Shown here: one piece after another, positions 1 through 64,000 of the stretch
How the letters are laid out: every line of letters begins with the position of its first letter
Numbering within the stretch: position 1 is the stretch's first letter
NCBI RefSeq assembly: GCF_910596095.1
Contig: NC_056551.1
Location: forward strand, 13,843,501 to 13,907,500
Length of the DNA stretch: 64,000 nucleotides
Direction: 5' to 3'
Source: Thunnus maccoyii
Taxonomy: Eukaryota; Chordata; Actinopteri; Scombriformes; Scombridae
Made by a program: the position numbers and the translations under genes
The notes under the pieces: model-generated
The model's database searches: none
Told to the model about the DNA's origin: nothing
The model's input: only the letters and a program-made list of their open reading frames with translations

Positions 1-70
1 TGCTTTCAGGTTTCAGTACTGAGAATGATGGCCTGTGGCTACAGTTATGGTAATTAAAGGATAATTCATC

Positions 71-702
71 TTTATTGCAACAAAGGGTCTTATTTTCATA
101 GTTGCGTCCAGTTTACTGCTGAGATCTGAAAATGCAGGTCCATGTTGTAAACACCACCAGCAAATTGTACCCGGAGAATTGCAGCAAGAAAAACCTGTAT
201 CAATGTTTATTTGGACACCTGACTATTGTTTTTTTTTTTTTAACAGACTTGAAAAATGGTGACGCTATTCTTTAACAGACGACTTCCTAATTCAACTTTT
301 ACCTGCATACAGTTATCCTGCGCCATGAAGGAGTATTACTGACACTCACTTTTGATTTTTCAATATAAAGTGATAAATAGTCTGGCAAAACAATTGTCTT
401 ACTTACAACCTGATCTCAACTCTTGTACTTCTTGCTCCATTTGACTTTTTTGTAGTGATGTCACCGAGATCCCAGATCTCAGCGTTTACTTTTGTGAACA
501 CAATGTACTGGATAAAAATGATGGTCAAAACTGCAAAAATAAGACCCAAGTTGTAATGAAACTGAATTATTCTTTAGGTTTATAGAGGGCACAGCACCCC
601 AGATACCTGATGAAAGTGTTGGGATTTGCCCCGACAGGAGTGTTACAGTTACAGTGCAGCCTGTGTGTAACTGTGTGGGTGTATACATGATAGTATTTTA
701 TT
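71..702 (-). terminator. pcyox1: pcyox1 3' UTR with candidate poly(A) signals
   Basis: Downstream of the pcyox1 stop codon the minus strand carries AATAAA at 697-702, and again at 206-211 and 71-76. The nearest would give a 3' UTR of only about 50 nt, the farther ones about 550-680 nt. Which is used cannot be read from sequence. No gene was recognised in 1-736; open frames there lie out of frame with pcyox1 or in its 3' flank and show no recognisable domain. Confidence 0.45.
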
Positions 703-736
703 GCTTTTGGTTCTCTTCTCAAGTAGTTTTCCCTCC

Positions 737-3700
737 TCAGAGTTCCCCTCTTAGGCGGGTGTGCAGGTCCTCTTGGTCGATCTTGCGGACTTGGCTGTGC
801 CAGCGGTGATGTGCCAGCAGGGCCACGTTCCTGGCGGAGATGGCGCTCATCTCCATGGCGCTCGCTGCCCACTCCACAGCGTTGAGGTAGTACAGCCGGT
901 TGTGCAGGATGAAGGGAGGGGTCTTGCGGTGTGGCGGGCGGTAAGCGGGATAAGCCAGCCACTTAGTCTCTGACACTGAATCCCAGGAGAGGAACATACT
1001 GTGCAGCTGCTCCTGGGACAGCGGCTGGGAAGAGAACACCTTCCAGACTTTGGTCTGGCTGGCGGGGGGTCGCTTGTAATTCGGAGGGATGTGCACAGGG
1101 TCGAGAGAGCTAAGGCTGTTGATGAAAGAGCCCTTTGAGTCCGTGGTGAGGACATCAGACACCATGAACTGTGAGGCCAGCTCTGTGGTCCCGAGGTAGG
1201 ACATGTTAAGCATGCCATGGACCAGAGTGGAGACCGTCTGGTGGTAGCGCCCAGGGTAGTGAGACGGGATTGGAGGGGAAAAGCCTGAGAAGGTGATGTC
1301 AGACTTTCCCAGGTGAAGTGGCGTTGCTATTACCACTATGTCATACAGAGAGTGCGCTGAGCCTGAGTCTCCAACATAATTGACCTCGTAGAAGCTGGTT
1401 GTGGTGCCTGAAAATGGGAGGCAGAGGAAGTTAAGATGAAATGTTTGAAAAGAAAAAAAAAAAGACTGAAAAAGTGTGAACACGCATGTGAAATAAATAG
1501 TACCTGTCTTGGATGGGCGAACTTTGACTGAAATGGAAGTCACTCTGGCTGGGATGAGCTCACTCTTGCTGTGGTACAGCAGTCCTGAGCACACTCTTTT
1601 ATTGCCTCCATCCACTGCCCACAGGCCTGAATCTGCCCCCGCTAATGACACAGCCCCTACACAACAAGACAAACATGTCAACTCTATTTTACACCTTTCA
1701 ACAAAAAACCTTGTATTATCATATATGTGATGAACCAATAAAAAACTCTTACATTGAGAAACATACCCACAAAGCCATTGATGCGGACACTTTGGCCGTA
1801 GTTGACACGAGTGATTGGTGCAACGATATCGTTGAGGAAGATCTGTGAAAATCCTTCGCCCATCATGGTTTCCTCCAGGGTTTGATTCATCAGGGTCAGA
1901 AAACTATCGCCACCCATGGCATGCAGGAGCCTCTCCACACTGGAGAACGAATACCCATACTGCTGATACTGGTAGATCCTGGGAATAAAAGGATTTACAT
2001 CGTCATAAAGACAACAGGGAGCATCAGTTATGTTATGATATTCCTAGATTTTATGGCAAAAGGGTAAGATGTAGGTATTGTTGGTTTAAATTTATAGCAC
2101 ATCAGAAAATAAACTCTCACCTCATAAATTTGTCCAAAATGCTCTCCACCCACATGTGCATTCGAAGAAAGCTGAACCCGTATCGCCAGAGCATGCGCAA
2201 GAAATTTACAATAAACCAATCACTCTCTTCAAATGTGAGCTCCTTTCCATCAAATATTGCCATTTTAGAAGGGACGTCTTTCCTCGGAGGAATACCTGAA
2301 AAAACACAGCAACACAGGCTGGATTCAAGTTTCAAAAACGTACTAATTATGATTTCAACTACTCGTGTATTTGTGCTGTTTAATTTAGGAAACGGCGACA
2401 TTACCTAATCTCTCAATAAATTCCTTCATGTGTAGATTCAGAGGATGGATCACGGAGCCTCCCGTCTCATATTCATAATCCCCAATCTTCACTGTCGCTA
2501 ATCGCCCGCCAACTTCACCAGGTTCAAACACATCGATCTTCACTCCGGCTCCAAACTCCTTCCTCAGGTAATATGCTGTGGCTGAGCCACCAATGCCCGC
2601 TCCCACCACAGCTTTGAAAAAAGAAGTAATGACAACAGAGTAAACCAACTTTGCGACAGGCTTATCTCGTTCTCTTGAGGTTATTTTATGCATTCAGGAG
2701 TAAATATCAATCCACACTGTCTGCTAAAGCCTAACTCACAGTTTTATTCCTCCTCCTTTCCTACCAGTAAGGAACATGGAAGCACACAATATGGCTCATG
2801 TCACATCATTTTGTATTTTAACTGTGATGCCTTCACTTGATAAATAAATACAGTGTGACTAAATATACATTTAGAGCTGCAACAATTGGTCAAATAATCG
2901 ATTAGTTGATTGACAGAAAAATAAATCACCAACTGTTTTGGTAATCAATTAATCACTGAGTAATTTTTCAAGAAAAAAATGCTAAAATTCTGTGGTTCCA
3001 ACTTCTTAAGTGTGAATATTTTCTGGTTTCCTTAATCCTTTATCATAGTAAACTGAACATCTTTGGGTTGTAGACTCTTGTTTGGGACAAACAGAGGACA
3101 TTTTAGGTTGCATCTTGGGCAACAATGATCAACATTTTTCACCATTTTCTGACATTTTATAGACCAAATGACTAATAAATTAATCAAGAAAATAATTGAC
3201 AGACTCATCGATAATGAAAATATTCAGTAGTTGCAGTGCTATACACTGTAGTAAAAACTGTATATCTTACAGTGGATGAGGACGTGTCTTAATGTCCCTG
3301 AGTTTCCACACTCACATTTGTCATCCGGGCATTTCCCAATCACAGCCCACAACGCCCAAGCCTCAACCTGGTTATTCATAAATTAATTTCCATTTAACTC
3401 GCAAGTTTACTTTTTCTGAGACACGTAAAATAGTCCTGTTACACATACTGTCTTCTCTTAAGCTGTTCTTTCTTCTTTTTAAATCTGTAAAAGGACTTAT
3501 GTCAGAAAGTCTTCAGTTAAATCATTGGTAAAGATATCAGACTCCAGTCTGATATTTTATAGATCAAAACCAAGAAAAAAATCACATCAAATTACTGGTG
3601 ATTTCTCATTTTGACTGATTTTTGAATTTGACTGAATTTGACAAATTTCCCTCTGGGAGGCACTACAGGATGCCCATCACCAGTTTAGGGGATATTTTAT

Positions 3701-4197
3701 TGCAAATGCCATTTCCCTGTTGAACTCACATATTATTGAGAGTGCCAACAGATAGCAATTTATGCAAATTATAATGATGTCTTTGGTAAATTTTTGTAAT
3801 TAATTAAAAAGTGATTAATTTGTGTTTTTTTTGTTTGTTTTTTTTTACTTGACTTCTTTTGTCAATAATAATGTCTTATGGGTGATGTCACAGTGAGGTC
3901 TCTGCCACAGAAATATAATATGAAATCAACCTCTCCATCTTAAACATCCTGGGGAGGATAATGCTTGTCTATCCTCCACTGAAGCAGATTTTAGAAGCAA
4001 CAGAATGAATAAAGGAGTAACACTAGTTGCAGTAAGGAGTGACTGATTTGTTTTTGTTTTCAGATGCACCGTGGTACTGGCTTACCTATCTTTTTGGGCT
4101 GATCCTGCAGCCCTGGAGCTGAGGCTAGACTTCTCCTCCCAGTGTGCCAAAGCCCCAGGAGCAGCAGCGCTCTCAGTGACAGGCCTCGTAGACTCAT
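737..4197 (-). CDS. pcyox1: prenylcysteine oxidase 1
   Basis: This is an FAD-dependent lysosomal/secreted thioether oxidase that cleaves prenylcysteines released from degraded prenylated proteins, giving cysteine, an isoprenoid aldehyde and H2O2. Coding exons in transcript order are 4197-4086, 2611-2405, 2295-2121, 1978-1767, 1656-1504 and 1407-737. All junctions are GT-AG and the phases close to 509 aa (human 505). Residues 1-26 form a Leu-rich signal peptide. The Rossmann motif [15 protein letters not shown] starts near residue 39 and is followed by GGRLAT and [13 protein letters not shown], a stretch diagnostic of PCYOX1 rather than PCYOX1L. The C-terminus ends in RGEL, where mammals have KTEL. 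An ATG at 4206-4204 is in frame three codons upstream, but 4197 has A at -3 and is the better context. fam136a is divergent from it, as expected from the human 2p13 neighbourhood. Confidence 0.95.
2872..3243. mobile_element. MITE family 1, copy A (in pcyox1 intron 1)
   Basis: This is a palindromic AT-rich element. It begins with agagctgcaacaattgg, has an internal attagttgattgacag segment, and ends with the inverted counterpart attcagtagttgcagt. The body contains the phrase ttctggtttccttaatcc, seen again in the copies at 6.9 kb and others. At least six copies lie in this window, all without coding capacity. It looks like a nonautonomous DNA transposon; superfamily is not certain. Confidence 0.75.
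3249..3375 (-). mobile_element. LINE-like ORF2 3' fragment, copy 1
   Basis: Read on the minus strand this segment encodes [20 protein letters not shown] followed by IHCKIY. That is the Cys-x-Cys-Gly ... His-x-Leu-x-x-Cys pattern found near the C-terminus of some non-LTR retrotransposon reverse-transcriptase proteins. A sister copy lies at 5131-5270. Only about 40 codons survive. The LINE assignment is by motif only. Confidence 0.5.
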
Positions 4198-4206
4198 TGT
4201 GGGCAT

Positions 4207-4230
4207 TTAGTGCTCTGCACTCAGGAGCAT
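4207..4230 (-). other. upstream ORF in pcyox1 5' UTR
   Basis: The exon holding the pcyox1 start begins right after an acceptor-like ctgtacag (AG at 4232-4231) with ATG. This opens a seven-codon reading frame ending in TAA at 4209-4207. The stop directly abuts another ATG (4206-4204) in frame with the main start at 4197. The uORF could dampen translation; that is inference. Confidence 0.5.
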
Positions 4231-4494
4231 CTGTACAGGAGGAATAAACATGAGCTACCATATCAGCCAGTAACTTCAAGTCAATTGTCTCTATCAGTCT
4301 GTGGTCAAAGGTTAAACTCTGAGAGGAGTTCAGGCTCACGCAAAGAATAATGATTTAAAAAAAATCAAAAACAAGTGTAACATAATTAAGTGTTGGTCTC
4401 AGCTGTACAATATCATGTCTGTCTAATATTTAACACTTGAAACGAGAAAGAGTGCAGAGGTAAAGAGTGCATAGTGTGGACTCACTATTTCAAA

Positions 4495-4743
4495 AGTGAC
4501 TACAAGCGGTCTGCTGATCCAGAAGTAGCTTTCACAAAGTTGTCTTCACCGTAACACTTCAAGCTAACTTTACAGCTCGTTAAAACTTCCCCCTGTCTGC
4601 TTAAACATAAAACTAAACCGTTAACAAAAGCCACGATAAGACTAGAAAACTAACTAAACTTGTTAACAGTTGAGTCACGCCGGAGTGCCGTGTACGCATG
4701 CGTGCACCTCGCTAAATATTAAGACACACTTCCGGGCAGCCAC
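4495..4743 (-). promoter_or_regulatory. pcyox1 noncoding first exon and promoter region
   Basis: A donor-like GTGAGT on the minus strand near 4487-4494 would pair with the acceptor at 4231-4232. The sequence up to about 4740 is locally richer in CpG (gtcacgccggagtgccgtgtacgc) and carries ttccggg, typical of a TATA-less housekeeping promoter. Exon limits are inferred from splice-like sites and position only. Confidence 0.4.
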
Positions 4744-4943
4744 ATTTTTTTCCCCTAGGACGGTGAGGTCATGATCCGCCCTACTTTGCCTCTGATTGGC
4801 TATTACTTGTTGCCTTCGTTGTTTGGGTTGGTTAGGTGTAGAAATGAGGAGTGTGATTGGTTAAGATTAAGGTAAAAATATCACGATAAGCCAATCACAG
4901 GCAGAATAGGGTGGGTCATGACTTCGCCATCCTAGGAAAAAAA
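4744..4943. repeat. palindromic CCAAT-bearing element, copy 1 (pcyox1 promoter)
   Basis: The two ends are inverted copies: tttttttcccctaggacgg on the left and catcctaggaaaaaaa on the right, with ctctgattggct mirrored by agccaatcacag inside. The middle (gttgccttcgttg, ggttggttag, aaatgaggag) is shared with the element at 23212-23409 next to ggcx. It contains several CCAAT/ATTGG boxes. It looks like a short inverted-repeat element that has landed at, or been retained in, two promoters. Confidence 0.7.
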
Positions 4944-5130
4944 TATCGCTTCCGGGCACGCTTCTGCTTCTTCTTCTTTGGATTTGTCGGACAAGACGCT
5001 AAAATGGCGTATTGCTGCCCTCTACTGTTTATTATTGATACTCCTTTTGACAGTTATTTATATTTTGTTATATATTACAATACTGTACAGATATTCCAGC
5101 AGTTTCTTCTTTTTAGTCCAGTTATCCAAG

Positions 5131-5270
5131 TTTAGTAAAGTGTGCAGAGTAAAAACTGTATATCTTGCACTGGATGAGGATGTGTTTTACTGTCTCTGAG
5201 TTTCCACATTCACATTTGTCATCTGGGCGTTTCCCAATCAGAGTCCACAATGCCAAAGCCTCAAATGGTT
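5131..5270 (-). mobile_element. LINE-like ORF2 3' fragment, copy 2
   Basis: The minus-strand reading gives [20 protein letters not shown] then IQCKIYSFYSAHFTK. It is clearly homologous to 3249-3375 but better preserved, with the CxCG...ETVxHxLxxC signature intact. The two copies have the same orientation and lie on either side of the pcyox1 start. Confidence 0.55.
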
Positions 5271-5750
5271 ATGACAACTGAATCTTTTCTTTTGCAGGCA
5301 AAATGATTTTTTTATTTATGTTTTTTCCATCGTTTTCTGTATTGTAAAGTTAGACCTCCCCTTCTTTTCTTTTCTCCATGTATCCTGTAATTTACTAATT
5401 CCTTGTAAACCTGCATAACTTAGATATATTAACTGTTTATTGTTTTGTCAGCAAAGATGACAAATAGCCATAATGAGAAATGATATAGAACAAACAGCCA
5501 GTCACACAAATAGCAATAGAAACAATGACAGAGATATCCAAATAGGTCCAAAGTTAAAGATCCCCTCCAGATACATTTCAAGATATATAATATTCTTTGA
5601 ATAATAATTTGTATCTGATATGGTTTTCCCACAAAAAAGTTCTTAAAGTCTTAAACTGAGATTTAAGTGAGTAAATGCGAAGAGTGTCAAACTCCGCACA
5701 TACATCGTTCTGCACAGTGAAGCTTAAACATCCAAGTGTAGTGACAATAA

Positions 5751-5752
5751 GC

Positions 5753-5848
<96 letters not shown>
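5751..5848. repeat. (ATT)n(AGT)n compound microsatellite
   Basis: A run of att repeats changes into agt repeats and then ggt. A similar att-to-agt compound tract occurs at 22936-23030. Confidence 0.9.
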
Positions 5849-5850
<2 letters not shown>

Positions 5851-6463
5851 TTGCATTATTGTATTGTATTATTAATACAATAATTATTTAGAATACAACA
5901 AACTTTTTTCCACTGTAAATCACACATAATGGAAGACCAAAAGGATTTTGCTGCAGGAGGTGTAACACAGTCCAAAGCTTTACTGATGTGTCAGTGACTG
6001 CACGCTTTATTCTGAATATCAATATCTCCACTAAAAATATGCTCAGAGCCAATAATCTTAATTTCTGTAAGACTGCAATTCTTTAAAAAAAAAAAAAAAC
6101 AAGAGGGCTTGAAATGATCATCTGACCACACAAAAAGGAAGAGGATTTTTTGTATTACGTTGTACGATTTTATTTATGCTTGTGTTTTTGTGATAAGTTT
6201 ATTTTATATTTTCTCCAGTGCTCTCTGTACTGTTATTTGTATTATATTGTACATTATCATGTTGTTAATAAAGCTTTCTTAAAAACGGTTACGGAACAAA
6301 ACCGGAAGTGACGCTATCGCCTCTCTTCTTGAAACATGCTTGAACGGAGGTGACCTTAGTTACTATCCACATTGTAAAGTGAAGTTATTTGGCGACTGCC
6401 CCGCCTGGTTTACATGCAGAACTTGTTGAAGTATTGCTGAAGACTTGAGAAAGACGAGCAGAG

Positions 6464-7578
6464 ATGGCGGAGGCTCATCAGGCGCGCGTCCAGACTGTGG
6501 TCGAAGACATGGTCCAAAGCCTGGAGAGGGACCACATCCGTAAAATGCAGGTGGGTGTCCATCTGTATAGAGCACATGAACTGTGCATGCAATGACTTCT
6601 GTTAACCAGTCCTGTGTCTGCAGCATCTGCATCCATCACATGTTCATATCTGAATGTTAACTCTCTCTGTGTGTGTGTGTGTGTGTGTTCTTGCTGCAGG
6701 GTCGTATGTTCAGGTGCAGTGCAGAGTGCTGTGATCGACCCTCAGACTCCATGTCTTCAGTGCATCAGTGCATCGACAGGTGTCACACTCCTCTGGCTCA
6801 AGCTCAGGGACTCGTCACTACAGAGCTGGAGAAGTTTCAGGTGAGTGACACTCAATACAGTCACCACTGTGCAAACACTGCACCCCAGTGTGTGTGAGAG
6901 ACTTCCATAACTGAATGTTTTCTCTAGATTTTTTTCATTTTTTAAGAAGAAAATGTCCAAATTCTCTGTTTCCAGCTTCCCAAACATGAATATTTTCTGG
7001 TTTCTTTAGTCTTTTATAACAGTAAACTTAATATCTTTGGGTTGTGGACTGTTGGTCGGGACAAAACTCGACATTTGGGGACATAACCTTGGACTTAAAC
7101 AGTGATTGACCAAACAACTAATTGATTCATTGAGATAATAAATTTATTATAATATTGAAAATAATTATTAATTGCAGCCCTAGTTTCATTCAGCATTTCA
7201 CATCTATACTAAATGTGGTATAACCTCTGTTAAACCTGTCACACATTCAGCTAAAACTACAACTTAACAGTGATTGTTAAGAAGAGTAAGTAACTAGATT
7301 ACATTTAGTTTTGTAGTTAACTACCTTTTTGTGTATTTGATCTTATTGGAGTAATTTACAAAGTTGATCATTATGTGGGTTTTTATTAAAGAGGCTTCTA
7401 AGTTCTGTTCAAGCTTCAGTGTCTCTGAGGGGAAATAATCATAGATTTGCAGCCAGATAACCAAACAATAAACCAAATATCACATTAAAAACAACAGCAG
7501 CAACAACAAAATACCTTGGTTTGGACAATAATACAATATTATCATTCATTGGCTTTATATTTATACACACACACACAT

Positions 7579-7614
<36 letters not shown>

Positions 7615-8391
7615 ACATGATACTAAGATGGCAACTAACGATTATTGTCATTCTCAATTAATATGCCAATTATTTTCTTGATTAATCAGAAAATAGTGAA
7701 AAATGGCTGTTATGTCGTCTAAGATCCCATGATGTCATCAAATATCTTGTTTTGTAGAAAGAAGAAATTCAGTTTATCGTCATATGACACAGAAAAGCTT
7801 CAGATCTTCACATTTGAGAAGTTGCAACCAGCAAATGACTTTGACAACTATTCAATGATCAAAATAGTTGCCAATTAATTTTAGTCAATTAATCAACTAA
7901 TCCTTGCAGCTCTACATGATGCATGTTATTGTTGTACAAATTTGTGTCCAAATGAATGATTCTGTAATTTAAAAATTAACAAAATTAGTTATTAAAGATT
8001 TTGTTTTACACATATTAACCCCTTAAAGCTGAACTTGTACTCAAGTGTTTTTTCTGTTTCAAAAGGAAAATCCTAAACTTTAGATTTCAACCATTGGTTC
8101 CATTTGACCTGGAAACAGAGCTCTAAAAAGTGCAAATCACATGTTCACCTGCATTCATTCACATGGCCTAAACTCTGTTTCCTCCCCTCTTTGCTCCCTC
8201 AGGATCGTCTGACCAGATGCACGATGCACTGCAACGACAAGGCGAAGGATCTTTTTGACTCTGGTGCCAAGGAGGCAGCCGTTAAGTCTCTGATGGAGCG
8301 CTGTGTGGGCAGCTGTGTGGACGACCATGTTAACCTGATCCCCAGCATGACCCGAAGACTCAAAGAGAATTTGGACTCTATACAACAGTGA
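6464..8391 (+). CDS. fam136a: FAM136A mitochondrial CX3C protein
   Basis: This is a small conserved mitochondrial protein of uncertain biochemical role; the human gene has been linked to familial Meniere disease. The three exons are 6464-6550, 6700-6840 and 8203-8391, all GT-AG and phase 0, giving 138 aa, the same as human. The N-terminus is [16 protein letters not shown]. Four C-x3-C motifs are visible (CSAEC, CIDRC, CTMHC, CVGSC), the arrangement seen in proteins that form twin disulfides in the intermembrane space. The start is the first ATG after the CpG-containing upstream stretch, in the context gagATGg. A (GT)n tract forms part of the pyrimidine-poor stretch before the exon 2 acceptor. 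It is a neighbour of PCYOX1 in human too. Confidence 0.96.
6926..7182. mobile_element. MITE family 1, copy B (fam136a intron 2)
   Basis: This is a truncated copy. It shares ttctggtttctttagtc and the terminal attgcagccctag with other family members, but the left terminus is missing. Confidence 0.65.
7562..7612. repeat. (CA)n/(TA)n microsatellite
   Basis: A short run of ca repeats is followed by about ten ta repeats. Confidence 0.85.
7620..7914. mobile_element. MITE family 1, copy C (fam136a intron 2)
   Basis: It runs from ggcaactaacgattattgtc to the inverted terminus aatcaactaatccttgcag. The body matches the other copies but in inverse orientation (caaatatcttgttttgtag). Confidence 0.7.
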
Positions 8392-8927
8392 AAAGCAGGA
8401 GGGATTGCTGAAGTCTGTCCTGTAGACAGCCTGGACTCATTACACACACATAAATACACACACACACAGCAGCGCAGGGTTCGCCAACTCAGCCAGTTTA
8501 ACCAGTTACAACTGAAGAAGAGAGAGCTGGAACATCATGACAGAGTAGAGTTTAAAATTAATAATGTGACGCAAATGGTAGAGTTTTACAGGCAGATGCT
8601 GGAGGTTTTTTGGCTTGTTAGGTCCTGATTCATCTGTGCAATTGCAACAAAAAAGAAATCTAGCGATACATCTGGTGTCATAGTGTTGTGTACAAACAAG
8701 ATAACGGCTCAGTAATGCTTTAGAGCCCATCTGAGTATCACAAATCAAACTATACAGTACAACACGCAGTCGACAGGATCCAGATTTGCATTTGTTCATG
8801 CGAACAGTTTGAACATCCTGTTTGTTTGCAGGATTTGATATTCAGCTCTTATACTTAATCTGTGAAGTCCCATCACTCATCATTCTTTTTTTGTGTAATT
8901 TTAAGTTCTGTGTACGTTTGTATCTGA

Positions 8928-8933
8928 ATTAAA
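8928..8933 (+). terminator. fam136a poly(A) signal (ATTAAA)
   Basis: It lies about 540 nt after the stop codon and is the first good signal on this strand. The variant ATTAAA is the commonest alternative to AATAAA. Confidence 0.55.
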
Positions 8934-8939
8934 AGTGCT

Positions 8940-11900
8940 AGAGATGTAACTGCTTTTGGACTGCTTCACTTCCATAATATAAAGAACATAAAAGTTCTGC
9001 TTGCAAGTATCAAGACAAGGTAATGACAAACACCGGTAATGATTTGGTTGCATGTATTTTAATGACTGCAAATGAATATTCTCAATTATATACAATGTAC
9101 AAGAAAGGCAACACTGTAGGGTGGAAGAAATATTAAGAAGCAGTAAACACACTGTACACCTGATTTAAATCCCACAAGCCATTTAATTGGTCCAAATCTA
9201 ATATACCATTGATGTCCATGAAAAAATATTTTAATTTCACAATTGGTGAAACGTCTGTAACATAAAACATATTAAAACAAGCCTGAGAATCAGCGGCTTC
9301 AGATGCAACACAGTTAATATAGTGTAATGATATCCATCAATAATGAAGGAACCATAGCATCATTTTCTGATCATTTAAAATAACAGGCAAGCAACCTGTT
9401 AACAGCAATAACTGGGATGTGAAACAACCACATGTGTTATAATCTCTGATAAAAGACTACATTCTTGTTTTAGGTCCTTTTATAAATGCAGAATAAAAAG
9501 TGACAGACTAAACCATTATAGTTAGATAGAAAGCTCTTTGGTAGCCAGGATTGTTTTCACCCCAACTATCAGAGCAACATTTAGCGAGGGAGACGACTGC
9601 TGAATGATATTCAAACTTCACTGCAGAGACCAGAACAGAAGCTGGAGAGGAGCCAACTGATAACACATTGATCTTTGAGCTGCTCTGATAGGACAGTGCT
9701 CAAACAGCTTTTGCTCAGACTTTTAAGTTTTTTATCTTAAATACTTTAGTTTTCTTGTTAATGCTTAATTGTCAAACAGCCAGTTTGTGGGCGGGTCAGA
9801 AATACTCTCACTGGTACTTCTCCTAAGATTTGCCAGTTTTCAGCCAACCTTTTACATTCCTAATAAAGATGAGGTGGAAAATAAATCAATCCAAATTTGT
9901 GCCCTTCTCATCTGATGAATGAAAATGATGTGCAATAAAAGAGTAATTATTACAGGATAAATCATCACACTGAAGTGATAATTATGTGAAGTGAGTCGTC
10001 TGATTTCATGTAGGATCCTACAGAAAATCACTGACATTAAGAAAATCTATTTACTGGACAGCTTTTTCAAATATGTTAAGTACATCCTGATGAATGTCAC
10101 CAAATAGGAAATCAGACTTAGGCATGGAGACTGGAGATAAATCAAAGTGAGCATCATATTTGGAGAAAAATACTTGACACAGATGACAAGATCAATACGT
10201 ATCAAGTGCAAGAGCTACAGAAGCATAAATACAGCAATAACTGTACAGCTGCAGTAAAGACCTATTTCAGAAAAAGAGATAAGATCATGTGATAGCACCA
10301 CAGCCCACATGGATGGGCAGTTTTATTGGCAGTTGAGAATTGAATACACATTTTCTTTTGCAAAAATAAATCCATACAAATGAAGTAAAAAATAAATAAA
10401 TGCCAAATAAAAACACCTTTAACTATGAACGTAACAACAGTTGCAGGCGAGTCATATTAGCTATAATGATTTAGCAGTACATGTCAGCTTTACAAGTCTG
10501 ACAATCCCCACATTCACTAGTTTCGTAACAATATGAGGTAACAACAGACTTCCAAACAAATAGTAATTAAATTAATAGTAGAAATGTGTACAACATCAAA
10601 ACTGCAGAGGTGATTCATTTGGTGATGAGAGCAAATTAAATATACCGTCTAAACAGGAACCGACTGAACTGCAAAACAGGAGCTCAACACCGATAAACAA
10701 CATTTGACAGTGTAGCTGGTTAACGCTGCAGGAAGTCTCAAAATCTGATCAACATTTTTGTGAGTCTCAAAAAAAAAAGCTGGTGATAATAACCGGACCT
10801 CCGACTGTAAACTGTAAAATGAGGCTGATGTACAAAAGACTCCTGGAGCCTCATGTTGAATGAAACAACATTACAGGGTTAAGTTTGACTTTCAGGCCAC
10901 ACAATGCTGGTTCACTGGGAACATGTCACATCAACATGGTTACCAGTACTTGGGGCTCAGCTCATCTGTTCAGACCCACCATCTGTGCAGTTACTTGTTT
11001 TATTCATTTGAATGAAAAGTTTTTGTTTACATCAGATTTTATAAATGTTTTGCAGAAAATGTCATTTTGGGATACTTTGGGAGTGATGATGCTGTTTTTA
11101 CTTATTTTTTATTTCTTGGGCAGGTGGACAGAAGCTGTTGTAGTGTAGAATATGTGTTAGCATGGTGAAATGTCCCACTTAAGACTGAGCTACAAAAGGG
11201 TTAAAGAGTGATGAAATGAAGGTTGAAAATTCTGCTTTTACTGCCATCATTCAGTTGGTTTTTCATAACTCAAACATTCCTGTTGGGTGTATTCATCGGC
11301 TGCCATCTATTCGACCGTGCTGGCCTGCCACTTATTTCGTTAAGGCAAGGGTGGGAATATTAGCAGGTAGGATTTTAAATCTATCAGCTGATAATCTCAC
11401 AGCAGCAGTGGGTGCAGATGCTGAAATAAACTTTAATCTTTTTACACCTGTTAAGTTTTGGCAAAGACTGTATGTTACCTTACAGTCATGCGGCAAGTAA
11501 ACAAAAATACCACGTTTTCTAACAGCATAAAAAATAATGTCTAGTAATCATACATTTCACACAAATCAAATTCAAACCTTGAACAAAGCTAAACATCATT
11601 CAGTCAACACAACTTGCCGCATGAAGCCATTTGAGTCAGCACAAACAAGATGTGCTGGGTTTTTTTTTTTGCCAATCAGAAATGGAGTGGAAAACCCGCC
11701 CACCCGGCTCAAACTGGCACTGCGCCGATCATGTTTTGGAGCGCACCTGGTAGCAGAACAGCCAGCCCCACCTCTGATCACACCCAACACGAAACATAAG
11801 AGGAACAGACTTACGTCAGAGTAGTATCAACTTTTTTGCCACAGACCATTATTCTGATGCAGAGATCATTTCTATTTTCTGAGATGGTCCACTGAAATTC

Positions 11901-12578
11901 AGATTAAGATGTGTGTTGAAGTGTCTGTTATCTTCATATGTGGGTTCACATTTGGTGAAATCCATGGATGAAATCAACCACAATTTCTGTTTCGAAGAGT
12001 GGATCTGTGCTCCAGTCGATGTCATGGGGGTGACGGGGTCTGATGACGGCTTCTTGATATGATAAGACTATTTTAAAAAGGTCCAGGTTTACTGTACACA
12101 CTGATAAACCGATTCCAGAGTGGTTTCATTAACATAAGTGTAAACTCAAACCCTTCCACGGCCGTCACAATCACCGGATCGTAATGTCATGTAGCCATTA
12201 TTTGAAGTTCTGAAGTCCAAAGCAGATTTCCACTGTCTCCAAAGAATTGAAGGTTTTCCATCTTGAGGAAGGGTCCATCATCCCAGTGCAAACCATTCAT
12301 AGCAGAGATCCAAGGAGGACTGAAGCTGCTCTGAAGGCAAAGGGTGGCCTAATCCCTCCTGGCCCATGTATATGTAGCCAACTCAGAATGTGCCAAAACA
12401 CTGAATACATAGATACAAAAGATTTTCCCTTAACACCTCACTGAGTTACAGAGCATGCAGACGATATGTCCAATGTCAAAGTGGTGTTAAATGTGGCAGT
12501 GGATTGTACAGACAAGCTTGTGTCAGTGTCGCAGCATTACCAGAGGAATGGTAGCAGTTACTGGCTGTCGAGCAGGCA
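8940..12578 (-). other. fam136a/gmcl1 convergent interval; probable long gmcl1 3' UTR
   Basis: No coding exon or recognised transposon lies here. Minus-strand AATAAA motifs near 10.99 kb and 10.32 kb (sense-strand ttttattc and ttttattg) would end the gmcl1 message 1.6-2.3 kb past its stop codon. A 13-bp perfect inverted repeat sits at 11486-11498 and 11612-11624. Confidence 0.4.
11486..11624. repeat. 13-bp perfect inverted repeat around a 113-bp loop
   Basis: tcatgcggcaagt at 11486-11498 is the exact inverse of acttgccgcatga at 11612-11624. It may be the remnant of a small transposon or a stem in the gmcl1 3' UTR. Confidence 0.5.
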
Positions 12579-15500
12579 TCAAGACACACTGCGGGTGCTG
12601 CTCTCTGGTTCTGAGGTGTCCGGCCGGTGGTCCGACTGGGACGACGTGTAAAGGAAGTTGCAGCACACGTAGAGGGGGAATGTCAACAACCGGCTGTCCA
12701 GGTTCATCACCACATACTCCTGAGTGATTGAAGGGAGGGGAGGAATTATTAAGCGAGTCTAGAGCAGCGTTTTATGAAGGGTAATGCAGTCACAACTGAG
12801 CCATCGCTCACTGACCTGGTCTTTCTCAAGGGTGAGAAGCTGGTAACCTGTTGAGCGACTGCAGACCAGCTTTCCACGGGCATCGAAGGAGGCAAGACGT
12901 AACCTGGACAAACAAGGAGTGATAAAAGTAGGTGAAAGGTTTTCCAAGACCAAATCTGCAGACAAACACATAATTAGGATTTATAACAAATAAATAACCT
13001 TGGTTGCACAAATCCAAATGATCTTAAATTGTTTCTCTTTATCTTCAATAACAGGTTAAAAGAATGCAGACAGTTATTTATTAGAATAGTAATTACACTG
13101 AATTCATTACTTAGATACTTATCATATTTAGTTGATATAAGATATCTGTGCAATAGTATAGTCAAACAGTTCCCACTTCTGTTGCAATTAAACTCAAACA
13201 TCTACACACTTACCTTTATTTCTACAATGTTCATTTGTTTCAATTCTGTGATGTTATGTCACTGAGTATTTGTTTAGTTTGAGACTCTTCTAGCAGATGA
13301 GTTAGATATGAGTAAATGTTCTGGGTTAAAGTTGAAGGCTCTACTGACCTGTATGCCAAGTGTCTCCGAGGTTGCAGACTCACAGCGCCCCCACATGGCT
13401 GACTGAGAGTATTCCTTTTGAAGAGTATGAAACGGTTTGTGTAGGTCACCAGCAGGTCAAAACCGAAGTTAAAGCCTGTCCACCGCCAGCAGTACTGAGG
13501 AGAAGAAAATGACTGATTTTCTCTGTAGAAGTTAAATGAAAAACATTTACTGTATGTGAGCTAAAATTACTGTAACAGTGAGACTGTCCTACTCACATCT
13601 CCATCTTTAGTCAGTTTCCTACCACACCTCATGCTGCTCAACTCAAACTCCTCTTTGTTAGCTTCCTGGGGACTAATGTTACACAGGCGCTTTAGTCAAC
13701 TCAACAGCATTAAAATCATATTCAGTTCACACAGTTCTTGTAGTTATAACAAGTTTCAAGAAGAAATCAAAAAGAAAGTTACTAGTCCACTACTAGTTTC
13801 AGGTTCTCACCCATTGTCATTGTCAAATTCTGTCCGCAGCATAGCAAACCACTGGTTTTTGTACACCGACGTTAACCAATCTGAAATAGAAAAATATTGA
13901 CGGTGCATAAACACATGGAACAATGCGATGAAATTGGTTTACTGCTTTATAGTTTGTCTTCAAGTTCCTATTTAATTTACGCAAGACTGTCTAATTCTAA
14001 ATGCTGCTCATTATGCGGTTCATTATTTCTAAAATGATCAACCAAGTAACATTAAATCAAACTGAATTTAAGAAATAAAATGCTTGAATCCAATTATTCA
14101 CTGTACTCAAAACCACTTTGCAGCTTTGATATTGGATGATGAAATTAAAGATTTCTTTTTTCCAGAGCACAGAAGAGGCACATTCATGATGAAATTATGT
14201 AGACAGAGCCACATCTCACCAGGGGGTAAAATGTTGTCTCTCTCCAGGATGCGTGCAGAAGCGAGGTCGTTGATGATATACTGAAGACGGACGTACTTGA
14301 ACACTGAACAAAAAGGTTCCCCCTCCTCTGTGTTCAAGAAGGGCTCTTTCTCACACAGATCTGCAGACAAAGGTCAAATGGAAACAGAGTCAAGCATCTG
14401 CATGTAGCATAGGAAGATACTATTTCATAAGTTGTGGTATTACAGTACCTGTCCTGCGTTTGCAAAGCCAGGCATCGGCATCAGCCAGGAGCTGCTTGAT
14501 GGGTCCGTCCCATGATGGATTGAGCTGCAGAAACATCCACTAAAGAGAGATGGAATTATAAATAGACTCAATAAAAAAAGACTGACTATACAGCGAATGT
14601 GTCTGGGAGCGATAAAGTACATGATTTATCCTTGTACCTTCTTCAGAGCGGTGTACACATCCATCTCCACTTGCATGACAAACAGGTCTGACGACTGGAT
14701 GAGCTGCTCCATCACTTCTGCCCTGTAAATGCAGTGTAGACACAAACAGTGATTACATGTTCATAGACAACATATTTAGTTTTTTACATTAAAATAGTCA
14801 CAGCACTGCACCCGACTGAGACAATTTAACTCAAGGTTTTCTCCACTTATTGTCCAATTTATATTTCGGAAGTACTAACAACAAGCTTTGTAACAATATA
14901 CAATTTGATTCGGTACCTTAATTTATTAAGTTATTTAATAAAGATAGAGTTATTATTGTTATTGTTAGACAAAGACATAAAAACTGACGGATTATGAGCC
15001 AAGTACACATACCCGAGTTCTTTCATCAAGTCGACATTTTGGTGTGTCATCAGGTTGTTGAGAAGCCACTCAAGACACCTGAAGAAAGAGATACACAGAC
15101 ACAGTAACGGTATTATGTTAAATACACTCTAAAAATGACACACTTTTCTATTAGTGCTTGTGATTTTTTTTTTTTTTTTTTTAAAAAGGTGAGATAAATC
15201 AGAATCTGACTTTTTCATGACGGAATCCAGGCCATAGATACTTGCACAAGCATAGTAACCACACACAGTCTTCACACTGATGTTTTCCTTCATTGTCTCT
15301 CCGCACTGCTGGATCAAGCCATCCTGTGAATATTAACAAACCACGAGACTTGATTCAGTTTTGTATTATATAACTGCATTTATACAAAAATGAAGATTTT
15401 CTTTTGAGACAAAAAACTTTCTTCTTTTCAATTTACTGACCAGCTGTAGCATACAAGCAGCGGCAAGTATACTGACGACCCTGCTGGGCTTGATCAGAAC

Positions 15501-16256
15501 ATCGTCCCGGTACAAGGATCCAAATACGACCTGTAGAGCTACACACACAGAACAGTAAAGTGTTATCAATAAATCACATAAACAGACCAACCAACACTGA
15601 TGATGGCTAGTTGCTGTGACTAACGTCCTCTCACCTTCTGTGTCGATATTCTGGTCTGGGATCTCCAAATTGATTTCCATCATGTTGGACTCCTTCCAAG
15701 AGCCGCTGAACATGCTGGAGAAATACCCTGACTGCCAAAAGCAAGAAAGAGGGAGTAAAGCGTAAATTTTATGAATAACTCACATGAAATATTATATCAT
15801 CGACCGTTTAAGTGGTGTTTTTTTTTTTTACCTGGCACAGGTACACTTTGTGGAGATTCCACTCCTGTCCCAGGGCACAGATTCGAATGTCGCTGTTTTC
15901 CCCATTTAGGAACAAGGTTTGATAAATGTATCGTGATGTGCTTTTCAGTTTCTTCCTGTTCACGTTTGCAAAACACAGACAAACAGAGGAGAGAAAAAAA
16001 AAGCAAAGATGAGGCAACATTATTGACAGCTTAAACATATTTGACACTGACTTGATCACTGGTCTGTTGACCTGACTTGCCTGCGAGGTGTATCTAGTAT
16101 GGCATCGTCCTCCTCTTGTTCACTGTCACAGTCACACTGGGCATTTCGTTTCCTCTTCTTACACTCACATCCATGTTTGCGGCTGCCACTTGTGCCTTCT
16201 GCAGCCTCCTCTGGTCCCTGAGAGGGGGACTGAAACCTGCTGCCCAGACTTCCCAT
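12579..16256 (-). CDS. gmcl1: germ cell-less homologue 1 (BTB/BACK protein)
   Basis: This is a BTB-BACK protein of the nuclear envelope and plasma membrane. Family members act as CUL3 substrate adaptors, and Drosophila Gcl is needed for primordial germ cells. Coding exons in transcript order are 16256-16081, 15955-15832, 15731-15635, 15538-15441, 15323-15211, 15078-15013, 14722-14638, 14539-14449, 14360-14220, 13880-13811, 13672-13597, 13494-13349, 12903-12816 and 12719-12579. Phases close to 503 aa (human 515). The N-terminus MGSLGSRF keeps the MGS myristoylation-type start. A Cys- and Lys/Arg-rich segment follows (CECKKRKRNAQCDCDSEQEE). The BTB lies at about residues 70-190 (MFSGSWKESNMMEINLEIPD, FGSLYRDDVLIKPSRVV), then BACK. 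The first coding intron has a GC donor. The start ATG lies in the second exon. Confidence 0.95.
13905..14090. repeat. intronic segment duplicated in gmcl1 intron 1
   Basis: gcataaacacatggaacaat, actgctttatagtttgtctt and accaagtaacattaaatcaa recur in order at 16791-16905 and 18105-18160. There the copy is interrupted by a Tc1 element. It is either a partial intragenic duplication or an unrecognised dispersed repeat. Confidence 0.65.
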
Positions 16257-16790
16257 TTCTATACTTCCAAAGAAGACATAACACAAACAAAACAACTGTC
16301 AAAAATAACAGGTCAGCTATGCTTTATCTTGACATTACAACACAGCTACATAGATCAATATATATCAATATCATAAGAGTAGATATTGTTTGGGACTTTG
16401 GCTTTGGTAGTAATGTATTTTCTTTTGCTTGTTTAGTTTATCTCTCTTTAGGGGGGCGACTAATGTTTAATTTAATTCTTTTTTCAATTCATCATTTAGT
16501 ATAAAAATAGTTAAAAGTGACACAAACCCAAGGTGAAAATTGCTGATTTAATAATGTCATAATCTCAGATCACTTGTTTTGTCAAACTAAAAGTTAAAAT
16601 TTACATGTCTTCAATGACAATGATACAAAAGAAGAAAAACAGCACATTTATGAACATGTGAAGCTGAAACAAGATAATGTTTGCCTTTTTTTGTCTTGAT
16701 AGATGACTTAAATTATAGTTTGTTTATAAAAACTAATTATCTGTCAGTAGATGAATCAGTTAATTGACCATTTGTTTCATGCATAAACAC

Positions 16791-18165
16791 ATGGTTACTA
16801 ACAATGTGATGAAATTTTTTTACTGCTTTATGGTTTCTCTTCAAGTTCCTGTTCAATTTGAGAAAGACTGCCTAATTCTTAATAATACTGCGCATGATGA
16901 AATAAGATAACTTAGAGACAGGTGATAAATTACAGGAAACCCCAACATAAAGTGTCTTAGTAAGGTGTTGAGCCACCACGTGCCACAGTTTCAGTGCACC
17001 TTGGCATTGATTCTACAAGTCTCTAAACTCTTCTGGAGGGATGAACACTATTCTTCCAAAAGATATTCCCTCATTTTGTGTTTTGATGATGGTGGTGGAG
17101 AGCGCTGTCTAACACTTTGATTCAAAATCGCTCATAGGTGTTCAACTGGGTTGAGATCTGGTGACCGTGAAGGCCATAACATATGATTAACATCATTTTC
17201 ATACTCATCAAACCATTCAGTGACCCCTCGTGCCCTGTGGATCATCCTGGAAGAGACCACTCCCATCAGGATAGAAATGTTTCATCATAGGATGAAGGTG
17301 ATCACTCAGAACAACTTTATATTGATTTGCAGTGACCCTTCCCTCTAAGGGGACAAGTGGACCCAAACCATGTCGGCAAAATGCCCCCCAAAGCACAACA
17401 GAGCCACCAGATCCCCTCACTGTAGGGGTCAAAGCATTCAGACCTGTACCGTTCTCTTGGTGCACACTTTATCTGACCATATCACTTTTTTCCACATCTC
17501 TGTAGACTAGTGCCTATTGTTTTTGCAGCACTGATCTCTCAAATGTGCATTCATCTTCGTAATGAGGGGTTTATGCACTGCAACCCTACTATAATATCTC
17601 TCTCTGCATAATTGTCGACAGACTGTTCTTGCTGACACAGTCTGATCATGTTCTGCATTGACAAGCTCAGTCATCTGAGGAAGTTGCTCTTCTGTTTTCA
17701 TCACAGTCATCAAATGTGCACTCTCGACCACAACTTCACAACCCTACTAACTGATGTCTTTCTCATAGATCTAGATGCAGATGTCACGTAAGTCACTGTT
17801 CCTATTGAAACACCAGCCAGCTGAACAGTCTTTGTGACTGAAGTTCCTGCCAAACGTGCCCCAACAATGAACCCTCTATAAAAGTCATTTAGATTGTTTC
17901 CTCTTTCCATCTTTATACAAAATCAGGATCAACAGGTCCTGCTCAGCATTATTATACATACCAAAACATGATTGAATGTCAATTGCACCATGCAATACAC
18001 CTGTGTGGAAGCATCTGCATTCGTTATGTTTCTCCAATCCAATTTATTCAGGTTTTTCCTTTAATTTGTCACCGTCTGCATATATAACTGGGCTTATTAT
18101 TTCCAGAATTATTAACCAAGTAACATTAAAGCCAATGCAAACTTAATTTAAGCTAATGACTGAAA
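16791..18165. repeat. second copy of the 13.9-kb segment, split by Tc1
   Basis: The left part (16791-16912) and the right part (18083-18165) together line up with 13905-14090. Identity is imperfect, so the duplication is not recent. Confidence 0.6.
16913..18082 (-). mobile_element. Tc1-like (Tc1/mariner) transposon, degenerate
   Basis: Inverted ends are recognisable: ggtgataaattacaggaaac on the left and the inverse of tttcctttaatttgtcaccg on the right, near TA dinucleotides at 16913 and 18081. On the minus strand three open stretches match a Tc1 transposase in order. They are an N-terminal helix-turn-helix region (about 17.7-17.9 kb; DFYRGFIVGARLAGTSVTKT), a linker/second HTH (17.5-17.7 kb), and the catalytic part (17.2-17.47 kb) with GSVVLWGAFCRHGLGPLVPL and LFQDD. 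The reading frame is broken several times, so it is inactive. It lies in gmcl1 intron 1. Confidence 0.85.
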
Positions 18166-18467
18166 TAACTAGTCATCATATCCCATTTTTATTTAGGTAT
18201 TTTGTAAATAAACATTGGAATATTTTACTTTATCAATATCACCATGTCCACCCAAATAAATGAAATATTGATATATGGTGGCTGTTATCATCTGCCTATC
18301 TAATTGAAAGAAAGGCAGACAAACTTGCATTTTAGAGTCTTAGTGCACAACTAAACAAAGCCTGAATGAAGTTTAAGTGGCTGCATATGTCCATGAATTC
18401 CTTAAGCATATGCACACCATATGTACAGTATTTTCGACATTGCATAACAACGGCTTAGCTAACTTAC

Positions 18468-18850
18468 CTGATGAAATATCAGAGGGCCAGCGGAGGTATG
18501 GTTAATTTGAGGTGTAAACAGCGGCTGATAATCTCAGGTCAGTCTGCAAGACAGTTGACGAGCCAGTTGAGGATGAGCTAACCTCAAAGCTAGCTTAGCT
18601 GCCGAATTCACATCCAAAAAAACAAGACGGAAACAATAACAGCTTCGCCTCTGACAAGCTGCTCCTCCACACAAGCCTCCACACAGCAATACCGTCTTCG
18701 GTCCCAGTTACATTTTTTTCTCTAAATTAGTGCAAATATGAAGCCAGAGGCAGAAGCTGGTGTTCAACTACCTTAAAAAACTGCGGCTGCTTTTGTTGTT
18801 CTTCTTCTCTCGGTAGTTACGGGTAACATTTCTACGTCACAGGTGGCCGC
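18468..18850 (-). promoter_or_regulatory. gmcl1 noncoding exon 1 and promoter
   Basis: On the minus strand a strong donor, CATCAG|GTAAGT, ends at 18468 and would pair with the acceptor just before the ATG exon (AG at about 16260). The upstream 300 bp are CpG-enriched (ggtagttacgggtaacatttctacgtc region). The exon is noncoding because the first ATG matching the human N-terminus is in exon 2. The transcription start is probably near 18.75-18.83 kb. Confidence 0.5.
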
Positions 18851-19502
18851 TGTGCTAACTAGCGCCGCTCAGTGTCAGACAGACGAATTACACAAGTCGG
18901 CCAATAAAATAATCACACAGGACGGGTTCACAATTTTTCAAATCTGTCTTAAAACAATAGTCAGTTGCCCGAATAGATTTCTCCTGCCATAATTATTCCT
19001 CCTGTTCATCCATTAGAAGGCCCTACTAAACAGCTGAACTGTACTGTTATCAAACTGGACTTTACTCGTTTTATCCCTGCACTTGTCACTATCATAGCCT
19101 ATATTTCATCAAATTGGACACTCTGAACATTGTACATTTCATTCGACCTCCACTGTAACATCATTTAATTGTTTATTGCACATGTCACATTTCATTTTTG
19201 CACTTGTCACCTTTAATATATATCTCATACACTTCATTTCTTGGTCTGTAGCACAGTCTCTATTTCCTTTGTACAGTCAATAGTTCATTTAAAGTTTTAT
19301 ATCCCATTTAAAAACGTATTCTTTTTTGTAAATAGATTTTAAATTTGAAATGTTTCATTTAATTTTAGTAATACTTTGTCATCATTATTATTACCTTACT
19401 CTTGTTCTATTTTTATTCTTTTATGGTGCGTTTGTGGGAGCAAACACCAGGACACATTCTTTGTATACTTGAATACTTGGCTAATGAGCAGATTCTGATT
19501 TT

Positions 19503-19930
19503 GAAGATCCCTTCATAATGCACTTACAATGTAAGTGATGGGGGCCAAAATCCACATTCTGTGCAAAAATGTATTTAAAAGTTTATCTGAAGCTAATATG
19601 AAGCTTCAGTCCAATGTCCAAATGAGTCAAATCAAGTAGATACCTTTCAATGTTACAGTCCTTTTAGTGCCAAAGTTCCTCTTTTTGTTACTGTACTTCC
19701 ACCCCGCAGCTCAACAGGGAAACACTGTCTGAGGAAACAAAAAGGGAATTTTCTGCTAAAAGACTGTAAATGTGGCAGATATCAATTTCATATGACTAAC
19801 TCAGACTGCTGAAGCCTAATAGAAGCTTCAGATAAACTTTAAATGCATTTTTGCACAAAATGACAGTGTGGACACACTGGATTTTGGTCTCCATCACTTA
19901 CACTGAAAGCACATTTGAAGGGATCTTTTA
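19503..19930. mobile_element. MITE family 4 with ~50-bp inverted ends
   Basis: The left end gaagatcccttcataatgca ... gtaagtgatgggggccaaaa is mirrored on the right by ttttggtctccatcacttac ... tgaagggatctttt. The inner arms are also symmetric (gcaaaaatgtatttaaaagt versus actttaaatgcatttttgca). It has no coding capacity. Confidence 0.8.
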
Positions 19931-22900
19931 ATAGCCAGTATGAACAGGAGGAAAAGATTACAGCAAGGAAAAGCTCTTTCATTGTTCATATGGGCAACTC
20001 ACTGTTGTTTTAAAATAGACTAAAATATTTGTGAACCCATCCTTGAATCTGAAATGAATAAAAATTGTTTGTTTGCTTATGCCTCGACTGTTTTCTCTAC
20101 CTGAAATAACCACGCCGTACTTTAGATTTACCTTAAGACTTTAAACTGATATTAATCATCCCATGAAATATAAAAAAATGAAAACTTGATAACAAATCCT
20201 ACACATTAGTCCCTCTGAACAGTAGTTGAACCCTACTGACCTGTCTGCCTGGATCCTCCTGAGTCCAAAGAGCACTGCCAAATCAGCCAACTCTTTAGCC
20301 TTGTATGTAAAGTTTGGAGTCTTTGCGTAATGCAGACTGTTATCACAACTGCATTCAAACTTTTAGGAGGCAAATTATTATACTTTTATATCATTAAATC
20401 ATTGATGTGCTGAGAAATTATCCAAAACATTTTATTTATGAAATGCTTTTCTTTCTTTGTTTTTTTAATTGATCTGAAAGAATAACTTAAATATTTTTGA
20501 ATCAGTATCTAAAGCAGAGGGTGAAGCAACCATTCATTTTTGTGTAATCACAAAACACAAAAGTCAAGCTAGTATTATGTTAAAAAATGTGAACCTACAC
20601 TCTCTGCTGGCTGAATTCAGAAGCAAAAAAGCAAACGAAAAACAGCATTCATTTTATTATATATTAGTAACAGTATGACTATTTTAATACATATTTTACC
20701 ACACATAAAGCACATTGCTTTGTTTTTAATAAAGTTGTTGTGGGTGGTGATATAAATGGACAGACGACTGGTTACAAGTAATGCAACATTTTTTAAACAT
20801 ATAAATGACAGATGTATGTTGTTCTATCAAATTCAAACTCTGTCACAAATAAAGATCTTACAGAGACAGGAGAAGAAAGAAAATATACTCATGAAAATAT
20901 ACGGTTGTGTGTGAAACAACAGGCTTCCCTGTGATGTTGAAAAGCTTTAACCTGTACATCGGGGTTGAGAAAGAGTCACTGCGTCCAAGGTGGCCAGTTC
21001 ACAAAGGTATTTCTTGTTTCCAACCACATCAAAACCTCTTTCACTCTCTCACCCACACACAACTCTGAATAACCCATGTAAGTAGACCAAGACCTCACTG
21101 AATAAAAGCTAAACTAACATCCGGATTGGATAAAGTGTTTAGTCTACAACCATCTTCAATACCCAAAACATTTCCCAGTTTCTACAGACAATTTGAGATT
21201 CATCAGAGGTGGTCACCTTTCAAACACTTGAGGAAATAACTACAAACATAACCCTTGAAAGAGGGGAAAGAACCTTGCACAATGAATTAATTTTTGAAAG
21301 TAGTACTCACTCATACTAACGACTCAATAGACATAAATTTATTCATTATCTATACACGTAATAGTTGCATCAAGGCTAGTTCTAACAATACAAGTAAGCT
21401 TCTTTATTAATGTGACTGCAGGTATTTCAGGAAAATATTCCTATTCTTCCATAAAGATGACACTTAAAGTATTTTTACAAAATGGTATCTCATAAATAGA
21501 AATATGGCCTTAAATAAGGTTGCCCTTTACTCCATTTTCTCTTTTTAATGGCTTGAATGAATAACATTTAACTTCATGAACATTTAACAATGAAACTGAA
21601 ATCTTGAACGTAAACCCCCTGCAGGATTATCTCTCCTCCAAAGCTCTCCAAAGCTCGGTTGATGAACAAATAGTTTCTAAATAATTATGAATATACAACA
21701 CTCAGCTGCCCTCCAGTGGTATCCTTGTATTCTAGTCATGACAGTAGATTGAAATACTGTAGGAGACAGAAAAAGAGTCACAAGATGTATATATGTGGTA
21801 AATTTTTGTGGTGAAACATTGTGTTTAGCAGTGAGTACAGGTATAAATTCAGGGAAGCCATGGGAACATTCACCCTGTTTTGATGCATTTATTTGTCAGA
21901 AGTCACAAGAGGACTGACAGATAATTGGCTAAGATCTAATGACCACACTTCATCAAGGAGAAAGATTCAAGCACCCCTGTCGGTGAAGTCAAACACCCTG
22001 CTTATGTGCAATGAATTCAGCCCAAGCAAGAGGTGTGTCCAGATCTATTATAGTTAATATTTGTCCTTTATTTCACATACAGTACACACAGGAATGATAA
22101 TGAAATAAATTAAAATTCTCTGCAGTGTATCTTGGTGATGTGTGCTTTGAATCTTGAAGTGAGATACTCAGTCATTCAGCTGTGCTGTTAACCAGTATTT
22201 TAATTCCTCTCTATCCTGACACATCCAGAGTTTTCTTATGTACATTTAAATTTGTTTGTTTCCATTTTTACTGAAGGTGCTGCTGGACATGGTTTGTCAG
22301 TGTGACTGGATGGCCAGAGTTTGCCCTTCTCTTGAATACAACACACCCACAGCTTTGTGTGTTTGCCCTTGCATCTGTAAATCTACATTATCTAGTAACA
22401 AAAAATGATTGATGCAAAGAGACTTCCAGAAATTATAAGTATATGAAGGAGAGATTCAAACATGCTATGAGGTGCAATAGGGAATCATCATGGAAGAAGG
22501 GTAAAAGTCTTTCTGGATCAAAGCAATTCAAATTATATCATATTCATAAGACAATATTAAAATCAGATTTTTGGGGGGTAAGGGAAAGCATAGACTTCCT
22601 TGTTGGTCATTTAATTTTTCTGGGTAAATTCAAATAAGATGGCACTTTTTGTAAAGAACAATGGAATAGAATAATGTATTAACTATGTGCGCTATTCATA
22701 AATGACTGTAATGTTGTCAAAACATTATTTGGTACTTCAACAGTAGTTATCTCTTAACACTTTTTTTTTTAATTAAAAAAAATAAAATGTTAAAATGCCT
22801 CAAAGGGCAGTATATAGAAGGTTGTATAATGCTGCCTTTTCCTCTATTTTCTTTATGTTGTGTGTTTTATGTTTTTAATTGATGTAGCACTTTTTGATTT

Positions 22901-22935
22901 ACTACAAATGAAAAGTGTGGTACAAATTAAATGTA

Positions 22936-23030
22936 TTATTATTATTATTAGTAGTAGTAGTATTAGTAATAGTAGTAGTAGTATTACTACTAGGACTAGT
23001 ACTACTACTACTACTATTTATTTATTATTT
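22936..23030. repeat. (ATT)n(AGT)n/(ACT)n compound microsatellite
   Basis: att repeats run into agt and then tac/act repeats, so the tract is partly self-complementary. Confidence 0.85.
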
Positions 23031-23211
23031 TTTTTCAACTATTAGTTCATTGGAGTAAAGTAAAATGTACATCTTTAAACAAAAAAGCACTCTGAGGAAT
23101 CTACCGGATGTGACGTATAGATATGACGTCCCACTTTATAGGCGTGGCTCTGAGAAAGCAGCCAATAAACGACGAGTGCTTGTTTCACAACATTCCAATC
23201 GGTCCCGCCTT

Positions 23212-23409
23212 ATTTTTTTCCCACCCGCATTCCATGAAGTCCCGCCTTACTCTACCTCTGATTGGCTAGTACTCGTTGCCTTCGTTGGTCAGATTGGTTA
23301 GATTTAGATATGAGGAGAGAGATGATTGGATTAGACTAAGGAAATCAAGGTCAGAGCCAATCAGAGGTAGAAAAGGGGCGGGTCTTCCCAGAATGCGGGT
23401 GGGAAAAAG
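23212..23409. repeat. palindromic CCAAT-bearing element, copy 2 (ggcx promoter)
   Basis: The ends atttttttcccacccgcatt and aatgcgggtgggaaaaaga are inverted copies. cctctgattggct is mirrored by agccaatcagagg. It is homologous through its whole length to 4744-4943 (shared gttgccttcgttgg, ggttagattta/ggttaggtgta, atgaggag). It ends 193 bp before the ggcx start codon and supplies several CCAAT boxes and a ggggcggg GC box. Confidence 0.75.
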
Positions 23410-23601
23410 ATAACGCATCTGTCACACACAGTTCTCCTCCTATGTGTGTGTGCGTGTGTGTGTGGACTGTGACACGTAACTTTGTCCGATTCATTGACGT
23501 GACCAGGCAGGACACCCCACCTGGGTCCGGAGGAGCAGACAGAAGGGATCTTTCTGACTGTCCCGAACCTAAATCCGGGTTTATTTTGAACGTCTTCTAG
23601 C

Positions 23602-29873
<6,272 letters not shown>

Positions 29874-29935
29874 AGCTGTTGCTGGGACCAAAGATGCCGT
29901 TACTGTCGCCTCCAAGTGCTGCATCACACATTCCA

Positions 29936-29960
29936 GATGTGTGTGTGTGTGTGTGTGTGT
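29936..29960. repeat. (GT)n in ggcx 3' UTR
   Basis: About twelve gt repeats lie 65 nt after the ggcx stop codon. Confidence 0.85.
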
Positions 29961-30699
29961 TATTACTACTGGACTGTTACTACACGGGGACATTGCTACC
30001 CAGTAATCAAAGGATTTTTTAATTTTTTATGCATCTGAAATGTTTGGCACTTCAGATTATTTCCAAATGCAAAGTCAGTATTTTGTTATAGTTTTTTTTT
30101 TAAATTTGAATTTATGCAGAGGACACATTTATCATAGTGGCAGCAAAACCAGAATACTGTATATTAACAAGTGCACTGCTTCACTGTGCAAGATTACATT
30201 TCCTGTTCAATTTTGCCTCAGAGTTTTATAATTGCAATGATGGCTGGGTGACATCACTACACAGCAATATTTAACTTTAACAGTAAAATAAAAATCCATC
30301 AAAAATGAAAGATTTTAAAGTCTGCATTATAGAACAAAGGACTGTATTTTAAATGTTAAGCCATGAGGCATTAATGCAGTTTGTTTGGTGAGACAAGGTG
30401 AAAACATGACTTAATGATGAATTGTTTGTTTTTATGGGGCCAGATTTTAGTGACAATACTGACATGAACAGGATCCGGTTGGTTGGTCGATGACGACTCC
30501 TTCTGTTGGTAAATTCTCAGTTAATTGCTCGGCTTTAATTCTCAATAATTGTGGCTCAGCAGTAGAAGCAGATTTATAAATATCCAGTATATGAGGAGGT
30601 ATACTCTGCTTTCAAAGAGTTTTCTGTTCTGTGCTTTTATGCCCTATAATGTGAGAAAAACTGACAGCTTGTCAATCGACGGCTTTTTGTCATTTTTAT

Positions 30700-30705
30700 A
30701 ATAAA
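30700..30705 (+). terminator. ggcx poly(A) signal
   Basis: AATAAA lies about 830 nt after the stop. An earlier AATAAA near 30287-30292 may be used as an alternative. Confidence 0.55.
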
Positions 30706-30775
30706 GAACTTGTGTTAATGAACTTGATAAAATCAACTTTCAGTGTGACGAAGGAGGTTTGTGGAAATAATGAAT

Positions 30776-30781
30776 TTTATT
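30776..30781 (-). terminator. snx24 distal poly(A) signal
   Basis: A minus-strand AATAAA lies 71 bp from the opposing ggcx signal. If used, the snx24 3' UTR is about 2.2 kb and the two convergent transcripts end almost back to back. Confidence 0.4.
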
Positions 30782-32967
30782 AGTGTCAGTATTTTTACAC
30801 ATCGCCCATCCTGAAGTGCTACAGTAGCCTTCCAGTGTTGACATTATGGCACATAAATGACACTTTTCACATAATCAGAGCACAAACATTACAATGTTAC
30901 ACTGTATAAATACATATAAATCTACAAGATGAATCTCTAGGAAATAATTTACTTTGTTAAAACATAAATTGTGATCTGTTTAGTGGAAGTTAATTGCTCA
31001 GAATTAATTTTACACTGTACAAATTACGCAGTTGACACTGTGCTGTAGTGGAGGTCCAGTTACATTAAGAGATGGTGAATCCAAATGTAGGTCAGACAAC
31101 TGTTGTGTCATCAAGTACTGTCCAAAAAAGTGACGTGCAACATCGTGTTTCACAGAGTGTTCACAACAATGGGTGGTTTGTAGCTTCACAGACATTCATT
31201 TACAAGGAACAACATAAAGACAATTTTGTATTTTTTTTTCCATATTGCACAGTATTTGACTAGTTGTAAGTCTTCTGCATCACCGCCTCCCGTTTTACAA
31301 GTGCTCCGTAAAACTAAACACACTTTGCATCCCTTTATATGATGAGTGACTATTCCTCTAATCACCATAACTGAAAAACTGGCCTTCTATATAAACATAA
31401 GTGTAAATTCAACATTAAATGTAACATCACTGGTATTAGTGTTACGTACTGGCCCTAACAAGTGTTATCAGAAGCCTTTTTCCTGCTCCCATACAAAACC
31501 AACACAATCCAGATTATTTTCATGCACAAATTGGAGCCTAAATGTGAAAATCTACTCACACCTTCAGCTACCAAGCATGTGTGTGAAGTCAGTGGTGTGA
31601 GATGAAGACAATACTGAACTGTAGAAGGGAACAGGCTGGTGTTAACAATAATAAGAGGGATTTCTGCTTTAATTTCATGATTACTAAAGTCTTTTCCCCC
31701 CTTTCTTTACTGACTTTCTTTATCCTGTAGTGTGCAGTTCAAACCTTTCAATCAATTCAAATAGGCTGTTCTTTACGGCTCATCATTGCATCTCTCACTC
31801 ATGTCATACATGAAGAGGAAGTTTAGAAGGAGGACAAAATGCAAGTGAAGGAAACAAAGAGGCATTAATGAGAAAAGGAGCTCACCCTAACTCTCTTTTA
31901 ATTGCTCGTTCAACATCAATTTCCTATCAATGCGATGACACTAAACGTGTCTTTCCGCGCTCGCAGGTTGTGTAACATATTTCTGTCTGTCCTGGTTTAA
32001 TTTCAAATTGGCTTTCTGCACTAAACTTCCAGTTAATCACCAAACTGAGCTGCTCCTCCAAAAGCTCCACACAGAGCTCGCTAGCACTGCTGCGGCTGAT
32101 AAAAGAGGTCCACATCACTGCCGCAACCTATTTATAAAACTCAATGTATCATTTCCACCCAAACATTCTGTCACCTCCACCAGTATGCAAATCTTCAGTC
32201 CCTAAAAATTCATCCACGTTGTCCTGCCACAACCCTCAGCTGACTCCCTGCGGCTGCTCAGAACAAATTCAAAAACCACAGTGCTGGTGTTACAAAGGGA
32301 GTGGCACCTCCCTGTTTGCAGCTCCAGCTCTCCGCTTTGTCCTAGCAAGCCAAAAACGCTCCTCTGTCTCTGGCAAACTAACCTCCAATCCAGCTGACAT
32401 CAGCATTTCCCTCCTGGCACCCCAGAGCTGGAGTGTCCTTAATTAAACTCTTTCAAAAAAACATTTCTCCCCACTTTGATCAGCCTCTTATTTCTAGTTC
32501 CAGTTGATCCTGAATGTTAATTTCACCGATTACTTTCCTAAGAAACAAGGAAAGTACAAGTTAAGATAATTTATTAGAATGTATTAAGCTCTATAATTTC
32601 TGAAAATAATATTGATTATGCCATCTTTACTTGATTATTTTCTAATGCTTCAAAATATTGTTCACTCAAGCTATTTTCTCAGGAGAATTAAGCAAATTCA
32701 TTGAAATATGGGTAAATATGGTGCATTAATAACAATTGATGGTAATGTGTGGTCTACTGGGTATAAGGACAACGGAAAACTGTGGTATCAGTGATATTGT
32801 TGAGCCAGCAGGCATCCTTTCTTTCTATATTTTTAAGTAATGGATTTTTGTTGTATGCTTTGGGGAATGAGGTTCAGTGTATCTTCACATGTCCTTCCAG
32901 AAGCACACCTAAAATTGTGTGAAATATGAAGCATCCGTTTGTAGTGACGTTCCCTCAGATTGCAGCT
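30782..32967 (-). other. probable snx24 3' UTR / downstream region
   Basis: No exon, transposon or RNA gene was recognised. Short open frames on both strands around 31.9-32.45 kb show no recognisable domain. The assignment as 3' UTR rests only on the distal poly(A) signal. Confidence 0.35.
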
Positions 32968-35900
32968 CTACCTTGGCTGAAGATCTGGGTAGAAAACTCC
33001 ATGTACCACGCCTTCAATCACAACATTTGAAAATGCGTCTGCAAGTAATGAAGACAAGAGGTAAAAAGAACAAAGAAGGACCTTTTGCTGTGGATATTTG
33101 CATAGTAATTTTACAATCTATTTATGGTAAATACTTAACTTTTTGAACTTTGATACTATGATTGTGTATTTAAAAGGAAAGACGTCTGGACTCACCGTGT
33201 GCAGATGGCAGCAGGTAGGGGTCTCTCAGAAAGAGCAAGACTGGCTGATGTGAAAGTTTACTGAAAAGAGTCAAAAAAAAAAAAAAAAAAAAAGCAGAGG
33301 TCAAAAGGTTTGTGGGCGGCTTCATGCAGCAAATAATGAACAGAATGATGAGAAGTAGGTGGTGTCACTGAGTTCAAGTGCAGAGCAAACAGTGACTCAT
33401 GTTTTAACTGGTTAAAGTGCAGAAGGAGAATCTGACCTTCTTCTTCTTTAGTCATTAAGTTTTTAAAATATCTACCAGAAACAAAACAGCTCACCTCGAT
33501 TCCTCTGATTCTGTGTCAAATGACCTTAAAGAAGAAAAACAAAAGGTCAAACCACAAGCCTTCCAGTAGTCTGGGAACTAACTTTACTAGCCTACAGAAT
33601 GTTTTTTAAAAGAAAGACTTAAAGACTTTATAGAAAGTCTGCATATTCAACTCACCCACAGCTTTCTGTTTTTGGCACTGACGGAAAATGGCGGATATTC
33701 AGGAAATCCAGGAATATTTTTGGAAGAACCTCATTTTCCATAATTATAGTCTGACAAAAGACACAAAACAAAAGCAAATTGCAATGTTTGCTTGAAGCAG
33801 TGGTACTGTGCTACAGAGCTCTGCATGACCTTCATTTTTCCTCAACAGTTTGAATTTTTACCCTCCTTATATCTGCACTGTAGCTTCTATGTTCATTTTG
33901 AGACAAAATATGTATTTGGTAGAAGAAGAAAGACTGTTGCATGATGCTGACTTCATGTAGGTTAATAAATGAACAATGCCTGTGGGTGGAGTGAAGGTGT
34001 GTCAGAGTACCTGCAGGTAGAGCTCCAGACCTTGCCTCCTCTGCTCTAGGACTTTAGGAACCCAGTTTCTTACATGTTTCGAAGGGATCTCAGGCGGCTT
34101 TATGCTCTTCTTTAGCTGGAAGGGGTTTTGAAATATCATTCAAAAACATACATGGCAGATTGAACTAACAAAAAGCATAAGAATGTAACATGTGTTAGCT
34201 TTGGTATCTTTCAAGTGTCTGTTCTGGTGGTCAAATTAAGTTTGCTAGTAAAGACACTGAAGTTTTATTTGAAAAAAACACACACTATTGACTGCAGATA
34301 CCAGCATCTAGTCTTGTAAAAATTAATTAAAAGAGGAAGAGGAACTTATTTGTGGCTACAAAAAACTGTTTCTGGTTAACCAGTATGAGGCTCATTAACA
34401 GTTTATTTGCTGCTGTGATTTCCTCTGCATGACTACACGTCTCTGAATGTTGCAAAATGATGGCAAATTGCTCTACCAGTGCAGTTAGGGCTGCAACTAA
34501 TGACTACTTTCATTATCAATTAACCTAAGAATCATTTTTGGATTGACTGATTAATGGTTTAGCCTATAAAATGTAAGAAATCAAGGATGAAATCAAGAGC
34601 CAAAGGTGTCATCTTCCGTTGGCCTAATGAGTCAGAACCACAGACAATAAGCCCAAATTGATTAATTCAATCATGATATGAGAAAAGCTGCAAATCCTCA
34701 CATTGAAGCAGCATTTTCATTTGATATATTACTTAAAATAATTAATTCATTAATCCTTTTTCACATTGAAGGGCAACTGAAACTCAACTATCAGTAAGAA
34801 AAAGTATCAAATATGGTTTAATGTGAATGTTTTACAGATTTAAAGCGTTCACTCACTTGAACTCATGATAAAAGAAAACACTCAACACCAATGAATGATA
34901 AAATCATAAAAGTTGATGGTGCACTAAATCTCACCATTTTATGCAAAGCGTGGAATTCACTGTAGCGTTTCTCAACAGCATGTTGTCTGCCATTCATCAG
35001 CACGTCAATTTTAAAGACCTGAAAGAAAGAAAACAGTCAGCGCAACTTGTTAAGAGTCAGTTGACGGAAATTGTGATATATCACCAGTATCCATCAGCCA
35101 AAAATGACTCCTCCCAGTGCACCAGTTAAACGATTTTATGCTGGACAGTGCGTGAGTGTCGGACCAACTGACTGTCATTTACTGTCTATGTCAGCTAGTT
35201 ACCAAGAGGAACCATCTGGCTGCTGTAGTAGAAAAAACAACTTGATCTGTCAGAATTACTGTTAACATCCCGAAACAGACCCGTCTACTTCCCCCCGCTC
35301 AGCTGGACTCTTCCCTAAAAATGGCAGATTTACTGCATGCATGTAGCCGTTCTCGCCAGCATTATGAGAAAGGGGAAATTCACTCTTTAATGACGGCAGC
35401 ACTGTTAATGCAATTCTGAACTGGCAGCATAAATGCAAAGTACATCTGCCCCAGCAAGTAAAAATTATTATCAACACCTGGAACGGCTCAGAGAGCGTTA
35501 AATAAGACAATTCAGAGCTATAAAATGTTGTTGTCACTGTGGAAAAAACAGAAAAAGACCGTGAAAAAAGTCCACAAGAGACCAACTGATGATGAAAAAA
35601 TATTGTAAACTGTTGGGTGACGAAGGCAGCGTTTCATTCATCTCAAAGGTGTCGGTTGGGATTGAGGTCACAGCTCTGTGTAGGCTAATCAAGCTTCTCT
35701 ACACCAAACTCAGGAAACCATTTCTTCCACAAAGTAGGAAGTACACTAGAGTCTACAGTAGTGGTTCCCAACCTGGGGGTCAGGACCCCTCAAGAAGGGT
35801 CCCCGGATGATTAAAACTTGTTACTTGATTAAAACTTCTGTTACTTTTTTCTTGTGAAATGCAGATAGTTTCACCTTTTAGGACTTCTAAAAACAGGATA

Positions 35901-37136
35901 AAGATATACATATTTGAAAGGAAAAGCTCAACATTTTGGTAAATACACCTGCTGAGAGTTAGATGAGAACACTGATACTACAGCTGAAACAATTAATGGA
36001 TTAGTCAATCGACAGAAAATTAATCAGCAACTATTTTGGTAATCAAATAATTGTTTTTTTGGTCATTTTTTAAAGTAAGAACACTCAACATAGTCTGGTT
36101 GCAGCTTTTCCAATGTGATGACTTTAAGCTTTTCTGTGTCATACATGACAGTAAACTGAATATCTTTGGATTGTTTATCAGACAAAACAAGACATCACTG
36201 TGACCGCTAAGAAATTATATCAGGCATTTTCACTTTTTTTTTTGACATTTTACATACAAAACAATTGGCCAAGAAAATAAACAGCAGATTAATCGATAAT
36301 GAAAACAATTGTTTATTGCAGTCCAGAAGATACCCTGAGACTAACTCATATAGAAAACCTTCATTACAAACTTAAAAGACAGCCTAACAAAAATAAGCTT
36401 CTGAATGCATTATGGGAAATGTAGGATCCGGTGTTTTGGGACTAAGAGTCAGGATATCTCAGCCTCTGCTGCTTCTATTTTGACCATTTCTCTTCTAAAT
36501 AGGTTTCTATAATCTTCCAACTTGTAAAAGAAGAGCAAATCTAAACTGCTGGTGTGCCCCTTTAAAGGGATGATGAGTTTATAAGATTCAGTAACGCTTA
36601 CTATGAGGTCCCCAAATGCATTGATGTCATAAAGCTTAATTTAAATCAGTCTTTATTTGTATCAGACAGCTGGGGATCCTCTGACCTGGTGGGCTGGGTG
36701 GGTTGTTTTTCCAGGCAGAGTGTCTCTTTAATCAGACACAAATACAGAAGTCATCGTGTAACATCAACGCGACGTTAAATTAAACTGTCACATTTCAAGT
36801 ATTTGCTTAATTGCCCTTTACTTTCTTTAAGTTCACATTTAAATGTTTACAATGTTTAAAATCAAGGTGAATTCAGGGTTGATTTGCGTCTGATCTTAAA
36901 CGGTCGACAACCAAACAAACACCTTTACATTTAAATGAGCTGTGACACTTTTACGCGGCTTTGATATGTTGAACGGACGATCGTTTCATTTGCAGGATAC
37001 AAAAATAAAAAACTGATGACAGCAGCAGAGACGACACAGACACAGAGGTGGTCACTGAGCAGCTTACCGTGTATCCTCTCTCGATCGAGTTGTTCTCTGA
37101 ACGAAACGAGGGGATCGACACTCTGACCGGATGCAT
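32968..37136 (-). CDS. snx24: sorting nexin 24
   Basis: This is a small PX-domain protein that binds endosomal phosphoinositides. Exons in transcript order are 37136-37068, 35018-34935, 34115-34011, 33750-33656, 33524-33495, 33260-33196 and 33038-32968. All are GT-AG and in phase, giving 172 aa (human 169). Almost the entire protein is the PX domain: [23 protein letters not shown]-type basic loop as [12 protein letters not shown], the proline segment [18 protein letters not shown], and [12 protein letters not shown]. The C-terminal tail ([42 protein letters not shown]) is diagnostic for SNX24 against SNX22. One exon is only 30 nt. lox follows it in the same orientation, matching human 5q23. 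Confidence 0.95.
34495..34758. mobile_element. MITE family 1, copy D (snx24 intron 2)
   Basis: It starts tagggctgcaactaatgact with the typical attatcaattaacc. It contains catgatatgagaaaagctgc and ends in an eroded aattaattcattaatcc. Confidence 0.65.
35757..35812. mobile_element. terminal fragment of a hAT-type nonautonomous element
   Basis: The phrase cagtggttcccaacctgggg followed by gtcaggacccctcaag is a widespread fish DNA-transposon terminus. No matching second end is obvious nearby. Confidence 0.5.
35978..36325. mobile_element. MITE family 1, copy E (snx24 intron 1)
   Basis: It runs from tacagctgaaacaattaatg, then gattagtcaatcgacagaa, to ttgtttattgcagtccag. It abuts a family 2 MITE on its right. 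Confidence 0.7.
36326..36563. mobile_element. MITE family 2 copy (snx24 intron 1)
   Basis: It holds gcattatgggaaatgtagga and ctgcttctattttgaccatt, shared with the 41.1-kb and 54.5-kb copies. It ends gtgtgcccctttaaaggg. The left end is merged with MITE copy E. Confidence 0.6.
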
Positions 37137-37424
37137 CTTGACTTAATGTAACGTAATGTTTTGGGTTTTTTTTTTAGTAATTATTGAGCCTACGGCACTC
37201 ACACACGCGCGCACACACACACATACACACTCACTCACTCACACTGCTGGTGGTTTACTCCAGTTTCTCTGGCAGCCAGATAAAAATCACTAGATTCAAA
37301 CCAGCTGCACAAAGTCTCGGTGGTTCCCTCCAGCGGAGCGGAGGACGCAGCAAATCCTCAACACTGAAGGGATTTTATGATTGATGTTAATGTTGTGCAA
37401 CAAAGAACCCAGAAAACAGGAAAC

Positions 37425-38120
37425 CTTTAGTGAAACCTTTAGAGAAGTGAACTGAACGTTACTTTTTTGCAACCTTTTTGTTCCTAGAACGTTCTTTAAA
37501 GGTAAAATGGTTCTAAACGGTTCCTTGAAGGTTTTGGTGAAACCTAAAATCTGGGGACTGTTCCCTGAAGGTTATTTTTATAAAACCTTTACAGAGCATT
37601 TAGAGAAGGTTCCCTGAAGGTTTTTTTGTGAAACCTCTGGGGAACGTTTCTTGAAGAAATTTTTTTTGAAATCTTTAGAGAAGCGAACTGAACGTTACTG
37701 TTTTGCAACCTTTTTGTTCCTAGAACATTCTTTAAAGGTATAATGGTTCTAAGAACGTTCCCTGAAGGTTATTTTGGTGAAACCTCTGTGGAACATTCCC
37801 AGAAGGTTAATTTTGTGAAACCTTTACAGAACCTTTAGGGAACGTTCCCTGAAAGTTAATTTTGTGAAATCTAAACTCTGGGGACCATACCCTGAAGGTT
37901 TTTGTGAAGCCTCTAGGGAATGTTCCCTGAAGGTTGTTTTTGTGAAACCTAAACTCTGGAGAATGTTCCCTCAAGGTTTTTTTTGTGAAACCTAAATTCT
38001 GGGGAATGTTCCCAGAATGTTATTTTTGTTAAACCTTTAGAGAAACTCTGGGCATTGTACCTTAAAAGTTTTTTTTGTGAAACCTTTAGAGAACCTAGAA
38101 AACCCAGCCAAAAACAGACA
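37425..38120. repeat. ~40-45-bp minisatellite built on GAACGTTCCC / GTGAAACC
   Basis: About fifteen imperfect units combine a palindromic core (aacgttccctgaaggtt) with ttttgtgaaacctaaactct. Units vary by internal deletion. It starts about 290 bp upstream of the snx24 start codon. Confidence 0.8.
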
Positions 38121-38596
38121 TTACCCATCTTTTAAGAAAACTTGAACCTGAATAACTGTAGGAGAACGTTCGCTTGAAACTCAGCAAACATTCCCAAACC
38201 CTTCAGCTATCGTATGTAGAATATTCACAGAATTGAACATTGTTTGCTGGGAAAGTTCCACAAATATATGTTGAGAGTTAAAATGCTAAATGTCCAGATA
38301 CTGTTTATGTGGTGAAGAAATAAAACTAGAATTGACTTAACTGACTTACTAACTTAACTGAACTGAATTATCAGTACACATAATGAATTGTGTTAAAAGT
38401 GGATGAGCATTCTTATTTAAGCCCAATATTAATGTTAACAAATGTATTATTGATTTTAACAGGTTGTGTGAATGGTTTCATAAATTAATTTGAACTAAAC
38501 TGACTGTGTGTGACTACCGAGTAGTGCTGAAACCATTAGCTGATTAATCAATTAGCCGACTGATAGAAAATTAACAGTCATTTGATCTATATCTAC

Positions 38597-41243
38597 TAAA
38601 GGAGCATCCCACCAATTTTAGACATCAAGACCAGTTTACTATTCATGGTATTCAGCCTGTAAAAACTAATATGTCTTCTGAGGCTTTCGGGGAGCTTTGT
38701 CAAGTCTGAGAACAACCAGGATGATGTCGTAGTGATGTCATCAGTTACTAGGGTTGCCAACTTTCTCACCGCCAAACAAGGGACAAAAGGTGGCGTGCCA
38801 TAGCAGTGAATGTGTATATTCCATTTAGTCAAGAGTTTTACTAAAACTGTATACAAGCTTATGTCAATAAACCTCAAACCCAATCATCAAAGAAATCACA
38901 ATCTGGACCTCTACAAAAGAAAAAAAAGAAAAACATTTCAAATGCAAAAGAGGAAAAGAGGGGCATGACTCACCAACTCTACTTTTTCCATGGATATTTT
39001 TTGCTGTTCTTGACTGATTCAAGCAGTCCTTTGTCCTTTTGCACAGCCAGAGAGAAGTCTTTACATGACAAGTCACAGTTCACAGATGTTTGAAGTTCAT
39101 GTTGATCAGCTCTATGCTTCATCTGTTTCTTGAGTCCATTTAATGGTCATTAGAGAGAAAATCCTTTCTATAAAGGCTTTTGAGCCTGGCACGCTGAGGA
39201 CAAATGAGACAATCCTGAACATGTTGATCAAGTTGGCTTTCCCTATGTTTTGGAAAACTGCCACCCACGTCTCACTGGTGGATTTTATGGTCTGATTTTC
39301 TTGTCTGGATTTCTGTAATTCCTTCCAGCTAGCACAAAGCTCTTCACAGAATTGGTCCATACTGTCATTTTGAGGGCAGCCACCACCTGCACCAGGTCAG
39401 TGAAGGAGAGCTCTTCATAGAGGCCAATTAGTTTCACCATTACATTTTCTGGTGACAAATCAAATCACTTGTCTATGTACGCAATGAGAGCCATAGAACT
39501 TCACAAAGTCCTGTTGCTGCTTGAACCTTTAGGCTGACACTTGTTTGTCCATTAGCTGCTTGGTCTGGTATCCAAAAACCTGTCCTCTTCCTCCTGAAGT
39601 ATCTTCATTTTGAACTTTTGGCCTTCCTCCTAAACATCTGTGATGTTTGTTTCCTCCAGCTTTTTTACGAGTTGGTCAAAAACACACCCCACGTTGTGGA
39701 AAAAAGCCCAGAAAGCACAAAAATCCTCTTTGGTGACACTGGACAGATCTCCCCGAGGAACCTGAAGTATGAAGTAAGAGCTGGCCAGCTTTGCAGGAAA
39801 TGATCGACAGCTGGATGAAGAGAGAACCATTGTGTGCGAACATGACGCAGAATTTCACGCCACTCAGTGTCAACAAAGGCAAAAAATGCAGTTCCTCTCT
39901 TCAGGAAGCAGATACTGAGAAGTGGTTGTAAATCTTTAAAACAATTGATTCAATATCCACTGACAGCTGATCGCAGGCATGCTTGCAGGTGTTATGAGCT
40001 ATGTGAGATGGGCAATTAACTTTCAGAACACGATTAGTGGGACTGTTCAATAACTGTTAAATGGAGTGGTGTTTTCCAAAGTTGATATTGGCATTATCTG
40101 CTGCATAGGCTGTGATGTGTCTAATATCCAGTTCATACTTTTCCAGACAGTTCATCAGAGTGTGATGTATGCCATTTGCAGTTTCATCACTGTCTTCATA
40201 AAAGTCAAGTAACTTGCAGTGTAGTACATCAAACACACAGAAATATCTCACACACACTGGAAACATTTTTCTTTCCCTTGTTTGAGGCATCAGCGGCAAC
40301 TGAGAAATACACAGGCTCACCTGGCTCATAATATCCCACACAGTCTTTGGTCCTAAAACATTAATTGTAATCATCTCAGCTTTCGTTCTTCCTAAGTGCA
40401 TCTTCAAAATATTTAGTCATGAAACAAAGCACCGTTGAGCTTAACAAGACAGTCGGTGCTGTTGTTACTGAGTCCATGTTTAACCATACGGTACATATAG
40501 GAGGCTTCACTTGCTACAATTTTGTCATTTTCCACAGTAGATGTAGAGAATACAAGAATGCACCAATATTGCTTGCACCTTTAGCTAGTACGGCCTTCTT
40601 GTGCGTTTCTTTGGAAGTATGCTGAGTGAGGTCATTCTCACCTCCATGGCCAATTGAGAGTTCCAGACGGCATAAAGTAAAGCAGACTCTTATCGAGTTG
40701 CCGCTGACAGGATTAACCCACTTCTTTTTTGCTTCCCATTGTTTGTTGTAGCTACACAGTCTTTTCTTTTTTGCAGGTTTATCCATATTTGCACATGCTA
40801 AACCGACTGAACAACACCAGACATCATCACCCGTGGCGTGATCCGTATGCCACTATTTTTTTTATTCTGTTGCTACTGCTGTTGTTTCAGACCTAGGATC
40901 TGTAAGGGTGCCTTCTATTGGTGATTACGGAGTAGCAGTCAATATAAAGGAGGTCCTGTATGGGACAAACCAATTTAGCCCAATATATGGGACGTCCCTG
41001 CTCATACGGGACAGTTGGCAACCCTATCAGTTACCTCAGCTTGGGTTTTTGAACAGAAAGCCAAATGGAGGACACTATCAAGTTGCATTATGGGAAATGT
41101 AGTGTTTATAGAGCTTGACCTGAATTAGTGACTAGAAGTCATGGTTTCTTGTCACCTGCTGCTTCGATTCTGACCATTCCTTTTTTAACAAAGTCCCCCA
41201 TCTTTATAGAGCTGAAATGTGTAATTTCTGGGGTTCACCTTTA
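38597..41243. mobile_element. MITE family 2, split by a hAT transposon
   Basis: It begins taaaggagcatcccaccaat and ends ggggttcacctttaa. Without the hAT insert its length is about 360 bp, similar to the copy at 54414-54840. Internal phrase gcattatgggaaatgtagtg is shared with other copies. Confidence 0.75.
38749..41026 (-). mobile_element. hAT-superfamily DNA transposon with perfect 8-bp TSD
   Basis: A 14-bp terminal inverted repeat, tagggttgccaact (38749-38762), is mirrored by agttggcaaccta-type end agttggcaacccta (41013-41026). It is flanked by identical 8-bp target duplications tcagttac (38741-38748 and 41027-41034), the hallmark of hAT insertion. Transposase remnants lie on the minus strand. 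At 40786-40514 there is a BED-like zinc-finger region (C-x2-C, SIGHGGENDLTQH, KETH). At 40407-40057 there is a middle region (ITAYAADNANINFGKH). At 39360-39112 there is the C-terminal dimerisation motif (LSVPGSKAFIERIFSLM). The frame is broken several times, so it is inactive. It lies between lox and snx24. Confidence 0.93.
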
Positions 41244-41521
41244 AGCAAAAACATTTTCTGATTCCCGGTGGGCATTTTTCAGTATTTTCTGACATTTTAG
41301 TGACTAACCAATGAATGAATAAATCAGAAAATAATCAACTGATTACAGCTCTACTACTTTAGTGTTCACATTTTTACATGGTGTATGTGTGTGTTTCTGT
41401 GTATGTGATTGTGTGGCAAAGAAAATAAGACAAATGTCCAAAGAAAAATGTAACGAAGAAAGGAGAGACAGGAAAGTCACTTCAACTGATCATTCTAACA
41501 AATCATAAAATATCACAAAGT

Positions 41522-41721
41522 TTTATTCAAGTAAGATTCATCAAAAGCTTTGGAGTAAAGATAGTTTCTTTCCTTGTATATAAATATAACAAATACATTT
41601 TTCCTTTAAACAGCTGGTTCACTTTAAAATTGTAATATTGTAACTGATATTGATTTAACAATGAGGGCAAGCAGGTTTACTTTTTATTTGTTTTTTTGCT
41701 ACAACTTTCATGGCTTTTATT
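41522..41721 (-). terminator. lox poly(A) signals
   Basis: Minus-strand AATAAA motifs occur at 41716-41721, 41693-41698 and 41522-41527. They give a lox 3' UTR of roughly 400-630 nt. Confidence 0.55.
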
Positions 41722-42133
41722 CCTTATCTATCAGACAAGTGGTATGAAACACAAGCATACAGTAGGTACAATGCTCTAAAGCAGAAAACAATCAACAGAA
41801 AATGTGAGAGAGAAATATGTTTATCTATGCGAGAAAACAAGACAAAGAGTCTACAGCCACGCTAGCAGCTCTGTGAGACTGTGAGAAGAAAAATGTCACA
41901 AAAGTAAAGAAGAATTCAACATTATCTAGCACTAAAGAAAAACTATTATTTAGTTCACATCACATGCTATGACATCAGATTATTCCTACTTTTTTTTCTA
42001 AATTGGGAGTATTTTAAATTATAAAATGTATTTCTAACAATTGATTTCATGAGTTATATGTTTTCATATGCAGTCCTCTTCATTGTCATTTACAGATTGT
42101 CTTTGCTGAGTTGCTGTTAATGACTGTCTTCTC

Positions 42134-45100
42134 TTAATAGCTGAAAAAAAGAGAATAAAAATCACTATAAGTATCAATGGAGGACACTAGAAATACTTGA
42201 TACTGTTAGAGATGAACTAAGACATCATACTCACGTTGACATGTGACATCCTGACACGTAGGCATAGTTGCCAGTGTAGCGAACATCACAGCGCACTATG
42301 TTGTTGCTGTAGTCTGACTCTGGGACCTGATAGCTCGGATTTACGCTGATCTGTGGAGAGACAACAGAGGTCAAATAACACAGCAACAAAGATAAATGTA
42401 AACAGCACGTGAAACGTTCTTGTGTTAATGTGATTCCACTGAAGTGTAATTCTTTTAAAATGGTTCAGTGTCTCAGGAGGAGGCTAAATGTCATCTGTTA
42501 TTTCCAACAAACCTTGAGGACATAGTTTCCAGGTTTCACATCTGTGATGTCAATCCACTGGCAGTCGATGTCTGCGTTGTAGGTATCATAACATCCTGGG
42601 CTCAGACCCTGCACATTAGACACCATCAATAAAAACATTATATAAACAAACAGACTTCTTATGAAATTTAAGGCACTTACACATATAGAACAGAAATTGT
42701 AACTTTAAGAAAGATTTTAATATGCTAATACATTATAATATTTACTGATAAGAACAAAAAGCTACTAATAAAATATTATATTTTTGGATGAAATGTCAAC
42801 AGAAAGGGGGAAAAAAGAAAAAAAAACAAGAAAGACAAACATCAGCCAGTCAAAAGAAAGAAAGAAAAAAGAAAGGGGAGGAAAAATAAATCATGTATTA
42901 AACAACTGATCACAGAAGTTCAGGCAGGTGGGATCATCTTACAGAGAAACAGGAAATCATTAAATCACCTTTGGCTCATGCAAGAAGGAAATACTAAAGC
43001 TGTTCAGTAAAAAAACGGCCGCTGCAGGAAAAGATCATTTGACTCTCAGGTCCTCTCAGCTTTTCAAAAACTCTCAACTCAAATTATACGGCCAGGCTAT
43101 TTTGGTAAGGTAATTCAATGAAATTATAATCCTTTATTTATATAAATGTCCAACAATGCATCATTGCAGTTTATAGTTCTTTTCCTAAAAGTGAACTGGC
43201 TTTATTTTGCAACAGTTATGATACTATCTGGTTTTGAGACCCACTTTATCTCTCAACTGGTGCAGTTCCCCTTAAAGGTGCAGTGTGCAGAATTTAGTGG
43301 CACCTAGCAGAACGGACTTGGCAAAAATGTAAGTAAGTAAAACATAAGTATGTTTTTGTCTAATCACCTGAAAATACGATTTTTTGTTGTTTCGTTACCT
43401 TTGAATGAGCCCTTTATATCTACATAGGGAGTGGGTCCTGTTCACAGACCCCACCATGTTGCAGTACCATGTTTCTACAGTAGCCCAGAACAGACAAACC
43501 AAACTCTGGCTCTAGAGATGGTCTTTCGCATTTTTTGCGAGTTTGCAACCACCGTAGGTTCTCCTGCATGCTTGGATGGGGAGGGGGGTATTCAGTTGGT
43601 TGCAATCTGCAACCTCACCGCTAGATGTCACTAAATCTTACACACTGGTCCTTTAAACCTTTACCACAAATTGTTCCACCCGCAGGACTCTAGCATTATG
43701 TCCAACTTTCATGGACATTTTGTAATATGAAAGGTCACATGAATATATAAAATATGTATTGATAGATTAGCCTCTTGTCGTGGTCATTTTTAAAAATAAC
43801 AAAACAAGAACATTTTAAAGATTAAAGCTCTAAACCTGCAGTAACTAATTTGGCCGCTTGGGGACAGCACGATGAGCTGTACACAATATCAGCTGTCACA
43901 ATATCAGATTTTCACAACATGATTATCGTGGCCAAAAGAGTTCATGATAACAATGTTACTGCGATATCTATAGAATATTTGAAAAAAAATGCTATCAGTC
44001 AAATCATCTTTAACCTTGTTTATAGTGTGTTTTGCCTCTTTTCTGGCAAAATACAAATATAGGGAGGTGGAAAGAGAGTGGGTAATCATAACTGTACATA
44101 CTACAGAAAATTTTTATTTTTCTAAGGGTATGTCTAAGCGTCTTCCAAAAAAAGGCCATTTAGAGACACAAAATAACCCCTGCTTCAGAGTAACTGAAGC
44201 ATAAACACATTATAGTGCTTTGTTCCCCTGTTGAAACTATACCTTGTGCATATAAAAGAGTCAAAACAAGTGCTATGGTGGAAAAGCAGTTCATATAAAA
44301 AGTAAATCACAGTTAACTATTTATATTTACATAATTTCTATGTTGTGGCTTTATAAAAAGCAATAAAGCAGCATATGGTCATTTTTGGATTTTGAAGCGC
44401 CAGTCATCAGCAAAATCTGTTCCTATTGGCTCGGTCTTTACATGAAAGAAGAGGGGCAGGCACCAACTTTCAGCATGGACTCTCATTGGCTATTGTAGGC
44501 TGTGGACAGGACAGGGAAGCTCCTATTGGGTCAAGTGAGGTGTCAATCAAAAGGTCAGAGTTCAGCCGCCATTTTGATATGCTGACGTTTACATGCTAGT
44601 GCGAGTTACGATGAAGAATACGTTGGAAGATTAGGACATCTGCTGGCTAATTTAAAATGATGCAACAGCCATTCATGGATATTTATTGATGTAATAATGT
44701 GTTTTGGACTAAATATTTTACTGGATTGGATCGACTGGACCTTTGCCAATCTAACAAGACTGTTTTTGTCGGAGTTGTATCAGTCAGTGGAATAATATAA
44801 GATTTCATAGGTGAGTAGAGTGAATTTTGTTTGTTTTATTGGTGGTCTGACAGAGGTGTTGATTGTACCTGCTGTTGTGATTGTATCTTGAAATGGTTTG
44901 CATTAATCGAATCACAAGAATCTTAGCTTTCAAAAGATGTGTCGCATGAGTACCCACTTACAGACAGGAGTTGTGTACATAGCATAGTTGTGCACTTAAC
45001 AGTGTGACCGCCCGTGGGCGGGCCGATGGAACATTAAGGGGTTTTAAGAGGTGCTAGATTATTTACACAATATTATCATACGTGTATTATTAACATGATA

Positions 45101-48100
45101 TCAATATTTAATTTTTTAAATATCACGGTTATCATCAATACCGGTATGTTGCGACACCCCTAGTACACAACACTGACATATTGTTACATTATAAAATTGA
45201 TATGGTGGACATCCAGCATCCAGTAAACAACATCAATTTGGTGTCGTATTTCTGCTCACTTGTCGAATAAAAGTCCAATATTTACTCTCCTTTAAGCTCT
45301 AGTTTTGGTCTCCACCAACTCATGAGGAAAATATCTAGTCTTTTAGCAGCTAAATGCTCCACTATTTTCACCAGCAAGCGGCTAACTGTGTCTGTTTGTT
45401 GTTTGGTGCTGGGAAGGTAGTGTACTGTGGGTTTTTAGAGCTTGTTTTCTGAAAACAGCTGCCTGCTGCAGCTGAAGATGACACTGATGAGAGCAGTGAG
45501 AGCGAACCAATGAGCTGAAAGAAGCTAAGACACTCTGTAGAGGTGAGAGGAACTGCAGAGTTAGGTGATGATAGACCTTTTTCACAGCAGATATTTTGAC
45601 TTGGCACGACAGGAAAAGCACAGGTGTTAGCAATAATATTAACGCTGGCTCTGTTCTCTCAGTAAGTCATGACAGTGTGACAGTGAGCCAGAATGTGCTT
45701 TACCAGGACCCTGAAACTGAAGCAGCTAAATGGAATTCAGCCATCATTTATTTTATTATTTACACCTTTCCTACTGTGACATGTCAAAATGTCTCATGTG
45801 AAAAAGGCCTGTTCACTACAAATGACACCTCTGACATCATGCCTTGTCATTTGATCTATTGTTGATGTAAATTAATTGATTGGTGAAGATTTAAAGGCAG
45901 TAATAACAACTTTTCTACAGTTATCTTTTAGACCTGGGTATGTGCAGTGCAGGCAAACCGCCTGTAGTAGCCATAGTCACAGGATGTGTCCTCCAGGCAG
46001 AAGCTGGCCTTGTGGCCCTCGGCCACCGTGTGCTGAGTGGTGGCATCCAGCAGGTCGTAGTGGCTGAACTCATCCATGCTGTGGAAGTGCCTGTGGATCA
46101 GCAGCACAGTGTTCAACAGCGCCAGACATTTTTTTTGCCTTCCGACACATCAATCTGGGACTTTTTTAAAACAATCAGACGCTGTTTGTCATGCTGAGAG
46201 ACCCACCAGGGATTGTTTCTGTTCCTCAGCTGTATGTATATTACTAGTTGACATCTAAAAACAATTTGTCAGACATTCATTGGTGTTCACTGAAATGGCT
46301 GAAATGCTGTGGCTGAAAACATCACAGGTGTTGGTTATCATGCACATGCAGATGCTTTCACTCTGTTATCTAAAAAACAAGTTTGTTTAAGGATACAATA
46401 ACAGCCTGGATTTCAAGATTAGCTGACTTTGAAAACACTGCACAAAATCTATACAGTCTACATCAACAGTTTATTGGATCTCTCCCAAATGTGCTCCATC
46501 TTGGGGATTAGCACAGTGGATTGCTTGTTTCACAGCATAGCTATGGACTGAGGTAGTTTCTGTGGAATCAAGGAACTAGGCACCTTTCCATAACCCCAAT
46601 AAAGGAAAAAAACACCAGCAGTTTTCCTTTTTGGCTCATTATCCTTAACACACACAAACGTTTTTACAATGTCTGGCTTTGCAGTTGTAAATTTACTGAA
46701 TTCAAAGGTCATGTGAAGTTCAGTCACATCATCTGGTGAAAGCCCAAAGAGGTTTTCACTGTCTTTATGTAGAGACTATAAAAATAGAAGATTACATCTT
46801 TAAAAGTCTAAAGATACAAATAGAACTCGTGTTAAGATGTCCCTCCTGATATCAAATCCTCTGCAAAACAGTAAAGCAGCCAAAAGTAACACAACTCTGG
46901 TTCAACAGGGGGTGCCATACCACAGCTGCAGACTGGAAAAGACAAATTGTGATGATGATTTTATCTACACATTACTGGTAAAGAGAATAACCCCACAGAT
47001 CTGCATCTGACGTGTGAAGAAACTTTTCTATCTTCAGGTCAACCATGTAAAAATATGTGAATTAACACAAGAGTTAAATATTCAGATACAGCATGATTAT
47101 CTGACATGTCTCTCAAAAAATTCTGACTTCACTTTCAGAGCAGGACTCTCAGATTGAGTCCAGATTTAAATTTTATATTCATGCACGACTTCTTCATGCA
47201 AATTATTCTAATCGAGGCCAGCATGTTGGCTAGTAAGAACAAAGAGATGCATGAGAACTGCCACAAGTCCAAAAGACTGTTTCTCTTAGTGATTGTGGGA
47301 AGCATCCGCATGAAGTGTCATTATACTCACTGGTGACAGCTGTGCCACTCCCAGGAGTAGCGTGGCCTGCTGGGAAGGAAGTCTGCTGTCCCCTGGTTCT
47401 TGACTCTCTGGGGGAACCTCAGCAGCATACGGGTGTCATAGTCTCTAATATTGGCTCTATAGGCTGAGCTGCAGGAACAAAAGCAAAGGCAGAACATAAA
47501 AACACAGTCAGAGTGACGTCACTAAGATTGTTTTTCCTTGCCACATCCCCTCCTCCGAGTGGAACAGACTTTGAGCCTCTGAGTGAGGGCAGTCTACGCG
47601 TAAATGGTGGGTGGAAAAATAGTTTGTCGGCGCGTGTGTTTGGGTTACTTTTCAATAATGTGTTTACCATTCGGGCTTTCTCTCCTCGGGCAAACTATGA
47701 TTAAACTTTACAGAAATCTCACCACTCTACCCCTTCAGCCATCAGTGGTAGGATTCGGTTAATTTTACCTCATCTCATGGTTCCACTAGGAAGCCTTCAC
47801 CCACAAGCACTTTAGGTGGTTGTTATGGCTCAAAGCTCTCTGAATCACACTCAGACTTGGCACTAAACCCTGTTTTTTCTTCTTTTTTTCTCTCCCTCCC
47901 ACTAGATTAATCCTGACAGCAGTCTACCTTGACAAACAGTTTTCTTCTGCTGCACATCTCAGGTTATACATTGGGACTCTCTGGGCATAAGCGGAGGCTT
48001 GAATGTAGTATGGGTCAGGTACGAGATCAGGAAGACCTGCAGAAAAACAGCAACATAATAATTGTAATAGGAGCTCAATAAGACAACGCATAAAAGTAAT

Positions 48101-48992
48101 CGAATACACTGACAAATAAATTACTAAATCAATCATTTTTCACATACAAATAAATACATTAACAAATGGCAAAAAGATACACACATGCAGAAATGTAGAG
48201 ATAGGGAGGGACAAGCTAAATCCCTAAACACACTAAGTGAGTGACTGATCGAGTTTGAAGCACTTTAGCATCATAAACACCACTTTATGGGTCACGTCTA
48301 TCTCATTACTGACTTAAATGCTGTTTAGAGAAGACTTTCCCCATTCTCTTCCCACACTTACCGTACTGATGATAGCGTGTGCCATATCCAGGTCTCGATC
48401 TCGGCCTCGGTCTCTCGTACACATCATAATAATTGTAATATGGATTATCGCTATCAATGGACTTGTAGGGATCGTAGGGATCATCACCGACCATCATGTC
48501 TTCTCTCCTGGGCAGAGGCGGGCTGACAGTGACCTTTTCCTGGGTGCCATTGGTTCTGCGTCTCGGTGTCTCACTGGCGCGATGGTGATGCTGGCGGTTC
48601 TCGTGCCCTCTCACAAGCCTTTGGAGCGCGGGCGTGAGCGGATGAGACCCCGGCCGGGGAGGCTGCTGCCGCTGCTGCTGCTGGACCGGTGGCTGGCTAG
48701 AGGTGTCCGGATGTCTCACGTCTGCATCGCGGATGATGGTGACAGGTCGCGCCTGCACTTGCTCCTGAGGTGCGCCCCTCCGCCTCGGTGGCTGGTACTC
48801 CGAGCCCTGACTTAAAATGCTAAAAATCTTGCCGTTGTGTGACCACTGTAGTGTCTGCCGGAGAGCCGCTCTTTGGTTATTTCCTTGTGGATTCCCCGGA
48901 TTCTGAGATTGGGCAGCTTGCAGGATGAAAACAAATAAATAGACGCACGCATACGCGTAAAGTGGCGTGCCAAATATGCGTAATCCCATCAT
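42134..48992 (-). CDS. lox: protein-lysine 6-oxidase (lysyl oxidase)
   Basis: This secreted copper amine oxidase oxidises lysines in collagen and elastin to start cross-linking. Exons in transcript order are 48992-48362, 48036-47928, 47468-47331, 46090-45934, 42608-42513, 42350-42235 and 42140-42134. All are GT-AG and in phase, giving 417 aa, identical to human length. A signal peptide covers residues 1-28, then an Arg/Gln/Pro-rich propeptide. The BMP1 site MVG|DDPY falls at Gly169-Asp170. The copper ligands His292, His294 and His296 sit in [13 protein letters not shown]; human has Tyr where this has Phe295. The LTQ cofactor residues Lys320 (EGHKASF) and Tyr355 (CYDTY) match human numbering exactly. 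The last exon codes only the final Tyr, the stop and one base of the preceding Thr. Confidence 0.97.
43274..43655. mobile_element. MITE family 3 (lox intron 4)
   Basis: The left end aaaggtgcagtgtgcagaat ttagtgg is mirrored by tgtcactaaatcttacacac tggtccttt on the right. The element body includes ggttgcaatctgcaacctca. It is a common fish inverted-repeat element without coding capacity. Confidence 0.8.
43860..45172. mobile_element. nonautonomous DNA transposon, ~1.3 kb (lox intron 4)
   Basis: The left region, ggggacagcacgatgagctg with cacaatatc and gattatcgtggccaaaa, is echoed in inverted form on the right by aatatcacggttatcatcaa and tatgttgcgacacccctagt. Interior DNA (gcgccagtcatcagcaaaat; cgcccgtgggcgggccga) codes for nothing recognised. 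Boundaries and family are uncertain. Confidence 0.45.
45173..45582. repeat. probable dispersed repeat (lox intron 4)
   Basis: The stretch tcttttagcagctaaatgct ccac and ttgtttggtgctgggaaggt has the look of a dispersed fish repeat lying between two transposons. I cannot define its ends. Confidence 0.35.
45583..45829. mobile_element. short MITE with ~40-bp inverted ends (lox intron 4)
   Basis: The left end gacctttttcacagcagata ttttgac is mirrored on the right by gtcaaaatgtctcatgtgaa aaaggcc. About 100 bp upstream of the acceptor of lox exon 4. Confidence 0.7.
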
Positions 48993-49097
48993 GAATTCAA
49001 TTAAAGGAAAGTGAACGTGACAAAGCGAAGTATTTCAAATGATCCCGGGGTCGCCACTTGTCTTTAACTTAAATATCCTTCATCTCCATTTGAAGGA

Positions 49098-49140
49098 TGT
49101 CCAATGAGCAGAGAGGAAAAGCTAAGTTTATATGTATCCG
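49098..49140 (-). promoter_or_regulatory. lox core promoter (TATA box)
   Basis: On the minus strand TATAAA lies at 49132-49127, about 135 nt upstream of the start codon. This predicts transcription start near 49.10 kb and a 5' UTR of about 100 nt. A CCAAT-type cattgg lies at about 49101-49107, which is downstream of the TATA and so probably not a functional CCAAT box here. Confidence 0.45.
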
Positions 49141-50710
49141 TGTAAAGTCATATCGTTCTGCTCCTGCAGCCTGCAGATGCGCCCAGTGAGATGATGAAGA
49201 AGAGGAGGAGTTCAGCATTTGGAGTTTCTGAAGCTGTTATACAAGTCTGGTGCTGCTGCTCATATAACCACTGGATAGCTACGTGATGTTTGATCATGCT
49301 CAGCCAAGGGTGTTTGATAACTGCTCAGGCTGGCCCTTTGAAAGGTGGGGACTGGGTGTCAGTGACAAGTAGAGAAACTTTATTCCTGCATCACAAAGAG
49401 CAGATGCACATTTTGACTAACAGCATTTATAAAAACAGTCAGAGTAACAAAAATACATCTTCCTTTGTTATGATTGCATATGAATAATAAGACCCATTTC
49501 CCAGAATTTTGCATATTGTCTTCATTTTTTTTTTCACTTCCAGATGAACAAAATGTCATGATAAATAGCTTTTTCCCTGACTGCTGGATGAACTCCCAAC
49601 CAAATTGCAACACACCCTGCCAGAAGTCTGTACACTCGTCCACTTTCTCATAGGAGGATTTCAGAAACCTAAACATGACTCTTTGATGGCCCTGCAACAT
49701 TTCAGGTTTTTTTTCTGGGAAATCATCTCCCACAAACTCCCCTCCGCCCCAGCTGTGCCTTAGTCTTGTCTGCTATGGAGTTTTACTGAAAACGTGAAAG
49801 ACTCATCACATGCATCTCGCAGTAATCTTGTATAAAGTCATAATTAGTATGTTCTGAGCAATAAACAATATGAGACTGTGGTGACACTTGATATCTGCAT
49901 TACTGTGTCTGGTGGCAGACTGGCCGCATTGACTCCACACTCCTCTCTTGATACATCTAAGTCATTTGCTGCAACCCCGTCAATTCACCGCCCTGGTGTT
50001 AACACCAGCACTATAATGCATAGCTTGGGAAACTAAATGCAAGGTTTTCATTTTCCTCTGTCTAGAAAACCAGTAAATTCTTTCATGCATCTACGCAATT
50101 GACTGCAGGGTGGCTGCTGCTAAACCCCAGCAAATTGTCATAGTTTCACAGTTTTTTTTAAATGAAACTCTTCACTTATGAGCAGAGATTTTTGATTACA
50201 TCAGAGGAGTTTTCAGACATTTCTTCATTTAAAAATGGAGCCAAAGAGAAACAGAAAATAAAATAAGGCAGCAAGAGATTTTCCCAACAGACAAATACAG
50301 GACAAAATCATGTAAATATCTTCTGTGATCTTATAACAGATCAGTGACAGTGTCCCATATCAAGACACAAGGGGGCAGATGATTGTAACATTGGAGTGCT
50401 GCCTGACATCTTCTTATCAGTATCTGAGGCAGTATATCTGTCTTTTGGGAAGAGCTCTTAGATCATAGTCTCGCCTTAGACAAAGTATACACGTGTTATC
50501 TACATGTATTTATTTCTTCAGATTTAGTCTTTTTTTGTCTGTGACTATACACTAGTACTCTGAATCCATTACTGGAAAAGCACAAATAGTGCCAAAACCA
50601 TAAGTAGTTGCTGATAGAAAGACAGAGACACTGTACAAACCACACAAAGTCAAGTGGCTCTGTCATTACCAAGAAACATAGTACCATTTGGATCAATTCA
50701 TTTTTAATGA

Positions 50711-51005
50711 ATGAATTCATTTTATTTATCCAGGAGTATCGCTAAGAGCAACGCTCTCTTTTCCAGGAATGTTCACATTCACACATTTACACCTGGAAGC
50801 TGCCCAGTCAAATATGTCTGTGTAATCGTGAGCAGCTCCACCAGAGCAGTCGGGGTTAAGGGCCTTGCTCAAGGGCACCTCCATGGTGTTAATGAGGCAA
50901 GTGCTGCTCTTTCACTTTCCACTCAGATTTATCCAGCCACACCTAGGATTGAACAGGCGACCATCTGGTCACAAGCTGGTCTTTTACGGTGTCAGTATAC
51001 TTGAA
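50711..51005. mobile_element. LINE/SINE-derived repeat (CTTGCTCAAGGGCACCT type)
   Basis: The phrases ttaagggccttgctcaaggg cacct and ggattgaacaggcgaccatctgg belong to a fish L2/V-SINE-like 3' conserved region. No promoter half was identified. Confidence 0.6.
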
Positions 51006-52749
51006 CTGAAGTGCTTGTCAGACACACACCTCTTCGATGTGGAAATTGGGAGGGCAAAGTCCTGCAATTTTTGTAACTCTCTGAAAATAACAATCTCACA
51101 ATCGCATCCACTTCTCAGTGATCGGTCAGGTGTGTGTGACTGAGAAATTAGACAGGGTTTCTCTCTCAAGCTCTCTTTTTTCTTTCATCACACTATTACT
51201 TCTGTCACTCTTTGCGTCTGTAAATGAGTGCAACATCATGAATGTGTTAGAGGAAAGACCGTGTAAAAGTGTTCATCATTATCCTCATTTGAACAATTAT
51301 CGTGTCCTGCTCTTCTCTTTGTCCTGCCTTTGAGTGTGTCCCTCCAGAACAGCTATAAACACTTTTTCCTTAAGGTGTAACTAGTTCATTTTGAGCATGC
51401 CCTACTTTTAAACCACCACTGCTCCATAAATGGATGATGTTTTACTATCACTGATTGGTTCCTTTAAGAACACACAGTTTTATGCCAAATTTGAAATATT
51501 CCTGGCTATTTCACACAACAGATTTCCATCTGTGCTGTTTTTTGTTTGCTCCTCTCACTGACTTGACGCAGACTGGACGTACTTCTGTGCACCAATCAGG
51601 ACTTCATCAGGACAACATTTGGATCTAAATCTGAGGGCAGTTGTTTGCATCTGTTACTGAGCCACTGTCAATCAGCCACATCCACACTGCTCAGATGAAG
51701 CAAATACTTTGGATATTTTAGAAAAAATTTAAAGGTGCCCTGTGGAGTTTTCTTGTAAGATTTTGTGAGTTTTCGTTGCATAAAAAAAGGGGGGCCAACT
51801 CATAACTTCTCCATTGCACTACAATTGGTGAAAAAGGGAACCTTCAACTTTGATTGTTGCATATTTTCTTATATAGTAAATACAGGTATTTTAACGTAAT
51901 AGAGAACTACTTTAGAGGTAACCCAGTTTTCAGGGACTTTAAAAAATACACATTGTGATGATGATTTATTAATTAAATCAGACATTTAGGATTCTTCTCA
52001 AACTCTGCCTAAACAGTAGCTGAAAAAGAGATCAAGAACCAAAAGTGAGACTATAAATACTTCAGCTTGTGAGAATGGGCTTCTATTTAATGGTAGAGTA
52101 TAAAGTGATTAACTCGTGCTGTAAATTACAGTTAAGCCAGTTGTATTGTTCTTGGATAATAGAGGGCATACAGTCACGTGCTACATTGCAGCTTGTGTAA
52201 GCTGTGGGGGTGAATATAAGCCAAGTGGAGTTATATGAACTCCTGAAAATGTCTCCTCCCTTCAGAGTGAGGATGCCTGTAACTCATGAATCATAGATAA
52301 ACTAGACTTGAAAAAAGAGATATAATGGAAAGAACTGACAAAAAAATGATTGACCTACACACTCTTTTCAACATCAGCAATGAATCTAACTGCTGTTTTG
52401 TAAATGTTTCCTGTTTTGTCTTCAGAGATGCCTCCTAGCAGTTTTACTTTCAAGTATTTGTCCCCAGTATAAAACAATTAATGTACTTTTCTTGGCCAAG
52501 GCACCGTCGTGTTTTTGCTTTGAGGATGACTAACATACACTTCTGTGATTCTGCATACCAACTTTTCCTCCAGAGAGTGAAAACTATGTGCACATGTTTC
52601 TGGATTGCCTGCTTTTCTCTTTTCCCTGGAACACCAGACAGACAGTCAGAACCAGCTGTACTGGGTCACTGATGTTTTTTGCTCGTAATTCATTGAACTT
52701 TCTTCATGCAGGGTCCTCTTCTCTCCAGTGAGGGCAGCATAGTGCTCCC

Positions 52750-52750
<1 letters not shown>

Positions 52751-52799
<49 letters not shown>

Positions 52800-52812
52800 A
52801 CACACACACACT
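52751..52812. repeat. (CA)n microsatellite
   Basis: About thirty ca repeats with one interruption (cata). Confidence 0.95.
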
Positions 52813-54413
52813 CACTCACAGCTCAGAGACACATCTGCAAGGAATTAGCCGAGTTCTTTTGTCCACGTTGCTAGAATTCACCCGATTTTTTGGGCACTTG
52901 ATCGAGCTTAAAGAATTTGAATAAATCCACGTCTGAGTTGCACAATAAGGAGGGAAAATAGTGACAGGGCCTCCTGCATAAGACACGTCATTGAGTAAAG
53001 AGGAAAAAAAAGATCTCCATCCTTTCATGTTGCTAAATTTACCATAAAACCAACACCAATTTTTCAGTGCCATCATTGAGTCAACATCTGGCAGACATTT
53101 GTCATTTTGCCTGAGACGTGAAACCTACATTTAAGCACTTACAGCAGCCAACGTCTAGATTTAAGCCAGATAGACATATTTTATTAAATATATTCTTATG
53201 GGCATGAAATCCATCACTGCTATGGTAGAGGATCGACTCTGCTTCACATTTGGTAGCTTTGTTTTTGAAGTTGAGGACGTAGTGCGTTCTTTCGCAAATA
53301 TATGGCGTTAATTTGAAAATATGCGTAATTTTTTTTCATGCGTATATGATTATGTATTGCCATCTGAGCACCATGATCTCATCTAAGTGAAACAGGACCA
53401 CACACATCTATCAAAACATCCAGTGCAAGGCCTGCTTCCTCTGATCTATTCCCAGGACACTTCTATCACATCTCTCTATGTAAAACTCTACAAGTACTAT
53501 CGCATGACATCTCTGCTTCTGCTAATCTCCTTCACAGTTTGTTTACACTCTTAGATGCCCTTACATTTCCTCCTAATAGCAGATTTCCCCTAGTTTTTTT
53601 TTTTTGTTTAAAACTCAGCCTCATATCAGCGAGATTCAGTTCAACTGAAAGCTCTATGATAGAAACAGACAATTCAAATATTTTCTCCTCTTTTATAAAT
53701 ACTGGGTTTCCATTACTCTTGGTTAGGGTCCGCACCACACTCTCACACACATACACACACACACACACAAAGTCTGGTGGACTACGTGGCACTCTGCACA
53801 TACACTGTACACTTTGCAACCAGGAGGAGGAGTGCTTCACCAAGACACAACCGAACAAACTTAACATTGTGCTGTGACTTACAGATGTCCTTGTTTTTTC
53901 ACTCCCACTATCTCTTCTCATCACAGCCGCAGGGATGTAGACGGAGATTCCAGTTAATCCAATGACAAAGAGATTTATTTGTTCTTCTGTGACTCTGTGC
54001 AATATTGCAGTCTTTATTTCCAGCAGTGATTTATATGTCTATTTTCCATAGCAGAAGACCATAGCAGAATAAACAGTGTGGCTATGTACACATAAATCAC
54101 ATTTCAAGCCTTGAAACTCCAGTTTTCCAGTCTTGTATTTAAATGCTCATATGCTATGGTGGTTGGATCTTCCTGTTACATTTAGAAAGTTACCATGTGG
54201 AATGATGTGATTTCTAATTTTAATGAACTGGCAAACAAACCACAAACTGCACTGTGTCTCCTGAGGAATGTTCTTTAATGCAGCACTGAGTCTCTTCAAG
54301 TTAAATGAAAAGACTGTTTATTATTTTCTTCTGCTCACAGATTGATTCATGGAGTTTGGGATTTCTTGGCCAGGTGTTCAGGCTGCCCTGTACCTTATCA
54401 CTGAACTAAAGCA

Positions 54414-54840
54414 TTAAAGGGATATTCCACCAATTTAGTATTGCACTGCCATAAAGGGAGGGGACTTGTGTGAGAAGTATTAAAGGAAGAATGATCAAAA
54501 TTGAAGCAGCAGAGGCAGCGATATCCTGACTTTTAATTCCCAGAATGAGCTCAAGCTCCAAAAGTGCTGAATCCTACATTTCCCATGATGCATATAGCAT
54601 CTTTCATTTGATTCTTCCCACCTGGTGAATGCCTGTGTCTTTCAAACTTGACAGCATCAGTTTGTAATTCAGTGTTTCTGTTAAAAACATTTAGTCTCCA
54701 AGGCCAAGAAGTGTTTTTTTCAAACTTCTGAAAGCTCCCTCCAGCGCCACAGAAGATATTATACAACAGGCTTGTTGTTGTACGCCTCATGACCAGTAGA
54801 CTGATCTTGATGTGTAAAATCAGTGGAGCTCCCCTTTGAA
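54414..54840. mobile_element. MITE family 2, best-preserved copy
   Basis: The left end ttaaagggatattccaccaa tttag and the right end gtggagctcccctttgaa are inverted. It contains the family phrase tcctacatttcccatgatgc. This copy defines the element that was interrupted at 38597-41243. Confidence 0.8.
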
Positions 54841-55607
54841 ATATCAGGTAAATCAATTAGAGAAAATCCATCAAATGTCTAGATTCTTGTAGCATTGAAA
54901 TTAAAAATAAGACCTCCAGTCACTTAAGCAACATGTTTAAAATGATTAAACAGTATAAATGTACATAAAATCTTACATAAAATCAAAGTTTTTCACCCAG
55001 CAGCAATTAGTATAGAAAACATATTCACAACTTTATGTATATTTTGCTAAATTGTCTCCTAATGTAGTCTGAAACTTATAACTTTGTGTTTTGCCTTGCT
55101 CTTTCAAGGCTCAGTATTCAGAATGAACCAGTTATGTCACATTTATCATTCTTTTTTTGTTGTTTAAAAAAGAATGAGGGCTCCATCTACAGGAGATATT
55201 CAGAACATTAAAATCATTTTTACAGACGATTGCACATTGTTGTTACATTTTGATTACTGAAGACAATGGTAGAAATAACTGAGCTGTTTTGTTCAAATTG
55301 TAGAAACACATACATGGAGCTAAGAAAACGGTGTAAACTTGTAAACGGTGTAAACTATTTTCCATTTGTACACTATCTTCCTGTGTCTTTTTTGCACAAA
55401 TGGAACTTAATGCTCTGTATGTTTATCCTTATGTGTTTCATACTGTGTTAAAATACTAAATAAGACCAATTTCACAGCAGTATATTACATTTTGGGTAGT
55501 CTTCTCCTCTCTCTTCTTGTGATAAACATACTGTAAGATGTACATGAGATAATTCTTGATGTCTCATAATAAGAACATGAACACACTATTTGTTGCAGCA
55601 CAGTTTC

Positions 55608-55613
55608 TTTATT
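55608..55613 (-). terminator. poly(A) signal of the C1q/peroxidase transcript
   Basis: A minus-strand AATAAA lies 440 nt beyond the C1q stop codon. No AATAAA occurs on this strand between the last peroxidase exon (59764) and the first collagen-like exon. Confidence 0.55.
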
Positions 55614-56052
55614 GCATTCAAAAAAACAACAGATAAGAAAGTTACAGTAAAAAAAAAGCCTCACAAACAAAGCACAAGCAATATTTTCAAGGCTCACATA
55701 ATTTTCATCAGTGCATAAAATATTCATAATAATACTGGTAAATCCCACCATTAAAATTGGTAACTAACAAGTTCTCTGTCCAATAGACTGCATGCTGTAA
55801 CAGAGTGTAGGCATGATATAACACATTTGTGGCAATCATATTTCATGTTGATTAGGCTACTTGCTAAAGCTATCGAAAATTTGTTTGTTCTTCAGTAAAA
55901 TGTAAAACATTGTTGTATGGTGTGCACTAATCTGGTCCAGTGGGCCCAAAGAAAAAGTAAATTGTTAATAATAGACATTTGATATTACCTGAGTAATTAG
56001 AGAGTGAAGTTCAGTGCAGAGTGGCTGAGTAATGAAAATAAACGTGGTTGTG

Positions 56053-59000
56053 TCACACAGTGAAAAGCAGGTGTCCCGAGAAGAAGCTTTTGGGGCTCAG
56101 GCCTGAGGTCCCGTCGCTGGCTTCCAGCCACACTTGGTCTCCCCTCTCCAGCCGGAGCGCTGTGTCCCCTGATGACAAGTAGCGGCCTCCCTGATACACC
56201 TTGAAACCGCGAAGCACCAATTCTTTGTTACACCACAGGTCTACACTTCCTGCACCGGTGAAGGATGTGCAGAGGAAGCTGAACTTATAGACACCAGGGA
56301 TGACGCATGTGAATACACCTGTCTGTGTGCTGTAGTGGTTCTGTTTGTTGTGGATAACCTGACGGAAACAAATGATTTTCTCAGAGGATGGATTGTACTC
56401 GCCCAGGCGGATGGAGAAGGCAGATTGTGGCTGTATGGCATTGATGCTGACTGCTGGTGATCCAGGAGGGCCTCTCAGGCCAGGGGGTCCTGCGGGATCT
56501 GTAGAGAAACAAAAGTAAAGATTACTTTAAAATATTGTAAAACGTACAGCTTATTGTAGGTTTGTCACAATTAGGTTCCGTCTAACTACCCACATTTTCA
56601 CCTTTGATCTAATTTGATAAAATAAATTGATTGATGCTATATTAACAGTTATTTGTTTGCCAATGAATTCCAAAGTCACATTTATTTGTTACACTGACCT
56701 ATAATTTTTCATTTCTTCTGTTTATTCTGTTTTAAATCCATTTTTTCTTATTTTTATATAGTATTTTATTTCATTCTTTTAAAATCATATTTAGGTGCCC
56801 TGTGTTTCTTTTATTTTCTCCTCTTAATGCCTTTTTAAACATTTTAAATTCCCTTGTGTTAGGCCTATACAAATAAAATTGCCTTACTTTGTGCTGTCAA
56901 CATAGAATATTTTAAAAGACAAAACTGATGACAGTTTTGCACTGATCCAAAATATGGATGTCTCTGCTTCCATATCATGAACAACTCTGGAAAATTTTAC
57001 CCATAGTTCAACTGGTTGCCAACTACTTTTTAAAATGATCTTTTTAAAGCTCCTGAGGGTCTTGATCCCAGCTGTATTTTTGGTTAACCCATCTGTTAAC
57101 TCATCTATAACCCTGTGCTTATAATTCATTATTATAATTTGGCACCATCGTCATGTTCTAAGTAAAACTGATAAAATAAAAATTTAAATGACTGTGACTT
57201 GCTATGGTGTCACTATGTGTTTAGTTTTGATATTAAATAAACATTTTGAGCTTTTTATAAGATATGCAACAACATAATAGATGTGCAAATGGATGAACAC
57301 ACTACCTCATTGTCCAGGGGTTCCTGGTAGTCCACGGGGCCCGGAAATGAATCTGCAGCCTGCATATCAAGAAGAAGTATAAGTTAAGCTTATTTACCCA
57401 TAGTTCAGCTGGTTGCCAAAACTACTTTTTTGATCTTTTCAAAGCTCCTGAGGGTCTTGATCCCAGCTGTATTTTTTTTGCTAAAACAACCTGCAAGTCT
57501 AAGCTGAATAACACTGTTTGTGTAAATCTATTTGTTTAAAAAGTAGACTTGCAAAATCCTGCTGTTAACTCATCTATAACCCTGTGTTCAATGACTGGAA
57601 ATTTTCATAAATGTGTTGTGCTAAATGAGAAGTGCTTTGTTACCCTTTTAATTTATTTATTATTATAATTTAGAATCATTGCCACGTTCAATCATTGTAA
57701 AACTAATAGATAAAAATGAAAATTTTAACATCTGTGACTTGTTATCGTGTCAGTATGTGTTCAGTTTTGATCTTAAATAAACATTTTGAGCTTTTAAGAG
57801 GACATTCAGCAACATAAAAGATGTGCAAACGGATGAACACACTACCTCGTTGTCCAGGGGCTCCTGGTAGTCCACGGGGTCCGGAAATGAATCTGCAACC
57901 TGCATATGAAGAAGAAGTATAAGTTAAGCTTATTTACCCATAGTTCAGCTGGTTGCCAAAACTACTTTTTTAAATAATCTTTTTAAAGCTCCTGAGGGTC
58001 TTGATCCCAGCTGTATTTTTGATGCTAGAACAACCTGCAAGTCTAAGCTGAATAACACTGTTGGTATAACTTGATTTGTTTAAAAAAATAGGCTTGCAAA
58101 ATCCTGCTGTTAACTCATCTATAACCCTGTGTTCAATGACTAGAAATTTTCATAAATGTGTTGTGCTAAATGAAAAGTGCTTTGTTACCCTTTTAATTTA
58201 TTTATTATTATAATTTAGAATCATTGCCACGTTCAATCATTGTGAAACTGATAGATAAAAATGAAAATTTTAACATCTGTGACTTGTTATCGTGTCAGTA
58301 TGTGTTTAGTTTTGATCTTAAATAAACATTTTGAGCTTTTAAGAGGACATTCAGCAACATAAAAGATGTGCAAACGGATGAACACACTACCTCGTTGTCC
58401 AGGGGTTCCTGGTAGTCCACGGCGTCCGGAAATGAATCTGCAACCTGCATATCAAGAAGAAGTGTAAGTTAAGCTTATTTACCCATAGTTCAGCTGGTTG
58501 CCAAAACTACTTTTTTAAATAATCTTTTCAAAGCTCCTGAGGGTCTTGATCCCAGCTGTATTTTTTTTGCTAAAACAACCTGCAAGTCTAAGCTGAATAA
58601 CACTGTTTGTGTAAATCTATTTGTTTAAAAAGTAGACTTGCAAAATCCTGCTGTTAACTCATCTATAACCCTGTGTTCAATGACTAGAAATTTTCATAAA
58701 TGTGTTGTGCTAAATGAGAAGTGCTTTGTTACCCTTTTAATTTATTTATTATTATAATTTAGAATCATTGCCACGTTCAATCATTGTAAAACTGATAGAT
58801 AAAAATGAAAATTTTAACATCTGTGACTTGTTATCGTGTCAGTATGTGTTCAGTTTTGATCTTAAATAAACATTTTGAACTTTTAAGAGGACATTCAGCA
58901 ACATAAAAGATGTGCAAACGGATGAACACACTACCTCGTTGTCCAGGGGCTCCTGGTAGTCCACGGGGTCCGGAAATGAACCTGCATCCTGCATATCAAG

Positions 59001-59566
59001 AAGAAGTATAAGTTAAGCTTACTTACCCATAGTTCAGCTGGTTGCCAACTACTTTTTTAAATGATCTTTTTAAAGCTCCTGTGGGTCTTAATCCCAGCTG
59101 TTTTTTGGATGTTAAAACAACCTGCAAGTCTAAGCTGAATAACACTGTTGGTATAAATCGATTTGTTTAAAAAATAGGTTTGCAAAATCCTGCTGTTAAC
59201 TCATCTATACCCTGTGTTCAATTACTTCTACTACCTCGTTGTCCAGGGGTTCCTGGTGGTCCATGGGGTCCGGAAATGAACGTGCATCCTGCATATCAAG
59301 AAGAGATAAAAGTTAAGCTTATTTAGCCTCATGATTTAAGAAATTTCTCAAAATGTGCTTGCATCAGTGAACCATGAATGTTTTCTTTTGGAGTAAGGAC
59401 CCCTTTCACCAAGTTAGTGACAAAAAGTTAAGAACAACAAGTGTTTGCATGATCTGAATGCGTAATTAAAGGAGGTGTGGCTTCATTGTGCTGTTGAAAT
59501 GTGAGTACCACTTGTTAACACCAACCTGTGATTTACTGACTTCATCACAGTTATCATCACCCGGGC
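56053..59566 (-). CDS. collagen-like stalk and C1q domain (probable 3' half of the peroxidase gene)
   Basis: Exons in transcript order are 59566-59537 (30-nt linker), 59288-59235, 58988-58935, 58444-58391, 57899-57846, 57359-57306 (each 54 nt) and 56498-56053. Each 54-nt exon encodes one unit such as GCRFISGPRGLPGAPGQR: four Gly-X-Y-like triplets interrupted by a Cys-containing CRFIS. The final exon codes DPAGPPGLRGPPGSPAVS and then a complete C1q globular domain with F..V..N....Y....G.FTC.IPGVYKFSF, LRLERGDQVWL and FFSGHLLFTV before the stop. All introns are phase 1. The most 3' collagen exon has CGA changed to TGA, an in-frame stop, but skipping it keeps frame. There is no start codon or signal peptide of its own, and the phase matches the last peroxidase exon, so I read it as part of that gene. 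A separate, incompletely seen C1q-like gene is the alternative. Confidence 0.75.
56985..59290. repeat. tandem array of ~540-bp units carrying collagen-like exons
   Basis: Exon starts are spaced 540, 545, 544 and 300 bp. The intervening introns are nearly identical (cccatagttcagctggttgc; gctcctgagggtcttgatcc; ttaaataaacattttgagct), with a degenerate partial unit at 56985-57300 and a shortened last unit. High similarity means recent duplication or conversion. Confidence 0.9.
57306..57359 (-). other. collagen-like exon copy 1 with in-frame stop
   Basis: It is the same length and has the same splice sites as its sisters. Its last full codon is TGA where the other four have CGA. Used, it would end the protein before the C1q head; skipped, it costs 18 residues and keeps frame. 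Confidence 0.75.
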
Positions 59567-59763
59567 CTGCAAGGTCAAACACCACATATGAAGAATAATT
59601 TTCATATATACAGGTGATAGTATATATGAAAGAATATATAGTGAAGAAATAAACAACCCATGTTAAACACAGAATGAAAAATATAGTGGGTTACAAATGA
59701 GTGAATTTGTGAATGTTTAGAGCTCCCCCTGCAGCAAAAATGTTTGGCCGTGTGATGTTTCAC

Positions 59764-62700
59764 CTGAGTTCCCTGTACATGGTCTCTCCCTCCAGGCCAT
59801 CAGATCCAGGCTGCGGATGGAGGCGCAGCGGATGCGTGGGTTCCTGCCTGTCTGAAGGTTGAATACGTCTCTGGGGACGGAAGTGATGGCGGTGTTGTCA
59901 CAGATGATCTTGGACAGGGAAGCACGGGACAGGGTAGTCCTCTGTCTCGGAGTGAAGACACCCGGGTTCTGGTACCACAGCCTATTTCAAATGAAGACAT
60001 TTATTTTGTGATAGTGTAATCAGTCAGCAGCAGACATTTGATATATAAATTGATAAAATAACTGACTATATCTGACAAACATTGAAAAATGTATATGTCT
60101 GAAAATGAATGAAAGTTTTGTGTAATTTCATTTTGGACCCATCTATCAAACATTTGTCAGGACTGAAAGGCAGCAACCTCACTGAAAATATCTGACTTTT
60201 GCACCCCCTGGTGGTAGTGTCAAAAACACAGTGGTACACAGAAATGCACGCCTTTACCACAACTCCCTGCTCTCCCACCACCCCACAGCCCCCACCTGGG
60301 TGAACTGAGATGACTGGGCTCAAAGCAACTGGGATTGTCTTATTTTTCTAAAAACAAAATGTATTAGTTGACATACTGACCTGTCACCTCGGCGGATATC
60401 CCTGAACTGGTTTGCGATAAGACAGGCGAACAGAGGCCCCACACGGCCACCGCGGACAAACGGCTCTGCAACACCTCCCAGCCAGACATCGATATTGTCA
60501 GGTGTACCGTAGAGCTGCAGAAGTCTGCGGGCCAGGTTGCTGTTGTTCAGAACCCGACCAAGCTCTACCTGGTTCCTGGGCTGTGACAGGCCACAGAACC
60601 TGCGCCAGGCGTTGTAGCCTAGTGGAGTGAACAACAAGAGCAACAAGAAGCATGAGGATAAATGAAACTTTAAGCAGAAAATTCAAAGTCTGAAAATCAG
60701 TGAGGAATGTACCAGGCAAGCCATGATCACGTCCCCTCTGCATGTTGAGAGAACCCAGGTCCAAAGCCATTTCCATCACAAACTGGAACAACCTCTCCCT
60801 CAGAGCATCAACCATCATGTGATCCTGAGTGTTCAGCTTAGCAGGACGGTCAATCAGACCCCTCAGCAGAGGGTCAATGCCACCTGGAGAGAAAAAACAG
60901 TATGATATATTAAGGTGACAGTTTAAGACAGAGTGACTCATAAGTTAGATTTTTTTTTGTACAACTCACCCTCAAAGATAATTCTCCAGGGGGTAAAGAA
61001 GGCCTTGAACAAGGGGACATTAGGGAACTGACGGTTTTCTCTGAAGTTGGCATCCAGACGGGACAAGAACGGCTGAATGGCCAAGTGGGCGAAGCGGTAG
61101 GCTGCTGTTGCAAAGACATTGGAGATGCTGGGGTCAATGTTGGGATTGTAGCCTGGGTAACGGCCAAGCTGTCTTCTCATTGCTTCGTCACCCACAATGT
61201 GTGGCAGGTAGTCCCGGAACACAAACACCTGATAGACACAGAGGGGGGTTTATTATTGTTTATTCTGTATGACACATACTTTGGAGATGAAAATATAAAT
61301 ATATATGCTTAATGATTCTCAGGTTTAGCTACCTGTGTGTAAGCACCCATGATCTTGCGAGCCTCTTGGTAGAGCGTCTCACTGTCCCAGTGTGGGTTTA
61401 ATCTCTTTAGTTGTCGAGCCAGGCGGTTATGCTCACGCAAAAACAGTGTGTGGATGGAGGTCAGAGCGATGTTCTCATCCACACGGGTATCACCTTAAGG
61501 ACAGAAATGCAGCAGGCATCAAATATTATCCTTGATCAGAGGAGTTAATTTCCTCTTTAGACTCAGATGTTTGGCATCTATTTCTATTGTGAGTTGTAAA
61601 TAATAAATTATTTAGTGAATTCATTAATACTTTAGTAAATAATATAGTAAAAACAGTATCTGTATTCATGTCTCCCCTAAAATATTTTGTTACAGAGGTG
61701 GCTTGGTCTGAATATTTCTGCGATTGCACGTTGCTACTCATGAAGGTGACACTACTCTATAGAGTATATAGACTACAATATAGTATATAATTGACTATTT
61801 ATAATATATAGTTTAGAAAATATTGTAGATCCAAGATGAAACTGACAGAGGGGCAGGACAGAGAGAAAAAGGTGCAATTGCAAATCCGTCTGCTACTTCA
61901 GCACCACAGATAGCGCCATGGATTTATCAATACACAGCACAGTTATGCTACTGATATTTCAGAGCCATTGACTGGGCCATAGATTCTAACTTGCATAAAT
62001 CTCAGTCAGATAAAGGATCAATGTGTCAGACCGACCAGACTAACATATTCAACTAAACAACCTCTCTATCCCTGCACTCTCTCTGCTACTAGGGGATGGA
62101 GAGGGGGGATGGAAGGTTAACAAGGAGGTTGCATTTTGGTCGTTTTGCTAACAAGGGGGATGGCATATCCCCTCATCTCCCCCTCATATCGGCTACTTGC
62201 CATAAATTAGAACAATGTAGCTTGCTTTCTCTTTTTAATTAGCTTAGTTAATTTGCTTTTAATGGCCTGACAGTTTTCACCAGAAAAAAAAAAGTTTAAA
62301 TGCTCAAATGACCTATGTTTACATTTCCAATAGCAAAGACCTGGAGGTCAGGGTGCATGGCTGTGCATGCAAAATGTGTGATTTTGACATCAAAGATAGA
62401 AGTTCACATCCTGTTTCCTACCAACAGTCAACCTTGATTTCTGTTGAAATCAAGGTTTCCTAACCTCAACAAAGTAGATTTAGATGCCTAAACGTAACCA
62501 AAAATACAGGGGCAGCAGATCAGAAAAAGTTCATATGGATCATCGTGAAACGGCCATTAGATATGAAGACTCTCATATTATTGATATTTCTTGCATTATT
62601 TTTTTGAACAGTTATGTGCAAATTATTAAAATGCACACTTGATGGATTATTATATTGAAAACTACCACCATGATTTACCAACATTTATAACTGCAGACCT

Positions 62701-63846
62701 GATGTCTTTTTATAAAGTGACAAAAACATGACGCTTTATCAAATATTTATTTTCTAATAAGCCATCAAGGCTGTTATAAAGGTTAATAAATCATCAATGA
62801 AGGATCATGGTTTTCTCACTTTTTTCCCAATCATCAAGAAAATTTAGACAGATGTTATGCTAGAGGAGGCACAACAGTTTTTTTTCACAACCTGGCAACT
62901 CAAATTATTACTATCTACTAAACATTAATTAAGTACTATTTATAAAGCCAAGATGACTGACCTGCAATGAAACAGGGCACTTCTCTGGCATTTGTGTTGT
63001 TGGTGACTCTTCCACGAGTGGCACACATTTTCACCTGCATAGGGTGGAAGGGCAGCAGCTCACGCCCGTTGTCTTTGAACTCTGCATTCACTCGCAACAG
63101 TCCACCATCCCTATCAAGGTCACGAAGAAAGAGGGCAAGCTTGTCCTCAGAGCCGTAAACCTGGCTGAGATCCAGGAAGGCTGTCAGGGCATTGATCTGC
63201 TCTCTCTTGTTGGGCTCTCCGCCAAAATTGTAGGCTGAGAATCCTGTTCCGCAAACAGGGGCTGATCTAAACGAAGGGATGCAGCTCTCTGGGCCTGGGC
63301 GAATACGGGGGTCATTGGGAGGAATCTGTTTTTAGGAGACAGAAGTCAAAAGGTTATGGATAGAATCTTTTAGTGAAAACAACATCCAAGTGTTTGGGTT
63401 TGAGTTTGAGTTTTGACACCAACCGCGATGGGGATGCACGGCTCAGTTCGCTCACAGCTTTCATCACAGTTCACCCCATTACTAAAGGAGCGGATGCTGG
63501 GGGAGAAGGGCGTGAAGGTGAGATCGTGGTCGTTCCACTGGCCAAACAAGGTCACCATGTGAGTGAATTCTCTGTCGCTAACCACACCTCCGTCATTTGT
63601 ACTGAGGATGTTATTGGACACTTGTCGGACCTGAGATCAGAGCAGAAATGGTTGGTTTCAATTCATATCAGTATTTCTCAATAAAACTGTCTTTTAAGCG
63701 ACTGTCATCAAGATCGTACCAGGGGGAGCAGGAAGTTGTTGATCCTTCGGTTGTTCCATCCTTTTGGTTGGGAGATGCCATCGTCATATTCGGCGGCCAG
63801 CAAGCGGCGGAAGGGAGTGTTGGAGGCTCCGAGGCGAGGTTTGTTT
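59764..63846 (-). CDS. haem peroxidase, MPO/EPO/LPO family (5' end beyond window)
   Basis: This is an animal haem peroxidase that uses H2O2 to make hypohalous acids or oxidise small substrates; family members are granule or secreted proteins of phagocytes. Visible exons in transcript order are 63846-63720, 63630-63424, 63325-62962, 61493-61333, 61228-60970, 60883-60713, 60618-60381 and 59981-59764, all in phase. Seen: [19 protein letters not shown]; the distal Asp-His pair in [37 protein letters not shown] with catalytic Arg and haem-linked Glu; the proximal-side [38 protein letters not shown]; and [10 protein letters not shown], aligning with the MPO C-terminus. Asn replaces the Met that gives MPO its sulfonium link, so EPO/LPO-type haem binding is expected. 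The last exon ends TCA G|GTGAAA, phase 1, in register with the collagen-like exons. The signal and propeptide are outside the window. Confidence 0.93.
61500..62961 (-). other. peroxidase intron, unique-looking DNA
   Basis: This is a 1.47-kb intron between the GDTR exon and the preceding exon. It contains no recognised repeat apart from AT-rich tracts. Confidence 0.6.
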
Positions 63847-64000
63847 CTAAAAGCGAACAAGAAATGTCCATGTTTAGAAACACTGCTTGAGAAATGCCAG
63901 AAAAGTGGACACATCTTCTGCGGTGTATGGCCTAAGACATTTTGGTGTATTTCACAAGCATTTTCTCTCAAAGTAAGCACTGTTAAATCTAAGAGACTCT

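Follow-up and report, generated by a model that had tools for sequence, protein, structure and literature searches.

Does a fish haem peroxidase gene continue into coding sequence for a C1q head on a collagen-like stalk, and what would determine whether the head is present in its product? These questions are raised by the window, the whole stretch of 64,000 nucleotides analysed here, which corresponds to C19:13843501-13907500 of the Thunnus maccoyii genome (782 Mb). Judged from sequence, the window holds most of such a gene, in which the splice form may decide whether the predicted secreted enzyme bears a C1q head, a reading on which our confidence is evenly poised. All peroxidase, collagen-like and C1q coding sequence is located on the minus strand, in phases that are compatible when the exons are joined. 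The coding part spans about 9.3 kb and starts outside the window, at C19:13908819, with MLFSVLLLLGICLVPAHA..., a beginning that is signal-peptide-like by eye. The features are as follows, in window positions except for the first line.

C19:13908819-13907799, four upstream coding exons outside the window, beginning MLFSVLLLLGICLVPAHAEQAG
63846-59764, minus strand, the eight peroxidase exons A-H, with AG/GT borders and an open joined frame
63846-63720, minus strand, peroxidase exon A
63630-63424, minus strand, peroxidase exon B
63325-62962, minus strand, peroxidase exon C
61493-61333, minus strand, peroxidase exon D
61228-60970, minus strand, peroxidase exon E
60883-60713, minus strand, peroxidase exon F
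60618-60381, minus strand, peroxidase exon G
59981-59764, minus strand, peroxidase exon H, left in phase 1
59566-59522, minus strand, linker exon L, with two candidate donors, at 59526 and 59522
59288-59235, minus strand, repeat exon c1 (54 nt), reading GCTFISGPHGPPGTPGQR in the collagen frame and DARSFPDPMDHQEPLDNE in the other frame
58988-58935, minus strand, repeat exon c2 (54 nt)
58444-58391, minus strand, repeat exon c3 (54 nt)
57899-57846, minus strand, repeat exon c4 (54 nt)
57359-57306, minus strand, repeat exon c5 (54 nt), with a collagen-frame TGA at 57309-57307
56498-56053, minus strand, last exon, Gly-X-Y triplets followed by the C1q domain, stop TGA at 56055-56053
55613-55608, minus strand, AATAAA, a candidate poly(A) signal 3' of the C1q stop that both forms discussed below could share

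Each collagen-like repeat contains one Cys and a triplet interrupted as FIS. Exons c2-c4 each belong to a tandemly repeated unit of about 540 bp (window 58988-57846), and the copies, introns included, are 94.7-97.2% alike, indicating that the array grew by recent duplication. Copy number may therefore differ between fish, five repeats being present in the window and four in a Thunnus thynnus gene model (P0039). Elsewhere in the window, on the minus strand, a prenylcysteine lyase exon is found at 740-1903 (PF07156, 338.5 bits), and an open frame at 48306-49034, which gave no match to Pfam, resembles the first exon of a lysyl oxidase gene.

Assignment of the domains is clear. A spliced product lacking c5 matches An_peroxidase (PF03098) at 600.9 bits (cut-off 25), Collagen at 36.1 bits (cut-off 27.2) and C1q at 82.9 bits, all above cut-off; the Collagen score was obtained with c1-c4 in the product. 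The last exon scores 87.7 bits against C1q (PF00386), and the predicted structure of the C1q part has a pLDDT of 91.1. Its nearest solved folds are adiponectin, collagen X, C1QTNF5 and C1q heads, several of which are trimers by title. As in these proteins, the C1q fold directly follows a collagen-like stretch; the window gene differs from them in having a peroxidase before the stalk and in that the stalk is short or interrupted.

Aligned with human MPO (634 bits), the peroxidase part matches up to the MPO C-terminus, and the alignment bears out the proposal of the initial annotation that MPO ends at WRE, at the point where the window protein continues. Stretches of the distal and proximal haem site align with GQLLDHDL, AGDTRSSE and FRYGHTLIQP of MPO, so that the patterns GQ..DHD, AGDTR..E and H..IQP are common to the window gene and to MPO/EPO/LPO, as is the signal-peptide-like start. 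The Met of MPO AGDTRSSEM, the sulfonium haem link, is aligned with Asn in AGDTRVDEN, so that the haem site departs from that of MPO at this residue and the protein is not assigned to myeloperoxidase proper. Across the peroxidase part, 550 of 566 residues (97.2%) are identical to T. thynnus P0039.

The connection between peroxidase and C1q head depends on the linker exon. The initial annotation had the last peroxidase exon ending in phase 1 and the downstream exons entered in phase 1; indeed, exon H leaves in phase 1, which is also a possible entry phase for the 54-nt repeat exons and the C1q exon. Its further claim, that one frame runs from peroxidase through the collagen repeats to the C1q stop, does not hold. 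In the collagen frame c5 ends CAA TGA G, and this TGA, which arises from a T where c1-c4 have C, means that the all-exon transcript never reaches C1q. In addition, according to a donor frequency table, the donor CAG|gttggt at 59526 scores +2.0 bits and produces a 41-nt linker with phase-0 exit, whereas TTG|gtgtta at 59522, which produces a 45-nt linker with phase-1 exit into the collagen frame, scores -3.65 bits. The stronger donor gives the other frame, matching P0039, which lacks C1q. Skipping linker exon L also preserves the collagen/C1q frame.

Three linker states (absent, 41 nt or 45 nt) were each combined with every one of the 32 possible subsets of the five repeat exons, giving 96 exon combinations. 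Sixteen of the 32 routes that skip the linker reach C1q, as do 16 of the 32 that use its 45-nt form; none of the 32 with the 41-nt form does, nor does any route that contains c5. Direct joining of exon H to the C1q exon leaves a stalk of only those few triplets that the C1q exon itself encodes. With the 45-nt linker and all repeats, the product has 839 aa and lacks C1q; with c5 omitted the frame is open and encodes 970 aa. The initial model of one continuous protein, with all exons and the 45-nt linker, would thus require the c5 TGA to be a sequencing error or a rare allele. The phases do fit apart from this codon, but the TGA is present in the assembly, the donor needed is the weak one and P0039 shows the reading of the other donor, and this model is judged improbable.

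We favour, instead, the reading in which splicing decides on the head. If the linker is skipped and c5 left out, a headed product would result, for example one of 883 aa from H joined to the C1q exon or one of 955 aa from H-c1-c4-C1q, which would trimerise via the C1q head and stalk and carry three peroxidase units to the ligands of the head, probably microbial or damaged-cell surfaces. If the linker is included with its stronger donor, the repeats would be read in the other frame, producing an 846-aa, acidic-tailed, headless and freely diffusing form. The linker exon would therefore act as a switch between the two forms. The need to leave out c5 to reach C1q is an extra condition and counts against the headed form.

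The acidic frame has a counterpart among the database models. Use of the 41-nt linker puts the repeats in the frame that begins DARSFPDPMDHQEPLDNE, which continues into the C1q exon, gives IPQDPLA there and stops at 56477-56475, seven codons in. The 846-aa product ends in an acidic tail of 97 residues, of which 30 are D/E and one is K/R. When compared with T. thynnus 'eosinophil peroxidase isoform X4' (P0039, 828 aa), 808 of 828 aligned residues match, to the last residue; P0039 carries the 41-nt linker reading. A search with the P0039 tail returned, besides P0039, one other protein, Scomber japonicus P0113, whose own acidic tail is related. At third residues of the tail, codons in one phase begin with G in 22 of 23 cases in P0113 and 22 of 27 in P0039, as Gly in the other frame requires, and thus both tails look like out-of-frame collagen repeats. 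Models from Liparis, Caranx and an Antarctic fish (P0011, P0012 and P0013) have LLDNEV, LMDNEV or EEPQEPQEPQ between peroxidase and C1q, stretches which look like collagen exons read in the wrong frame. Among the five repeat exons there are nine variable sites, and neither frame is clearly favoured. The acidic tail may be a by-product of gene modelling or splicing, as Gly-X-Y repeats are often free of stops in their other frames too.

The architecture proposed initially, a haem peroxidase with a collagen stalk and a C1q head, was recovered by a domain search in other fishes, from bowfin to perch-like fishes. PF03098 and PF00386 occurred together in 25 of 112 matches in one search and in 101 of the 120 matches listed of 150 in another; counted by hand from the two search tables, at least 108 distinct cluster representatives carry both domains. 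These searches scored only candidates sharing most words (7985 and 7959), so that absence of a group conveys no information. Carriers include Amia calva (a holostean), Anguilla and Conger (eel lineage), herrings, carps, characins, pike, a cod relative and many perch-like fishes, and the gene models are named eosinophil peroxidase or eosinophil peroxidase-like, myeloperoxidase-like or myeloid-specific peroxidase. The peroxidase-C1q architecture is thus already on database record, as gene models. It was not described in the literature found with the terms searched among open-licence papers, and passages of PMC5938384 and PMC13375457 contain no description of a peroxidase-C1q fusion.

In the fusion models of Lates (P0001), Clupea (P0015), Anguilla (P0117) and Amia (P0174) the order is the same as in the window, peroxidase, short Gly-X-Y stretch and C-terminal C1q, whereas the five 54-nt repeats, the TGA in the fifth and the frame-shifting linker donor distinguish the window gene. 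The stalk is short in the relatives, Pfam Collagen exceeding its cut-off in none of six fusion proteins scanned (two matches below cut-off, four without a match). Five peroxidase proteins, four of them fusions, gave no match in NCBIfam, a library built for bacteria and archaea. The full-length predicted structure of Lates P0001, with a mean pLDDT of 49.5, was set aside, although its C1q end is better. Fusion is found in both of two paralogue groups, whose proteins start MLLSVLLVLG and MNRFLCLLAAG. Relatives without C1q are Thunnus P0039 and Scomber P0113, the two nearest in the database, and Denticeps P0210 (803 aa); a headed isoform could be hidden in the 23-member cluster of P0039.

Three fusion proteins of 868-894 aa are encoded on contigs of 2768-3133 bases, with 83-526 bases beyond the coding sequence. 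A gene with introns like those of the window could not fit such contigs, which are thus probably cDNA; in principle, the three intron-free contigs could also be processed copies.

The same genome contains a second copy of the arrangement. Genome searches listed at least 50 peroxidase and at least 145 C1q matches, and among the matches listed a C1q match directly follows peroxidase exons at two loci, the window gene and C9:18755141-18755497. In the C9 paralogue, the final peroxidase exon closes with TGGAGAGAGGATG|gt and is left in phase 1, the C1q exon is open to its stop, and between them lies a 33-nt stretch with AG/GT borders that preserves the frame. This stretch encodes EESSGETQGPA, the linker of T. 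albacares P0131, and of the 885 residues of P0131, 858 are covered by exact five-residue words at the C9 locus. A tandem neighbour of this paralogue (C9:18731500-18741400) ends SPWKENTE*, with no convincing C1q match within the gene or over the following 9.2 kb, and is possibly a natural headless copy.

These observations bear on whether the window instead contains a peroxidase gene and a neighbouring C1q gene that only the annotation has joined. The initial annotation had reported no poly(A) signal between the two parts; this is correct for 59764-59566, but 13 AATAAA/ATTAAA hexamers, all intronic, are present on the minus strand between exon H and the C1q exon. Apart from these hexamers, what speaks for two genes is the general risk attached to joined models. 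Against it stand the 108 or more fish representatives, the three contigs without room for introns and the conserved junction, shared by the paralogue, and we regard two genes as very improbable indeed.

A more serious alternative is that the scombrid gene lost its head, the collagen exons now being read in the shifted frame to an acidic-tail end and the C1q stretch persisting, undecayed, as 3' untranslated sequence. The c5 TGA, which breaks the C1q frame, leaves Asn unchanged in the acidic frame, the acidic frame comes from the stronger donor, both P0039 and P0113 end in it, and there is a headed paralogue that could serve instead. From these two models without C1q, scombrids could perhaps no longer make the headed form from this gene. 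The C1q exon itself argues otherwise. Its frame stays open for all 446 nt, it retains 29 of 30 conserved columns, and decay was looked for and not seen, with no acceleration relative to ten relatives. Trees and distances were based on 15 database proteins of our own choosing, ten of them in the bootstrap, with shortened or partial models left out. Furthermore, absence of C1q from both the Scomber and Thunnus models would place a loss far back, yet the exon is undecayed. The open frame taken alone is weak evidence that C1q is kept, since under simulated neutral change without indels 26% of 1000 runs kept a stop-free frame with 0.1 changes per site, and 7.3% did so with 0.2. On balance, loss of the head is possible but rather doubtful.

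The reading in which splicing decides on the head extends to the use of a single set of 54-nt exons in two frames under the control of one linker exon, one frame giving the Gly-X-Y stalk of a trimeric, C1q-headed and surface-targeted peroxidase and the other an acidic tail that ends before the head. This two-frame use is suggested because the c5 TGA base is silent in the acidic frame, the linker of the paralogue keeps the frame and 22 of 23 third-residue codons of the Scomber acidic tail start with G; it appears plausible, and we rate it somewhat short of an even prospect.

Mammalian granulocyte peroxidases end where the window protein continues. If the headed form is real from bowfin to perch-like fishes, a recognition module of complement type could direct oxidant production in many of them. 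Fish genes called EPO or MPO could then not be equated simply with the mammalian enzymes on which interpretations of fish immunology rely. The scombrid gene would in addition allow the two-frame use of a single exon array to be studied.
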